Source: Chromatiaceae bacterium (lineage in GTDB: Bacteria > Pseudomonadota > Gammaproteobacteria > Chromatiales > Chromatiaceae). From it: a DNA stretch of 58,405 nucleotides. The DNA is taken from positions 1 through 58,405 of the forward strand of contig JAJDNF010000075.1 of assembly GCA_022340805.1 (NCBI GenBank), written 5' to 3'. Position numbers and translations under genes: made by a program. Positions 1-58,405 of this stretch are shown in pieces. The notes under the pieces were generated by a model. The model saw only the letters and a program-made list of their open reading frames with translations. It searched no databases and had not been told where the DNA came from. Position 1 is the stretch's first letter. Each line of letters begins with the position of its first letter.

Positions 1-68
1 TGCCACGCAACACCATGTGCCCGTCCGCCTTCATGCAATTTGCAGGCTAGAGATCACGGTGCTTCGGA

Positions 69-123
69 GTTTTCACACAGCCTCGGCCGGATAGAGACCC
101 TGGACCAAGGTCCGCTATCCGGC
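69..123. repeat. Nested inverted repeat beside the integrase gene
   Basis: GCCGGATAG (86-94) pairs perfectly with CTATCCGGC (115-123), and a second hairpin GGACC-AA-GGTCC (102-113) is nested inside. The motif GTTTTCACACAG lies just upstream (69-80), and the same 12-mer occurs on the opposite strand at 3615-3626, at the broken edge of an IS91 remnant. No T-run follows on the minus strand, so a simple terminator for the integrase is unlikely. It could be a recombination site or part of a mobile-element end. Function is inferred. Confidence 0.5.
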
Positions 124-134
124 TGGGATGCCCA

Positions 135-737
135 TCAGACATCAGTTTGCTCGGCGATCTCCAGCGCATCATCGACCTCGATGCCGAGGTAGCGGATGGT
201 GCTTTCCAGCTTGGTGTGGCCGAGCAGTAGCTGCACAGCTCGAAGATTCTTGGTGCGCCGATAGATCAATGTCGCTTTCGTGCGGCGCAGCGAATGCGTT
301 CCGTAGTCATAATGGTCGAGCCCGATCAGCGACACCCAGGAGTCCACGATCCGCGCATACTGCCGGGTTGAGATATGTCGAGATCGCTGTTGCCGGCTGG
401 GGAACAAGTAGTCACCCGCGCCCAGACCCTTGGTGGCGATCCACGCCTGCACCGCGTTGCGAGTGTGTTCGGCCAGCTCAAAGCGGACCGGCGAGTGGGT
501 TTCGCGCTGCAGCACGGTTGCACGTGACAGGACACGCCCCGCATGGGCGACATCCGCAACCCGCAGTCGTACCAGATCGCACGAGCGCAGTTTGCTGTCG
601 ATGGCAAGATTGAACAGTGCAATATCCCTGGTCCTGTTCGCGATCTGCAGTCGAATCCGGATCGCCCAGACCTCCCGCAGCTTGAGTGGCGGCTTATGCC
701 CGACCAATCTGCCCTTGTTCCGAGGCGCGGGGCGCAT
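135..737 (-). CDS. Stand-alone tyrosine recombinase (phage-type integrase)
   Basis: A 200-aa protein consisting almost entirely of the catalytic domain of tyrosine recombinases, which cut and rejoin DNA through a tyrosine-linked intermediate. The visible signature is an Arg in the KLRSCDLVRLR segment (about residue 51), the HSLRRT box (His-x-x-Arg, about 147-152), the later LLLGHT histidine (about 172) and the nucleophile in STIRYLGIEVDD (about 183). It lacks the usual N-terminal arm and core-binding domains but does not look degraded. Short integrases of this kind are common as solitary genes in proteobacteria. No other phage gene is near, so its target is unknown. The nested inverted repeat at 86-123 lies directly downstream. 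Confidence 0.88.
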   Translation of the reverse strand: MRPAPRNKGRLVGHKPPLKLREVWAIRIRLQIANRTRDIALFNLAIDSKLRSCDLVRLRVADVAHAGRVLSRATVLQRETHSPVRFELAEHTRNAVQAWIATKGLGAGDYLFPSRQQRSRHISTRQYARIVDSWVSLIGLDHYDYGTHSLRRTKATLIYRRTKNLRAVQLLLGHTKLESTIRYLGIEVDDALEIAEQTDV

Positions 738-1130
738 AGGGCCTGTAGCGGTTTCTCACGGCGTATTCATGGCCTGTTTCCTCCGATGTGGGCGGAAACA
801 GAAGTGTGGTGCGGTCAGCCTCAACATCGCGCAGGTGAGGCGGCCGCCACCGAATCTTGGGTAACTCAATACGGCTGATCGAAAGCGGACCGTCGAATGT
901 TGCGGCGCAGCAGGCCGTGATCGAACCCGAGCGGGAGTGGAGTTTGCCACCGACTCTCTGGCGAACAAGCAGCTTGCATTCTCCGCACGCACGACCATTG
1001 AAGGATCGGACATTGGGTCGGCAGTCGTGCAGTAGAAGACCAACAGAATCGGCATTTGGGGCTATTGTTAATTGGGTCGTCGACGCCGCCCCTCTTACCG
1101 CTTGATCATCCCCGCACGAAGGAGATAGGA
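738..1130. other. Non-coding accessory gap with one dispersed-repeat copy
   Basis: No open frame here has a believable start or composition. The only structure I see is the first copy of a ~47-bp dispersed repeat at 881-928. Confidence 0.5.
881..928. repeat. Dispersed repeat, copy A (diverged)
   Basis: Begins GAAAGCGGACCGTCGAATG and ends in a GGCCGTGATCGA core. It aligns with copies at 1413-1459 and 2242-2288 but has several mismatches. All three are on the same strand and lie between genes. Confidence 0.6.
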
Positions 1131-1328
1131 ATGAAACTTGTTTACGATGTTGTCGAAGATGTCTACGACGATACGACGCAGATCAGAACGATGACTGAAC
1201 AGGCAAAGATGCCGTCTGGAGGCTGGCTGATCAGGACTACTGTCTACACGCCTCACCACATCAGCATGGACGTAACCAAAATCCGACAGAAGAAGGGCAA
1301 GAAATCCCTGTTCACGTCGTTGCGCTAG
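1131..1328 (+). CDS. Small hypothetical protein (65 aa)
   Basis: The ATG at 1131 is chosen because a strong ribosome-binding site (GGAGATAGGA, 1121-1130) lies immediately before it; in-frame upstream codons have none. The product begins MKLVYDVVEDVYDD, is acidic at the N-terminus and basic at the C-terminus (KIRQKKGKK), and has no signal peptide or membrane segment. I recognise no family. It sits in the accessory region between the integrase and the cation exporter. Coding status rests on the ribosome-binding site and amino-acid composition. Confidence 0.5.
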   Translation: MKLVYDVVEDVYDDTTQIRTMTEQAKMPSGGWLIRTTVYTPHHISMDVTKIRQKKGKKSLFTSLR

Positions 1329-1412
1329 GGATCCCTGTCGGTACATTGCGTTCAGTGGGATTGTTGGCCGGCTGGAGCCGATCGCCGAGCTAAGGCGAAT
1401 TCCTGCTTCGGA

Positions 1413-1459
1413 GAAAGCTGACGTTCAGATGGTGCAGTGCAAGAGGCCGTGATCGACCC
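1413..1459. repeat. Dispersed repeat, copy B
   Basis: Shares an uninterrupted 28-base block (1432-1459) with copy C, beginning GTGCAGTGCAAG and ending GATCGACCC, and a similar GAAAGC-GAC lead-in. It lies in the leader region of the cation exporter gene. Confidence 0.7.
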
Positions 1460-1569
1460 CAAGCGGCCATCCGATAGCGACGGTACTGGGAGAAGCCCGG
1501 CCGATACGCATACGAACGCTATACACTCGGCTCCAAGCTTTCTCCAATGCTACGGCCTGAACCTTCACG

Positions 1570-2154
1570 ATGATCCCGCCCGAACCGGCTTCCGTTGCCC
1601 TATCCACCTTTGCCCTCATCGCCCTCGCAGAGATCGGTGACAAGAGTCAGCTGGTTTGCATGACCCTTGCCGCACGCCACCGTCACTGGCCGGTATTGCT
1701 CGGCGCTACGACGGCATTCGTCATACTCAACGCACTCGCAGTGGCGTTTGGCGCTGGCATTGCAGCCTGGGTGCCGGAAAGGCTAATGGCGGGGATTGTG
1801 GCAGTAATGTTCGGGGCATTCGGTCTTCATGCGCTTCTCAATCAGGATAACGGGGATTCCGAGGACGTAATAGAGAAGCCTGGGCATGGTGTTTTCTTCA
1901 CCGCCCTGCTGTTGATTCTAGTAGCCGAATTCGGTGACAAGACACAGATCGCCGTAGCGGGTTTGGCGGGCAGCATGGCTTCCATCCCGGTATGGGTAGG
2001 CGCGACCGTCGCGTTGGTCATGGTCTCTTCACTCGGCATCTGGGCCGGGCGCACGGTGCTGCAGCGCCTCCCCCTCCATTGGCTGCACCGCGCAGGCGGA
2101 GCGGTTTTTCTGATATTTGCAGCCATGGCGGCTTGGCGCGCATTCACATTATGA
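1570..2154 (+). CDS. GDT1/TMEM165-type (UPF0016) Mn2+/Ca2+ exporter
   Basis: A 194-aa membrane protein with the duplicated three-helix organisation of the UPF0016/GDT1 family. The family motif E-x-G-D-K-(S/T) appears twice: AEIGDKSQ near residue 21 and AEFGDKTQ near residue 118. These acidic residues line the cation path. Bacterial members (for example MneA of Vibrio) export manganese, and eukaryotic ones move Mn2+/Ca2+ in exchange for H+. A polar linker (about 90-105) separates the halves. I saw no yybP-ykoY-like manganese riboswitch in the 240-base leader. It is probably a single-gene unit. Confidence 0.88.
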   Translation: MIPPEPASVALSTFALIALAEIGDKSQLVCMTLAARHRHWPVLLGATTAFVILNALAVAFGAGIAAWVPERLMAGIVAVMFGAFGLHALLNQDNGDSEDVIEKPGHGVFFTALLLILVAEFGDKTQIAVAGLAGSMASIPVWVGATVALVMVSSLGIWAGRTVLQRLPLHWLHRAGGAVFLIFAAMAAWRAFTL

Positions 2155-2597
2155 GCAAAGCGGTAGAATCTCAAACACGAAGATGACCGATCCTGGCCGA
2201 TTTGAGCCCGTCACCCAAGCCCACCAGAGGTCAGCTTTGGGGAAAGCGGACGGTCAAATTGTGCAGTGCAAGAGGCCGTGATCGACCCACTGCCGTCGTA
2301 CGACCACTGACCCCTGGGTGGCTGGTCAGTAACAGGAACGGTCATTCCCCGGCCGGTCAATCGCGCTTTCAGAGTGCTTGAAACTGCCAGGTCGGCTAGA
2401 TAGTGCTCCCGGCCAAGAACGGAAGTCCGCGACAGGGGCAAAGTCTGCGCGAAGTGGATCTTTGCTCCGAGGTAAAGATTGGCCTGCGTCTGGCTTACCG
2501 CAGCAGATCCGAGGGACCCCATACGGATTGTCTGAATGACGCAGGCCGACGATGCGCGGACTGGTAGACTACCGGACAAACGATTCGCTGGTCACTT
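2155..2597. other. Non-coding gap containing repeat copy C
   Basis: Only spurious frames occur here. It contains the third dispersed repeat (2242-2288) and a short inverted pair around 2303-2335 (ACCACTGACC / GGTCAGT). It separates convergent genes, but no clear terminator was found. Confidence 0.5.
2242..2288. repeat. Dispersed repeat, copy C
   Basis: Same 28-base identical core as copy B (2261-2288), with lead-in GAAAGCGGACGGTC. The copies at 881, 1413 and 2242 lie within 1.4 kb and are found nowhere else that I noticed in the window, so they appear tied to this accessory segment. Confidence 0.7.
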
Positions 2598-3185
2598 TCA
2601 GGCCGCGATCGCAGCGCGCCTGGAGCGCCGCGCGTTGGCGAAGAACAAACCAATCAACGAGCCGCCAAACAACAAAACAGTAGAAGGTTCGGCCACGGTG
2701 GACACATCCTCTTCTGTGCGAATGACGGAGATGCCAACCATCTCCGGAATCGGAGTTGTCAGGGATGTGAAGCCACTCGTAAAGGAAGTCCCGTCAAAAC
2801 CCACGCTGCGCAGCTCACCGCCAGCCAGGTAGTAAAGGATGTCGTCCAGCGGATCGTAGCTAATGCCCGTCATCTCCGGAATCGGAGTTGTCAGGGATGT
2901 GAAGCCACTCGTAAAGGAACTCCCGTCAAAACCCACGCTGCGCAGCTCACCGCCAGCCAGGTAGTAAAGGATGTCGTCCAGCGGATCGTAGCTAATGCCC
3001 GTCATCTCCGGAATCGGAGTTGTCAGGGATGTGAAGCCACTCGTAAAGGAAGTCCCGTCAAAACCCACGCTGCGCAGCTCACCGCCAGCCAGATAGAGCA
3101 AACTCTCCACACCTGCGTTTGCCGCCACGGGGCAGGTGAGTCCACAAATTATCAGCAGTGCCAAGAGTCTTTTGATCATTTTCAT
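2598..3185 (-). CDS. PEP-CTERM surface protein with three tandem YWTD-like repeats
   Basis: A 195-aa secreted protein: signal peptide (MKMIKRLLALLIICG..., cleavage near VAANA|G), three 44-residue repeats (each with YLAGGELRSVGFDG and PIPEMTGISYDPLDDIL), and a C-terminal sorting signal of the PEP-CTERM type (AEPSTVLLFGGSLIGL followed by RRSRR). PEP-CTERM tails are processed by exosortase and direct proteins to the envelope or exopolysaccharide. The repeats resemble LDL-receptor class B/YWTD propeller blades, but three blades are too few for a normal propeller. I prefer the ATG at 3185 to the in-frame ATG at 3233: it starts directly at the signal peptide and places the upstream dyad at the same distance (~115 nt) as in the second PEP-CTERM gene. 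No exosortase lies in this window. Confidence 0.85.
   Translation of the reverse strand: MKMIKRLLALLIICGLTCPVAANAGVESLLYLAGGELRSVGFDGTSFTSGFTSLTTPIPEMTGISYDPLDDILYYLAGGELRSVGFDGSSFTSGFTSLTTPIPEMTGISYDPLDDILYYLAGGELRSVGFDGTSFTSGFTSLTTPIPEMVGISVIRTEEDVSTVAEPSTVLLFGGSLIGLFFANARRSRRAAIAA
2739..3100 (-). repeat. 132-bp tandem repeat inside the PEP-CTERM gene
   Basis: The block starting CATCTCCGGAATCGG on the plus strand recurs at 2739, 2871 and 3003, exactly 132 bases apart (44 codons, in frame). The copies are almost identical; the middle one differs by one base that changes Thr to Ser. Such identity at silent positions points to very recent duplication or gene conversion. Confidence 0.95.
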
Positions 3186-3233
3186 CGCGTTGTTGTTCAA
3201 GGTCGATCTCGGAAGCTGGCTCTCAATATTCAT

Positions 3234-3623
3234 GCCGTATTCATTTGAGGCTTTAGAAACAGCTAGTTAAACAGGGCAGCCGCGAAACTCCGCGGTCGAC
3301 TGTAAATTTCTTCGACAGTCTTAAGATCGCACTGGCTGCTATTCCCAATGTCCTCCGCCGCGCTTTTGTGACCGCTTTTCATCGGAGACGCACTGAAGGT
3401 CAGGTCCAACGTGAGCGTCTCTTCAGGGTCACAAACTTGGACAATGTCCCACTCAGGGCCTAGGTCCGCAATGCGCTTTCAGCTGCCGGTCGTTTCGTGA
3501 CCGCGAAGGGCTGTTCCTGGCCGATTCCGGCGGTTGTCGATACCGGCGTGAATGACCGCTTCGAACAAGGCTACCTATCGATTGTGCACAGCAGCAAACC
3601 ATGATCGCCCCCGACTGTGTGAA
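3234..3623. other. Intergenic region upstream of the PEP-CTERM gene
   Basis: Apart from the dyad and -10-like box at 3264-3318, I find no gene. Short GAAAGC/GACCG fragments (around 3366-3380 and 3474-3510) recall the dispersed repeats of this accessory segment but are too diverged to call. Confidence 0.4.
3264..3318 (-). promoter_or_regulatory. Dyad plus -10-like box upstream of the PEP-CTERM gene
   Basis: Read on the minus strand, CTGTCGAAGAAATTTACAG (3318-3300) is followed 30 nt later by TAACTA (3269-3264), then 78 nt to the ATG at 3185. The PEP-CTERM gene at 24114 has CTGTCGACAATCTTTACAG, then TAACTA 31 nt later, then 80 nt to its ATG. This matching layout suggests a shared activator site. 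PEP-CTERM genes in other species are known to be controlled by the PrsK/PrsR two-component pair; assigning this motif to PrsR is inference. Confidence 0.6.
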
Positions 3624-3780
3624 AACGCCAGCACCGTCGAGGAACAACATATGGAAGTGGATATTGAGGTTCAGGGCACTGCCGAAGCACTGGATCAGGG
3701 CGACCGCGCCCGTCTGGGCCGTCTTGTGGTTAGAAAGCTGCGAGCGGCTGCCGATGCGCCGCGTTTTCGCTTTCTTGCTT
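3624..3780 (-). pseudogene. IS91-family transposase remnant
   Basis: The minus strand reads ...TGAVALIQCFGSALNLN followed by IHFHMLFLDG, the conserved HxH region of IS91-type (Y2 rolling-circle) transposases. Homology covers only about 50 codons. It is lost downstream at 3624, where the GTTTTCACACAG motif begins, and dissolves upstream into low-quality sequence. It is a decayed fragment marking past insertion. The plus-strand frame through the same bases (3552-3782) is its antisense shadow. Confidence 0.65.
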
Positions 3781-3854
3781 AGTGAACCGCCTCACTAAGC
3801 AGTTACTAAGCAAATACTCAGCACACCCTGCATATTCATGCTACTGCCACGAAC

Positions 3855-3881
3855 AGAAAAAAGCCCGCAGCATGCGGGCTT
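3855..3881 (-). terminator. Rho-independent terminator of apbC
   Basis: On the minus strand AAGCCCGC-atgct-GCGGGCTT forms an 8-bp stem followed directly by a T-run (TTTTTTCTG). It lies about 30 bases beyond the apbC stop codon. Confidence 0.85.
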
Positions 3882-3911
3882 AGGCAGAATTTGACTATCC
3901 GTGAGCAGGGA

Positions 3912-5003
3912 TCAGTTGTTCTGGATCACGATGTTGGGGAACTTGGCCGCGTAGCTCTTCGCCTGGCGGGCCAGCTTGGCCGCGGCGCGACGCGCGATCT
4001 CGCGGTAGATCTGCGCCGGACGCGACTCCGGCTCGGCGACCACGGTCGGCTTGCCCGAGTCGGTCTCCTCGCGGATGCGGGTCTCGAGCGGCAGTGCGCC
4101 GAGGAACTTCACACCGTACTGCTCGGCCATGAGCTTGCCACCGCCCTCGCCGAAGATGTGCTCCTCGTGGCCGCACTTCGAGCAGATGTGGGTCGACATG
4201 TTCTCGACGATGCCGAGGATCGGCACCTCGACCTTTTCGAACATCTTGAAACCCTTGCGCGCATCCAGCAGGGCGATGTCCTGCGGGGTGGTGACGATGA
4301 TCGCACCCGACACCGGAACCTTCTGCGCCAGGGTCAACTGGGTGTCGCCGGTGCCCGGCGGCAGATCTATGACCAGGTAATCGAGGTCGGCCCAATTGGT
4401 GTCGTTGAGCAACTGCTCGAGGGCCTGGGTGACCATCGGGCCGCGCCAGATCATCGGCGTCTCTTCGTCAATCAGGAAACCGATCGACATCGCCTGCAGG
4501 TGGTAGCTGTTCATCGGTTCGAGGGTGTTGCCGTCCTTCGATTCCGGCTTGCCGGAGATGCCCAGCATGCGCGGCTGCGAGGGGCCGTAGATGTCGGCGT
4601 CCAGGATGCCGACACGTGCGCCCTCCACCGACAGCGCCAGGGCCAGGTTGACCGCGGTGGTCGACTTGCCCACGCCGCCCTTGCCGGACGCGACGGCGAT
4701 GATGTTCTTGACGTTGTCGATCGGCTTGAGCGACTTCTGCACCGTGTGTGCAACGATCTTGGTGTCGAGTTTGACCTCGCAACTGCTCACCCCGTCGATC
4801 GCCTCGACGGCGCCTTTCACCGCGGCGATGATGTCATTGTGTACACCCTTGGCCGGGAAGCCCAGGACCAGGCCGACGGTGACCTTGCCACCGTCGATCA
4901 CCACGTCCTTCACGGACTTGGCGCTGACCAGGTCGGTCTCGAGGTGGGGTTCGATATAGCCCTTGATGGCTTGCTCGACGATTTCGCGGGTGACTTCGGC
5001 CAT
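3912..5003 (-). CDS. apbC: Mrp/ApbC family Fe-S cluster carrier ATPase
   Basis: A 363-aa P-loop ATPase that carries [4Fe-4S] clusters to apoproteins in the cytoplasm. An N-terminal MIP18/DUF59 domain (about 1-90) precedes the NBP35-like ATPase. The deviant Walker A motif ASGKGGVGKSTTAVN is near residue 106, and the dimer-bridging CxxC cluster ligands are in CSKCG near 283. Start ATG 5003 follows AGGA in CAGGAA. It is transcribed away from metG, the usual gammaproteobacterial arrangement, and ends at a clear terminator. Confidence 0.95.
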   Translation of the reverse strand: MAEVTREIVEQAIKGYIEPHLETDLVSAKSVKDVVIDGGKVTVGLVLGFPAKGVHNDIIAAVKGAVEAIDGVSSCEVKLDTKIVAHTVQKSLKPIDNVKNIIAVASGKGGVGKSTTAVNLALALSVEGARVGILDADIYGPSQPRMLGISGKPESKDGNTLEPMNSYHLQAMSIGFLIDEETPMIWRGPMVTQALEQLLNDTNWADLDYLVIDLPPGTGDTQLTLAQKVPVSGAIIVTTPQDIALLDARKGFKMFEKVEVPILGIVENMSTHICSKCGHEEHIFGEGGGKLMAEQYGVKFLGALPLETRIREETDSGKPTVVAEPESRPAQIYREIARRAAAKLARQAKSYAAKFPNIVIQNN

Positions 5004-5081
5004 TTCCTGAAACTCCTGATGCCCCGAGCCCGGACGGATGGCCGGTCGCGGCGGACATGATGTAAAACGGATAGCGGCGGG

Positions 5082-5110
5082 ATTCTACACGAGCCCCTGC
5101 GCATCCCCAA
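5082..5110 (-). promoter_or_regulatory. Predicted sigma-70 promoter of apbC
   Basis: On the minus strand TTGGGG (5110-5105), a 17-base spacer and TAGAAT (5087-5082) form a plausible -35/-10 pair about 80 bases before the ATG at 5003. Confidence 0.5.
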
Positions 5111-5242
5111 CCAAAACGCTCGGGCATTGCATGGAACTGCCTTCTGGCGTCGCCACGTACGATGCCGCCTTTCCCGCTCGCGATAAACCGGGAGTGTCTG
5201 GGGAAACCTGCCTCCAGGGGCGCCTTGCGCCGGCCTTTGTGG

Positions 5243-5248
5243 GATAAT
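5243..5248 (+). promoter_or_regulatory. Predicted -10 box of metG
   Basis: GATAAT preceded by TGTGG (extended -10 like), 35 bases before the metG ATG. No convincing -35 element was seen, so the assignment is tentative. Confidence 0.4.
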
Positions 5249-5282
5249 CACGCGCCATTTACCTACCGGTTCAGCGATTTCG

Positions 5283-7328
5283 ATGAGCACCGAACAGCGC
5301 AAGATCCTGGTCACCAGCGCCCTGCCCTATGCCAACGGCTCGATCCACCTGGGCCACCTGGTCGAGTACATCCAGACCGACATCTGGAGCCGTTTCCAGA
5401 AGATGCGCGGCCACGAATGCTATTACGTCTGCGCCGACGATGCGCATGGCACGCCGATCATGCTGCGCGCGCGCGCCGAGGGCATCGAGCCGGAGGAGCT
5501 GATCGCCCGGGTCTGGACCGAACATACCGAGGACTTTGCCGGTTTCGCGATCGCGTTCGACAACTACCACTCGACCCACTCGGAAGAAAACCGCGTCTGC
5601 GCCACCACCATCTACGCGCGCAACCGCGACGCCGGCCATATCGTGCGCCGCACCATATCGCAGGCCTACGACCCCGAGGCAGAGATGTTCCTGCCCGACC
5701 GCTTCATCAAGGGCACCTGCCCGAAGTGCGGCGCCGAGGATCAGTACGGCGACAACTGCGAGGTATGCGGCGCCACCTATGCGCCGACCGAGCTGAAGAA
5801 CCCGGTCTCCGCAGTGTCCGGTGCGACACCGATCGAGCGGGATTCGGAACACCTGTTCTTCAAGCTGGGCAACTTCGAAAAGGTGCTCAGGGACTGGCAC
5901 AAGGCCGGGCACGTGCAGGCCGAGGTCGCAAACAAGCTCAACGAGTGGTTCGAGGCCGGGCTCAACGACTGGGATATCTCGCGCGACGCGCCGTACTTCG
6001 GCTTCGAGATCCCTGACGCCGAAGGCAAGTATTTCTACGTCTGGCTGGATGCGCCGATCGGCTACATGGCCAGCTTCCGCCACTTCTGCAACCGCACCGG
6101 GGTGGACTTCGATGCCTTCTGGGACGCGGACTCGAAGGCCGAGCTGTATCACTTCATCGGCAAGGACATCATCTATTTCCACGCGCTGTTCTGGCCGGCA
6201 ATGCTGCATGGCGCCGGCTACCGCAAGCCAAGCGGGGTGTATGCACACGGCTTCCTGACCGTCGACGGCGCCAAGATGTCGAAGTCGCGGGGCACCTTCA
6301 TCAAGGCGCGCACCTACCTCAAACACCTCAACCCGGAGTACCTGCGCTATTACTTCGCGGCCAAGCTCAGCTCGCGTGTCGACGACCTCGACCTCAACCT
6401 CGAGGACTTCGCCAACCGCGTGAATGCCGACCTGGTCGGCAAGGTGGTCAACATCGCCAGCCGCTGCGCCGGGTTCATCAGCAAGCGCTTCGACGGCAGG
6501 CTCAGCGCGTCGGTGGACCAGGCGGAGCTGCTCGAGACCTTCGCCCGGGCCGGCGACGAGATCGCGGAGCTGTACGAAAAACGCGAGTTCGGACGCGCCG
6601 TGCGCGAGATCATGGCGCTCGCCGACCTGGCCAATCAGTACATCGACGACAAGGCCCCATGGGTGCTTGCCAAGGACGAGAATCGCGATGCCGAACTGCA
6701 CGCGATCTGTTCGACCGGGATCAACCTGTTCCGGGTACTGATCGGCTACCTGAAGCCGGTATTGCCGGTGATGGCCGAACAGGCAGAGGCCTTCCTGAAC
6801 GTACCACCGATGCGCTGGGACTCGCAGAGGACGCCGCTGCTCGGGCATGCCATCGAAAAATTCAAACCGCTGATGACGCGTGTCGACCGCGACAGAATCA
6901 CTGCGATGATCGAGGACTCGAAGGAAGATCTGGCCAGCGAGGTCAAGTCGACATCGAAGAAGCCGGCCACGGATTCACCGCTGGTCAGGGACCCGGTCGC
7001 GGCGACCATCGCGTTCGACGACTTCGCCAAGGTCGACCTGCGGGTGGTGCGTATTGCCAAGGCGGAACATGTCGAGGGCGCGGACAAACTGCTGCGCCTG
7101 ACCCTCGACCTGGGCGGCGAGACGCGCAACGTGTTCGCCGGTATCAAGGCGGCCTACGCGCCGGAGGACCTCGAGGGCAAGCTGACCGTGATGGTCGCCA
7201 ACCTCGCGCCACGCACGATGAAGTTCGGTGTTTCCGAGGGCATGGTGCTGGCCGCAGGACCGGGCGGAAAGGACATCTTCGTGCTCAATCCGGATGCGGG
7301 CGCGCAGCCCGGCATGAAGGTGAAATAG
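5283..7328 (+). CDS. metG: Methionyl-tRNA synthetase
   Basis: A 681-aa class I aminoacyl-tRNA synthetase that charges tRNA-Met with methionine. The HIGH-type motif appears in [10 protein letters not shown] (about 17), a zinc knuckle with CPKCG and CEVCG (about 145-163), and the KMSKS loop in AKMSKSRGT (about 335). The C-terminal ~100 residues form a Trbp111/EMAPII-like tRNA-binding and dimerisation domain ([20 protein letters not shown]). Length is typical for the two-domain gammaproteobacterial enzyme. It diverges from apbC across a 279-base gap. Confidence 0.98.
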
Positions 7329-7363
7329 CGCGCCGCGGCCACACGTGCCGGCGAGCATCCCGC

Positions 7364-8347
7364 CTAGGACTCGGGCTGCCCGGCGGCTGGTTGGTTCTGC
7401 AGAAGCTGGACGCTGAACAGCTTGTGCTCGTCACACCAGACCGCCTGCTGGCGGAAGCCCGCGCGGGCCGCCAGGTCGCCGAACCCGTCGACGGTGTACT
7501 TGTACGAATTTTCGGTATGAATGCCCTCCCCCGGCGCAAACGCGAAGGCCTGGTCCGCGACATGGACGACCTGCGCCAGGTTGCTGACCAGGTGCATCTC
7601 GATGCGCGCCAGCGATGGGTTGTAGAACGCATAGTGCTCGAACGCCTGCGGGTCGACGTCGCTGTCCAGTTCCGTGCGGATGCGATACAGCAGGTTGCGG
7701 TTGAATGCCGCGGTCACGCCGGCCGAGTCGTTATAGGCCGCGTTGAGCAGGCCGACCGGCTTCTTCAGGTCGACGCCGATCAGCAGGTGCCCACCGGGGC
7801 CTACCAGTTCGCCGACATCGCGCATCAACCGCACCGCGTCCGGCGCGTCGAAGTTGCCGATGCTCGAGCCGGGGAAGAACGCCACGATGTGTACGTTATC
7901 GTCGCACTGCGGTATGCGCAGGCCGGCGCTGAAATCGACACAGGCGGCATGCACCTGCAGCCAGGGGTAGTCGCGCGCCAGCGCCTCGGCTGACGCCAGC
8001 AGGAACTCCCTGGAGATATCCACGCCGACGTAACCGCTCGGGCGCAGTTCCTCGAGCAGCATGCGGACCTTCTTGCTCGCCCCGCTGCCCAGCTCCACGA
8101 GCAGGCACTCCTCGCCGATCAGTCGCACCAGGTCCGGCAACGCCCGCTGCAGGATCGCCAGCTCGGTGCGTGTCTGGTAGTACTCCGGCAGGTCGCAGAT
8201 CCGATCGAACAGTTCCGAGCCACGCTCGTCGTAAAAGAATTTCGCCGGGATCGCCCGCGGCGAGGCATTCAGCCCGTCGAGCACCTCCTGCAGCAGGTTG
8301 GCCGCCCCCGGGTGCGCATCGTAGAAGCTGATTGTCTGGGTCTTCAT
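7364..8347 (-). CDS. egtD: EgtD-family L-histidine N-alpha-methyltransferase
   Basis: A 327-aa SAM-dependent methyltransferase of the EgtD family (DUF2260), which trimethylates histidine to hercynine in ergothioneine synthesis. SAM motif I is LVELGSGASKKVR (about 76), and the family signature FFPGSSIGNF follows (about 158). The ATG at 8347 matches where the family begins (MKTQTISFYD); an upstream in-frame TTG only adds a non-conserved leader. No EgtB sulfoxide synthase lies beside it, so the end product is uncertain. It is convergent with metG, 35 bases apart. Confidence 0.85.
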   Translation of the reverse strand: MKTQTISFYDAHPGAANLLQEVLDGLNASPRAIPAKFFYDERGSELFDRICDLPEYYQTRTELAILQRALPDLVRLIGEECLLVELGSGASKKVRMLLEELRPSGYVGVDISREFLLASAEALARDYPWLQVHAACVDFSAGLRIPQCDDNVHIVAFFPGSSIGNFDAPDAVRLMRDVGELVGPGGHLLIGVDLKKPVGLLNAAYNDSAGVTAAFNRNLLYRIRTELDSDVDPQAFEHYAFYNPSLARIEMHLVSNLAQVVHVADQAFAFAPGEGIHTENSYKYTVDGFGDLAARAGFRQQAVWCDEHKLFSVQLLQNQPAAGQPES

Positions 8348-8841
8348 CTGTCTTCTGCCAGGCGGATCCCCGAGAACGGCCAACGGCCGTTCGGGTGGAG
8401 GAAGTTGCGGCAGCTGAAGCGGATAGCGTCATCCGCGGTCGCGCAGCGCCGAGTTGCACCGCGACAGCGCCCGGATCGACCCACCCAGTGCCGCTGGCGT
8501 GCCCGGTCCCACTCCCGGCCGTGTTCGCCGGGACAGGTCGCGACGGGACCTGGGCGGGCGCCGGCCCGACCTCGCACCACCCTGCCCGACCCGCCGGGTC
8601 GGGTCAAGATCAATAAAGCCCCCCTGAAGTAAGGCCTTGGGCGCTCCGCAGACCCGACACGCGGGCCAGAGATTGATAAACTGTCGCCTTTGACCCGATC
8701 CGTTCCGGCCCGCAAGGGCCGGCGCCCGGGTTGCACGAATGCAAGGCACGAACTCCCGCGATCGGTTGCACGATGGGTCCGACGCCGGACCACATCGGGC
8801 CGGTCGTGGCACAACTGACCGGCCGCATACACGAAGGCTCG
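8348..8841. other. Divergent intergenic region between egtD and rnfA
   Basis: About 490 bases with no credible gene. It contains a GC-rich hairpin CCCGACCC-gcc-GGGTCGGG (8585-8603) with no T-run and a shorter one CCGGCCC-gcaag-GGCCGG (8706-8723). A promoter for the rnf operon must lie here, but I could not pick convincing -35/-10 boxes. Confidence 0.4.
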
Positions 8842-9423
8842 ATGACGGAATACGCACTCATACTGGTCAGCACCGTCCTGGTGAACAACTTCGTCCTGGT
8901 GAAGTTCCTGGGCCTGTGTCCGTTCATGGGCGTCTCGCGCAAACTCGAGACGGCGATGGGCATGGGCCTTGCCACGACCTTCGTGCTTACGCTGTCGTCG
9001 GTGTGCAGCTACCTGGTCGACGGATACATTCTGGTGCCGCTGGGCCTTGAATACCTGCGCACGATTGCTTTCATCCTGGTGATCGCCGTGGTCGTGCAGT
9101 TCACCGAAATGGTGATGCACAAGACCAGTCCCCTGCTGTACCAGGTGCTCGGCATCTTTCTGCCGTTGATCACGACCAACTGCGCGGTGCTCGGGGTGGC
9201 CCTGCTCAACATCCAGGAGCAGCACAACTTCGTCGAGTCTGCGCTGTATGGCTTCGGTGCCGCGGTCGGCTTTTCGCTGGTCCTGATCCTGTTCGCCGCC
9301 GTGCGCGAGCGCGTCGCGGTGGCGGACGTGCCCGAGCCGTTCCAGGGCAACGCGATCGCGCTGATAACCGCCGGGCTGATGTCGATGGCGTTCATGGGCT
9401 TCGCCGGACTGGTCAGCGGGTGA
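8842..9423 (+). CDS. rnfA: Rnf electron transport complex subunit A
   Basis: A 193-aa integral membrane subunit with six predicted helices of the Rnf/Rsx ferredoxin:NAD+ oxidoreductase, which couples electron flow to ion movement and, as Rsx, keeps SoxR reduced. Conserved family segments include [19 protein letters not shown] and [15 protein letters not shown]; the paired Cys residues near the membrane hold an Fe-S centre between RnfA and RnfE. ATG 8842 is chosen for its GAAGG ribosome-binding site and the family start [11 protein letters not shown]. First gene of a tightly packed six-gene operon. Confidence 0.95.
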
Positions 9424-9433
9424 CCTCGCCAGC

Positions 9434-9991
9434 ATGATCGCCGCCGTGCTCACCATCGCCATTATGGCGACGCTCTTCGGCCTGATCCTGGGTTACTCGG
9501 CGATCCGCTTTCGCGTCGAGGGCGACCCGATCGCCGACCAGATCGACTCGCTGCTGCCGCAGACCCAGTGTGGCCAATGCGGTTTCGCCGGCTGCCGACC
9601 CTATGCCGAGGCGATGGCCGCGGGCGAGGCACAGATCAACCGCTGCCCGCCGGGCGGCGAGGCAACCATGATCGCGCTGGCCGAGCTGCTCGGCCGCGAC
9701 CCGGTGCCGCTGGAGGACGTCGAGGCCGCGGAGAAACCCAAGTCGGTCGCCTACATCGTCGAGGAGGAATGCATCGGCTGTACCTTGTGCATCCAGGCGT
9801 GTCCGGTCGATGCGATCATGGGTGCCGCCAAGCAGATGCACACGGTCATCGTCGATGAGTGCACCGGCTGCGAACTGTGCCTGCCACCGTGCCCGGTGGA
9901 GTGCATCCACATGCACCCGCTCGAGACGACCCCGCTGACCTGGCGCTGGCCGTTCCCGGCGCGCACCGGGTCGGAGGGCGCACATGGCTGA
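9434..9991 (+). CDS. rnfB: Rnf complex Fe-S subunit B
   Basis: A 185-aa polyferredoxin subunit. An N-terminal membrane anchor (about 1-24) is followed by a CxxCxxxxC...C Fe-S domain ([10 protein letters not shown] ... CPPGG) and two ferredoxin [4Fe-4S] motifs ([12 protein letters not shown] and [12 protein letters not shown]). It passes electrons into the membrane part of the complex. It starts 10 bases after rnfA and overlaps rnfC by 8 bases. Confidence 0.96.
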
Positions 9992-11564
9992 ACAACGCAA
10001 GCTCTGGCCTTTCCACGGCGGCCTGCACCTGGACGATCACAAGGCCGAGTCCAACGCCAGCCCGGTGCGCAGCGTGGCGCTGCCCAGGCGCCTGATCCTG
10101 CCGCTGCAGCAGCATATCGGCCAAAGGGCCGAGCCGGTGGTCAGCGTCGGTGACGCGGTCAGAAAGGGGCAGCTGATCGCCCAGGCGACCGACTACGTGA
10201 GCGCCTCGATCCACGCACCGAGCTCGGGACGTGTGGTCGAGATCGGCGCCGCGCCGATCCCGCACCCGTCGGGCCTGAGCGACACCTGCATCGTGATCGA
10301 GACCGATGGCCTGGACAGCTGGGACGAACTGCCCGCAGCGATGCCGGATTACAGGAACGCGGATGCCGCCGATCTGCGCGAGCGCATCCGCTGGGCCGGT
10401 ATCGTCGGGCTCGGCGGCGCCGCGTTCCCGACCGCGGTCAAGGTCAACACCAGCGGCCAGCGGCCGATCGATACCCTGGTGATCAATGCCGCCGAATGCG
10501 AACCCTACATCACCTGCGACGACGTACTGATGCGTGAGCAGGCCGCCGACGTGATCGACGGCATCGACATCCTGTCCCACCTGATCGGGGCACGCGAGTG
10601 CCTGATCGGCATCGAGGACAACAAGCCCGAGGCGGCCGAGGCGCTGCGCCGGGCCATCGCCGGTCGCGCCAGCGGACACGACGATCGGCCGATCGAGGTC
10701 GTGGTGGTGCCCACGCTGTACCCGAGCGGCGGGGAGAAGCAGCTGATCCTGCTGCTGACCGGGCGCGAGGTGCCGTCACATGGCCTGCCGGCGGCTGTCG
10801 GCGTGCTGTGCCAGAACGTCGCGACCGTGGTCGCGGTGGCCGATGCGGTGCTGCGTGGCCGCCCGCTGATCGAGCGGATCGTCACCGTGACCGGCGGCGG
10901 CGCGAAACAGCCGGGCAACCTGCGCGTCGCGATCGGTACACCGATCGATTTCCTGATCGCGCAGGCTGGCGGCTACAGCACCCATATCAATCAACTGATC
11001 CTGGGCGGCCCGATGATGGGTTTCGGCCTGCGCAGCGACAAGGTGCCGCTCACCAAGGCCACCAACTGTCTGCTCGCCGCGTCGCGCACCGAAACGCCGA
11101 ACAGCCAGCCCGAACGCCCCTGCATTCGCTGTGGCGAGTGCGCGCGCGTCTGCCCGGCACAGCTGCTGCCGCAGCATCTCTATTGGCATGCGCGTGCACG
11201 CGACTTCGACAAGGCCCAGGAATACAACCTGTTCGACTGCATCGAATGTGGCTGCTGCGCCTACGTCTGCCCCGCGCATATTCCGCTGGTGGCCTACTAC
11301 CGCTTCGCCAAGACCGAGATATGGGCGCAGGAGCGCGATCGCGACAAGTCGGATCTGGCACGCCGCCGCCACGAGGCGCGGGTGGCGCGCCTGGAGCGCC
11401 TGGAACAAGAGCGCAAGGCCCGCCTGCGGCAGAAGAAGGAGGCCCTGGACAGCAAGTCCGGCAAGACCGGGGCGGGCGATGCGAAAAAGGCCGCGATCGA
11501 GGCAGCCATGCAGCGCGTGGCGGCGAAAAAGGCGGCCCAGCAGGTCGAGTCCGGGACAGAGTAG
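9984..11564 (+). CDS. rnfC: Rnf complex subunit C
   Basis: A 526-aa peripheral subunit homologous to NqrA/NuoF-type flavoproteins and the NADH-interacting part of Rnf. The glycine-rich FMN/NADH region lies around residues 130-170 ([12 protein letters not shown]). Two [4Fe-4S] motifs, [12 protein letters not shown] and [12 protein letters not shown], lie near 380 and 420. The last ~90 residues are a Lys/Arg/Glu/Ala-rich helix or coiled coil, shorter than the long tail of enterobacterial RsxC. Confidence 0.96.
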
Positions 11565-11566
11565 CC

Positions 11567-12610
11567 ATGCAGTTCTCAATCAGCAGCTCACCGCACCAGA
11601 GCGGCCAGCAAAGTGTGACCAGGGTAATGGGCCTGGTGCTGCTTGCACTGGTCCCGGGCACCCTGGCGATGTTCTGGTACTTTGGCTGGGGGCCGATCAT
11701 CAACCTGGGCATCGCGACGGCGACCGCGGTCGCCGCCGAGGCCGCGGTGCTGCACCTGCGCGGCCGCGCAATCGGCGTGACCCTGATCGACCTGAGCGCG
11801 GTGGTCACCGCCTGGCTTCTGGCCCTGGCCCTGCCGCCGCTGCTGCCCTGGTGGCAGACCGCGATGGGCAGCGTGTTCGCGATCGTGGTGGTCAAACAAC
11901 TGTTCGGCGGTATCGGTCACAACCCGTTCAACCCGGCCATGGCCGGCTACGTGCTGCTGCTGGTGTCCTTCCCGGTGACCATGACCCGCTGGCTGCCACC
12001 CGACGTGGTCAGCGGCAGTGCACTGTCGCTGGCCGATTCGCTGCACATCATCTTCAGCGGTACACCACCGCTGGGCCAGACCTGGGATGCGATCTCGAGC
12101 GCCACGCCGCTCGACCAGATGCGTACCGAGCTGTCGCAGAACCGCATGATCGGCGAGATCCGCCAGAGCCCGCTGTGGGGTGACTTCGGCGGTCGCGGCT
12201 GGGAATGGATCGGCAACTGGTACCTGCTCGGCGGCCTGTTCCTGATCTGGCGGCGCGTGATCGGCTGGCGCATCCCGGCCAGCATGCTGGCCGGCCTGGT
12301 ACTGATCGCCGGGCTGTTCTGGGCCATCGACCCCGATACCCATCCCTTCCCGGCATTTCACCTGTTCAGCGGCGGGGCCATCCTGGGCGCGTTTTTCATC
12401 GCCACCGACCCGGTGTCCGCGTCCACCACGCCGCGCGGCCAGCTCATCTATGGTGCGCTGATCGGCCTGCTGGTGTTCGTGATCCGCACCTGGGGTGGCT
12501 ATCCGGACGCGGTCGCCTTCGCGGTGCTGCTCATGAACATGGCCGCGCCGACGATCGACCACTACACCCAGCCGCGCATCTTCGGCCAGCGGGGACGCGG
12601 TGATGCGTAG
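11567..12610 (+). CDS. rnfD: Rnf complex subunit D
   Basis: A 347-aa membrane subunit with about ten helices, homologous to NqrB. The FMN is attached covalently to a Thr in the motif seen here as ATDPVSASTTPRG (about 281). The C-terminal signature GGYPDAVAFAVLLMNM is typical of RnfD. The ATG at 11567 lies two bases after the rnfC stop. The 3' end overlaps the start of rnfG. Confidence 0.96.
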   Translation: MQFSISSSPHQSGQQSVTRVMGLVLLALVPGTLAMFWYFGWGPIINLGIATATAVAAEAAVLHLRGRAIGVTLIDLSAVVTAWLLALALPPLLPWWQTAMGSVFAIVVVKQLFGGIGHNPFNPAMAGYVLLLVSFPVTMTRWLPPDVVSGSALSLADSLHIIFSGTPPLGQTWDAISSATPLDQMRTELSQNRMIGEIRQSPLWGDFGGRGWEWIGNWYLLGGLFLIWRRVIGWRIPASMLAGLVLIAGLFWAIDPDTHPFPAFHLFSGGAILGAFFIATDPVSASTTPRGQLIYGALIGLLVFVIRTWGGYPDAVAFAVLLMNMAAPTIDHYTQPRIFGQRGRGDA

Positions 12611-13247
12611 AACCCTGCCGGTGCTGATCTCAGGCGTATTGCTCGGCCTGTTCGGTGTGTTGGGTGCCGCACTGGTGGGATTGAGCCACGAGGGGACTGC
12701 CGAGCGCATCGCGCGAAACGAGCGCGAGGGCCTGTTGCAACAGTTGCGGGTACTGGTGCCCGCGCAACAGGTCGACAACGACATGCTCAACGATGTCATC
12801 GAGGTTGCCGCCCCGGCCGCGCTGGGCGCGGCGTCGACCCGCGTGTACCGCGCCCGCAACCAGGGTGAACCGGTCGCCGCAGTACTCAGCCCGGTGGTCG
12901 CGCAGGGCTACAACGGACCGATACAGCTGATTGTCGCGGTGCGCTTCGACGGCACCCTGGGTGGGGTACGCGTGCTGACGCATCGCGAGACGCCCGGACT
13001 CGGTGACAAGATCGATGTCGAGCGGTCCGACTGGATACTGCAGTTCGCGGGCATGTCACTGGGCGAGCCGCCCGCGGACAGGTGGAAGGTCAGACGCGAC
13101 GGTGGTACGTTCGACCAGTTCACCGGTGCCACGATCACGCCGCGTGCGCTGGTGCGCCAGATCAAGGCCAGCCTGGAATACTTCAGCCAACACAAGCACG
13201 AGCTGTTCGACAACGAACCGCCGCAGACGGAGGCACAGCATGACTGA
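12603..13247 (+). CDS. rnfG: Rnf complex subunit G
   Basis: A 214-aa subunit with one N-terminal membrane anchor and a periplasmic FMN-binding domain. The covalent FMN attachment motif appears as [11 protein letters not shown] (about 172-182), the S/TGAT-x-T box of RnfG/NqrC. A GTG at 12600 directly precedes the ATG, so initiation could occur at either. The first eight bases overlap rnfD and the last eight overlap rnfE, indicating translational coupling. Confidence 0.95.
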
Positions 13248-13923
13248 CGGCTATCGCAAGATCGTCCTCGACGGCCTGTGGCACAACAACCAGGCCCTGG
13301 TCGCACTGCTCGGCCTGTGTCCGCTGCTCGCGGTGTCCAACACGCTTATCAACGGTCTCGGCCTCGGCCTGGCGACCACGCTGGTGCTGGTCATGTCGAA
13401 TGTCTCCGTGTCCATGATCCGCAACTGGGTGCGTCCGGAGATCCGCCTGCCGGTGTTCGTGCTGATCATCGCCTCGTTCGTGACCATGGTCGAGCTGGTG
13501 ATGAACGCCTACTTCCACGGCCTGTACAAGGTACTGGGCATCTTCATCCCGCTGATCGTGACCAACTGCACCATCATCGGCCGCGCCGAGGCGTTCGCCT
13601 CGCGCAACCCGATTCCGCGCGCGCTGGTCGACGGCCTGGCGATCGGCGTCGGCTCCACACTGGCGCTGGTGGTGCTTGGCGGCAGCCGTGAACTGATCGG
13701 TCAGGGCACCCTGTTCGATGGTGCGCATCTGATGTTCGGCGAGATAGCCAGAGGCTGGAGGTGGGGCATTGGTGAGGACTATCCCGGCATCCTGCTGGCC
13801 ATCCTGCCACCCGGCGCCTTCATCGGTCTGGGCATGTTGATCGCGCTGAAAAACATCATCGACAAGCGCCTCAGCACACGTCAACCGGCCTCCGCAGCGG
13901 GAACCGAACCGGTGACCGCATAG
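13240..13923 (+). CDS. rnfE: Rnf complex subunit E
   Basis: A 227-aa membrane subunit paralogous to RnfA in inverted topology. Characteristic stretches are [19 protein letters not shown] and [18 protein letters not shown], each with the conserved Cys that coordinates the intramembrane Fe-S centre. It is the last gene of the operon and precedes nth, as in many gammaproteobacteria. Confidence 0.96.
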
Positions 13924-14047
13924 GGCGCATCAGGCACCAGCCGTAATGCAGCTGATAACGGCGGCCGCCACGCATCGCGGTGCAATACGCTTGTCTATTG
14001 CACCCTGGCCGGCACCGGAGCAGATTCGACCACATGCGGCACAGACC

Positions 14048-14680
14048 ATGAACAAGGCCAAACGTCAGGAAATTTTCGAACGGCTGCGTGCCGCCGATCC
14101 CACCCCCACGACCGAGCTGAATTTCTCGACACCGTTCGAGCTGCTGGTCGCCGTGATCCTGTCGGCCCAGGCGACCGACAAGGGTGTCAACAAGGCCACC
14201 GCCAGGCTGTTCCCGGTTGCCAATACCCCCCAGGCGATCCGCGATCTCGGGGTTGAGGGCCTGAAGGGTTACATCAAGACGATCGGCCTGTTCAACAGCA
14301 AGGCGGAAAACATCATCAAGACCTGCGCGATGCTGATCGACAGGCACGCCGGCCAGGTGCCCGCCGACCGCGCGGCGCTCGAGGCACTGCCCGGGGTGGG
14401 ACGTAAGACCGCCAACGTCGTCCTGAACACCGCCTTCGGCGAACCGACCATGGCGGTCGATACGCATATCTTCCGCGTCGCCAACCGTACCGGCATAGCC
14501 CCCGGCAGGAACGTCATCGAGGTCGAGAAGCGCCTGCTGCGGCTAGTCCCCAAGGAATTCATGGTCGATGCGCACCACTGGCTGATCCTGCATGGCCGAT
14601 ACACCTGCGTGGCGCGCAAACCGCGCTGTGCCGCCTGCCTGATCGAGGACCTGTGCGAATACCGGCACAAGACCGCCTGA
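14048..14680 (+). CDS. nth: Endonuclease III
   Basis: A 210-aa DNA glycosylase/AP lyase that removes oxidised pyrimidines. The helix-hairpin-helix LPGVGRKTANVVL (about 114-126) contains the catalytic Lys, and the catalytic Asp lies in AVDTHIFRVANR (about 138). The C-terminal [4Fe-4S] loop is CVARKPRCAACLIEDLC. ATG 14048 (MNKAKRQEIFERL) matches the usual family start. It follows rnfE by 124 bases; this rnf-nth neighbourhood is widespread. Confidence 0.97.
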   Translation: MNKAKRQEIFERLRAADPTPTTELNFSTPFELLVAVILSAQATDKGVNKATARLFPVANTPQAIRDLGVEGLKGYIKTIGLFNSKAENIIKTCAMLIDRHAGQVPADRAALEALPGVGRKTANVVLNTAFGEPTMAVDTHIFRVANRTGIAPGRNVIEVEKRLLRLVPKEFMVDAHHWLILHGRYTCVARKPRCAACLIEDLCEYRHKTA

Positions 14681-14799
14681 TTCGCCGCGGCGGCCCTTAG
14701 CCACTTGAATTGCCGGGTTTCTGAAACGCGTCCGGACAACGGCGCGACGCTCATTGTGGCACCATCGTCACGCCGAGACCGGATGACCCCGACACAGAC

Positions 14800-15225
14800 A
14801 TGTTTGGACAGAATCGCGATCAACTCCGCCGTTTTTTCAAGACCAGCTGGGCCAGACGCCTGGCTGGAGAATCCCTGCAACCACTCGAGCAATTGGTTGC
14901 CCAGGTCATCGAGCAGCACCCCGAATACCATCGTCACCTGGACGACGAGGACCAGCTGCAACGCGAATTCACCCCGGATCAGGGCGAGACCAACCCATGG
15001 CTGCACATGGGCATGCACATCACCCTGGGTGAACAACTCGGCGCCGACCGCCCGGCCGGAATTCGTTCCGCGTACCAAAGGATCGTCGCGCGTTTCCACG
15101 ATCAGCACGCGGCCGAGCACGCGATGATGGATTGCCTCGGAGTGGTGCTGTGGGAGGCGCAGCGCTCGGGTGGCCTGCCGGACGAGCAGGTCTACCTGCA
15201 GTGCCTGGAAAGACTGGCCCGGTGA
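14800..15225 (+). CDS. DUF1841 family protein
   Basis: A 141-aa soluble protein that I recognise as DUF1841 from MFGQNRDQLRRFF at the start and the conserved NPWLHMGMHITLGEQL and HDQHAAEHAMMDCLG segments. The function is unknown. Conserved His and Glu residues (HMGMH, HDQHAAEH) could bind a metal, but this is inference. It commonly sits near nth. Confidence 0.85.
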   Translation: MFGQNRDQLRRFFKTSWARRLAGESLQPLEQLVAQVIEQHPEYHRHLDDEDQLQREFTPDQGETNPWLHMGMHITLGEQLGADRPAGIRSAYQRIVARFHDQHAAEHAMMDCLGVVLWEAQRSGGLPDEQVYLQCLERLAR

Positions 15226-15344
15226 AATATCCGCGAGCCTTTGCCGGTCTTTAGCTGCGAACCCCCGGGCAAGCAGGGCGTCAAAGGCGCAAGGCTTACC
15301 GGATGCGAGCGAAAAGATTTTACCGCCGAACGCGTGAACTGCAT

Positions 15345-15369
15345 GGGAACGCGGAAGGTGAACAACGAA
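15345..15369 (+). promoter_or_regulatory. Possible ECF-sigma-type promoter of the hvf operon
   Basis: GGGAAC (15345-15350), a 15-base spacer and CGAA (15366-15369) resemble the -35/-10 pattern of some ECF sigma factors, 66 bases before the hvfA start. Related RiPP operons are ECF-controlled in several bacteria. The spacer is slightly short, so this is a weak call. Confidence 0.25.
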
Positions 15370-15435
15370 ACTGGTGATCCGCAGGCCACATGCGGCCGGG
15401 ACCCCAGTCCAACTCAACGCACGAGGAGAATGAAG

Positions 15436-15816
15436 ATGTCGAAAAAGTCCATGAAGCCGGTCGCCACCGCCATTGGTGCAGCCTTTGCTGGTTCCATGCT
15501 GATCGCCGGCGCGGCCAGCGCAGGCAGCAACCCGTTTGCGCTGTCCGAGTTGAACGGCGGCTACCTGCAGATCGCCGGCAACCAGGCCGAAGGCAAGTGC
15601 GGCGGCAACATGCCGGCCGGCGCTGAAGGCAAGTGCGGTGGTAGCGCGGCCGCAATGCCCGAAGGCAAGTGCGGCGGTAGCGCGGCGGCGATGCCCGAAG
15701 GCAAGTGCGGCGGTAGCGCGGCCGCAATGCCCGAAGGCAAGTGCGGTGGTAGCGCGGCGGCCACGATGCCGGAGGGCAAGTGCGGCGCCGGCAAGTGCGG
15801 CGCCAACAAAAAATAG
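15436..15816 (+). CDS. hvfA: HvfA-type RiPP precursor with repeated EGKCG motifs
   Basis: A 126-aa low-complexity secreted peptide. An N-terminal signal peptide (MSKKSMKPVATAIGAAFAG..., cleavage near GAASA|G) is followed by six EGKCG motifs and a final AGKCG, separated by GGSAAAMP-type spacers. In the HvfA family the EGKCG cysteines are modified post-translationally to oxazolone/thioamide groups that bind copper. GAGGAG (15423-15428) sits 7 bases before the ATG at 15436 and only 1 base before the in-frame ATG at 15430, so 15436 is favoured. First gene of hvfABCX. Confidence 0.9.
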   Translation: MSKKSMKPVATAIGAAFAGSMLIAGAASAGSNPFALSELNGGYLQIAGNQAEGKCGGNMPAGAEGKCGGSAAAMPEGKCGGSAAAMPEGKCGGSAAAMPEGKCGGSAAATMPEGKCGAGKCGANKK

Positions 15817-15837
15817 GCCAAGCAGGACCTGAACCGT

Positions 15838-15869
15838 GACGGCAGGCCGCTGCAGGCCTGCCGTCTTTC
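15838..15869 (+). terminator. Intercistronic hairpin (attenuator) between hvfA and hvfB
   Basis: GACGGCAGGCC (15838-15848) pairs perfectly with GGCCTGCCGTC (15855-15865), followed by TTTC. It lies 22 bases after the precursor stop and probably lets most transcripts end after hvfA, giving excess precursor over the modifying enzymes. That role is inferred from position. Confidence 0.75.
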
Positions 15870-15923
15870 GGGCACCCGGATAGTCCTGTTGGGGGATCCA
15901 CCACGCCGGCGGAGGAACACAGC

Positions 15924-16805
15924 TTGAACAACCCACGCCAGACCGCGGTAGCTGTAGCGGGACCGGGATTCGCGGTCAGCGGTGCCGGGCTCGGCCTGCG
16001 ATCCGCGCTGCTCGACCAGTTCCAGGCCAACCCGCCGAACCAGGTCGACTTCCTCGAGATCGCGCCGGAGAACTGGATGCGCGTCGGCGGCGCGCGTGGC
16101 AAGGTGCTGCGCCGCTTGAGCGAGCGCTACCCCTTCGTCTGTCACGGGCTGTCGCTGTCGATCGGCGGCCCCGCCCCGCTGGACGATGCATTCCTGCTCG
16201 AGCTCAAGGCGTTCCTCGACACCCACCAGGCGCGTGTCTACACCGAACACCTGTCTTACTGCGGCGACAGCGGCCAACTGTACGACCTCATGCCGATCCC
16301 GTTCACCGAGGAGGCCGTAAGCTATGTGGCCCGGCGCATACGCCATGTCCAGGACGTGCTCGAGCGGCGCATCGGCATGGAGAACGTCTCGACCTATGCC
16401 GCGCCTGCCGGCGAGCTCAGCGAACTCGAATTCCTGAACGCGGTGATCGCCGAGGCCGACTGCGGCCTGCATCTCGACATCAACAATATCTTTGTCAACG
16501 GCATCAACCACGGCTTCGACGCGCGCGCCTACCTGGCCTGCATCCCGGCCGACCGGATCATGTACGCGCATATCGCCGGTCACCTGTACGAAGACGACGA
16601 CCTGCGCATCGACACCCATGGCGAGGACGTGCTGCCCGAGGTATGGGACCTGCTCGACGAGGCCTATGCACGCTACGGCGTGTTCCCGACCCTGCTCGAG
16701 CGCGACTTCAACATACCGCCACTGGCGGAGTTGCTGGGCGAGGTGGATCAGATCGTGCAGCGCCAGCGCAAGTGGCGGGGGGTGCGCGGTGCGCACGTCG
16801 CCTGA
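15924..16805 (+). CDS. hvfB: HvfB: DUF692 multinuclear non-heme iron (MNIO) RiPP-modifying oxidase
   Basis: A 293-aa TIM-barrel DUF692/MNIO enzyme, the family that oxidises cysteines in RiPP precursors using two or three iron ions. Family signatures include GLGLRSALLDQF, DFLEIAPENWM (Glu/Asn ligand region), VCHGLSLSIGG, EHLSYCG, MENVSTYA and LHLDINNIFVN, then YAHIAGH and DTHGEDVLPE; these supply the iron-binding His/Asp/Glu residues. The start is a TTG at 15924, supported by GGAGGA at 15911-15916. It overlaps hvfC by 17 bases. Confidence 0.93.
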   Translation: MNNPRQTAVAVAGPGFAVSGAGLGLRSALLDQFQANPPNQVDFLEIAPENWMRVGGARGKVLRRLSERYPFVCHGLSLSIGGPAPLDDAFLLELKAFLDTHQARVYTEHLSYCGDSGQLYDLMPIPFTEEAVSYVARRIRHVQDVLERRIGMENVSTYAAPAGELSELEFLNAVIAEADCGLHLDINNIFVNGINHGFDARAYLACIPADRIMYAHIAGHLYEDDDLRIDTHGEDVLPEVWDLLDEAYARYGVFPTLLERDFNIPPLAELLGEVDQIVQRQRKWRGVRGAHVA

Positions 16806-17580
16806 GCTGCCGGATGCGCTGCCGCTGCCGGCCTTCCAGCGCCAGCAGCTGGATTTCACCGCGCACATCCGCGACCCGGATAATACGCCGCTGCCGGAGG
16901 GTATCCCGGCACGGCGCATGGCGATCTACGTCGAGCTGTTCTACAACAACATCAACGAACAGCTGACGGTCAACTTCCCGATCCTGCGACGTATCACCGA
17001 CGGGGCCCACTGGCAGGCCATGGTGCGTGACTTCATGATCCGTCACCGCAGCGAGACGCCGCTGTTCAGCGAGGTCGGCCAGGAGTTTCTCGAATACCTG
17101 CAACAGGAGCGCGCGCCACAACCGCAAGACTGGCCGTTCATGCTCGAACTCGCGCATTACGAATACGCCGAACTGGCGGTCGCGATCAGCACTGCCGACG
17201 TGGGGATCGGAGAGTACGATCCCAACGGCGACCTGCTGACCGCGCCGCCGCTGGTTGCGCCAACGGCGTGGAATCTGACCTATCGATGGCCCGTGCATAC
17301 CATCGGTCCGGAATCACTGCCGGATTCGCCACCGCCCGAGCCGACCCACCTGGTCGTGTACCGCGACCGGCTCGACGCCGTGTGTTTCCTGCAAATCAAC
17401 GCGGTGACCCAACGCCTGTTGCAGCTGTTGAAAGAAAACCCACAGCAAACCGGTCTGGAAGTATTGAGGACCATCGCTGCAGAACTGGCCCACCCTGATC
17501 CCGCATCGGTCATCGCGGCCGGCCAGGAATTGCTCGACGATCTTCGCCGCCGCAACATCATTCTGGGCACGCGCGCCTGA
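16789..17580 (+). CDS. hvfC: HvfC: DUF2063 partner protein of the MNIO enzyme
   Basis: A 263-aa protein with the N-terminal DUF2063 domain (PAFQRQQLDFTAHIRDPD..., RRMAIYVELFYNNINEQL, FPILRRI) typical of the partner that binds precursor and presents it to the MNIO oxidase. The C-terminal half carries a second helical region (LVVYRDRLDAVCFLQIN). The GTG at 16789 inside the end of hvfB is preferred because the family N-terminus begins just after it and a G-rich ribosome-binding site precedes it. Confidence 0.88.
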   Translation: MRTSPELPDALPLPAFQRQQLDFTAHIRDPDNTPLPEGIPARRMAIYVELFYNNINEQLTVNFPILRRITDGAHWQAMVRDFMIRHRSETPLFSEVGQEFLEYLQQERAPQPQDWPFMLELAHYEYAELAVAISTADVGIGEYDPNGDLLTAPPLVAPTAWNLTYRWPVHTIGPESLPDSPPPEPTHLVVYRDRLDAVCFLQINAVTQRLLQLLKENPQQTGLEVLRTIAAELAHPDPASVIAAGQELLDDLRRRNIILGTRA

Positions 17581-17643
17581 GCGCTTCGACCGCGCGCCCC
17601 GCATGCCGGCGGCACTCCTAAGCAAACGAGCCGGGGGCCCACG

Positions 17644-18210
17644 ATGATCGCAATACTGAACCGCCTGCAGGACATGCTCGACGGCGTCCGGGCCGTGGAT
17701 TTTCTCGCGCCGCTGACAATGCGCCTGTACCTGGCGCCGGTCTTGTGGATGGCCGGCAGCACGAAGCTCGCCGACATCGACAGCACCATCGCCTGGTTCG
17801 GCAATCCCGACTGGGGGCTCGGCCTGCCGATGCCCGAACTGATGGCCTGGGCGGCGACGCTAACCGAGGCCGGTGGCGCCATCCTGCTGTTGATCGGGCT
17901 GGCAACGCGCTGGATCTCGATCCCGCTGATGGTCACCATGCTGGTCGCCGCGGTCACGGTGCACTGGCCGCAGGGCTGGGCAGCGATCGCCGAGACGCCC
18001 GAGGCCGCCGAGCGGCTAACCGCCGCCACCTCGCTGCTGCAGCAGCACGGCCATTACGACTGGCTGACCGCCAGTGGCGAGTTCGTGATCCTCAACAACG
18101 GCATCGAGTTTGCCGCCACCTACTTCATCATGCTGCTGGCACTGTTCTTCGCCGGCGGCGGTCGCTACCTGAGCCTCGACTACTGGATCGCGCGGCGCTT
18201 TCGCGACTGA
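17644..18210 (+). CDS. hvfX: HvfX: DoxX-like membrane protein of the RiPP operon
   Basis: A 188-aa four-helix DoxX-family membrane protein (LYLAPVLWMAGSTKL, MVTMLVAAVTVHWPQGW, FAATYFIMLLALFFAGGG). In HvfA-type operons a DoxX homologue is a fixed fourth member with a presumed redox or copper role in the inner membrane. It follows hvfC by 63 bases on the same strand and is probably co-transcribed. The next gene downstream is on the opposite strand. Confidence 0.85.
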   Translation: MIAILNRLQDMLDGVRAVDFLAPLTMRLYLAPVLWMAGSTKLADIDSTIAWFGNPDWGLGLPMPELMAWAATLTEAGGAILLLIGLATRWISIPLMVTMLVAAVTVHWPQGWAAIAETPEAAERLTAATSLLQQHGHYDWLTASGEFVILNNGIEFAATYFIMLLALFFAGGGRYLSLDYWIARRFRD

Positions 18211-18239
18211 TCAGGCGCGCAGCGGACATGCGCGTTGGG

Positions 18240-18394
18240 CGCGACGAGCGACGCGAATCGCACCGGGTTCGCCATTGCTCGGTGCATTACAGCCTGCGGC
18301 CCAATGCACCCTACAAGGGTTGTGGGACTGACCGCCGATATGCCCGCCCACGAAGGTTGACCGTAGGGTGCCATGAGCGACGCGAATCGCACCG
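18240..18394. repeat. GTAGGGTGC-family intergenic repeats
   Basis: The gap between hvfX and the lipoprotein gene holds fragments of the window-wide repeat family: GGTGCATTAC...AATGCACCCTAC (18280-18313) and GTAGGGTGCCATGAGCGACG...CGCACCG (18363-18394), plus GCGACGCGAATCGCACCG (18248-18265). Confidence 0.7.
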
Positions 18395-18499
18395 TCATCC
18401 GCCGCCATCAGGTGGATTAACGCTGGGGCTGGGCCTGCCTCCACCAAGGCATGCCGACTTCTGTCAGCAGACCGGCCTGAGCGAGACCTATCGACGGCA

Positions 18500-19408
18500 T
18501 CAGTTCAGCTGCGAGCCGCCAGAGGTGCATGGGCTGAGATCCTGCCACGCCAGCTGCCGACGCTCGACATTGCCGGGGACAGCCTCGAGGTCTTCACGCA
18601 TGTCGCGCACCTTCTCGAGGAAACCGGCGCGCTGCTCGTCTGTCAGGGTCTCGTCCAGGGCCAGGACCAGCCCGACGCTCGCATGGCGCACCTGTTCTAT
18701 CTTGTGCTCCAGGCCGACCGGCAGGTCGTCGAAGTCGACCCACCAGTCGACCAGAAAACGGCGCAGTGTCTGCTCGTCGGCGCCCTGCCGCAGCAGCGCC
18801 AGCAGTCGCTGTTGCTGTTGCGCGCGGTACTCGAGCCAGTCCCCGGCCACATCGGGCATGTCGCCGACGGCCTTTTCGACCAGGCGGAGCTGCCCGGTCG
18901 ACAGCTCGCCGGTCCAGCGTTCGGTGCGCTCGATATATCGCTCGATGCGGTCGCGTTCGCGCCTGGCGGGGTCCTCATCCAGGTAGTCTTCGCGGTAGGC
19001 CTGGTTGCGCTTTTCCAGCTCCGCGGCCAGGTGATCGGCCTGCTGCGGCGAGATATCGAGCAGCACCGCCGCGGCGCGCGGCACTGCCCATTCAGCGTGC
19101 GCCCGATACGCGCGGTCGGCCGCCTCGATCCAGCAGGTCAGCTCATCGGCGCTCAGGCCTTTGGCCGACGACGCCTCCATCGCGCGCAACAGATTGATGA
19201 CCGCCGGCAGCAGTTCACGCCGATGCTCGTCCATCGCAAGCCTGAACATTTCGCGCCAGGAATCCTGCTGCGCGTCGCTCGCGTCCATCAGGTCGCTGGC
19301 CCAGCGCTCGGCCAACCAGTCGGCATTGTCGTACAGCAGTTCGGTACGGCTGCAGCCGGCCAGCAGCACCAGCGCCAGGATGCTCAGCAAGCGGTACAAC
19401 GACGACAT
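18500..19408 (-). CDS. DUF6279 family lipoprotein
   Basis: A 302-aa predicted outer-membrane or periplasmic lipoprotein. A short signal peptide ends in the lipobox LLAGC (about residues 15-19) and is followed by the family start LLYDNADWLAERW. The rest is a highly charged, mostly helical domain rich in Glu/Arg (for example RRERDRIERYIERTERW). I recognise DUF6279 from this layout. The function is unknown. It is convergent with the hvf operon across the repeat region. Confidence 0.8.
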   Translation of the reverse strand: MSSLYRLLSILALVLLAGCSRTELLYDNADWLAERWASDLMDASDAQQDSWREMFRLAMDEHRRELLPAVINLLRAMEASSAKGLSADELTCWIEAADRAYRAHAEWAVPRAAAVLLDISPQQADHLAAELEKRNQAYREDYLDEDPARRERDRIERYIERTERWTGELSTGQLRLVEKAVGDMPDVAGDWLEYRAQQQQRLLALLRQGADEQTLRRFLVDWWVDFDDLPVGLEHKIEQVRHASVGLVLALDETLTDEQRAGFLEKVRDMREDLEAVPGNVERRQLAWQDLSPCTSGGSQLN

Positions 19409-19889
19409 ATAGCGCCCCCCGGGAAAGATTCAGCAGGCGCTTGGCCGTGGGCCCGCGCCGCAAAAGCCTAGACATGCATGTTGCAACATGCAGGCTAGAC
19501 ACCCGAACACGGCGGATAGTTTCACCGACGGCGTGGCCCGGCAAGCCGATTCCGGGCATTCCAATGTCCAGGCGCCGCGGCTTCCATTACATCGGACCGA
19601 TCCGTGCAACCAGGCTGAATGCTTGAGACGGATCGTGGCAACCGAACCCCGCTACCAAAGGGCTGGACCGCAAGCTGCGCGGCGCCGCAATCGGTTCACT
19701 ATCGGCACGGCGGTCCTGGCCGCTGCTGCAGCGCAGCCGCATGAGATCGACAGGTGGTGCATGTGCAGATTCGGTAATGATCGGCATCGGTGGCATTGGC
19801 CGATACAGGCTTTGCGGTACGTCAAACATTTGCGATAGTTCAGCCTCGGCGACATTTCCCCGAGGCCCGGCGAGGAAGTTGGCAAATCG
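19409..19889. other. Divergent intergenic region with an 18-bp palindrome
   Basis: About 480 bases between a minus-strand lipoprotein gene and the plus-strand glycosyltransferase gene. No credible ORF. The one clear structure is the palindrome TGCATGTTGCAACATGCA at 19475-19492, a possible operator for either gene. Confidence 0.45.
19475..19492. promoter_or_regulatory. Perfect 18-bp palindrome
   Basis: TGCATGTTGCAACATGCA is fully self-complementary with no spacer, 67 bases upstream of the lipoprotein start. The size and symmetry fit a dimeric repressor site. No regulator is adjacent, so this remains a suggestion. Confidence 0.35.
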
Positions 19890-20813
19890 ATGGACGTAGG
19901 ATTGTGCATGGTCGTGCGGGACGAGGCGCACCAGTTGGTCGAGTGCCTCGCTCCTGTAATCGATCTGTTCGACCAGATTGCGATTGTCGATACGGGTTCT
20001 CGGGACGGTACGCCGCAACTCTTGCTGGATCGGTTCGGCATCGAAGTCTTGTATCGGGACCTGGATGAAAACCGCTGCGGCTGCCTGTGCGACCCTCGGC
20101 ATGATGGCCTGGCGCTGCTTTCCACTCCCTGGGTCCTGTTGCTGGACGCCGATGAACGGCTCGAACGCAGCATGCTCGAACACATACGCGCCCTCCCCGA
20201 CGACCCCTCGATGGCCGGCTATTTCGGCCGCTGGCTGAATCGTTCCGCGGGCGAATCAGACTTCGAGGACTACAAACTCTTCCTGTTTCGCAACGGCCTT
20301 CGCCCACGGGGCCTGGTGCACGATGTGGTGCAGCTCGACATCCGCTCGCGTGGCCTTCACGCCGGGTGGCTAGAAGGCCTCGATATCCTGCATCTGCCAG
20401 ACGCTGGGCGTCGCCAGTCGAAGGCCGAACGCTATCGGCAAAGGTTGCAGTGTGCGATCGATCTGCAGCCGGATTTCTATCGCTATTACTGGTTCCTGGG
20501 CTATATGGAGTTTCGCGCCGGCCACTGGCAAAGGTCGGCCGAGCTGTTGTCCCGGGCTACCGGGGTGTGCTCGGCACAGTTTCCGGTCGAGTGCCTCAAC
20601 AGTGCGATGGTATTGTCCGAGCTGTTTGCCAGGCAGCAGGATGAGCGTGCACTCGAACGGGTGCTGGCTCGCGCCTGCGCTTTCTTCGACGAGGCATCGG
20701 AAGACTTCGAGGTGCGCATCAATTTCCGCCTCGGCCCCTGGCTGGAGGCCGCCTGGGAGAACCTGCGCCACGGTCGAATGGACCGCATCCGCGCGTATCG
20801 CTTCGCATGCTGA
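19890..20813 (+). CDS. Family 2-type glycosyltransferase
   Basis: A 307-aa cytoplasmic glycosyltransferase with the GT-A start GLCMVVRDEAHQLVECL, the nucleotide-binding IVDTGSRDGT and a metal-binding DAD in LLLDADERL (about 89-97). A C-terminal helical, TPR-like region (about 195-300) follows, as in WaaE/RfaS-like GT2 enzymes. Acceptor and sugar are not predictable. It is convergent with the phosphatase-fold gene, ending 13 bases from it, and could belong to the same surface-polysaccharide locus. Confidence 0.8.
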   Translation: MDVGLCMVVRDEAHQLVECLAPVIDLFDQIAIVDTGSRDGTPQLLLDRFGIEVLYRDLDENRCGCLCDPRHDGLALLSTPWVLLLDADERLERSMLEHIRALPDDPSMAGYFGRWLNRSAGESDFEDYKLFLFRNGLRPRGLVHDVVQLDIRSRGLHAGWLEGLDILHLPDAGRRQSKAERYRQRLQCAIDLQPDFYRYYWFLGYMEFRAGHWQRSAELLSRATGVCSAQFPVECLNSAMVLSELFARQQDERALERVLARACAFFDEASEDFEVRINFRLGPWLEAAWENLRHGRMDRIRAYRFAC

Positions 20814-20826
20814 TCGATGCGAAGCG

Positions 20827-22413
20827 TTACAGCACGGCCCGCCCATCGACATAATCCGGCACGGCCTGGCCGAGCAGCGACAACAGCGTCGCAGTCAGGT
20901 CGGTCGCCTGCAGGTCACTGAGCCTCGATCCAGGCTGTATCCGCGGCCCGCGTGCGGCCAGAAAGCCCTGCGAACAATGCCCACCGGTACGGAAATACGG
21001 CAGCGGACCGATGCGGCCCGCGGACGGGCTTTCGATCAAGTCGGTCGCGGTATCCTCCTGCCACAGCACGATCAGGTCGGCCGGCGGCCCAAAACCGTCG
21101 TCATCAAGCGGATCCTGTCGCACGCGCACGATCTCTTTGACCATCGGTTTACCGCTGCGCGCATCGCGCACCGCGCTGAGGTAGTCGCAGATCTCGTCAC
21201 AGGTGCGCTGGTAGTCTCCTGGCGCCACCTGACCGTCGCGCTCGCGTCCCTGCACATTGATGCGGATCAGCCCTTCGGAGTATGTCGGCAGCGCGAAGGC
21301 CCGCATGCGCGGCCACAAGGGGCGGTACCAGTTGGCCGGCTGCCAGTGCATCGGGTCACCGCGCTGCGCCTGCCGGTCTGGTGATTCCAGCTCGGCGTCA
21401 CCGCGCGCGGTGCGCAATCGCCAGACCTCGTCCTTCCAGTGCGCCGGATAATCCCGACCGGGCGCGATATCGACCGCGCCCCCCAGCATCTGCTGCCCTG
21501 GGAAACTCCACCGGTACAACAGTTCCGGCAGGAACGCCATGCTCGGCAGATCCAGCACATTTTCCGCGATCCCGTAGATCGAGAACAACACCACATCGGC
21601 ATCGTCCGGCGCCGCGTCCAGAACCGCTGCCAACGCGCGGTCCACGGCCTGGAACACCTCCAGCAGCGGGTCATCGCTGCGTCCCTGCATCAGCGTGTCG
21701 TGCAGCGGGTGCCGCTGACTGACATGCCACAGCAGATGGCTGGCGGTATGGGTCTCGGAGAACACGCCGAGGAACAGATCCCAGGGCTCGCGCACGAGCA
21801 GATCACGCATCATCGCCGCGCGACGCGCGGCACCGGCGACCAGCCGATCGCGCAGTCCCTCGATGGCGGCCATGTCGTAACTGCTCGGGATGCGATATGA
21901 ATAGACCTCCTCGCCCGCCTCGCTGACCTCCGGCGCCGAGGTCTCGAACATCGGATGCGCGCCATGGCGTGCAAGCAGCTCTGCCATCAGGCCCTGCGGT
22001 TGCGATGTGCGCAGACACTGGTTCGCCTCAGTACCCCAACCGAGTACCTGCACGCCATTCACGCCGTCCACCAGGCGCGCCAACGGCGGATCAAACACCG
22101 CCACGCGTTTCGCCGGCATGTAGGCGTAGAACGGCGGATACTTGTTGAAAGCGTAAGCGCTGCGTTCCTCGGCGGCATAGCGTGCCGGATCGTACTGTAC
22201 ATGTCCCCATTCGCCGGTCTGACCCGGCAGGGCCCCGGTTAGGAACGTGATCCACGATGTCTCGGTACGGTAATAGCGCACATTGTTGACGGTGCCGAAC
22301 GCACCCTCGGCGCGAAAACGGGCGAGGTTTGGAAGCAGCCCACGATCCATCCAGTCTTCCAGCAGGCGCGGGTTGCAGGCGTCCAGGCCGATAGCCACCA
22401 GCGGCGCGCTCAT
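20827..22413 (-). CDS. Alkaline-phosphatase-superfamily phosphohydrolase or transferase
   Basis: A 528-aa protein of the type I phosphodiesterase/nucleotide pyrophosphatase-like branch. The N-terminus has a metal-binding Asp in VAIGLDACNPRLLEDW and PNLARFRAEGAFG, with a nucleophile region ETSWITFLTGALPG (about 51-64). Later metal ligands are likely in GVFSETHTASHLLWH and in the late RTGGHCSQGF segment. No signal peptide is seen. It overlaps the upstream CapK-like gene by 4 bases, so the two form an operon. The substrate is unknown; a head-group or polysaccharide substituent is plausible. Confidence 0.75.
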   Translation of the reverse strand: MSAPLVAIGLDACNPRLLEDWMDRGLLPNLARFRAEGAFGTVNNVRYYRTETSWITFLTGALPGQTGEWGHVQYDPARYAAEERSAYAFNKYPPFYAYMPAKRVAVFDPPLARLVDGVNGVQVLGWGTEANQCLRTSQPQGLMAELLARHGAHPMFETSAPEVSEAGEEVYSYRIPSSYDMAAIEGLRDRLVAGAARRAAMMRDLLVREPWDLFLGVFSETHTASHLLWHVSQRHPLHDTLMQGRSDDPLLEVFQAVDRALAAVLDAAPDDADVVLFSIYGIAENVLDLPSMAFLPELLYRWSFPGQQMLGGAVDIAPGRDYPAHWKDEVWRLRTARGDAELESPDRQAQRGDPMHWQPANWYRPLWPRMRAFALPTYSEGLIRINVQGRERDGQVAPGDYQRTCDEICDYLSAVRDARSGKPMVKEIVRVRQDPLDDDGFGPPADLIVLWQEDTATDLIESPSAGRIGPLPYFRTGGHCSQGFLAARGPRIQPGSRLSDLQATDLTATLLSLLGQAVPDYVDGRAVL

Positions 22414-23876
22414 TGCGGGTCCTGCCCGGGCGCATCGGTCACCGCCTGGACCTTGGACACGAACTCCTCGTACTTGCCCGAGGGACTGCGTTCGATGCTC
22501 GCGGGATAACTGAAGCGTATCGCGAACGGATGGCCGAGACGCTCCACGATCATCGCCCGCAGACCCTCCTCCTCTTCGCTGCTCAATGCGCGCTCGACCA
22601 CCAGCCGCGCCTCGAGGTTGTGTAAATCGTGTTGCACCAGCTGATGCTGCACCACGGGTGCCACCTCACGATAGAAGGTCGCCGCCAGGCTCGGCCAGCG
22701 TTGTTCGCCGTTGGGCAATACCAGCATGTTGCGCACGCGCCCGAGGATACGCGACAGCACCGGCAGGCCACGTCCACACGGGCATGGCGGCCCCACCTCT
22801 GCGTAGTCGCCGATCTCGTAACGCAGCAACGGCATCGCGAAGTTGTGCAGGGTCGTGACCAGTACCCGTCCGGTTTCGCCGGGGCCGCACGCCCGGCCCT
22901 GCGCGTCGACGACCTCGAGCAGCACGTTCTCCGACTGCACATGATAATGCGCATGCTCCGGACACTGCAGCGCCAATGATCCCGCCTCCTGTGCGGAATA
23001 GGTATCGACGACCGGCACACCCCAGGCCGCCTGCAGGATCGCGCGCAGCTCGTCATCCACGGCCTCCGACACCAGGCGCACCTCGCGCAGACCGGGCAGC
23101 GCGACGCCCTCGGCGAGGCTGGTGCGCGCCAATGCCGCGGCGTTGGAGGGAAAGGTGATCAGGTAAGCCGGGTTCATCCGCGACAGCCATTCCAACTGGC
23201 GGCGCGGGTCCGTATGGATATCCAGCGCCATACCCGGGCCACTGGCATGCAGCAGATTGACCGGCGAGCCCCAGTCCGGGAGATCCAGACCCTGCGGATA
23301 GGCGGCATCGACGCCGGCAGCAAAGTGCCTGATCGCCGCCAGCGAGGCGCCGAGATCGCGCCGATGCCAGTAGTGGTCACGCAGCGCGAACGCGTTCCAT
23401 AGCAGCCGGGTGGTCTCCGTGGTCGCGACCCGGATCGGCGTGCCGGTGGACCCGGAGGTCTCTGCGAGGCCGAGCTGGCGGTGCCCGGGCGGCGGTTTGC
23501 GCACCTTCAGCGCCTGCACATTGGCCTGCAGCTGCTGGCGGGTAAGGATCGGCACCCGTTCCCATGACGCCGACACGGGGGCCTTGGTGCCAGTCATACC
23601 CGCCTCTGCCAGGCGCTGGCGATAAAACGGCAGTGCGTCGCGGACGAACTCGAGCAGCGTCGCCAGTTGCGCAGACTGCTGCTCGCGCACGCGCTCGGCC
23701 GCCCACCACTGGCTCTGCTCCAGCTGCTGCAACACCGCCAGCAGCAGCGCGGTGGACTTGTCCGGCAGGGCCGGGAACAGGTGCTGCGGGGACGCGGAGG
23801 CGAGACGCAGCGCAGCGCTTGGGTGATTCACCGGCGACCGTGCCGGCCTTGCCTCGCTCGCCGAAGGCGGATGCAT
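22410..23876 (-). CDS. CapK/PaaK-like adenylate-forming enzyme
   Basis: A 488-aa member of the phenylacetate-CoA ligase/CapK family. The phosphate-binding loop is ETSGSTGTPIRV (about 145), the later acid motif DTYSAQEAG (about 297), and RYEIGDYAEVG plus a Cys-rich CPCGRG loop precede the C-terminal lid ending near SPSGKYEEF. CapK relatives occur in capsule and exopolysaccharide loci, whereas true PaaK enzymes sit with phenylacetate genes, none of which are here. It lies between a glycosyltransferase/phosphohydrolase pair and a PEP-CTERM gene. Confidence 0.82.
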   Translation of the reverse strand: MHPPSASEARPARSPVNHPSAALRLASASPQHLFPALPDKSTALLLAVLQQLEQSQWWAAERVREQQSAQLATLLEFVRDALPFYRQRLAEAGMTGTKAPVSASWERVPILTRQQLQANVQALKVRKPPPGHRQLGLAETSGSTGTPIRVATTETTRLLWNAFALRDHYWHRRDLGASLAAIRHFAAGVDAAYPQGLDLPDWGSPVNLLHASGPGMALDIHTDPRRQLEWLSRMNPAYLITFPSNAAALARTSLAEGVALPGLREVRLVSEAVDDELRAILQAAWGVPVVDTYSAQEAGSLALQCPEHAHYHVQSENVLLEVVDAQGRACGPGETGRVLVTTLHNFAMPLLRYEIGDYAEVGPPCPCGRGLPVLSRILGRVRNMLVLPNGEQRWPSLAATFYREVAPVVQHQLVQHDLHNLEARLVVERALSSEEEEGLRAMIVERLGHPFAIRFSYPASIERSPSGKYEEFVSKVQAVTDAPGQDPQ

Positions 23877-23977
23877 GCTCAGTCGGACCCCGTATATCGT
23901 TTGCTGGCGGATGCGTATCGCGCACCGTAGGAGCCGCTGCGACGCTTGTCAACGCGTGCGGCGAAACCACGCACGGG

Positions 23978-24033
23978 CTGTCGACAATCTTTACAGTTGT
24001 TCCGTACAGGACCCTGCCCGGCCAGAATAACTA
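23978..24033 (+). promoter_or_regulatory. Dyad plus -10-like box upstream of the second PEP-CTERM gene
   Basis: CTGTCGACAATCTTTACAG (23978-23996) and TAACTA (24028-24033) reproduce the layout seen in front of the first PEP-CTERM gene. Both dyads fit CTGTCGA-N6-TTACAG, and CTGCCC occurs between dyad and box in both. No -35 consensus precedes TAACTA, which fits activator dependence. Confidence 0.6.
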
Positions 24034-24113
24034 CTGTCAATTTAGCAACTTAGCAGAACAGGTACGGTAATTGCTGAGTTAGGCCGTCAATTCATCGCGC
24101 GGGACACGGGGCC

Positions 24114-24689
24114 ATGAGCAAGAAGAAACACAGAACAACGGTTCGGGTCGCCGCCGCTGCCGGCATGGCCCTCGCAGTGGGCGTGGCCAACGCAGTGCCT
24201 GTGATCGATGGCGGTGAGGGCATCGGCGACAAGGTCTGGGAGGATCTCAACAGGAACGGCCTCCAGGAAATCAGCGAGCCCGGCATTCCAGACGTGCAGG
24301 TCTCACTGCTCGACTTCAACAACAATGTCCTGGCCACCACCCTTACCGACGCGCTTGGGATGTACGCCTTTACCGGGTTGGGCAACGGCAGTCCCGGTCC
24401 CGGCAACGCTGACGACTATTTCATAAGATTCGACCTGCTCCCGGGATTCATGTTTTCGCCACAGGACATCGGGGTTGACGACGCCATTGACAGCGATGCA
24501 AACCCGGCGACCGGGTTAAGCAGCATGACCAGTCTCAATGACTATGGGTTATTCGACAGCACCGTCGACGCCGGCATGTACCGCGAACAACAGGCCGAAG
24601 TGCCCGCACCGGCAGCCCTGTCGCTGCTCGGCCTCGGGCTTGTCGGTCTCGGCTTCCAACATCGCCGCAGGCAGATAAGAAAGCCCTGA
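24114..24689 (+). CDS. SdrD B-like domain protein with PEP-CTERM-type anchor
   Basis: A 191-aa exported protein. The signal peptide (TTVRVAAAAGMALAVGVANA) is followed by one SdrD-B/Cna-B-like beta-sandwich: IGDKVWEDLNRNGLQE, GIPDVQVSLLD and TTLTDALGMYAFTGL. It ends in a sorting tail of the VPAPAAL variety (VPAPAALSLLGLGLVGLGF then RRRQ). These domains make calcium-stabilised surface fibres in other bacteria; exosortase would process the tail. It is transcribed alone, with a strong terminator 22 bases after the stop. Confidence 0.85.
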   Translation: MSKKKHRTTVRVAAAAGMALAVGVANAVPVIDGGEGIGDKVWEDLNRNGLQEISEPGIPDVQVSLLDFNNNVLATTLTDALGMYAFTGLGNGSPGPGNADDYFIRFDLLPGFMFSPQDIGVDDAIDSDANPATGLSSMTSLNDYGLFDSTVDAGMYREQQAEVPAPAALSLLGLGLVGLGFQHRRRQIRKP

Positions 24690-24710
24690 GGTTCTCCACG
24701 CCTGCGCGCC

Positions 24711-24742
24711 AACAGCCCCGCTTCCGCGGGGCTGTTGTTTTT
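24711..24742 (+). terminator. Rho-independent terminator
   Basis: AACAGCCCCGC (24711-24721), loop TTCC, GCGGGGCTGTT (24726-24736), then GTTTTTC. A textbook 11-bp stem with a T-run. Confidence 0.92.
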
Positions 24743-24809
24743 CGCGGTGCGGGAATGCGAGGTGCAGATGCCGCTGCCAACCGATCCGCCGGTCGGCATC
24801 TGCGCATGT

Positions 24810-27800
24810 TCAGGCAGCAGTATCGCGATGGAACAACGAATAGACAGCAGGAATCAGCAGCAGCGTGATCAGGGTCGAGGCCGCGAGACCGCCAAGCACC
24901 GCACGCGCCAGCGGCGCCTGGGCATCGGCGCCCTCACCGATACCGAATGCCAGCGGCAACAGCGCGAGGATGGTCGTCAGCGTGGTCATCAGGATCGGCC
25001 GCAGACGCCGCCGGCCCGCCTCGCTGAGTGCGTCCGGAATGGACATGCCTTCGTGGCGCAGGCGCCGCGTCTGATCGACCAGCAGGATCGCATTGTTGAC
25101 GACGATGCCACCCAGCATGATGCAGCCGATCGCCGATTGCAGATTGAGCGTGGTCTCGGTCAGAAACAGGGTCAGCAGCACACCGACCGCCGCCACCGGA
25201 ACCGAAAGCATCACCACCAACGGGTCGCGCAGCGATTCGTATTGGGATGCCAGGACCATGTACACCAGGACCAGGGCCAGCACCAGTGACACCAGCAGCT
25301 CGTCGAATGCCCTTTCCTGCTCCTGGTAATTGCCGGCGATGGTCAGGTCGTAACCGGCCGGGCGGGGAATGTCCTGCAGGCGCACGCGCACGTCCCCGAT
25401 CACTGAACCGAGGTCGCGGCCGTCGACATTGGCGGTCACGCTGACCAGGCGTTGCTGGTCCTTGCGCTCGACGATCACCGGGCCGCGTCCGCTATCGCTG
25501 GTGACCAGGTTGCGCAGCGCCACCTGTTCGCCGTCGGGGGTGCGCAGCGTCAGGTCCAGGATCTCGTCGATCGAACGCCTCTCCGCATCCTCGAGCTGGA
25601 CCAGGATGCGGTAGGAATCTCCCTGGGCGCGGAACTCGCCGGCCTTCGAACCGGCAACCGCGGTTTCGATCACCTCGGTCACATCGCGCACATTGAGCCC
25701 GAGGTCGGCAATCTTGTCGCGCAGCACGTGAATCTGTTGCTGCGGGATGCCCGCCTCACGACTGACGTCGACATCCGTGACGCCGGGCACCCCGCCGATC
25801 GCATCCGCCACCTGCCTGGCCAGGGCCGCGAGCGTGTCCAGCTCGAAGCCACGCACCTCGACGGTGACGCCCTCCTCGGTGGCCAGGATGCGCTCGAGCA
25901 GGAACTGGCCCTGCGGTGCCCGGGTGCGGATCGTCATCCCCGGGATCTGCCCGTCCAGGCGCCGGCGCAGGTCGCTGGCAATGTCGCTGTTGGAGCGCTG
26001 GCGAGCTGCCGCCGGGGTCAGGGACAGGCGGATCTCGCCCTGCGCCTTGGCGCTGCCGCGGGTACCCGAGGTGACCACCGTGGCGACCGAGGAGACCGCC
26101 TCGGGCACCTCTGCGTACACGATCTCCTCCATCTGCCGGGTCTGGCGGTCGATGATGTCCAGGCGCGTCCCGACGTCCATCTCGCCGCTGACACGGACCT
26201 CGCCCTCGTCGCTCGGCGGCAGGAACTCGCTGCCGATGTACGGCGCCAGCAGCAGACTGGCGGCGAAGATCAGTGTCGAAACCGTCACGGTCATCAGGCG
26301 ATGCCGAAGCACCCCGCGCAGCAGGTCGCGGTAGCCGTTCTCCATCGCGGTCAGCGCTGCCCCTGCGCGCGCGCTCAGCCGGGACGACCAACCGGCGCTG
26401 CCGGCCTCCCGGCTGCCGCCTGCTAGCAGCCTGGAGGCCAGCATCGGCACCAGGCTGAGCGCAACCAGCAGCGAGCAGAACAGCGAAAACATGATCACGT
26501 AGGCCAGTTCCTTGAACAGCACACCGGGCACGCCGCGCACGAACACCAGCGGCAGGAAGATGGTCAGGGTGGTCAGGGTGCCGGCCGTCACCGCCGCGGC
26601 CACCTCGCGGGTACCGATGATGGCCGCACTGCGCGGCGTGTCGGCGTGTTCCTGGTGACGACGATAGATGTTCTCCAGCACCACCACGGAACTGTCCACC
26701 ATCATGCCCACGCCGAGGGCGAGGCCGCCCAGGGTCATCAGATTCAGCGTGAAGCCAGCGAAGTACAGCAATGCGAAAGTGGCCACGACCGAGATCGGGA
26801 TGGCCAGCGAGATCACGACCGTACTGCGTATATTGCGCAGGAAGAACAGCAGCACCAGTACCGCCAGCGAGCCGCCGTAGAGCACCGATCGGGCGACGTT
26901 GTCGATCGAGCGCTCGATGAAGTTGCCCTGGTTGATGACCGGCACGATGTGGATCTGCGGGAACAGTCGGTTCAATTCATCGACCTCGGCCAATACCCGG
27001 TGGGCCACCTCCACCGTGTTGGCCTCGGCCTGTTTGCGGATCGCCACCCGTATGCCGCGCTCGCCATTGACCCGGATTACCCGGTTCAGCTTTTCATAGG
27101 TGTCCCTGACCTTGGCGACCTGGCCCAGGGTCACCTGCGCGCCATCGCGCTTGCTGATCACGGTGTTGCGGATCTCGTCCAGGTCGGTGAACTCTGCCGG
27201 GGCGCGCAGCGTGACCTCGTAGGCGCCGCGCTCGATCTTACCGGCAGGCAGGTCCAGGTTCGCGTCGCGGATCGCGTCGAGCACGTCGTTCAGCGGCAGC
27301 CCCAGCGCGTTGACCTTGGCCGGGTCGAGTTCGACGCGCACCTCGCGGGTAAAGCCGCCCCAGGGGTCGACCTGCGCCACCCCCGGGATGCGCGCGAAGC
27401 GGTAACGGATCTGATCCTCGAGGATCTTGGTCAATTCGACCGGATCGAGCGTGCTCGATATGCCGAGCAACACCACCGGGAAACTGTCGACATCGAACTT
27501 GGTGACCCGCGGACCGACGATGTCGTCCGGCAGCTCACTGACCTCGTCCTGCAGGGTCGCCTGCACGTCGACCGCCACCGCGTCGATGTCCGACCCCCAG
27601 TCGAAACTCGCCCGCACGCTGCTGTTGCCGTCGTACGACTGCGAGGACATCTCCACCACGCCGGGTACGGTGGCGACGATCTCCTCGACGATCTGCGTGA
27701 CCAGGCGTTCCATCACGATCGGATCCGCGCCTGCGTACTGGGTGCGGATCGTCAGGGTCGGCAGTTCGATGCTCGGCAGCAGGTCGATCTGCAGCCGGCT

Positions 27801-27887
27801 GAAGGCCACCAGGCCCAGCACCACGACGATCAAGGTCACCATCGTGGTGAACACCGGGCGCCGGACACTTGCACGCGCCAGATTCAT
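24810..27887 (-). CDS. RND efflux pump inner-membrane permease (HAE1-like)
   Basis: A 1025-aa proton-driven RND transporter with the usual 12-helix, two-large-loop design. It begins [19 protein letters not shown], has the porter segment [17 protein letters not shown]4 motif [20 protein letters not shown] with a single Asp where AcrB-type pumps have Asp-Asp, and a late [22 protein letters not shown]. The ATG overlaps the adaptor gene by 4 bases, so the two form an operon. No outer-membrane TolC partner is encoded nearby. Substrate range is not predictable. Confidence 0.93.
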
Positions 27888-29074
27888 CGCATCACGGCCG
27901 GCGTGCCTTCGACGATCCGGATCGTGGCGCCATCACCCAGCAGCTGCTGTCCGAGGATCACCACGCGGCCGCTGAGCTCCGCCCCGATAAGCTGTACCCG
28001 CCCGTCCTGGCGGATGCCCGGTTCCACCTCCTGCCAGGTGACGGAGGTACCGTCGGCGCCAACCAGGAACAGGCCGACGCGCCCATCGCGCGTGGTCAGC
28101 GCCTGCTCCGGGGCGATCACCGCCCGCTCCACCCGGTCCAGCATCACCGTGGCGCGCGCGAACATGCCCGGCTTCAGCCGTTGTTCGGGGTTGGCCACGC
28201 GCAGTTCCACCCGGGCCTGGCGGGTGGATTCGCGGAACACCGGCGCGATGCGCTCGATCTCCGCCGAGAACCTCTCGCCGGGGAAGGCATCGGTGGACAG
28301 GCTGGCGTGCTGCCCGGGCTTCAGGCGCGCATAGTCGCGTTCGGTGACATAAAACACCGCGGTGATCGGGTCGAGTTCGACGATACGCAGCAGCGGCGCA
28401 TTGGCCGCCACCGTCTCACCCTCGTCCACGTAGCGTTCGGCGACCACGCGCCGCTCGTTGCCACCGCGCCAATCCGCGCTCACCTGGGTATAGCCCAGGC
28501 GGATCCGCGCCGCGCCCAGGTCGGCCTCGGCGCTGGCGATGCGCGCCGTGGTCACCTTCACCTGGGCCTGTTTTGCCAGCTGGTCGGCCTTGGCCACATC
28601 GCGTTGCGACTCCGAACTCACCCCGCGACCGCGCAGGTCGTCGATACGCCTGAGTTCGCGCTCGGCGATCTTCAACAGACTGTCCGCCTCGGCGTTGCTG
28701 GCTAGCGCGACCTCGAGATCCGCCTGGGCGCGGGCCACGGCCTGCACATACTCCGCATCGTCGAGCACCGCGACCACCTGGCCGCGGCCCACCTCGTCCG
28801 CCAGTTCCAGATTCAATTGCTCGACCCGCCCGCTGACCTTGGGGGCGACCAGGAACTCGGCACGCGCCTCGAGCGTGCCGGTGAAGGTGCGCAGCAGCTC
28901 GATGGCGCCGTGCCCGATCGCGGCGACCTCGACCGGCGCCGGCGGCCTGTCGGCCCTGGCTGGCGCGTCCTCCTTTAACGCCTCCAGCCGTTGATAGATG
29001 CCCCATCCCAACAGCATACCCAGACCGCACAGGGACATGATCAGGAACAGGGGTCTGTGCCGGGGTGCCTGCAT
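27884..29074 (-). CDS. RND periplasmic adaptor (membrane fusion protein)
   Basis: A 396-aa HlyD/AcrA-type adaptor. An N-terminal membrane anchor ([19 protein letters not shown]) is followed by the lipoyl half-motif [20 protein letters not shown], a helical hairpin (about 110-190, rich in Ala/Glu/Lys), the second lipoyl half with [16 protein letters not shown] and a beta-barrel domain. It is translationally coupled to the permease downstream and bridges it to an unlinked outer-membrane channel. Confidence 0.92.
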
Positions 29075-29216
29075 GGTTTTCTGATCTGCCTGATGCCGGG
29101 TTGGGGAGCGATGACCCGTATCAGACTACCAATCTCTCGGCACATCAATGTGCGTGCGCCAGTTGCGGGCGAGCACGAGCACCGCGACTGCGTGGCACCG
29201 CACCGGGAAGCAGTGG

Positions 29217-31133
29217 TCAGCGAAGGTCGTTGTTCAGGCCCCAGCGCTTGATGCGCGAGGCCAGGGTCGTCGGCTTGACACCGAGCAGTTCCGCCGCACC
29301 ACCGGGACCGAACACCTTGCCGCCGCTGGCCCGCAGCGCCTGGACAATCATCGCGCGATCGCGCTCGCGCCGCTCATGTTCGGTGGTCAAACGTCCGTCC
29401 GGTTGCGCAGCCTGGACCGGCATTGCACGCGGCGCGGCAACGGGATCGGGAAGCTCGAGGCGCAATACCTTGTCGCGCGAGATGATCGCTGCGCGTTCGA
29501 GCACGTTCTCGAGTTCGCGGACATTACCGGGCCAGTCGTAGGCCTGCAGCCGCTGTACGTCGCCCTGGGTCAGGCGCAGCCCGCCGCGGCCAAACCGCCG
29601 ACACGCAGCGGCGAGAAAATGCGACGCCAGCAGCGGGATGTCTTCCGGGCGGTCGCGCAGCGGTACCGAGGTGATCGGAAAGACATTCAGGCGGAAGAAC
29701 AGGTCCTCGCGGAAGCGACCCTCCGCCACATCTTTGTCCAGCTCCCTGTTGGTGGCCGCAATGATGCGCACGTCGACGCTCAGCGTGCGATCGCAACCGA
29801 CGCGCTCGAACTGCCGTTCCTGTAACACGCGTAGCAGCTTGCTCTGCAACTCGAGCGGGATCTCCCCGACCTCGTCGAGAAAAAGGGTGCCGCCATCGGC
29901 GAGCTCGAAGCGACCCGCACGATCGCGCACCGCGCCGGTGAACGCGCCTTTGACATGGCCGAAGAATTCGCTCTCGAACAACTCGCGCGGCACCGCGGCG
30001 CAGTTCACCCGGATCAGCGGACGGTCGCTGCGCTGACTGCTCTGGTGGATCGCGCGCGCGATCAGCTCCTTCCCGGTGCCCGATTCACCAACGATCAGCA
30101 CTGCCGCATCGGTCGGCGCGACCAGTTCGATCTTGTGGATGGTCTTGCGCAACGCCTCGCTGCGCCCGACGATCTCCTGGTAGTTGGTCTCCTCCCTGAT
30201 CTCCTCCTGCAGGTAGGCATTCTCGAGTTCGAGGCGCTGCTTGAGCCTTTCCAGCTCGTCCAGCGCCGCGCGCAGCTGCTGCTCGGTCTGCCTGCGCTGG
30301 CTGACGTCGCGAAACACCACGACGGCTCCGACCGGGCGCCCATCCTTGCGTATCGGCGTGCTGGTGTATTCGACCGGGAACGCGCTGCCGTCCTTGCGCC
30401 AGAACACCTCGTCCTCGACCTGGTAAACCGCGCCATCCTTGAAGGCCGCGTAGATCGGGCAGTCGCCGACCGGGTAGTGACTGCCATCCGGGTGGGAATG
30501 GTGCAGCAGGCGGTGCATGTTCCTGCCTACCAGTTCCTCGGCCGAGTAGCCCAGCATGCGTTCAGCGGCCGGGTTCACGAAGGTGGTCGCACCCTGCTCG
30601 TTGACACCGTAGATGCCCTCGCCGGCCGCCTGCAGGATCAGCCGGTTCTCCTGCTCGATTTCGCCAAACAGGCGTTCGACACGTCGCCACTCGGAGAGTC
30701 CGCGGCGCACGAATTCGTTGGCCTCCGAGGCTGTCTGTCGGTGCTGTTGCTGCTGCATGTCCCTGATCACGACCAACAGCGCGGCGCCGCGGCCGGTATC
30801 CACCCTGGCCGCGTGGCATTCCACCTTCCTGGTCTCGCCATCCAGCCCACGACAGTCCAGGCCATCTGTCCAAGCGTGTCCCTTTTCCAGCACCGCCTGG
30901 GTGAACACGATCAGGCGCGCGATACCGTCGCCCAACAGCCGACTGGGGACCAGGCGCGGCACCTCTTGCGGCGTGCACGCGAACAGCCGGCGCGCCGCTG
31001 CGTTGGCGGCCAGCATCCGATCGGCATAGGGATCGATCAGGGTCTGGGCCTCGGGCGCGAGTTCGAACAGCGCACCGCTGCCTGGCCAGGCATCACCGCA
31101 AAGCGCAGCGGATGGATCGGCGCTGAGCAACAT
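29217..31133 (-). CDS. PAS-domain sigma-54-dependent transcription activator
   Basis: A 638-aa enhancer-binding protein. It has a weak N-terminal PAS-like sensor (about 20-130), a clear PAS domain ([16 protein letters not shown] to [12 protein letters not shown], about 180-280), a coiled coil and an AAA+ domain (about 305-540) with Walker A GESGTGKE, the sigma-54 contact loop GAFTGA and [13 protein letters not shown] Fis-type helix-turn-helix ends the protein. I place the start at ATG 31133; the longer frame from TTG 31190 would run into a palindromic operator. The divergent transporter operon has a sigma-54 promoter, so it is the likely target. The sensed signal is unknown. Confidence 0.92.
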
Positions 31134-31169
31134 CGTGCTCAATGCCGCCGGTCGGCACAGTTGTGCAAA

Positions 31170-31214
31170 TGCGTAGCCGGGCCTACGCAAACGCGCAAAA
31201 CACGTAAATGCGTA
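31170..31214. promoter_or_regulatory. Candidate upstream activator sites for the sigma-54 regulator
   Basis: TGCGTAG (31170-31176) pairs with CTACGCA (31183-31189) across 6 bases, and a further half-site TGCGTA lies at 31209-31214. They lie ~70-115 bases upstream of the -24 element, the usual place for enhancer sites, and next to the regulator gene. Confidence 0.55.
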
Positions 31215-31283
31215 ATCCCTTCATCGTCCCAGTTCAACACAATTCCCTCGAATTATCAGAGATTTACTCAGCACATTCATGTT

Positions 31284-31299
31284 TGGCACGGAGCCTGCA
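31284..31299 (+). promoter_or_regulatory. Sigma-54 (-24/-12) promoter of the nrt-like operon
   Basis: TGGCACG-GAGC-CTGCA matches the RpoN consensus TGGCACG-N4-TTGCA with one mismatch and the required GG-N10-GC spacing. It predicts transcription from about 31311, leaving a ~235-base leader before the ATG at 31547. The neighbouring gene encodes a sigma-54 activator. Confidence 0.85.
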
Positions 31300-31546
31300 A
31301 ATCATCCACTGACGCGCTCCAGGGCCGGCATCCGCGGCCTTGTCGCCGGTCAGCAACTCGCACCTCTCTGGTGCGGACATCGCAGCGTGTGGCGCCTCCG
31401 TGCGCCGTGATCGATCCATCTGGGTGCCAAACACACGCGCATGTGCTCGCCAGAGGGATAGGAGCAGGGGTCGTGCCAAGTCAGGCGACGACCGGGGCGT
31501 CACCGAACGCGATGGTCGTCTTGAAACGATCGAACAGGGGAAAGCA

Positions 31547-33061
31547 ATGTCCTTTAAAAGTCTCGGAAATCCCTTCGACGGGAATTCGGACCTCACGCAT
31601 GGCCCGGGTTGTTCCTGTCCCATCTGCGTGTTCGCACGCCAACAAACGCAGGCGGAGTACGAGTGCACGGAGACCGAACTCACCGCCAAACTGGAAAAGG
31701 CCGTGTTCGAGGGTACCGCGCAGCCGGACCACCGCGCGGCACAGCTGACACCGTCGTCGACCGCGCAGGACAACTCGGCCGCAGACAGCAACCAGCTCGC
31801 ATCCGCGGACGATGTCATGGACCGGGTCATCGAGAGTGCCATCGTGCGTTCGGTATTCGGTCACCACGAGCCGAGCCGGCGCGAGTTCATGCGCATGATC
31901 GGCGGCGGCACCATGGCGGCCATCTTCGCCAGCATGTTCCCGATGGAAGCGGCCAAGGCCGCGATCAAGGACACGCTCGGCAAACCAGAGAAGAGCAAGC
32001 TCAAGATCGGCTTCGTCCCGATCACCTGCGCCACGCCGATCATCATGTCCCATCCGATGGGCTTCTATGCCAAATACGGCCTCGACGTCGACGTGATCAA
32101 GACCGCCGGCTGGGCCGTGGCGCGTGACAAGTCGCTGGCCGGTGAATACGACGCCTCGCACATGCTGACGCCGATGCCGCTGGCGATGTCGATGGGCGCC
32201 GGCTCCACCGCGACGCCGTTCCGCATGCCGCTGGTCGAGAACATCAATGGCCAGGCCATCGTGCTGCACGTCAAGCACAAGGACAAGCGTGATCCCAAGC
32301 AGTGGAAGGGCTTCAAATTCGGCGTACCGTTCGACTATTCGATGCACAACTTCCTGCTGCGCTACTACGTGGCAGAACACGGTCTCGACCCGGACCAGGA
32401 CATCCAGATCCGCGTCGTGCCGCCACCGGAGATGGTCGCCAACCTGCGTGCCGGCAACCTCGATGGCTACCTGTCACCCGATCCGTTCAACCAACGCGCG
32501 GTGTGGGAGAAGGTCGGTTTTCTGCACCTGCTGACCAAGGAGATCTGGGAGGGTCATCCCTGCTGTGCCTTCGCCTGTTCGGAGAAGTTCACCACCGAGC
32601 TGCCGAATACCTACGGCGCGCTGATGAAGGCGATCGTGGATGCTACCGCCTATTCGCAGAAGGCCGAGAACCGACTCGAGATATCCAAGGCGATCGCGCC
32701 GAAGAACTACCTCAACCAGCCCGAGGCGGTCATCGCGCAGGTCTTGACCGGCAAGTATGCCGACGGCCTGGGCAACGTGCTGGACGATCCCAAGCGTATC
32801 GACTTCGATCCGTTCCCCTGGCACTCGATGGGCGTATGGATCCTGACGCAGATGAAGCGCTGGGGCTATATCAAGGGCGACATCAACTACAAGGCGATCG
32901 CCGAGGAGGTCTACCTGGCCGCCGATGCCACCCGGATCATGAAGGATCTCGGTTACGACGCACCGGATCACACCTATGAGAAGTACACGATCATGGGCAA
33001 GGAATTCGACCCGGACCAGGCCGAGGCATACGTCAACAGTTTTGCGATCAAACGCACCTGA
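31547..33061 (+). CDS. Tat-exported NrtA/CmpA-like ABC substrate-binding protein with Cys N-extension
   Basis: A 504-aa binding protein of the nitrate/bicarbonate/sulfonate (NrtA/CmpA) type: KLKIGFVPITCATPIIMSHP, DVDVIKTAGWAVARDK, FKFGVPFDYSMHNFLLRYYV, NLDGYLSPDPFNQRA, WEGHPCCAFACSEKF. A twin-arginine signal SRREFMRM starts only at residue 110. The preceding ~109 residues contain C22-S-C-P-I-C27 and Cys40, enough to bind a metal or Fe-S centre. The ATG at 31547 has GGGG before it. Ligand identity cannot be assigned; nitrate, bicarbonate, cyanate or another small anion are all possible. First gene of the sigma-54 operon. Confidence 0.85.
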   Translation: MSFKSLGNPFDGNSDLTHGPGCSCPICVFARQQTQAEYECTETELTAKLEKAVFEGTAQPDHRAAQLTPSSTAQDNSAADSNQLASADDVMDRVIESAIVRSVFGHHEPSRREFMRMIGGGTMAAIFASMFPMEAAKAAIKDTLGKPEKSKLKIGFVPITCATPIIMSHPMGFYAKYGLDVDVIKTAGWAVARDKSLAGEYDASHMLTPMPLAMSMGAGSTATPFRMPLVENINGQAIVLHVKHKDKRDPKQWKGFKFGVPFDYSMHNFLLRYYVAEHGLDPDQDIQIRVVPPPEMVANLRAGNLDGYLSPDPFNQRAVWEKVGFLHLLTKEIWEGHPCCAFACSEKFTTELPNTYGALMKAIVDATAYSQKAENRLEISKAIAPKNYLNQPEAVIAQVLTGKYADGLGNVLDDPKRIDFDPFPWHSMGVWILTQMKRWGYIKGDINYKAIAEEVYLAADATRIMKDLGYDAPDHTYEKYTIMGKEFDPDQAEAYVNSFAIKRT

Positions 33062-33115
33062 GTACGCAGACGCCGGGGCGGTGCCAACGCCCCGGCCTAC
33101 CACCGAGGTTATTCG

Positions 33116-33946
33116 ATGCTGCAGTCACTGAATGCACGCGCCGCGCTCGTGTCGATCGGGATCCTGGTCCTGCTGCTCGGCGTTTGGGAGTTTGCCAACC
33201 GCCCGCCCGAGGCCAGCGAGGCGCTCACCGAGTACGAGATACTGATGGGCGGCGCCGAGCAGGAGGCGCGCGTACCGCCGCCGTCCGGCGTCATCAACCG
33301 CGCGGTCGAGGAACTGTCCGATCCGTTCTACGATGCCGGACCGAACGACAAGGGCATCGGTATCCAGCTCGGCTACTCCATCTACCGGGTGCTGACCGGA
33401 TTCTTCCTGGCCGCGGTGCTCGCGATCCCGTTCGGCTTCCTGATCGGCATGTCGCCGCTGATGTACAAGGCACTCAACCCCTTCATCCAGGTGCTGCGGC
33501 CGATCTCGCCGCTGGCCTGGATGCCGCTGGCACTGTTCATCATCAAGGATTCCGAGGCCTCGTCGATCTTCGTGATCTTCATCTGCTCGATCTGGCCGAT
33601 GCTGATCAACACCGCGTTCGGCGTGGCCGGCGTGCGCAAGGACTGGATCAACGTCGCGCGCACGCACGAGCTGTCGCCGCTGCGCACCGCGCTGACCGTG
33701 ATCCTGCCCGCCGCCGCGCCGACCATCCTGACCGGCATGCGCATCTCGATCGGCATTGCCTGGCTGGTCATCGTCGCCGCCGAGATGCTGGTCGGCGGCA
33801 CCGGGGTCGGTTACTACGTGTGGAACGAGTGGAACAACCTCGACCTCACCAGCGTGATCTTTTCGATCCTGATGATCGGCCTGGTCGGCATGTTGCTCGA
33901 CCTGGCCCTGTCCGCGGCCACGCGCCTCGTGCAATACGAAGAGTGA
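33116..33946 (+). CDS. ABC transporter permease (NrtB/SsuC type)
   Basis: A 276-aa inner-membrane permease with an N-terminal helix (ALVSIGILVLLLGVWEFA), a periplasmic loop and five further helices. The EAA loop that docks the ATPase is WINVARTHELSPLRTALTVI. LRPISPLAWMPLALFII is typical of the nitrate/taurine/bicarbonate permease family. GAGGT precedes ATG 33116. It sits between the binding protein and the ATPase in the operon. Confidence 0.93.
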   Translation: MLQSLNARAALVSIGILVLLLGVWEFANRPPEASEALTEYEILMGGAEQEARVPPPSGVINRAVEELSDPFYDAGPNDKGIGIQLGYSIYRVLTGFFLAAVLAIPFGFLIGMSPLMYKALNPFIQVLRPISPLAWMPLALFIIKDSEASSIFVIFICSIWPMLINTAFGVAGVRKDWINVARTHELSPLRTALTVILPAAAPTILTGMRISIGIAWLVIVAAEMLVGGTGVGYYVWNEWNNLDLTSVIFSILMIGLVGMLLDLALSAATRLVQYEE

Positions 33947-33956
33947 GCAGGTCGTC

Positions 33957-34868
33957 ATGAACAAACATTTCCTCGAGATCGAAAACCTGGCGCGCCGTTT
34001 CCCCAGCCAGTCCGGTGAATTGACCGTGTTCGAGAACGCCAACTTCGGCATCGACAAGGGTGAATTCGTCTGCATCATCGGCCACTCGGGCTGCGGCAAG
34101 TCGACCATCATGAACGTGCTCGCCGGGCTCGATGCGCCGAGCGAGGGCAATGTTTTCATGGACGGTATCGAGGTGGCTGGACCGAGCCTGGATCGCGGCG
34201 TGGTGTTCCAGAACTACTCGCTGCTGCCATGGTTGAGCGCGCTGCACAACGTCACCTTCGCAGTGCGCTCGCGCTGGCCGGGCTGGAGCAAGGAGCAGGT
34301 TCGCGAGCATAGCTACAAGTACCTGGAGATGGTCGGGCTTGGCGGTGGCGCCGAGCTGCGCAAACCCTCGCAGTTGTCCGGCGGCATGCGTCAGCGGGTA
34401 TCGATCGCGCGCGCGTTCGCGATCCAGCCGAAGCTGCTGCTGCTGGACGAGCCGTTCGGCGCCCTCGATGCCCTGACCCGCGGCACCATCCAGGACGAAC
34501 TGGTGAGAATCTGCGACGCCACGCACCAGACCATCTTCATGATCACCCACGACGTCGACGAGGCGATCCTGCTGGCCGACCGCATCCTGCTGATGACCAA
34601 CGGTCCCTATGCGCGCATCGCCGAGTCAGTGAAGGTCGACCTGAAGCACCCGCGCGAGCGCGGCAAGATCATCCACGACCCCGGCTACTACCCGATCCGC
34701 AACCACCTCGTGGACTTTCTGGTGCGCCGCTCGGAGGAACTTTCGGGCGGCGTAGTGGCCGAGGCCCCTGCCCAGGCCGCTGGTGCCTACCCGATCGAGG
34801 TCAACCCGGCGGCCAGGGCGGCCCCCGCCCGGACCAATCCCCAGGCATCCGCGATGGATGCGCGCTGA
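33957..34868 (+). CDS. ABC transporter ATP-binding protein (NrtD/SsuB type)
   Basis: A 303-aa ATPase with Walker [10 protein letters not shown], the Q-loop in [18 protein letters not shown], signature LSGGMRQRV, Walker [13 protein letters not shown] and switch His in [10 protein letters not shown]. The C-terminal ~45 residues are Ala/Pro-rich and less conserved. It begins 10 bases after the permease gene and completes the importer. Confidence 0.93.
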
Positions 34869-34899
34869 CCTCAACGCCAATGCCAACAGAGAACCAGCC

Positions 34900-36297
34900 A
34901 TGACCGCCTGCGCCCAGGAATCGAATCGAGTGAAAACCGCCGTGCCGCACAGCGACGCCGATACACGCGTCCCGGTGACCGTGCTGACCGGGTTCCTCGG
35001 TTCGGGGAAGACCACGCTGCTCAACCGCATCCTCAGCGAGGACCATGGCAAGCGCATCGCGGTGATCGAGAACGAGTTCGGCGAGATCGGTATCGACCAC
35101 GAGCTCGTGGTCCAGTCCGACGAAGAGATCTTCGAGATGAACAACGGCTGCATCTGCTGCACCGTGCGCGGCGACCTGATCCGCATTCTCGGCCGGCTTA
35201 TGCGGCGTAAGCACAAGTTCGACCACATCATCATCGAGACCACCGGCATGGCCGATCCGGGACCGGTCGCGCAGACCTTCTTCATGGATGAGGAGATGAA
35301 GGACAAGCTGCGCCTGGACGCGATCATCACGGTAGTGGATGCGAGGCACGTGGTGCAGCATCTCGGCAGCGACGAGTGCCATGCGCAACTGGCCTTCGCT
35401 GACGTGGTGCTGCTCAACAAGTGCGATCTGGTCGACGAGCACGAACTGAATGCACTGGAGACGCAGGTGCGCGGCATCAACCGGCTGGCCCGGCTGCAGC
35501 GTACCGTGCATGCGGCGATCGGCATCGATCAACTGCTCGACATCCGCGCCTTCGACCTCGAGTCCCGCGCCGCGGAGATGCCCGCGTTTCTGCAGGAGGA
35601 ACTGCCTTTCGAGTGGGCCGGCCTGTACGACCTGGAGCCGGGCCGCTACGACCTTGACCTGCGCCCCGGCCCCGACCCCACGATCGACCTGGTCCTCGGC
35701 GGGCCCGGGCTGCAGGATCGCGCATTGCTCGCCGCCTGGAAACGCAACAGCATCGTGCTGTATTCGAGCGACCCGCAGTTCGTCACCGATGCAACCACCC
35801 TGGTCGCCGGCGACACGCTGTACCGCCTGCCGGTCGACCAGGTATCCGGGGCCAGCGCCGCGCTGACGATCACCGGCGCGGGGCGCTATGTGCTGTTCAC
35901 CCAGCACCTGCCCGAGGAATTCGAGCTGGTGCTCAGGCGAGCCGAACAGGTGCTGCAACCGGTGGAGACGTATGAATACGCCAGTCCCCACGAACATGAC
36001 GACAGCGTGGGCTCGGTCGGCATACACCTGCCGGGTGACCTCGACCCGGATCGCTTCGAGGCCTGGATGGTCGCCCTGCTGCGCCGCCGCGGCACCGATA
36101 TCTTCCGCACCAAGGGCGTATTGAGCCTCGCCGGAGACACCCAGCGGTTCGTGTTCCAGGGCGTCCACATGCTGTTCGACGGCCAGGCCGGCCGACCCTG
36201 GGAGGCAGCGGCCACGCGCGCGAGCCAACTGGTCTTCATCGGCCGCGACCTCGACCGCACCGAGCTGACCGAGGGACTTCGCGCGTGCCTGGTCTAG
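34900..36297 (+). CDS. CobW/COG0523 (G3E) metallochaperone GTPase
   Basis: A 465-aa GTPase that probably delivers a metal to a client enzyme. Walker [13 protein letters not shown] is near residue 29, switch [14 protein letters not shown] follows, and the metal-binding C-x-C-C motif is NGCICC (about 84-89). GMADPG and the guanine-specifying NKCD are also present. The C-terminal CobW domain starts at about 355. Between them lies a long insert (about 215-345) not present in minimal family members. ATG 34900 is the first good start after the ATPase stop. It overlaps the WD40 gene by 13 bases. The metal (Zn, Co, Ni or Fe) cannot be told from sequence. Confidence 0.88.
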
Positions 36298-37376
36298 CCG
36301 CCATCGTGAGCACGCCGCCGTTCAGTGTGCGCTGCTCGCACACCCTGGAGGATGCGGTCACCGACCTTGCATGGAGCGACGACGGCGCGGCGCTGCTGGT
36401 CGGCAACGCGGCCGGGATGATGCACCGTTTCGACGGCAGCGGCACGACGCTTGCACGTTGGCAGGCCCACCACGGCGGAGTGACGCGCGTGCGGCTGCGC
36501 CCCGGCAACCAGGACACTTTGGCCACCGCCGGTGAAGACGGACGCGTGGTGCTGTGGGACAGCGTCAGCGGCGCAGAGAAAACCACCCTGGTCAACGAAA
36601 CCGACTGGGTCGAACACCTGGCCTGGACACCCGACGGCCAGGTCCTCGCGACGGCCGCACGCAAGACCATCTCGCTGTGGCGCGACGGCGAATCGCTGGG
36701 CATGTGGTACGACGCCCGCCGCCAGGTCCTGGCGATCGCCTGGGCCCCGGATGGCCGGCGTCTTGCCAGCGCCGCGAACAAGGGCCTCTACCTGTGGCGC
36801 ATGGACACGGGCGCTTCCGGCGAGACCCAGCCGGTCCAGCTGCTGGCTTTCCCGGGGGCACCGGTCTCGGTTGCCTGGCAGCCTAAGGGGCAGGCCCTGG
36901 CGGTCGGCACCCAGGACGGCTTTTTGCAGGTCTGGCGGCAGGGCGCCGGCCGCGCCGCGGCACGCCAACTGACCATGCGCGGCTATCCCGGCAAGGTCAG
37001 TTGTCTCGCCTGGCACCCCAGTCGTCCGCTGGTCGCAACCGCCGGTGGACCGGATGTCGTGCTGTGGGAATTGCCGCGCGACGACAAGGGCGCCAGGGGC
37101 AAACCCCTGCGCCACCACCAGGCCACGATCACGGCGCTGGGATGGTCCGCGGACGGTCGCCTGCTCGCATCCGGCGACCGCGCCGGCCGGCTGTGCATCT
37201 GGGATTCGGACGGCCAGGCCATCTTTACCCAGGCCGTGGGTCACGAGATCACGGTGATCCACTGGCAGCCGGCGCGCGACGTACTGAGCGTGGCCGACAT
37301 CTCCGGCGGGCTGCACCTGATCGACCAGGTCCAGCCGGATAGTGATCCGGCCATGCGTCCGGGTGCCGAGCCATGA
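36285..37376 (+). CDS. WD40 repeat protein
   Basis: A 363-aa beta-propeller with about seven WD40 blades, visible as repeated units such as [47 protein letters not shown] and [16 protein letters not shown]. The start is GTG 36285 inside the end of the GTPase gene, with GAGGGA at 36271-36276, so translation is coupled. No signal peptide is seen, so it is probably a cytoplasmic scaffold. The coupling to a COG0523 GTPase suggests they act together. Confidence 0.88.
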
Positions 37377-37521
37377 GCCGGTGCACGGCGTTGAATGCGC
37401 GGCGCGCTCAGCTTGCTGCGCGCCTACCGATGGCAACGGCACCGCACCGCGGTTACGGGTCCCGCCCGGCCCGCCGGCCCAATCAGCACAGAGTCACAAA
37501 CCACACACCGAGGTAATCGAG

Positions 37522-38175
37522 ATGAAAAATCGCGCCAATGTATCCGCTACCCGTTCGCGTTCGTTCGGCCTGCTCATGGCCCCCGGCATCGCCCTCGCCG
37601 CACCGATCGCGCATGCGCACCATGCGATGGGTGGTGCCACACCCACCACCTTCATGCAGGGCCTGCTGTCCGGCATCGCCCACCCGGTGATCGGACTGGA
37701 TCATCTCGCGTTCCTGCTGGTCGCCGCGCTGCTCAGCGCGACACTCACCGGCCACGCCCGTTACCTGGCGCCGCTGGCCTTCGTCGCCGCGACCATCGCC
37801 GGGACGCTGTACCACCTGAGCGCCGCCGACCTGCCGATGGCCGAGACAGTCATCGCGTTGTCGGTCCTGCTCGGCGGCATCGCGGTGCTGCTCAAGCGCA
37901 GCCTGCCTGCGCTGCTGATCGCTGTACTGTTCGGTCTGACCGGCGTGTACCACGGCTATGCCTATGGCGAGTCGATCGTCGGCGCGGAGCAGACCCCGCT
38001 GGCCTCGTATCTGATCGGATTTGCGCTGATCCAGTACGCGGTGGTCGCAGGTGGCGTCAGGCTGCTCGAGCTGCTGGCCGCCCGATCGGAGCGCCTGCAA
38101 TCCGGCGCAGTTCGCTTCAGTGGTCTGTTCGCGACCGCGGTCGGCGCACTGTTCCTCGGCCTGAACCTGTCCTGA
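37522..38175 (+). CDS. HupE/UreJ family metal permease
   Basis: A 217-aa membrane protein with a signal-like start ending in ALAAPIAHAHHAMGG and about six helices. The family motif GIAHPVIGLDHLAFLL (HPxxGxDH) is a metal-binding signature of HupE/UreJ Ni2+/Co2+ permeases; FGLTGVYHGYAYGES adds another conserved His. ATG 37522 follows GAGGT. It closes the transporter-GTPase-WD40 operon, 145 bases after the WD40 gene, and links the unit to nickel, cobalt or another divalent metal. Confidence 0.88.
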   Translation: MKNRANVSATRSRSFGLLMAPGIALAAPIAHAHHAMGGATPTTFMQGLLSGIAHPVIGLDHLAFLLVAALLSATLTGHARYLAPLAFVAATIAGTLYHLSAADLPMAETVIALSVLLGGIAVLLKRSLPALLIAVLFGLTGVYHGYAYGESIVGAEQTPLASYLIGFALIQYAVVAGGVRLLELLAARSERLQSGAVRFSGLFATAVGALFLGLNLS

Positions 38176-38349
38176 GTCAGCCACCCGTCGTCCGGCCGGG
38201 GCCGCGCAGCGAGCCCTGGCCTGGTCATGGTTTTCGCAGCCAGCAGTGGCCGGGTTCGAAGCCGGACCCGTCGTGACCGAATCTGGGCCGGTCCAGGCAC
38301 CCCATCGCCGAGCGGCGGTCGCCTGGACCGGTGGGTTGCCCAGCCACCC

Positions 38350-38587
38350 GTGCAGGGTGCATCAGGCGCAAGCCGTCATGCACCGGATAACGGCGCACGC
38401 GGTGATGCACAGGATGAAGGTGCATACGGTGCAATTCGCGCCGCTCATTGCACCCTACCGTCAGGAATCTTCAGCAGGCCTTGCCGACGCGCGGGCCCGC
38501 CACCCCTGTAGGGTGCATCAGGCGCAAGCCGTCATGCACCGGATAACCGCGCGTGCGGGGCAATTCGCGCCGCTCATGGCACCCTAC
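38350..38587. repeat. Two tandem GTAGGGTGC-family elements
   Basis: Copies at 38350-38459 and 38508-38587 share GGGTGCATCAGGCGCAAGCC near the left end and GCAATTCGCGCCGCTCAT near the right end, closing with CACCCTAC. Terminal arms GTAGGGTGCA and TGCACCCTAC are inverted repeats, so each unit resembles a small MITE/REP-type palindrome. The rest of the 38176-38626 gap shows nothing else. Confidence 0.8.
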
Positions 38588-38626
38588 GGTCGGGAATCTC
38601 AAGGGGGCCTCGACGGCCGACGTGGC

Positions 38627-39700
38627 TCACCGGGGACAGCGGAATCGCAGCGGGTCGTCCGGGTCCACGCCATCCATGAAGGGCCGGCGCCGATCGCTGT
38701 GGGTCAGCTGGTAGACCAGCCCCACCCAGTTGCCGATGACCGCGTGCGCGGTGTCGCGCCAGGTGTTGTCCAACCCCTCGGTGAGCAGCGCGTCGGGAAA
38801 CTCGGGGAGGCCCTCGCCTCCCGCCAGGGACCGGTCCAGCCTGCCGTGGTACTCGCGCAGGATCGCCTTGTCGCGTTCGCTGAAGTAGTTGTCGACCAAC
38901 GGCGGGTATTGCGCCAGCGCGCCATGCGCATAGCGCATGACCTCGCGTTTGTACTCCTTGAGCAGCGAGATGGTGTCGTACTCCGGGTGCCCCTGGAAGA
39001 ACACGAACCGAAAGCCATCGGTACTGGTCGCCAGGTGCACGCCCACCGCGCTCTCGGCGAGCACGCACAGACCGGCCGCGTCGAACTGGGCCCGCGATAC
39101 GTCGTTCCAGCGCGAATGCGGCACGTCGAAGCGTGTATTCACGTCATTGACCAGCGGGTGCCGCCTGGCCACCAGGCGGTGCGGAAACACACCCCAGGTC
39201 TTGGCTGGCCGCGGCACCCGCCGCTGACCGTAGCGGAACTCGAGCACCGCGTGGGTCGCGAGGCAGCTGCACAGGGTAGAGGTGACGTTCTGGTAGGCCC
39301 AGTCGATGACCTCGATCAGTGGCTCCCAGAACGACTGGCGCGCCAGGTCCGGCCCGACCACGTTGGCACCGGTGATGATCAGCGCATCCAGCCCCTGCTC
39401 GCGCAGCTGTTCGAAGGTGTCGTAGTACTGCTCCACATGAGCACGCGCGGCCTCGCCGCGTACCAGTTCAGGCAGCGTGAACGGATGCATGTAGAACTGT
39501 GCGATCGGGTTGCTCTCGCCGACCAGGCGGAAGAACTGGCGTTCGGTCGCGGCCAGGGCCTTGTCCGGCATCATATTGAGCAGGCCGATGTGCAGCTCGC
39601 GGATGTCCTGGTGCAGCGCCCGGTCGGGTGGCAGCACATTGACCCCCTCCTCGCGCAGGCGTTCGAAGGTGGGCAGTGCATTGTGGGCGACGATCGGCAT
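38627..39700 (-). CDS. metA: Homoserine O-acyltransferase (MetA/MetAS family)
   Basis: A 357-aa enzyme that acylates homoserine in methionine synthesis. The N-terminus IRELHIGLLNMMPDKALAATERQFFRL is diagnostic. The catalytic Cys lies in STLCSCLATHAVLEF (about 140-154), and the His/Glu pair in FFQGHPEYD (about 237). Whether the donor is succinyl- or acetyl-CoA cannot be decided by eye. Its start lies 4 bases after the stop of the upstream ATPase gene, so the two are one operon. Confidence 0.9.
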   Translation of the reverse strand: MPIVAHNALPTFERLREEGVNVLPPDRALHQDIRELHIGLLNMMPDKALAATERQFFRLVGESNPIAQFYMHPFTLPELVRGEAARAHVEQYYDTFEQLREQGLDALIITGANVVGPDLARQSFWEPLIEVIDWAYQNVTSTLCSCLATHAVLEFRYGQRRVPRPAKTWGVFPHRLVARRHPLVNDVNTRFDVPHSRWNDVSRAQFDAAGLCVLAESAVGVHLATSTDGFRFVFFQGHPEYDTISLLKEYKREVMRYAHGALAQYPPLVDNYFSERDKAILREYHGRLDRSLAGGEGLPEFPDALLTEGLDNTWRDTAHAVIGNWVGLVYQLTHSDRRRPFMDGVDPDDPLRFRCPR

Positions 39701-39704
39701 GGCG

Positions 39705-40550
39705 TTACTGGCTGCGGGCGATGGCCGTTTCGAGCAGGTTCAGGAAATCCTGCTCGTCACGCACCTGCGCGACCTCGCGCGAGGTCACGGTGTAGCCCTG
39801 CCGCGCGATCTCTTCGTAGCGGGGCACGCGCGAATGGAACAGGCGCGGAAAGACCCAGCGCGTGAACGCATTCGGGTCCATCTCGGCCGCGTACTGCAGG
39901 CCATTTTCCTGCAGGTACACCGCCAGCTGCTCGAGCAGGAAGCCGGGCCGGTAGTACAGCGGCTTGGGGTCGCTCTGTGCGCGCGCGATCAGCTTCTGTT
40001 CCTCCTCCTGATCGGTCACCTGGATGTAGAGGATCAGGGTGTGCCTGACCAGCAGGTCGATCACACCCGGCTCGTCCAGCTCGCACAGCGAGCCGCCGAC
40101 GTCATTGACGAAATTATCATAGCCGTAGATCTTCTGCGCCTTGTCGATGAACGCCGGCACGTCATGCATCGCGGCGATCTCGGCATCACGGTACAGTGCC
40201 TGGCGGCGCTGGAAGTCCTCCAGCGGCACGCCGCCGAGTTCCGGGTTGCCGAGCTTGCCGACGAACGACAGCACCGGCCCGAGATCGGAGATCTTGATGT
40301 TGTTACGGATATAGATCCAGTCGTTGCGCAACAGTTCACTCAGGAACGGCACCTGCATGGCCTGTTCCTTGATCAGGTCGAGGATGCCCTCGTCCAGGTA
40401 ACGGGTGCCGATCCGGTAGTCACCCGAGTAGTGGTACCACTCGTGGCGGCGCAGCAGCGCGGAGATATAGGTCTTGCCCACTCCGGACATGCCGAGCAGG
40501 GTGACATTCTTGTTCTTCCAGTTGCGGAATTCCTCGACAGTGAACTTCAC
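39705..40550 (-). CDS. P-loop ATPase of unknown role, coupled to metA
   Basis: A 281-aa soluble protein with an N-terminal Walker A GMSGVGKTYIS (about 20-30), then GDYRIGTRYLDEGI and a conserved VNDVGGSLCELDEPGVID segment that may serve as the second nucleotide-binding motif. It starts with GTG 40550 preceded by GGAG. It resembles kinase-like or adenylylsulfate-kinase-like P-loop proteins in outline, but I cannot name a reaction. Only 4 bases separate it from metA. Confidence 0.7.
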   Translation of the reverse strand: MKFTVEEFRNWKNKNVTLLGMSGVGKTYISALLRRHEWYHYSGDYRIGTRYLDEGILDLIKEQAMQVPFLSELLRNDWIYIRNNIKISDLGPVLSFVGKLGNPELGGVPLEDFQRRQALYRDAEIAAMHDVPAFIDKAQKIYGYDNFVNDVGGSLCELDEPGVIDLLVRHTLILYIQVTDQEEEQKLIARAQSDPKPLYYRPGFLLEQLAVYLQENGLQYAAEMDPNAFTRWVFPRLFHSRVPRYEEIARQGYTVTSREVAQVRDEQDFLNLLETAIARSQ

Positions 40551-40650
40551 GGCTTGCTCCGTCGCATCGATTCAAGCCGCGCATTATCCGTCATGCGCCA
40601 CGACGGGGGAAATGCGCAGCGCGGGCGCCTGCGCGTCAGCGCGCCGTATG

Positions 40651-40697
40651 GCACCGTATGTGCCGGAATCCGGTGCATTGCGGCTTGCGCCTGATGC
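40651..40697. repeat. Partial GTAGGGTGC-family repeat
   Basis: GCACCGTATGTGCCGGAATC...GGTGCATTGCGGCTTGCGCC matches the inner part of the repeat family; the terminal arm is eroded (TGATGCGGCC). Confidence 0.5.
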
Positions 40698-40772
40698 GGC
40701 CTGCGCGACCCGCCGGACCATCCACCGAACCGCGCCGCCCACAGCAAGGGTCGAACAGCACGAGGCGCCGGG

Positions 40773-41543
40773 TTAGACGACCCGTCGCAGCTTACTGGTA
40801 CCACCCGGCATGAGCTCGAAGCACTCGCCCGGACCGGCGACCCGGTAACCGAGGGCACGCATGGCCTCGGCGGCGTCCGGCGACTCGTAGTGATACAGCA
40901 CCAGGCGCTCGCGCAACGCGGCAGGGTAATCCGTCGCGAGATCCGCGGACCCGGTGTGCGAGGGGCTGCCGTGCAGGCCGCAATCGTGGAATACGGTCTC
41001 GGCGCCGGGCGCGAATTCGGCCAGGACCTCAGGGATCGGCCGGGTGTCGCCGGTGTACAGGAAGTAGCCGCGCATTGCGATGCCAAAGGCGGCACGGTAG
41101 CCGTGGTGGTCCACCGGGAACACCTCGAACGACCGCCCGGCATGCCAAAACTGGTCGCCGACCGGGATCACCTGGAAGCGGTCCCAGAAGTTCACGCCGC
41201 CCTCGGCCAGCTTGAACGGGTCATCGGCCAGCTGGTGCTGCAGGCGCCGGACGATGTCGGCCGGCAGATAGAGTCGCGGCGGTGCCAGCTGCGTCTGTTC
41301 GCAGGCCAGCTGGTAGAACAGGCTCTCCAGGCCGGCGGTATGGTCGAGGTGGGTATGGGTGATGAACAGCGCGGTCGGCAGCGCGGCATAGCGCTCGCGG
41401 TAGGCAGGCAACACCGTCGGCCCGCAGTCGATCAGCAGCAGTGGCTGCCCGGCCGCGTCCTCGACCACCGCGGCGGAGTTGCCGAGCGCATGCGCGGCGG
41501 CATTGCCAACCCCGAGAAAACGCAGCCGCAGCACATCGGACAT
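40773..41543 (-). CDS. Metallo-beta-lactamase-fold hydrolase (RNase Z/phosphodiesterase-like)
   Basis: A 256-aa MBL-fold enzyme with the dinuclear-metal motif THTHLDH (ALFITHTHLDHTAG, about 71-77), an early Asp (IDCGPT), a later YTGDTRPIPE and a final FHDCGLHG. The order resembles RNase Z and cyclic phosphodiesterases. ATG 41543 is chosen because GGGAG precedes it and LRLRFLGVGNAAAHALGN is the usual N-terminus. It diverges from the MFS gene. Confidence 0.85.
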   Translation of the reverse strand: MSDVLRLRFLGVGNAAAHALGNSAAVVEDAAGQPLLLIDCGPTVLPAYRERYAALPTALFITHTHLDHTAGLESLFYQLACEQTQLAPPRLYLPADIVRRLQHQLADDPFKLAEGGVNFWDRFQVIPVGDQFWHAGRSFEVFPVDHHGYRAAFGIAMRGYFLYTGDTRPIPEVLAEFAPGAETVFHDCGLHGSPSHTGSADLATDYPAALRERLVLYHYESPDAAEAMRALGYRVAGPGECFELMPGGTSKLRRVV

Positions 41544-41690
41544 CGACAGTCTCCCAACTCTGTTTGCCGCGCCGATTATAGACACCTGGCCGTTCGGGTC
41601 GAATCAAGCTTGAAAATATTCGCCGCGCCGGCGCGGGTGTGCGCGCCGCGGCCCCTATACTCAGCCCTTTGCATCGCCAGCAGGGGCAGG

Positions 41691-42848
41691 ATGGGGCCGC
41701 GTAACCTCGCCATTGTCGTGTATTGCACCGTGGTCGGCTTCGCCGTGCTGTACGCCACGCAGCCGCTGCTGCCGCTGCTCGCCGAGCAATGGGGACGCCC
41801 GATCGGCGACACGGCCCTGCTGACCACCGCAACCATGCTGCCGCTGGCGCTCGGGCCGCTGCTGTACGGCTATGTGCTGGAGCGGGTCTCGACCAAGCAT
41901 ATGCTCGGCGCCGGGTTCGCGGTGCTGACGCTGGCCCAGTTCGCGATCAGCCTGGGGCCCGGTTACCCGGTGTTTTTCCTGCTGCGCAGTATCGAGGGTA
42001 TGATGCTACCGGCGATATTCACCGCGCTGATGACCTACAGCTCGGCGGCAGGCGGGCAGCACAGGACGCGCCGCAACATCACCATTTACATCGCCGCGAC
42101 GATCGCCGGCGGCTACAGCGGGCGCGTGCTGAGCAGCCTGCTGACCGATCTGTTCGACTGGCAGAGCGCATTCCTGTTCTGGGCCTGCGCCGCGCTGCTG
42201 GCGACCCTGCTGACCACCCGCCTGGACTCGGACCCGCGCCTGCGACTGGGCAGGGTCAGGCTGGCCGAGATCCGCGAGCTGGCGCGCCGACCGGTCTATG
42301 CAGAGGGCCTGGCCAGCGCCTTCTTGCTGTTCTTCGTATTCGCGGCGATGCTCAACTTTCTGCCGTTTCACATGCGTGACAACGACCCGACGATCTCGCA
42401 GAGCGAGATCGGCCTGGTGTACACCGGCTACCTGATCGGCGTGCTGATCGCGCTGTCCTCGCTGCACCTGATCCACTTGTTCGGCGGCGAACGCCGCACC
42501 CTGGTGATCGGCAGCCTGGTCTACCTGGTCGGGACCGCCGCGTTTGCGCTACCCGGCAACGGCCTCGCCTACCTGTCGATGCTGGTGTTCGCGGCCGGGA
42601 TGTTCACGCTGCACAGCGTGCTTTCGGCCTTCCTGAACCACCTGGAGACGCAACGCAAGGGCCTGATCAACGGTCTGTACGTGTCCGCGTATTACGCCGG
42701 TGGGGCGCTCGGCTCGTATTTCCCCGGATTTCTGTACCAGAAAGTCGGCTGGTCGGCGTTTATCCTGTTGCTGATGTCGCTGCTCGCGGTGCTGACCGGC
42801 CTCAGCCTGATGTTGCGGCACACCCCCGGGGCAGCCCCCGCAGAATAG
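41691..42848 (+). CDS. MFS transporter
   Basis: A 385-aa transporter with 12 predicted helices, starting GPRNLAIVVYCTVVGFAVLYATQPLLPLL. The DHA1-like motif A region between TM2 and TM3 is GPLLYGYVLERVSTKHMLG; the second half repeats the pattern. It resembles the YnfM/arabinose-exporter-like group (ATQPLLPLLAEQW). ATG 41691 follows a GGGGCAGG site. It lies 4 bases from the cytochrome b gene and is probably co-transcribed with it. Confidence 0.88.
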   Translation: MGPRNLAIVVYCTVVGFAVLYATQPLLPLLAEQWGRPIGDTALLTTATMLPLALGPLLYGYVLERVSTKHMLGAGFAVLTLAQFAISLGPGYPVFFLLRSIEGMMLPAIFTALMTYSSAAGGQHRTRRNITIYIAATIAGGYSGRVLSSLLTDLFDWQSAFLFWACAALLATLLTTRLDSDPRLRLGRVRLAEIRELARRPVYAEGLASAFLLFFVFAAMLNFLPFHMRDNDPTISQSEIGLVYTGYLIGVLIALSSLHLIHLFGGERRTLVIGSLVYLVGTAAFALPGNGLAYLSMLVFAAGMFTLHSVLSAFLNHLETQRKGLINGLYVSAYYAGGALGSYFPGFLYQKVGWSAFILLLMSLLAVLTGLSLMLRHTPGAAPAE

Positions 42849-42852
42849 GCGA

Positions 42853-43440
42853 ATGGCTGAGTTGGTGATCTGGCGCAACACGTCGAATGGCTACGGACTC
42901 CTGCAGATCGCGCTGCACTGGACGCTGGCGGCGCTGATCGCGGTGCTGCTGCCGCTCGGCCTGTGGATGACCGGCCTCGACTACTACGATCCCTGGTACA
43001 ACGAGGCACCGGACCTGCACCGCAGTATCGGCGTGCTGGCGGGCCTGGTACTGGCGCTGCGCGGCCTGGTCCGCCTGACCCAGGCACAGCCGCGCGCGCT
43101 GACCCGGCCCGGCTGGGAGACACGCCTCGCGCTGACCGGGCACCTGCTGCTGTATGCGCTGCCGCTGCTGCTGGTCGTCAGCGGCTACCTGATATCGACC
43201 GCCGATGGTCGCGCCGTCGGGGTGTTCGGCTGGTTCGGGATCCCGGCCACACTCCACGGCATACAGAACCAGGCCGACATCGCCGGCGACATCCATTTTG
43301 CGCTGGCGATGCTGCTGCTCGCGGTGATCGCGCTGCACGTGGCGGCCGCGCTGCGCCACCACCTGGTCGACCGGGACGACACCCTGCGACGCATGTGGAG
43401 ACCGGGGATCACCGCTGCCGGGACAGGCGAGCGGGAATGA
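42853..43440 (+). CDS. Cytochrome b561 family protein
   Basis: A 195-aa four-helix membrane haem protein of the bacterial b561 (CybB) type. Paired haem-ligand histidines are in LLQIALHWTLAALIAV (about 23), EAPDLHRSIGVLAGL (about 56), GDIHFALAMLLLAVIALHVAAAL (about 148 and 162). It likely moves electrons between the quinone pool and periplasmic acceptors. A YceI gene follows on the same strand; b561 plus YceI is a recurring bacterial pair. Confidence 0.92.
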   Translation: MAELVIWRNTSNGYGLLQIALHWTLAALIAVLLPLGLWMTGLDYYDPWYNEAPDLHRSIGVLAGLVLALRGLVRLTQAQPRALTRPGWETRLALTGHLLLYALPLLLVVSGYLISTADGRAVGVFGWFGIPATLHGIQNQADIAGDIHFALAMLLLAVIALHVAAALRHHLVDRDDTLRRMWRPGITAAGTGERE

Positions 43441-43557
43441 CCGCGGCGGGACGAACGATCGGAGCACGCTGTGCGATGCCGCCCGCACCGCACCCCGGGC
43501 ACACGGATTCATGCAGAGGCCGCACACGACGTGTTCCATACCCGGTGTGCGGCGAAC

Positions 43558-43598
43558 CCGTAGGCTGCGATAGGCCTAAGCCGTATCGCACCACCGCG
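43558..43598. repeat. GTAGG-family repeat, diverged copy
   Basis: CGTAGGCTGCGATAGGCCTA...CCGTATCGCACC is a variant of the window-wide repeat, with CGAT/ATCGCACC in place of the common CAAT/ATTGCACC. It lies in the leader of the yceI gene. Confidence 0.5.
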
Positions 43599-43670
43599 CA
43601 CAGGCGTGCGATTCGAGGGGCGCAGCGGCAGAATTCGCAACACCTATCAACCGAAGCTGGAGGAAAGCAG

Positions 43671-44249
43671 ATGAAAAAATCCGTGATTCACACCCTGGCC
43701 GCCAGCCTGTGGTTGCTGGCCGCCAGCGTCCAGGCCGCCGACTACGTGATCGACACCAAGGGCGCGCATGCCTTCATCCAGTTCCAGATCAAACATCTCG
43801 GATACAGCTGGCTGGTCGGCCGCTTCAACAGCTTCAGCGGCGAGTTCAGCTACGACGAGGCCAACCCGGATGCCGCGAAGGTCGCGGTGACCATCGACAC
43901 CGCCAGTGTCGACTCGAACCACGCCGAGCGCGACCGCCACCTGCGCGCCGAAGAGTTGCTCGACGTGAAGCAGTTCCCTCAGGCGCGCTTCGTCAGCACC
44001 GCGTATCGCGATCTGGGTGACGGCAAGGGCCAACTCAGCGGCGACCTGACCCTGCACGGCGTCACCCGGCCGATCACCATCGACGTGACCCAGATCGGCG
44101 CCGGCGACGACCCCTGGGGTGGCTACCGGCGCGGTTTCGAAGGCCGCACCAGCTTTGCACTGAAGGATTTCGGCATCCAGCGCGACCTCGGACCGGCCTC
44201 CCAGGTGGTCCAGCTGTGGCTGGGCGTCGAGGGTGTGCGCAAGCAATAG
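43671..44249 (+). CDS. YceI family periplasmic lipid-binding protein
   Basis: A 192-aa exported protein. Signal peptide KKSVIHTLAASLWLLAASV ends near QA|ADY; the mature YceI beta-barrel starts DYVIDTKGAHAFIQFQIKHL and includes GRFNSFSGEFSYDEANPDA and DVKQFPQARFVSTAY. YceI barrels bind polyisoprenoids such as ubiquinone. GGAGGA precedes ATG 43671. It follows the b561 gene. Confidence 0.94.
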   Translation: MKKSVIHTLAASLWLLAASVQAADYVIDTKGAHAFIQFQIKHLGYSWLVGRFNSFSGEFSYDEANPDAAKVAVTIDTASVDSNHAERDRHLRAEELLDVKQFPQARFVSTAYRDLGDGKGQLSGDLTLHGVTRPITIDVTQIGAGDDPWGGYRRGFEGRTSFALKDFGIQRDLGPASQVVQLWLGVEGVRKQ

Positions 44250-44353
44250 CGCCCGGCGCGCCTTCGACCGCGTCGGACGCTCGGCCGGAACCCTCAAGCC
44301 ACTTCCGCGAATGCCGACTATGCTGATAGGCATCACCGGAAGCGCTCAGTGGC

Positions 44354-44863
44354 ATGACCTCGAAATCAGCACGATCACCGCGTTGGAGGAAGATGGCGGT
44401 CGCGGCAGTCGGCGCGCTGGCGCTGGCCGCCTGCAGTTCCACGCGCGTGAGTGGGCCGACCGAGATCGGCGACGGCATCGCCCAGCCGGTCGCGCCGCTG
44501 CGTCACGAGGTGATCCAGGTCGCCGCCAGCCAGGTCGGGATCCCGTACCGCTACGGCGGCAACTCGCGCCGTGGTTTCGACTGCAGCGGCCTGGTGCAGT
44601 ATGCGCATCGCCAGGCCGGTATCGAGATACCACGCACCACCGAGTCGCAGTGGGCCAGTGCGCGCACACCGGATCGGCGTCAGCTGCTGCCCGGTGACCT
44701 GCTGTTCTTCGACGTCGACGATAAGAAGAGTCGGCATGTGGCGATCTACGAGGGCGACGGCCTGTTCATCCACGCACCCTCCTCGGGCAAGCGGGTCAGC
44801 CGGGCCTCGCTCGACAACCCGTACTGGCAGAGCCGCCTGATCGGCACCAAGACCTTCCTGTAG
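44354..44863 (+). CDS. NlpC/P60 (C40) peptidoglycan hydrolase lipoprotein
   Basis: A 169-aa lipoprotein endopeptidase. Lipobox ALAAC is near residue 27. The C40 catalytic Cys lies in GFDCSGLVQYAH (about 78), the His in KKSRHVAIYEG (about 128), and the third polar residue in LFIHAPSSGKRV (His, about 139). Homologues cut peptide stems of the cell wall. The last codons (KTFL-stop) recur, slightly altered, in tandem repeats directly downstream. Confidence 0.92.
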   Translation: MTSKSARSPRWRKMAVAAVGALALAACSSTRVSGPTEIGDGIAQPVAPLRHEVIQVAASQVGIPYRYGGNSRRGFDCSGLVQYAHRQAGIEIPRTTESQWASARTPDRRQLLPGDLLFFDVDDKKSRHVAIYEGDGLFIHAPSSGKRVSRASLDNPYWQSRLIGTKTFL

Positions 44864-45345
44864 CGCCGGCACCGCGTATTGCACCGAATGTGGCGTTGTC
44901 CGGTGCATTACGGCTGGCACCTCATGCACCCTACGTGGGCTAAGACCTTTCTCTAACGAGGTAAAACCATATCGCATTGGACCGTATGTGCGGCAATCCG
45001 GCGCATTAAGGCTGGCGCCTCATGCACCCTACGTGGTTAACAGGATCACCGGCCCAAATGGCCCCCGCACAATGCATGCGTGGAGGGTGCAATAGCGCAG
45101 CGTATTGCACCGCGCGCGGCGCTATCCGGTGCATTGCCGCCGGCGCCTCATGCACCCTACGTGGGCTAAGACCTTTCTCTAACGGGGTAAAACCACATCG
45201 CATGGGACCGTATGTGCGGCAATCCGGTGCATTACGGCTGGCGCCTAATGCACGCTACGTGGTTAACAGGATCACCCTCCCAGACGGCCCCGCGCAATGC
45301 ATGCCTGTAGGGTGTAATAGCGCAGCGTATTGCACCGCTTCCACC
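44849..45345. repeat. Tandem repeats carrying the 3' end of the NlpC gene
   Basis: The gene end AAGACCTTCCTGTAGCG (44849-44865) reappears as AAGACCTTTCTCTAACG at 44942-44958 and at 45168-45184. Each is followed by GTAGGGTGC-family sequence. The last two units are 226 bases apart and nearly identical over more than 180 bases (compare 44921-45115 with 45147-45340). This fills most of the convergent gap; 45346-45390 shows nothing. Confidence 0.8.
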
Positions 45346-45390
45346 ACGATCAGGCACATTACCAACGGCGCGCGCCGTGGCCGACGCGCC

Positions 45391-46584
45391 TCAGACAAAA
45401 CCCGCGAAATGCGTCGTGCCATCCACATGCTGCGCCGCATACGCGACGCCCACGCGCTGGATCTCGGCGATGTGGTCGGTGCTGTCCATCAGGCGCACAT
45501 GCTCGGCCGCAACGTCGGCCAGGCCCAGTGCCGCTAGGCCGGCCGGCGTGACGTCCGGATCGTAGCGCACGTACGAGAACAGCCGGTCGGTGGCACCGCG
45601 CTGCGCCGCGTCGACGGTCATGCCGCCGAACTCGCGATCGATCTCGGCGCCGTGACGGCACTCGCCGATCGTGCGGCAGGCCATGTCCCAGCCGTCACTC
45701 GCCGCGTTCATCAATGCCGAGGGGATGTTCTTGGCATGGTCGAGCAGCCACAGATCATCCCCTTCGAGACCCGGTCGTGCATTCGCGCTCCTGCCGGTGC
45801 CCACCGAGACCACCAGCAGCTCGTCCACGCCGCTCTTCCAGCCGATGTGGTATGGGGCCGCGGTCGCCATCTGGAAGGCCAGAAAGGCCGGGTTGTTGTA
45901 CGTGGTCACGCCGCCATCGACGAACACGAAGTGGTACTCGCGTTCGGTGCCTTCGGCGAAGGTCACCACCTCGGGCGGAAAGAAGGTCGGCGCCGCGGTG
46001 CTGGCGCGCACCAGCTGCCACAGCGGCAGATCCAGGTTGCAGTCGAGGCGCGGCGAGCCGTCGTCGCGCACGCGCTGATTGTACTTGCCGAACGGGTTGT
46101 TGCTGACCGGCCAGGGCGAATCACTGGTGTGGTTGCGCATCACCATCATCAGCAGCGTGCGCAGGCCCTCGTCGCCGAGACAGGCATGCGGCCTGCCGGC
46201 GCCCGGCTGGTAGCCGAGTGCCTTGTCCAACTCGGCCTGCAGCATGCGCGCCAGCGGTTCATCGTTGTAGCTGTAACGCAGCCGCTTGAGCAGCGCGGCC
46301 TTGTCGAACATGTCCCGGCCGCTGGCGACATAAAATTCGCGGATCTGGTCGACCGACATGCCGCACGAGATACACGCGGCGATGATCGCGCCGGTGCTGG
46401 TGCCGCAGGTAAAATCGAACCAATCGGCCAGCACCAGTTGCGGATTCCCGGTCGACCGGCGCAGGTCGTTCTCGATCCCGGCCAGGATCTCCACCGAGAT
46501 CAGGCCGAGGATCCCGCCGCCGTCGCAGGCCAGGATCTTTTTCGGCCCCTCGGCCCGGATGCGCTTGCGCAGCTGCTCTTGCAT
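45391..46584 (-). CDS. Patatin-like phospholipase (CapV-like)
   Basis: A 397-aa lipid acyl hydrolase with the patatin catalytic dyad. The oxyanion loop is DGGGILGLISVEIL (about 20-33), the nucleophile Ser lies in the GTSTGAIIA box (about 62-70), and the catalytic Asp is in FVDGGVTTYNNPAF (about 220). This set matches CapV-type effectors of CBASS and other abortive defences, which degrade membrane phospholipids when activated by a nucleotide. A GGGAGGG site precedes ATG 46584. It lies 66 bases downstream of the TPR/SLOG-like gene on the same strand, so both are likely one operon. A housekeeping lipase role is not excluded. Confidence 0.88.
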   Translation of the reverse strand: MQEQLRKRIRAEGPKKILACDGGGILGLISVEILAGIENDLRRSTGNPQLVLADWFDFTCGTSTGAIIAACISCGMSVDQIREFYVASGRDMFDKAALLKRLRYSYNDEPLARMLQAELDKALGYQPGAGRPHACLGDEGLRTLLMMVMRNHTSDSPWPVSNNPFGKYNQRVRDDGSPRLDCNLDLPLWQLVRASTAAPTFFPPEVVTFAEGTEREYHFVFVDGGVTTYNNPAFLAFQMATAAPYHIGWKSGVDELLVVSVGTGRSANARPGLEGDDLWLLDHAKNIPSALMNAASDGWDMACRTIGECRHGAEIDREFGGMTVDAAQRGATDRLFSYVRYDPDVTPAGLAALGLADVAAEHVRLMDSTDHIAEIQRVGVAYAAQHVDGTTHFAGFV

Positions 46585-46650
46585 ACAACCCTCCCTCGAT
46601 TATCGGAATGTGGCGTGTCGATGATCACCCGGCTTGGTCAAGACATGGCG

Positions 46651-48669
46651 TCACAATGTGCGGGTGTCGATCCAGGACACCTGCCCGGTGCGCTTGGCCA
46701 CCTCTTCGTACATGTGCGCGGTGCCGCCCGGTCCGTCGCCTCCGGCACCGTTCCACAGACAGACGAAGTGGACCTTGTCCACGCCCCAGGCGAGTGCCGT
46801 GTACAGCAGCCAGCGGTTGCAACGCTCATAGGGATAGCCCTTTTCGGCGAACGTCGGCGGATCACCCAGTTCCTTCGGCGCGGCCAGGACCGGCCGACCG
46901 AGTTTCTGCCGCGCATCCAGATAGCGCTGGCGCCAATGCTCACCGCAGCACAACACCGAGCGCTGCATGAACTCCGCCTCCAGGAACGGCTGCAGCCAGG
47001 AGATGCGCACGCCCAGCGCCAGGCAGGCCTCGGTGAACAGCAGGTCGCCACCGCAGGCGCCCTGGGTCAGGGCCAGGTCATCGGGACCCGCGTCGAGTTC
47101 GCGCAGCGTGGTCGCGATGCGCTGTGCGGCGACATCGACCCGGCTCTCGGGAAAGCGTTCGCCGGCCCGATCCGGGGCATCGACCATGTGGCCGCTGAAC
47201 AGGAACACGCGGCGCGGCACCCATTCGCGCCCGGGCAGCGGCAGACGGCGCATGGCCCGGTCGAGCACGTCGATCCCGGCCTGCACGTTGGCACTCGCGA
47301 AGCCCAGCTCCTGAAGCAGCAGCAACTGGGCGCGGCAGGCGTCCAACGCGAACCAGTCATCGCGGTTGATCGCGACCGCCGCCTTGTAGGCCGCCTCGGT
47401 CGACTGCGGCGTACCGACCAGGACCTGCAGATCGCCGAGCGAGGCACGCGCCCAGAACTGGTTGTCAGGGTCCTCCTCGCATTCGGCGGCGAAGCGCACC
47501 GCGCCCGGAATGATCTCCGCCGACTCGTGGAACGCGACGTCGCCGGTCAGGTATTCGTGCAGGCGCATCAGCGCCAGCGCATTGATCCCGGAGTAATAGT
47601 GCTTCGGATCGGCCCGGAACGCGGTCAGGTAACAGCTGATCGCCTCGCGCAGCAGCGCGTCCTCGTAGCGGGCGTCGTCGAGACGCTGCTCAGGCGAGGA
47701 ATCGGGCAGCCGCCAGCTCGCCACCCAGGCGTCCTTTTCGACCCGTCCGAGCAGCGCCCAGGTCTCCGCATCCTTCGGCCGGGCCTTGAGCATACCGCGG
47801 TAGTGGCTGCGCGCCATGTCGATCTGGTAGTCGCAGCAACCCGCCGCCGCGAGGCGCTGCAGGCACATGCCCTTCTCGCGCAGGCCGACCAGATGCTCCG
47901 GCTCGATCGCGAGACCCTTTTCGAGCTGCTCCAGCGCAAAACGATAGTGGCCGATGCGGCGCAGCGCCTTGCCGGCGCGGATCCAGGCGGTGGCACGGAA
48001 CGCGGCCACCGGGGCCTCGTCGGCCAGCACCAGCATATCGCCCACGCGGCCCTGCCGGCGCGCCTGGATGATCCTGCCCTCCCAGGCGTCGTAGGCCTCC
48101 CAGAACTCGCGGAAGTCGCCGACCCGCAGGCTGCGCCAGTCGGGTTCGATCAGGTTCGGGATGAGCTGGTAGACCGGGCTCATCTTGCGCCCGTGCCAGG
48201 ACTCCATGGTGTGCGTGACCATCTCGCACAGGCGCTCTCGGTCGCCGATGAGCGTGTCCGGATCCGGACCGCCGCCGCGAATCCCGTAGCGCACCTTGCG
48301 GTCGGTATAGACATCGAAGGCCTTGGTGGCCTGGCCGCCCGAGACCAGCACCACGCCGCGCGCGCGCAGCGCATGGCGCACGCCGAGTTCGTACCAGACG
48401 TTGGGGTTGTCGATGGTCAGGTCGACGACGACCAGGTCAGCGATCAACAGCTCCTGGAACATGTCGACCCGGATATCACCGGCGCGGGTCTCCTCGTCGG
48501 CACGGAACGCGAACAGGCCGGCCGCCTCGAGCGCCGGCTTGATCAGTTCCGCGTACACGCGGTTGAAATCCACCGGCAGGCCATCCGGCCCGGGCTTGGT
48601 ACCGAACGGCATGGCCACGAAGGCATGTGGCTTGATACTCAATGCAGGCTGACCCCGTGTCGCTGGCAC
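46651..48669 (-). CDS. TIR/deoxyribosyltransferase-like, TPR (TRAFs-binding/TPR-S-like) and SLOG-like protein
   Basis: A 672-aa cytoplasmic protein with three parts. Residues ~12-150 form a Rossmann-like domain with HAFVAMPFG, ADLVVVDLTIDNPNVWYELG and a later GVVLVSGG, as in nucleoside deoxyribosyltransferase/TIR-like nucleotide-processing domains. Residues ~190-460 are helical TPR-like repeats resembling the TRAFs-binding (TPR-S) region. Residues ~480-670 carry RRVFLFSGHMVDAPDR, ALTQGACGGDLLFTEACL and a C-terminal VCLWNGAGGDGPGGTAHM, resembling a SLOG-type nucleotide-binding domain. Such domains are linked by comparative genomics to nucleotide-based conflict systems. The start appears to be GTG 48669. 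It is probably co-transcribed with the patatin gene. Confidence 0.75.
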   Translation of the reverse strand: MPATRGQPALSIKPHAFVAMPFGTKPGPDGLPVDFNRVYAELIKPALEAAGLFAFRADEETRAGDIRVDMFQELLIADLVVVDLTIDNPNVWYELGVRHALRARGVVLVSGGQATKAFDVYTDRKVRYGIRGGGPDPDTLIGDRERLCEMVTHTMESWHGRKMSPVYQLIPNLIEPDWRSLRVGDFREFWEAYDAWEGRIIQARRQGRVGDMLVLADEAPVAAFRATAWIRAGKALRRIGHYRFALEQLEKGLAIEPEHLVGLREKGMCLQRLAAAGCCDYQIDMARSHYRGMLKARPKDAETWALLGRVEKDAWVASWRLPDSSPEQRLDDARYEDALLREAISCYLTAFRADPKHYYSGINALALMRLHEYLTGDVAFHESAEIIPGAVRFAAECEEDPDNQFWARASLGDLQVLVGTPQSTEAAYKAAVAINRDDWFALDACRAQLLLLQELGFASANVQAGIDVLDRAMRRLPLPGREWVPRRVFLFSGHMVDAPDRAGERFPESRVDVAAQRIATTLRELDAGPDDLALTQGACGGDLLFTEACLALGVRISWLQPFLEAEFMQRSVLCCGEHWRQRYLDARQKLGRPVLAAPKELGDPPTFAEKGYPYERCNRWLLYTALAWGVDKVHFVCLWNGAGGDGPGGTAHMYEEVAKRTGQVSWIDTRTL

Positions 48670-48808
48670 CCGATGCTAGATCCTGGTCAGCATAGCACCG
48701 AACCGCACGGGCCATTTCTGGCCCGCGCCGGGCCCGGCGAGACGCATCGCGACTCAACGCCGGGCACGCGTTACCATCTGGACGACACCGTCCGCCGGCC
48801 ATCACCGC

Positions 48809-49768
48809 ATGCCCCGCCCAGCCGTTCCACATTGCATCGCACTGCTCGCCCTGCTGCTCGGGCTGGGCAGCGCGCTGGCCGAGGGCACCGACCCAGGCAT
48901 GCGATACGGGGTGCGCATCGAGGCACAACCACCACGCCTGGCCATGTTGGCGCGGCAGGTGCAACACGCCGCCCCCACGGTGCAGTGGGACTTCGTCAAC
49001 ATCACCCTGGACGTGCTGCTTTTCAGCTATCAGGAGGAGCTGAGCGATGCGGCGACCGAGCGTGCCAGCACCCCCGAGCGCCGCGCCAAGCTGGCGCGCT
49101 GGCGACGTGCCACCCGCGACCTGGTCGCGCGCCTGGAGTCCTCGCGCGCGCGCCTGGTCGACGGCGCCGGATTCGTGCTGTATGTCGATCCGCAGCACCA
49201 GATCCTGATCGTGATCGACGGACAACCGATCGCGGTCTCCGCACCCCGGCCCGAGGCGGAACGGCTTGTCGAGCAGCGCGTGCTCGCACAGTTCTGCGCC
49301 TTCAACGACTGCAGTGTGCTGGAGAGCGAGCCGAACGCCGCCGCGTTGCCGGCAGCGAGCGTGGGCAGCTGGATGTTCCAGTCGAACAGCCCGCCGGCGT
49401 TCGAGATCGATGGCGTGTTGCGTTGCGAGTTCGCCGACCTGAGCGAGCGCGCACGCAAGGCCGAGGCCTGCACGCGCGCCGCCGACGAGGCCGCGCAGTT
49501 CGACGCCGCGCTCGGCCAGGCACAGGCGCTGGGCCATCTCATCGACTGGGAGCGGCTGGCGGACACGCCACCCACCCGGCTCAGCAGCGGCCAGATCGTG
49601 GTAAGCAGCAACGGCGCCTTCGTGGAACTGCCGACGCGCATGTTGTCCAGGCTGGACAGTGCGGACTGGCAGCGGCTGATCGGCTGGCTGCAACGGCCGG
49701 AATCCAGGCAGCAGGCACCGGTGGTGCGCCGTGCCGACCGGCTGCTGGAGGAGCTCGCGGCGCGCTGA
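48809..49768 (+). CDS. Hypothetical exported protein
   Basis: A 319-aa protein with a clear signal peptide (HCIALLALLLGLGSALA, cleavage near residue 24). No family is recognised. The mature part is charged and mostly helical, with an RRAKLARWRRATRDLVARLE stretch and a pair of Cys residues in AQFCAFNDCSVLE (about 161 and 166) that could form a disulfide; further Cys occur in LRCEFAD and EACTRA. It diverges from the TPR/SLOG-like gene and converges on the glutaminase gene 16 bases away. Confidence 0.65.
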   Translation: MPRPAVPHCIALLALLLGLGSALAEGTDPGMRYGVRIEAQPPRLAMLARQVQHAAPTVQWDFVNITLDVLLFSYQEELSDAATERASTPERRAKLARWRRATRDLVARLESSRARLVDGAGFVLYVDPQHQILIVIDGQPIAVSAPRPEAERLVEQRVLAQFCAFNDCSVLESEPNAAALPAASVGSWMFQSNSPPAFEIDGVLRCEFADLSERARKAEACTRAADEAAQFDAALGQAQALGHLIDWERLADTPPTRLSSGQIVVSSNGAFVELPTRMLSRLDSADWQRLIGWLQRPESRQQAPVVRRADRLLEELAAR

Positions 49769-49784
49769 ACGGGCCGCGGGGCGG

Positions 49785-51623
49785 TCAGCCCAGGTGGCGC
49801 ATCAGCTGTGTGTCGCGCTCGATCTTGGTGGCGAAGTAGCTGGCCATGTTGACCAGCATCTGCATGCGCAGCGACATGTCGAGCTGGTCGAAGCGGATCT
49901 CGAGACACACCGCGTCGGTGATGGCGCGGACGTCGGCGGTGCGCTGCTTGCGGTTGACCAGCGCGATCTCGCCAAACACGGTCCCGGGGCCCAGCGTGGT
50001 CAGGCGCAGCTGGTGCCCGGCGTCGGTGTCGACCAGCACCTCGACGTCGCCGGCCAGGATGAAGTACAGGCAGTCCGCCGGATCACCGGCCTTGAACACC
50101 GCCGTACCGGCGCTGAAACGGCGCTCGGTCCCGGATGCCCTGAGGTGGTCGAGTTGGTCCTCACTCATGCCGGTGCACAGATACTGATCGCACAGCCCGG
50201 TCGCCGGGCCGGCCGCATGTGTCGCATCCCCCCGGCTGGCGATCAGTCGGTCTTCGCACCACTCCACCGCATGATCGGTGTCACCGAAGCGCAGCCAGTC
50301 CGGCACCTGCGGGTCACGGGCGAGCCTCTGCAGATGCCGTCTGAAGGTATAGAGCTGTTCACAGTCGGTGAAGAACAGGCCCTTGCGCTGCTCCGCGGCA
50401 CGGCTGCACAGCTCGCTCAACAGGCGTATCGCCGCGCGATCGGCGGCGATCACGCGCCTGAGATTCACCACCAGGTAATCGATCTCGGCCAGCGAGCCGA
50501 GCATGTCGAAGGTGACCGATTCGGCGTTGCCGAACAGCAGCTCGCCCTGCAGCTCGTAGATGCAGATGCACTTGCCCTCGGCAGCCAGGATCTCGAGTTC
50601 GGCCTGGCTGCGGCGCCGGCGCGAGGGAAACTGCGCGCAGTCGTAGACCTTGCGCACGATCGAGGCCGAGGTGGAGCGCGCGACGTTGAACAGGTGCAGG
50701 CTGAAATCGTTGGACAGGCGCTTGCACGCCTCGATGCCGCGCACGCTGTTGCCCTTGGCGTCCAGGCGCGGTGAAAACACCCCGAGCCCGAACTGGCCCG
50801 GCAGCACCGCCATGATGCCGCCACCGACACCGCTCTTGGCCGGCATGCCGACATTGAAGATCCAGGCGCCCGAGTAGTCGTACATGCCGCAGGTGCTCAT
50901 CACGCTGAGGACCTTCTCGACGTAGCGTGACTGCAGCGCCACCACGCCGGTGACCGGGTTCACGCCGTTGTTGGCCAGGCAGCCCGCCATCATCGCCAGG
51001 TCGCGGGCGGTGACCAGGATCGAGCACTGCCGGAAGTACAGGTCGACCACCTCCTCGGGCGCCCGGTCGACGATGCCGTGCCCGTACAACAGGTGGGCGA
51101 TGGCGCGGTTGCGGTGGCCGGTGTCGCTCTCCGAGCGATAGACCTTTTCGTCGATCTCCACCGGCCGGCCGGTGTAGCGCGCGAAGGTCTCGAGAATCCG
51201 CTGCATCGGATCGGCCCCCGGCTGCGCCTTGATCATGCCGGTCGTCGCAATGGCCCCGGCATTGATCATCGGGTTGAGCGGGCGGCCGGTGTCCGGTTCG
51301 AGACTGATCGAGTTGAAGGCCTCGCCGGAGGGCTCGACCCCGACCTTGCCGACCACGTGGTCGAGCCCGCGATCCTCCAGGGCCAGGCCGTAGGTAATGG
51401 CCTTCGACACCGACTGGATCGTGAAGCTCTGGCGGGACTCGCCCACCTGGTAGACATGGCCGTCGACCGTGACCAGGGCTATGCCCAGCCAGGACGGATC
51501 CGCGCGGGTCAACTCGGGAATATAGCTGGCGACCTCGCCCTGATCCATCTCGAGCAATTTTGCATACAGTTCTTCGAGGTATCGCTGTACGGGTGCCAGT
51601 TGCAGGGCCTTGTTTATCGACAC
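49785..51623 (-). CDS. glsA: Glutaminase fused to STAS and cyclic-nucleotide-binding domains
   Basis: A 612-aa enzyme. Residues ~1-315 are a serine-dependent beta-lactamase-fold glutaminase (glutamine to glutamate plus ammonia) with the SxxK motif in TIQSVSKAITYGL, NPMINAGAIATTG and SGAWIFNVGMPAKSGVGGGI. A STAS domain follows (about 335-440: CICIYELQGELLFGNAESV). The C-terminus is a Crp-type cNMP domain (about 490-600) with phosphate-binding cassette FGEIALVNRKQRTAD, retaining the Gly-Glu and Arg-Thr ligand residues. Simple bacterial glutaminases are ~310 aa, so two regulatory modules are added. The start is GTG 51623. Confidence 0.93.
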   Translation of the reverse strand: MSINKALQLAPVQRYLEELYAKLLEMDQGEVASYIPELTRADPSWLGIALVTVDGHVYQVGESRQSFTIQSVSKAITYGLALEDRGLDHVVGKVGVEPSGEAFNSISLEPDTGRPLNPMINAGAIATTGMIKAQPGADPMQRILETFARYTGRPVEIDEKVYRSESDTGHRNRAIAHLLYGHGIVDRAPEEVVDLYFRQCSILVTARDLAMMAGCLANNGVNPVTGVVALQSRYVEKVLSVMSTCGMYDYSGAWIFNVGMPAKSGVGGGIMAVLPGQFGLGVFSPRLDAKGNSVRGIEACKRLSNDFSLHLFNVARSTSASIVRKVYDCAQFPSRRRRSQAELEILAAEGKCICIYELQGELLFGNAESVTFDMLGSLAEIDYLVVNLRRVIAADRAAIRLLSELCSRAAEQRKGLFFTDCEQLYTFRRHLQRLARDPQVPDWLRFGDTDHAVEWCEDRLIASRGDATHAAGPATGLCDQYLCTGMSEDQLDHLRASGTERRFSAGTAVFKAGDPADCLYFILAGDVEVLVDTDAGHQLRLTTLGPGTVFGEIALVNRKQRTADVRAITDAVCLEIRFDQLDMSLRMQMLVNMASYFATKIERDTQLMRHLG

Positions 51624-51790
51624 GATGGCTGGTTTGGGTCTGTCGGTGGCGTTGGAGAGATGATCGGTCAGGCAGCCCGACCAGGGCGGACGAGGTCAGG
51701 CGCAACGACAACATGGAAGCAAATCCCGTGCCGAGAGCACCCGGCGCACCGCCGGGTCGGGGCGCCGCACGGCCCGTGCGACAAACGACC

Positions 51791-52345
51791 GGGGAAGCTT
51801 GACCGTGGGGTGCAATAGCGCAGCGTATTGCACCAATTCCGCATCGCACGGAATCCGTGTTGCGCCGAATCGGCATCGCACCGAACCCATGTTGCACCGA
51901 ATCGGCGTTGCGCCGCCTGCCGACGCGATACGGTGCATTACGGCTTGCGCCTAATGCACCCTACACGGGTCCGGGCAGCGGCACGGCCCGCGCGATAAAC
52001 GACCGGGGAAGCTTGACCGTAGGGTGCAATAGCGCAGCGTATTGCACCGATTCCGCATCGCACCGATTCCGTATTGCACCGAATCAACGTCGCACCGCCC
52101 ACCCCTGCCATACGGTGCATTACCGCTTGCGCCGAATGGACCCTACACGGGTCGGGGCGCGGCATGGCCCGCGCGACAAACGACCGGGGAAGCTTGACCG
52201 TAGGGTGCAATAGCGCAGCGTATTGCACCGATTCCGCATCGCACCGAATCCGTGTTGCACCGAATCGGCGTTGCGCCGCCTGCCGACGCGATACGGTGCA
52301 TTACGGCTTGCGCCTAATGCACCGCACACGGGTCAAGGCACGGCC
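51791..52345. repeat. Three-copy tandem array of the GTAGGGTGC family
   Basis: GGGGAAGCTTGACCGT recurs at 51791 (last base altered), 52005 and 52186, giving units of 214 and 181 bases. Each is followed by GGTGCAATAGCGCAGCGTAT, then stretches of CACCGAATC-type hexamer-like repeats and a closing GGTGCATTAC...CACCCTACACGGGT (cut short in the last unit). It fills most of the 51624-52497 gap; the flanks (51624-51790, 52346-52497) show no gene. Confidence 0.85.
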
Positions 52346-52497
52346 CACGCGCAGGGGGCCGCACGATTGCGAGAAGCCCGGGTGACACACCAGGCTCGCC
52401 CGCCCCAATTCGAGGCGCACGGCCGATTCACGCACCTGGCCGGTGCACAGAAATTCCCCCGCGGCAGCCTGGCGACCACCGGCGGGGTGCCGGTGGC

Positions 52498-53283
52498 TCA
52501 GAATTCCTCGCCGAAGATCTCGTCGAAGAACGCCAGCATCCTCAGCCAGGAGCGCCGGTCGGCCTGCTCCTGGTAGGCCAGGCCATCCATGCCGTAGCCG
52601 TCGGCATAGGGGTTGGTGAAGCCGTGCATGGCGTTGGCATAGATGTCCATCTCCCAGTCCACGCCCGCCGCAGCGAGCGCACTCTTGAAGGCCTGGACGC
52701 GATCCGGCGGGACGAAGCCGTCGGCATCGCCGTGCGCGACCAGCACCTGCGTCTTGATGTTCGCGGCCTGCTCGGGCGTGGCCGGCGGCAGGGAGCCATG
52801 AAAGCTGACGACACCCTTCAGATCGGCGCCGGCGTAGGCCATCTGCATGACCGTGGCGCCGCCGAAGCAGTAGCCGATCGCGGCCAGCTTGGCCGGGTCG
52901 ACCCTGGCGTGCCCCTTCAGCTGCGCGAGCGCGAGATCCGCGCGCCGCTGCCAGGCCTCGATATTCGAGGTGATCTGCTGCATCCAGCCCTTGGCGTCTT
53001 CGGCGTGCCGGGTGATCTTGCCGTCGCCGTACATATCCGCGGCGAGCGCGACATAGCCCAGCTCGGCGAGCATCTCGGCGCGCAGCTTGGCATAGTCATT
53101 GAGTCCCCACCATTCGTGCACGACCAGAATCCCCGGGCGCCTGCCCTCGAACGCGTCGTCCCAGTAGAAGATACCTTTAAGGTCGACATCGCCGTCTTTG
53201 TACGTGACCGGTTCGCGGTGCATCACCGCAGACGCGGAACCACTGACCAACAGAATCAGGACGCCCAGCAGCCAGGTTTTCAT
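52498..53283 (-). CDS. Dienelactone hydrolase family protein, exported
   Basis: A 261-aa alpha/beta-hydrolase with a signal peptide (KTWLLGVLILLVSGSASA). The nucleophile is Cys in IGYCFGGATVM (G-x-C-x-G, as in true dienelactone hydrolases). The acid is likely Asp in AHGDADGFVP and the His is in ANAMHGFTNP. VVHEWWGLNDYAKLRAEML is diagnostic of the family. ATG 53283 is preferred because GGGGGAAG precedes it. The substrate is unknown. The next gene upstream on the same strand encodes another exported protein, 55 bases away. Confidence 0.9.
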   Translation of the reverse strand: MKTWLLGVLILLVSGSASAVMHREPVTYKDGDVDLKGIFYWDDAFEGRRPGILVVHEWWGLNDYAKLRAEMLAELGYVALAADMYGDGKITRHAEDAKGWMQQITSNIEAWQRRADLALAQLKGHARVDPAKLAAIGYCFGGATVMQMAYAGADLKGVVSFHGSLPPATPEQAANIKTQVLVAHGDADGFVPPDRVQAFKSALAAAGVDWEMDIYANAMHGFTNPYADGYGMDGLAYQEQADRRSWLRMLAFFDEIFGEEF

Positions 53284-53338
53284 GCTTCCCCCTTGTTTTT
53301 CATGTTCGAGACACGGACCGCACGCCGCAACCGCCCAA

Positions 53339-53842
53339 TCAGTCCAGCGCATAACCGTTCTCGATCAGTACGAAGCGAAAGTTGTCCCACTGCTCATCCG
53401 TAAAGGTGTCGAGGATGTTGCGGCGGCAGGAGAGCTGGTACTTCAACACCTTGCGGTACATGTCGAAGATCTCCTCCTGCTTGGCAAACAACACCTCTTC
53501 GGTGGTCTTCGGATTCAGCGAGATGCGTTGAAACGCGACCCGCGCCTGGATGATCTTATTCATCGCCGCGATCAGCGGTACACGGTTCTTGTTGCTCCAG
53601 GCGCGGAAGATCTTCAGCTGCCGGTCGGTCAGTTCGATCGCATCGCGATTCTCCATGATCAGCGGCATCAGGAACGGGTGAAACCCCATCTGGCTGAGCG
53701 AGGCCATCTGTTTTTGTGCCAGCGCCCAGTCGATCGGGTCGGCACCCTCGGGCGCGGCGCCTTCGGCGGCCCAGGCATGCAGGCCCGCGAGGGACAAAAC
53801 AAACACCAGGATCCCATTTGTGAGCATCTTGCTTGGCGACAT
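53339..53842 (-). CDS. Hypothetical periplasmic protein, Spy/CpxP-like outline
   Basis: A 167-aa exported protein; signal peptide MLTNGILVFVLSLAGLHAWA, mature part almost all helical. The segments IELTDRQLKIFRAWSNKNR and DTFTDEQWDNFRFVL recall the LTxxQ motifs of Spy/CpxP-type chaperones or metal sensors, but the match is loose. Start ATG 53842 has GGAGAG 6 bases ahead. It is likely transcribed with the dienelactone-hydrolase-like gene. Confidence 0.6.
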   Translation of the reverse strand: MSPSKMLTNGILVFVLSLAGLHAWAAEGAAPEGADPIDWALAQKQMASLSQMGFHPFLMPLIMENRDAIELTDRQLKIFRAWSNKNRVPLIAAMNKIIQARVAFQRISLNPKTTEEVLFAKQEEIFDMYRKVLKYQLSCRRNILDTFTDEQWDNFRFVLIENGYALD

Positions 53843-54154
53843 CGAATCTCTCCGTAAATCTGCATGCGGTGACACCCCGGGCAAAGCCTTTACTGCGTCG
53901 TCGATCGCGCCAGTCATGCCCGGACAGGCCGCTGCTCTAATCAAGCATAGCCAGTATTCTCTCCGGCCGAGCATAGACGATTGCGCCGCCGCCCCCAACC
54001 CGTGCACCGGGTCGTCCACTTGCCCAATCTGCAAAGCGCCGACTAAGCTGTTTTCAGGGAGCTTGATAAACGGCGCGTACGTCAGTAGTTGGTCAAATTA
54101 TCAAGTTAACAACTTAACCAATAACGCCCGCCGCAATCGACAAGGATGCTCCCG
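53843..54154. other. Divergent intergenic region with spaced inverted repeat
   Basis: AT-richer than its surroundings. CTTGATAA (54062-54069) and TTATCAAG (54098-54105) form an 8-bp inverted repeat with a 28-base spacer, followed by TTAACAACTTAACC. It could hold the promoter and operator of the HD phosphohydrolase gene, but no clear -35/-10 pair was found. Confidence 0.4.
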
Positions 54155-54835
54155 ATGAGCCAACTCCACCTCGGTCTGCCACCCCAAAGCCTAGTCCTCG
54201 ACTCACTGCTCAGGGAGCGCTTCCTCGCCCTTTGGCGTGCCTGCCTGCTGCCGGGCGCATTGAGCGACCCCGTGGCGGTCTGGTCGTCGCTGGAAAAGCG
54301 CTACGCGGAGCTGCACCGCCGCTACCACGACCGCAATCACCTGGCGCACTGTCTCGAGGAACTGGATGCGGCGGCCGGGCACGTCGCCGAGCCGCGCCGC
54401 GTGGAGATGGCCATCTGGTTCCACGACGTGATCAACGACCCTGGCAGCCGCGACAACGAGCAACGCAGCGCGGACTATTTCCGCGGCAAGGCCGACGGGC
54501 TGATCGATCGCGACTTCATCGACGCAGTGGTCGGGCTGATCATGGTCACCACGCACCGCGAACCGCCGAGCGACCCGGACCAGCAGTTCATCTGTGACAT
54601 CGACCTGGCCAGCTTCGGCTGCCCGTGGGAATGCTTCATGCGCGACTCGAGCAACGTGAAGGCCGAGTTCAGCGGGCCCGAGGAAGACTACTACCGCGGC
54701 AAGAAGGCGTTCCTGCAGGCGATGCTGGCGCGTCCGCGGATCTTCCTGACCGACTTCTTCAACGCCCGCTACGAGCGCCAGGCGCGCGACAACATTGCGC
54801 GCCTGCTGGACCTGCTCGACCAGCATCGCGACTGA
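54155..54835 (+). CDS. HD-domain metal-dependent phosphohydrolase
   Basis: A 226-aa protein of the COG4339-type HD family. The metal ligands are seen in RRYHDRNHLAHCLEEL (His/Asp, about 50-60) and the HD pair in MAIWFHDVINDPGS (about 86-87), with a later IDLASFG Asp (about 150). The reaction is unknown; HD relatives hydrolyse nucleotides or other phosphates. AAGGA at 54142-54146 lies 8 bases before ATG 54155, which is therefore preferred to the ATG at 54146. Confidence 0.82.
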   Translation: MSQLHLGLPPQSLVLDSLLRERFLALWRACLLPGALSDPVAVWSSLEKRYAELHRRYHDRNHLAHCLEELDAAAGHVAEPRRVEMAIWFHDVINDPGSRDNEQRSADYFRGKADGLIDRDFIDAVVGLIMVTTHREPPSDPDQQFICDIDLASFGCPWECFMRDSSNVKAEFSGPEEDYYRGKKAFLQAMLARPRIFLTDFFNARYERQARDNIARLLDLLDQHRD

Positions 54836-54862
54836 GCACGGCCCGCCCGGGCACCCCCGTGC

Positions 54863-57619
54863 TCAGGACCGCGCGCCGGGGTCCTTTGCCAGCGACTTGT
54901 TGACCGAGTATTCACTGGTCTGGCGCAGGCGCGCGCCGATGATGCGGGTCAGGTTGCGGAACAACCGGAACGCGAGCAGCGGGAAGCGCCGGGTCAGCCG
55001 GTCGATGCGTTCCCAGCTCAGCACCAGCACCCGGGTCTCCTCCAGCGCGACCACGTCGGCGGTGCGCTGCCCGCCGGACAGCGGCCCGACCTCGCCGAAC
55101 AGGTCGCCGACCTGCATCACCCGCAGGTGCCTGAGCGGCTCGCCGTCGGTGCGCTTCTGCGCCTCGACCCGGCCTTCGAGCACCACGAACATCTCGGTCC
55201 CCTCGTCGCCCTCGCGGATGATCACGCCGTCCTTCGCGAAGCTGCGAACCTCGCTGGCCAGCAGGATCTTCTTGATCTGCCAGATGCGCATGCCCTGGAA
55301 CAGCGGCGAGCGCTGCAGCGCCTCCTTCTGCACCTTGTACGACAACAGGTCCCACACCGTCAGCAGTTCGCGCGAGGCGAGCAGCAACGGGGTCAGCACG
55401 AAGGTGGCAAGCAGCGCGACCAGGATGACCATCGCGCTGAGCAGGCCGAAGTTCACCACCGGGCCGAAGCTCGAGGTCGCAAACACGCCAAAACCGGCCG
55501 CCAGTGCGATCGAGGTGGCAAATACCGGCACCGCCTCGGCGTGGATCACCGCCTCGAGCGCCGCGGCGCGGCTCTCGTGGCGCTTGAGTTCCTCGTGGAA
55601 GCGCGACATCAGGTGCATGGTGTCGTCGACGCAGATGCCCAGCGCGATCGCAGCCACCATGCTGGTGCCGGCGTTCAGCGGGATGCCGGCCAGCGCCATG
55701 ACCCCGAACAGCACGGTCACCGGCAGCAGGTTGGGCAGCAGCGCGATGAACCCGGCGCGCAGGCTCACGTACAGGATCGACAGCAGCGCGACGATCACCG
55801 CACCGACCAGCAGCAGCGACTGCAGCTGGCCCTGCGCCATCTGCTCGACCGCGACGTTCGACAGCACCGACTTGCCGGTGATCTCGACCCGCAGCGCCGG
55901 GTCTATGTTGGCCTTCACAAAGGCGCTGATCTTGTCGATCGCCCGGTTCAGCTCGTCCGAAGAGCTGACGTTGTGCCTGACCAGGATGCGCGCACGGTCG
56001 TAGTTGGACGACACGAAGCCCGCCACGTCGTCGTGTTTGATGAACAGCATGTACTCGCGCACCATGTCGTTGGCCTGCGGCAGGCGCGGCGTAGGGTCGC
56101 TGGCGTCCTCCATCACGCTGTTGACCATGGCCATGAAGTTGGCGAACGAGAACGAGCGGTCGAACTCGTGCATGCCGTCGACGAAGGCCTGGATCTTCAG
56201 CACCTCCTCGAGGTACTTGACCTGCAGGAAGGTGTCGTCGATCCCCGAGTCGACCACGATCGAGAACGAGTTCACCCCCGAGAGCTCGGTATGGATGCGC
56301 TCGATGTCGGCGCGCAACTCGGACTTCGCGTCCAGATAGTCGAGCAGATCGTTGTTGATGCGCAGCTTGGTCGCGGACAGCAACGCCACCGCGACCAGCA
56401 GCGCCGCGATCACGAACACCGCGATCCGGCGCCGCTGCGCCGAGGTCACCACGCTCGCCACCCAGCGCTCGAAGCGTGAGGGCCCACGCGCCTGTTCGAC
56501 CGTCTCGCCCTTCTGGTGGCCAAGGTAGCGCAACATCACCGGTACCAGCAGCACCGTGATCACGAAGTTGAACAGCAGCCCGGTCGAGGCCACCAGGCCG
56601 AACTGGTACAGCAGTTCGATGTCGTTCATCGCGATCGAGAAGAAACCCAGGTAGGTGGTGATGAAGGTCAGCAGCACCGCCATCCCCATGTTGTCGGCCA
56701 TGCGGGTGATGGCCGCGCGCCTGGGCAGCTGGTCATTGATCCCGGCGGAATATTCCGCGATCAGGTGGATGTCCTCGGTCGAGCCGATGATGATCACCAG
56801 CGCCGGCACGATCGAGGTCATGATGTTGACCGGGATGCCGAGCAGGCCCATGAAGCCGAGCGTCCAGAGCACGCTGATCGCCGCGGTGGTCAGCGGGATG
56901 AAGGCCGCGGTGGCGCGGCGCAGGCTGAAAGCCAGCGTCAGCAGCAGGACCAGCACCGACAGCGGCAGGAACTCGCGCTGGTCGGCGCGCAGCTTCGCGG
57001 TCAGGTCGCTGCGGATCGCGGCCGCGCCGACCTGGTAGACCTCGGCGATCTGCGCACGCAGCGGCGCGATGGCCTGCTCGATCGCGCTGGTGACCTTGCG
57101 GTCGAACTCGGCATCGCCCGGGCTCTCGGCGAAGTACAGGTTGATCGCCATCGTCTGCCCGTCGTCGGAGATCAGGTTGCCGAGCACCAGCGGGTTGCGG
57201 ATCGCATCGGCCTTCAGCTGCGCGATCTCCTGCGGCGTGGTCGGCGGCGGGTCCAGGTACGGCTTGGTATGGATGGTGTCGTCGATGTTCTTCAGGTTCG
57301 GGACATTGAACAGGCTGGTGGTCTTGGACACGAACGGCAGCGCGCCGAGCGTCCGGACCACCTCCCTGACCGCGGCGACCTTGTCCGGGTCGAACACGTC
57401 CGGGTCGCGCAGCACCACGATCGCAATGTCCTCGGCGCCGAAGGTCTGCTCGGTCTTGACGAAGTAGTCCCAGGCCGGCGTGCCCTTCTCGAGCATGCTC
57501 TCGGCCGCGACCTTGATGTGCAGCTTGTCGAACTGGGTGGCGAACAGCAGGGTGACGACGGTCAGGAAGCCCAGCACCAGCCAGGCGTGGTCGGCGGCGA
57601 AATTGATCAGGCGTTTCAC
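54863..57619 (-). CDS. MMPL/RND-type exporter with C-terminal cyclic-nucleotide-binding domain
   Basis: A 918-aa inner-membrane protein with two six-helix RND halves and two large periplasmic loops, resembling the hopanoid/lipid-linked MMPL group. TM4-like segment NIMTSIVPALVIIIGSTEDI and its second-half counterpart GTSMVAAIALGICVDDTMHLM carry acidic residues for proton coupling. The last ~130 residues are a Crp-like cNMP domain with FGEVGPLSGGQRTAD. The start is GTG 57619 preceded by GGAGAG. Substrate unknown; the nucleotide-binding tail implies direct second-messenger control. Confidence 0.88.
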   Translation of the reverse strand: MKRLINFAADHAWLVLGFLTVVTLLFATQFDKLHIKVAAESMLEKGTPAWDYFVKTEQTFGAEDIAIVVLRDPDVFDPDKVAAVREVVRTLGALPFVSKTTSLFNVPNLKNIDDTIHTKPYLDPPPTTPQEIAQLKADAIRNPLVLGNLISDDGQTMAINLYFAESPGDAEFDRKVTSAIEQAIAPLRAQIAEVYQVGAAAIRSDLTAKLRADQREFLPLSVLVLLLTLAFSLRRATAAFIPLTTAAISVLWTLGFMGLLGIPVNIMTSIVPALVIIIGSTEDIHLIAEYSAGINDQLPRRAAITRMADNMGMAVLLTFITTYLGFFSIAMNDIELLYQFGLVASTGLLFNFVITVLLVPVMLRYLGHQKGETVEQARGPSRFERWVASVVTSAQRRRIAVFVIAALLVAVALLSATKLRINNDLLDYLDAKSELRADIERIHTELSGVNSFSIVVDSGIDDTFLQVKYLEEVLKIQAFVDGMHEFDRSFSFANFMAMVNSVMEDASDPTPRLPQANDMVREYMLFIKHDDVAGFVSSNYDRARILVRHNVSSSDELNRAIDKISAFVKANIDPALRVEITGKSVLSNVAVEQMAQGQLQSLLLVGAVIVALLSILYVSLRAGFIALLPNLLPVTVLFGVMALAGIPLNAGTSMVAAIALGICVDDTMHLMSRFHEELKRHESRAAALEAVIHAEAVPVFATSIALAAGFGVFATSSFGPVVNFGLLSAMVILVALLATFVLTPLLLASRELLTVWDLLSYKVQKEALQRSPLFQGMRIWQIKKILLASEVRSFAKDGVIIREGDEGTEMFVVLEGRVEAQKRTDGEPLRHLRVMQVGDLFGEVGPLSGGQRTADVVALEETRVLVLSWERIDRLTRRFPLLAFRLFRNLTRIIGARLRQTSEYSVNKSLAKDPGARS

Positions 57620-57737
57620 CCAAACTCTCCTTGTCTGTTCAGGCGTGCCGCGGCGCAGGGCCGGGCGGGAAGCAACCGGCGCAGGTTACCACGAGTCGGG
57701 ACAGGCATCAGCGTTGCCGCGGCGCCCCCAACGAAAT

Positions 57738-57769
57738 GTAGGGTGCCATAAGCGACGTGCAGCGCACCG
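57738..57769. repeat. GTAGGGTGC-family repeat
   Basis: GTAGGGTGCCATAAGCGACG...GCGCACCG closely matches the copy at 18363-18394, 39 kb away. Confidence 0.65.
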
Positions 57770-57930
57770 AACGCGCCGCGACCCAGGACCGACTGCAAAG
57801 CAAAAGGCCCCCGAAGCAGCCCTTTGAACGTGTGGCGTCGTGGAAACGTGGTCTGACCCCGATTTCTTGTGGAAACGTGGTCTGACCCCGATTTCTCGAT
57901 TTCTCGAATTGCCGGTTCCGTGGCTGCAAA

Positions 57931-57958
57931 GCAAAGGGCCCCCGAGGGGGCCCTTTGC
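57931..57958. terminator. Perfect GC-rich hairpin, terminator-like
   Basis: GCAAAGGGCCCCC (57931-57943) pairs exactly with GGGGGCCCTTTGC (57946-57958). The weak tail in either direction suggests a bidirectional stop or a REP-like palindrome. Confidence 0.5.
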
Positions 57959-58079
57959 ACGTCAGTGCGTCGGAAAACGCGAACTGGTCAAACTACCTGT
58001 GGAAACGTGGTCTGACCCCGATTCCCACGCGCTAGCGAATCGCACCAGGCAGAGCCCGCTGGGCGCGCCGTTCGCAGCA

Positions 58080-58106
58080 AGAAAAAAGGCCCCGCTGGGG
58101 GGCCTT
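58080..58106 (-). terminator. Rho-independent terminator (minus strand)
   Basis: On the minus strand AAGGCCCC-ccagc-GGGGCCTT is followed by TTTTC. It lies 76 bases beyond the stop of the truncated Cys-rich gene and probably ends its transcript. Confidence 0.75.
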
Positions 58107-58181
58107 GTGTTGCATTGGTGATGACGACGCGTCAACCCGTCTAGAGGGATGAAAACGTGGTCTGTCCCCGATTTCCCGTCC

Positions 58182-58405
58182 TTAGGGGCACGTCGAGTAA
58201 TAACAGCCGGCACGGGTACAGGTGGTGTACGGCCAGCAACCGTTGTTGTGCTTCGTAATTCGGACTTCAAAGGTGCCTAGATCTGTTTTCGGAATAAAAG
58301 TGTACGGGGTACGACCAGCACAATATGACATCGTGCTCATGCTGTCATCATCACAGACCTGATTCTCGTAATACCAGCAATATTTCTTATTGTCCGCGGT
58401 TTCAT
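58182..58405 (-). CDS. Truncated Cys-rich protein (5' end outside window)
   Basis: An open minus-strand frame enters from the window edge and stops at TAA (58184-58182), giving at least 73 residues. It has seven Cys residues (KYCWYYEN, QVCDDD, SYCAGRT, NNGCWPYTTC, AGCYYSTCP) and many Tyr/Thr/Asn, the pattern of a disulfide-stabilised secreted domain. No start or signal peptide is visible because the 5' part is missing. The base composition is lower in GC than neighbouring genes, which may indicate transfer. No family recognised. Confidence 0.6.
   Translation of the reverse strand, partial: ETADNKKYCWYYENQVCDDDSMSTMSYCAGRTPYTFIPKTDLGTFEVRITKHNNGCWPYTTCTRAGCYYSTCP

Follow-up and report, generated by a model that had tools for sequence, protein, structure and literature searches.

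A DrHyd–TPR-S–SLOG protein linked to a CapV-like patatin in a Chromatiaceae bacterium: a candidate nucleotide-gated suicide module

Results

The Gene Pair and Its Neighbours

The window (the whole stretch of DNA analysed, 58,405 nucleotides) carries two adjacent open reading frames on the minus strand. One (46651..48669) encodes a protein of 672 aa as read, here called the core, with a DrHyd-like domain, a TPR-S region and a YpsA-type SLOG domain. It is followed downstream by a gap of 66 nt (46585..46650) and by a patatin-like phospholipase gene of 397 aa (45391..46584). The positions, the common strand and the spacing agree with the original prediction, and third-position GC is 0.87 for both ORFs. 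Since the whole three-domain protein aligns with 51 homologues at 51–77% identity, the core ORF is not a chance reading frame; these homologues were picked from the 80 core loci described below and give, with the window core, an alignment of 52 rows. Judged from the sequence, the GTG start at 48669 is probably too early, and the true start would be the in-frame TTG at 48642 (about 663 aa), since the protein read from there begins MSIKPHAFVAMPFG, like the MSIRPHAF start of the aligned homologues L041 and L079.

Next to the core, a divergent gene on the plus strand (48809-49768) encodes a 319-aa protein with no Pfam match and, by eye, a signal-peptide-like start. A gene whose product is 35–39% identical to it adjoins the core in four of six sibling loci; it is possibly merely a fast-evolving neighbour. 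Close by on the minus strand are the genes of a glutaminase–STAS–cNMP-binding protein (49785-51623) and of an MMPL transporter with a cNMP-binding domain (54863-57619), both of which cross-match Pycsar models through the cNMP-binding domain. A palindromic REP-like repeat, GGTGCAATACGCTGCGCTATTGCACC, was found at 45086, 45311, 51809, 52023 and 52204, all on the minus strand and one copy with a mismatch, within larger repeat units that flank the locus on both sides. A weaker copy lies at 13979, and none was obtained in 100 shuffles.

Domains of the Core Protein and the Patatin

The predicted TPR-S nature of the central region was confirmed by sequence, with TPR-S (PF20308) matching core residues 242–368 in Pfam (E 5.6e-15, 56.2 bits vs. 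a cut-off of 27.6); MAP3K_TRAF_bd scored under its cut-off (20.2 vs. 24.1). In the predicted structure, the superhelix covers residues ~187–480 (47230..48111), and its top fold match is the central regulatory region of ASK1. The N- and C-terminal domains gave no Pfam match at E 0.1, and their identity was taken from the predicted structure and a fold comparison based on re-ranked Foldseek matches; TPR chains made up most of the matches when the whole core was searched. As anticipated, both end domains resemble nucleotide-binding Rossmannoid folds. Their profiles found no meaningful match among PDB sequences, and the full-core profile retrieved TPR proteins for the most part. In PMC9503650, DrHyd, SLOG and TIR form one clade of domains binding or processing nucleotides and NAD+.

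The N-terminal domain (residues ~14–160, 48190..48630) had been described as TIR-like. Its Rossmannoid fold was upheld, but the TIR label was replaced, since by fold comparison of the predicted structure a deoxyribosyltransferase-type (DrHyd) fold suits it better; PADLOC gave a weak TIR-effector match (E 3.1e-4, residues 41–122). The domain contains an invariant D83 and the stretch N88-P-N-V-W-Y-E94-x-G, with D83 and E94 present in 52/52 aligned rows. They correspond to the Asp and the catalytic Glu lying within a D...N-x-N...E-L-G region in the DrHyd superfamily. No direct match to PF05014 was found in the core at E 0.1 (Pfam). The profile of the N-terminal domain, which was aligned with PF05014-matching proteins, found two proteins over the PF05014 cut-off (E 5e-8 and 1e-6, search space 4000), and the link to this nucleoside-deoxyribosyltransferase family is, at the sequence level, an indirect one through those two proteins only.

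The C-terminal domain (residues ~483–672, 46654..47223), predicted to be SLOG-like, adopts in the predicted structure a YpsA fold and falls by fold comparison in the YpsA clade of SLOG. Its GxD motif (G540-G-D542) is conserved, with G540 in 52/52 rows and D542 in 51/52, and corresponds to the GxD/E motif of this clade as described in PMC6459960. By sequence, PF06908 (YpsA) was not found in the core with Pfam, and at E 0.001 it was present in 0/56 genomes, the source genome included.

The second gene matched Patatin (PF01734) over its cut-off (E 3e-20). The intact Ser/Asp dyad noted at the outset was found as Ser63 (GTSTG) and Asp223 (DGG), both invariant in 23/23 aligned rows, and the fold is CapV/CapE-like along the whole chain. 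The CBASS CapV equivalog of NCBIfam (NF041079) gave 100.6 bits on this protein, below its cut-off of 200.

Linkage of Core and Patatin across Genomes

Co-occurrence of the two genes, on which the original prediction had been made to depend, was found far beyond chance. Patatin was present in 25 of the 293 genomes surveyed; in 23 of these no more than 2.5 kb separated it from the core, whether whole, split or shortened, and in the remaining two it lay at contig ends. In the genus (n = 9 genomes), the core was found in seven genomes and patatin in six, each patatin adjoining the core with 43–94 nt between aligned ends. Across the remaining 84 relatives, patatin was not matched at E 1e-20, and the core was represented by just four homologues, all partial or distant; that of G053 covers residues 16–624 at 31% identity. 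In the family that includes a Zoogloea genome (121 genomes sampled), patatin was detected in 10, in all 10 at about 0.5 kb or less from a core, from one of its split pieces or from a short DrHyd-TPR form. In the genus to which a Nitrospira genome belongs, nine of the 79 genomes had patatin: seven carried it no further than 2.5 kb from a core or a fragment of one, and in two it lay at a contig end.

At E 1e-100, the core was found in 7/121 Zoogloea-family and 14/79 Nitrospira-genus genomes; fixed E-value limits were used in both samples and weaker homologues were therefore missed. Five Zoogloea-family and three Nitrospira genomes at first appeared to have patatin without a core. Two of the eight (L094, L095) proved to carry a full-length core homologue below the limit, five (L092, L093, L096, L097, L098) short or split core forms, and the last (L099) was a contig start.

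A set of 80 core loci was taken as the best 80 of 255 relatives. Patatin was present in 41 of these, downstream of the core in 41/41 and on the same strand in 40/41; in 30 it was directly downstream, and these tightly linked loci have 25–114 nt between the aligned ends of core and patatin. Direction was used as the internal control for linkage, since patatin was always downstream and so was the caspase described below (17/17). The link between patatin and core across genomes is real and not a product of chance.

Alternative Partners, Split and Mobile Forms

While the predicted pairing stood as a conserved linkage, patatin is not the sole partner of the core but one of several. All partner queries except patatin were drawn from neighbours in the same loci (best 80 of 255), so that the counts describe this set and are not an independent enrichment test: a caspase occurred in 17/80 loci, a CHAT plus alpha/beta-hydrolase protein of ~1000–1900 aa in 17 (the one of L053 has its own TPR-S), TIR-nSTAND1-WD40 proteins or relatives in 8, DUF4231 in 6, DUF4062-TPR in 5, SIR2-TIR in 4 and TIR-receiver proteins in 3. 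Some of the non-patatin partners occur together with patatin. Neither patatin nor any of these partners was present in 16 of the 80 loci, seven of which have less than 3 kb of downstream sequence.

The core is split at L092, with SLOG alone beside the patatin plus a 469-aa DrHyd-TPR protein. The fullest set of module parts among the loci seen was that of L098 (Nitrospira genus), which encodes on one strand DUF4062-TPR, CHAT, patatin, a 428-aa core-TPR protein, caspase, SLOG and DUF4231. Short core forms were found in 63 plasmid records, of which 0/63 cover 80% of the core; those at L133 and L135 adjoin TIR and DUF4231 genes, and on a Rhizobium plasmid, genes for SLOG, DUF4231, an annotated patatin and DUF4071 are gathered within 7 kb.

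At L135, on a Klebsiella pneumoniae plasmid, genes for a TRAFs-binding (DrHyd-TPR-S) protein, two TIR proteins and DUF4231 lie between sul1 and a recombinase with a Tn3 transposase; this is a related cassette travelling with resistance genes. Matching proteins are also encoded in 24 records of phages of Staphylococcus, Streptococcus and Dorea. Those in the 15 rows listed match little beyond the DrHyd part (17–29% of the query); the genes could be prophage-borne and serve defence or counter-defence. In the sibling genomes G005 and G002 (L125, L126, L130, L131), neighbouring genes with NPNxxYE-type DrHyd domains were found away from the contigs of the pair, two of them exceeding the PF05014 cut-off. 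At L110 (G003), the 321-aa gene 14550, about 4.5 kb from the pair, has a DrHyd-like stretch (34% over 115 core residues).

Evolution and Chromosomal Site

The core tree comprised 79 rows from eight named phyla. The nearest-partner label, assigned to 74/79 rows, required at least 24 changes on this tree, compared with a minimum of 32 and a mean of 37 in 200 shuffles; partner choice therefore reflects a mixture of inheritance and swapping, and exchange is not free. Patatin and core showed moderate co-divergence (r 0.51 over 29 pairs), which shared species history could also explain. The pairs were the window and 28 of the 30 tightly linked loci, one being left out because its patatin scored below the limit and another because fewer than 300 residues were aligned. 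Two Zoogloea loci have no patatin, and relatives sharing the flank have it.

In five siblings (G002–G006), on contigs reaching that side, HTS, MFS and NlpC genes followed by the core mark one site, with the HTS/MFS/NlpC side constant and the far side varying. Patatin is present there in four siblings and absent from G006. The G008 contig stops beyond the patatin, and G001 and G007 have neither gene. A defence-island context was not supported: none of the ten neighbours scanned in the window is a defence gene, and the neighbours in window and siblings alike are housekeeping genes. This single housekeeping site in five siblings, the lack of defence genes among the neighbours scanned and the cores without a known partner speak against a defence island. 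In G003 and G005, the glutaminase adjoining the locus and the core lie on separate contigs; the remaining six siblings gave no match to the glutaminase at E 1e-60. A mobile island at the window, raised by this pattern, was ruled out by the HTS/MFS/NlpC flank in G002–G006.

Discussion

The two genes are read here, with a probability of about 50%, as a cell-suicide module that is gated by a nucleotide (probably NAD+), works without a CD-NTase, swaps its effectors and is most likely antiviral. The analysis established the fold predictions, the conservation of residues that are candidates for the active sites, the intact dyad and the linkage to patatin and other effector-type genes; the proposed chemistry, trigger and antiviral role are inferences. 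The trigger would be infection or a stress akin to it. With Glu94 as its nucleophile, the DrHyd domain would then break an N-glycosidic bond, the substrate probably being NAD+ or a nucleotide related to it, and so make a messenger. This messenger, or one supplied by the host, would be bound by the TPR-S superhelix and the YpsA-type SLOG, which would set the threshold. The CapV-like patatin would be turned on either by the signal or by the core itself once switched, and degradation of membrane phospholipids would stop the cell before phage release. This scheme would follow the signal-plus-effector logic of CBASS or Thoeris, with another kind of signal maker and without a CD-NTase. In relatives, caspase, CHAT/hydrolase, TIR, SIR2 or DUF4231 proteins replace or join the patatin. 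The module would add a signal-gated suicide system using patatin without a CD-NTase and would offer a tractable bacterial model of the ASK1 regulatory architecture. In addition, since likely death effectors are exchanged around a constant core, a shared signal could be tested directly through several readouts.

A wider proposal is put forward tentatively: the core may correspond in bacteria to the regulatory half of ASK1 and act as an autonomous generator and sensor of a signal, in which DrHyd would make an NAD+-derived messenger, TPR-S and SLOG would read it, and interchangeable death effectors (patatin, caspase, CHAT/hydrolase, SIR2-TIR, DUF4231) would respond, with no cyclic-nucleotide synthase. 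If true, this would define a separate class of signal-gated immunity and would explain the origin of the ASK1 architecture.

The main rival dispenses with a diffusible messenger. In it, the core would control the patatin by TPR contact, holding it inactive or activating it on the model of the ASK1 regulatory half over its kinase, and DrHyd and SLOG would only sense a host or phage nucleotide. This is rather doubtful, since the same core has unrelated partners (caspase, SIR2-TIR, CHAT), for which a common diffusible signal fits better than a shared binding face, and a Glu94 kept in 52/52 rows would be unusual for a pure scaffold. An unlikely alternative is a module for stress or programmed death without antiviral specificity, responding for example to oxidative or NAD+ stress like ASK1 in animals. 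The stable housekeeping site in five siblings, the lack of a defence gene among the ten neighbours scanned and the ASK1-type architecture agree with it, whereas the patchy distribution of the core (7/9 in the genus, four partial or distant homologues in 84 relatives, and 7/121 and 14/79 at E 1e-100), the turnover of partners (at least 24 label changes on the tree) and the related short forms beside TIR and DUF4231 genes on plasmids do not. Finally, the patatin could be an ordinary lipid-metabolism enzyme lying by coincidence beside an unrelated regulator, as some cores without patatin might suggest. This is highly improbable, given that patatin lies by the core or a core fragment in 23/25 patatin genomes, with contig ends in the other two, and given its constant orientation downstream of the core (41/41, same strand in 40/41, best 80 of 255 loci).

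The suicide module proposed here shares elements with several known systems. Compared with CBASS CapV/CapE, the patatin has the whole-chain fold and the dyad but reaches half the equivalog cut-off (100.6 vs. 200 bits). No CD-NTase gene was found among the window genes scanned, and SMODS (PF18144, the CD-NTase model searched) was found in 0/9 genus genomes, the source included (assembly ~90% complete), in agreement with the lack of a cyclic-dinucleotide synthase noted at the outset. CBASS membership was ruled out on the SMODS result and the patatin score, and the former argues, for the SMODS model only, against a borrowed CBASS signal. Thoeris consists of the ThsB TIR protein and the SIR2-SLOG protein ThsA, a logic of a nucleotide-processing Rossmannoid plus a SLOG-type sensor. 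The present pair resembles it in this logic but joins DrHyd and SLOG, separated by TPR-S, in a single protein and has a lipase as partner; no TIR or SIR2 gene was found among the window genes scanned. With YpsA, the SLOG protein of B. subtilis (2nx2), the C-terminal domain shares the fold but not a PF06908 match, and it is fused to TPR-S.

The N-terminal and TPR parts together are like the regulatory half of animal ASK1 (MAP3K5), whereas the bacterial core has no kinase, with SLOG in its place, and the alignment to 8qgy has an rmsd of 9.9, so domain placement differs. Predicted TPR-S conflict systems were reportedly described by Burroughs and Aravind in 2020 (J Bacteriol) as prokaryotic relatives of the ASK signalosome, and are said to have DrHyd before TPR-S and partners of similar kinds. 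The core is like them in its TPR-S over the curated cut-off and in the DrHyd preceding it, but differs in the fused C-terminal YpsA-type SLOG and the adjoining CapV-like patatin. Parts of the ASK signalosome are traced to bacterial conflict systems in PMC8195603. In the literature searched, in which subscription papers were thinly covered, no description of this operon and no test of the fused DrHyd-TPR-S-SLOG core with patatin was found. The TPR-S systems and their link to ASK1 had been proposed already, and the DrHyd-TPR-S-SLOG core with patatin is regarded here as a variant of them.
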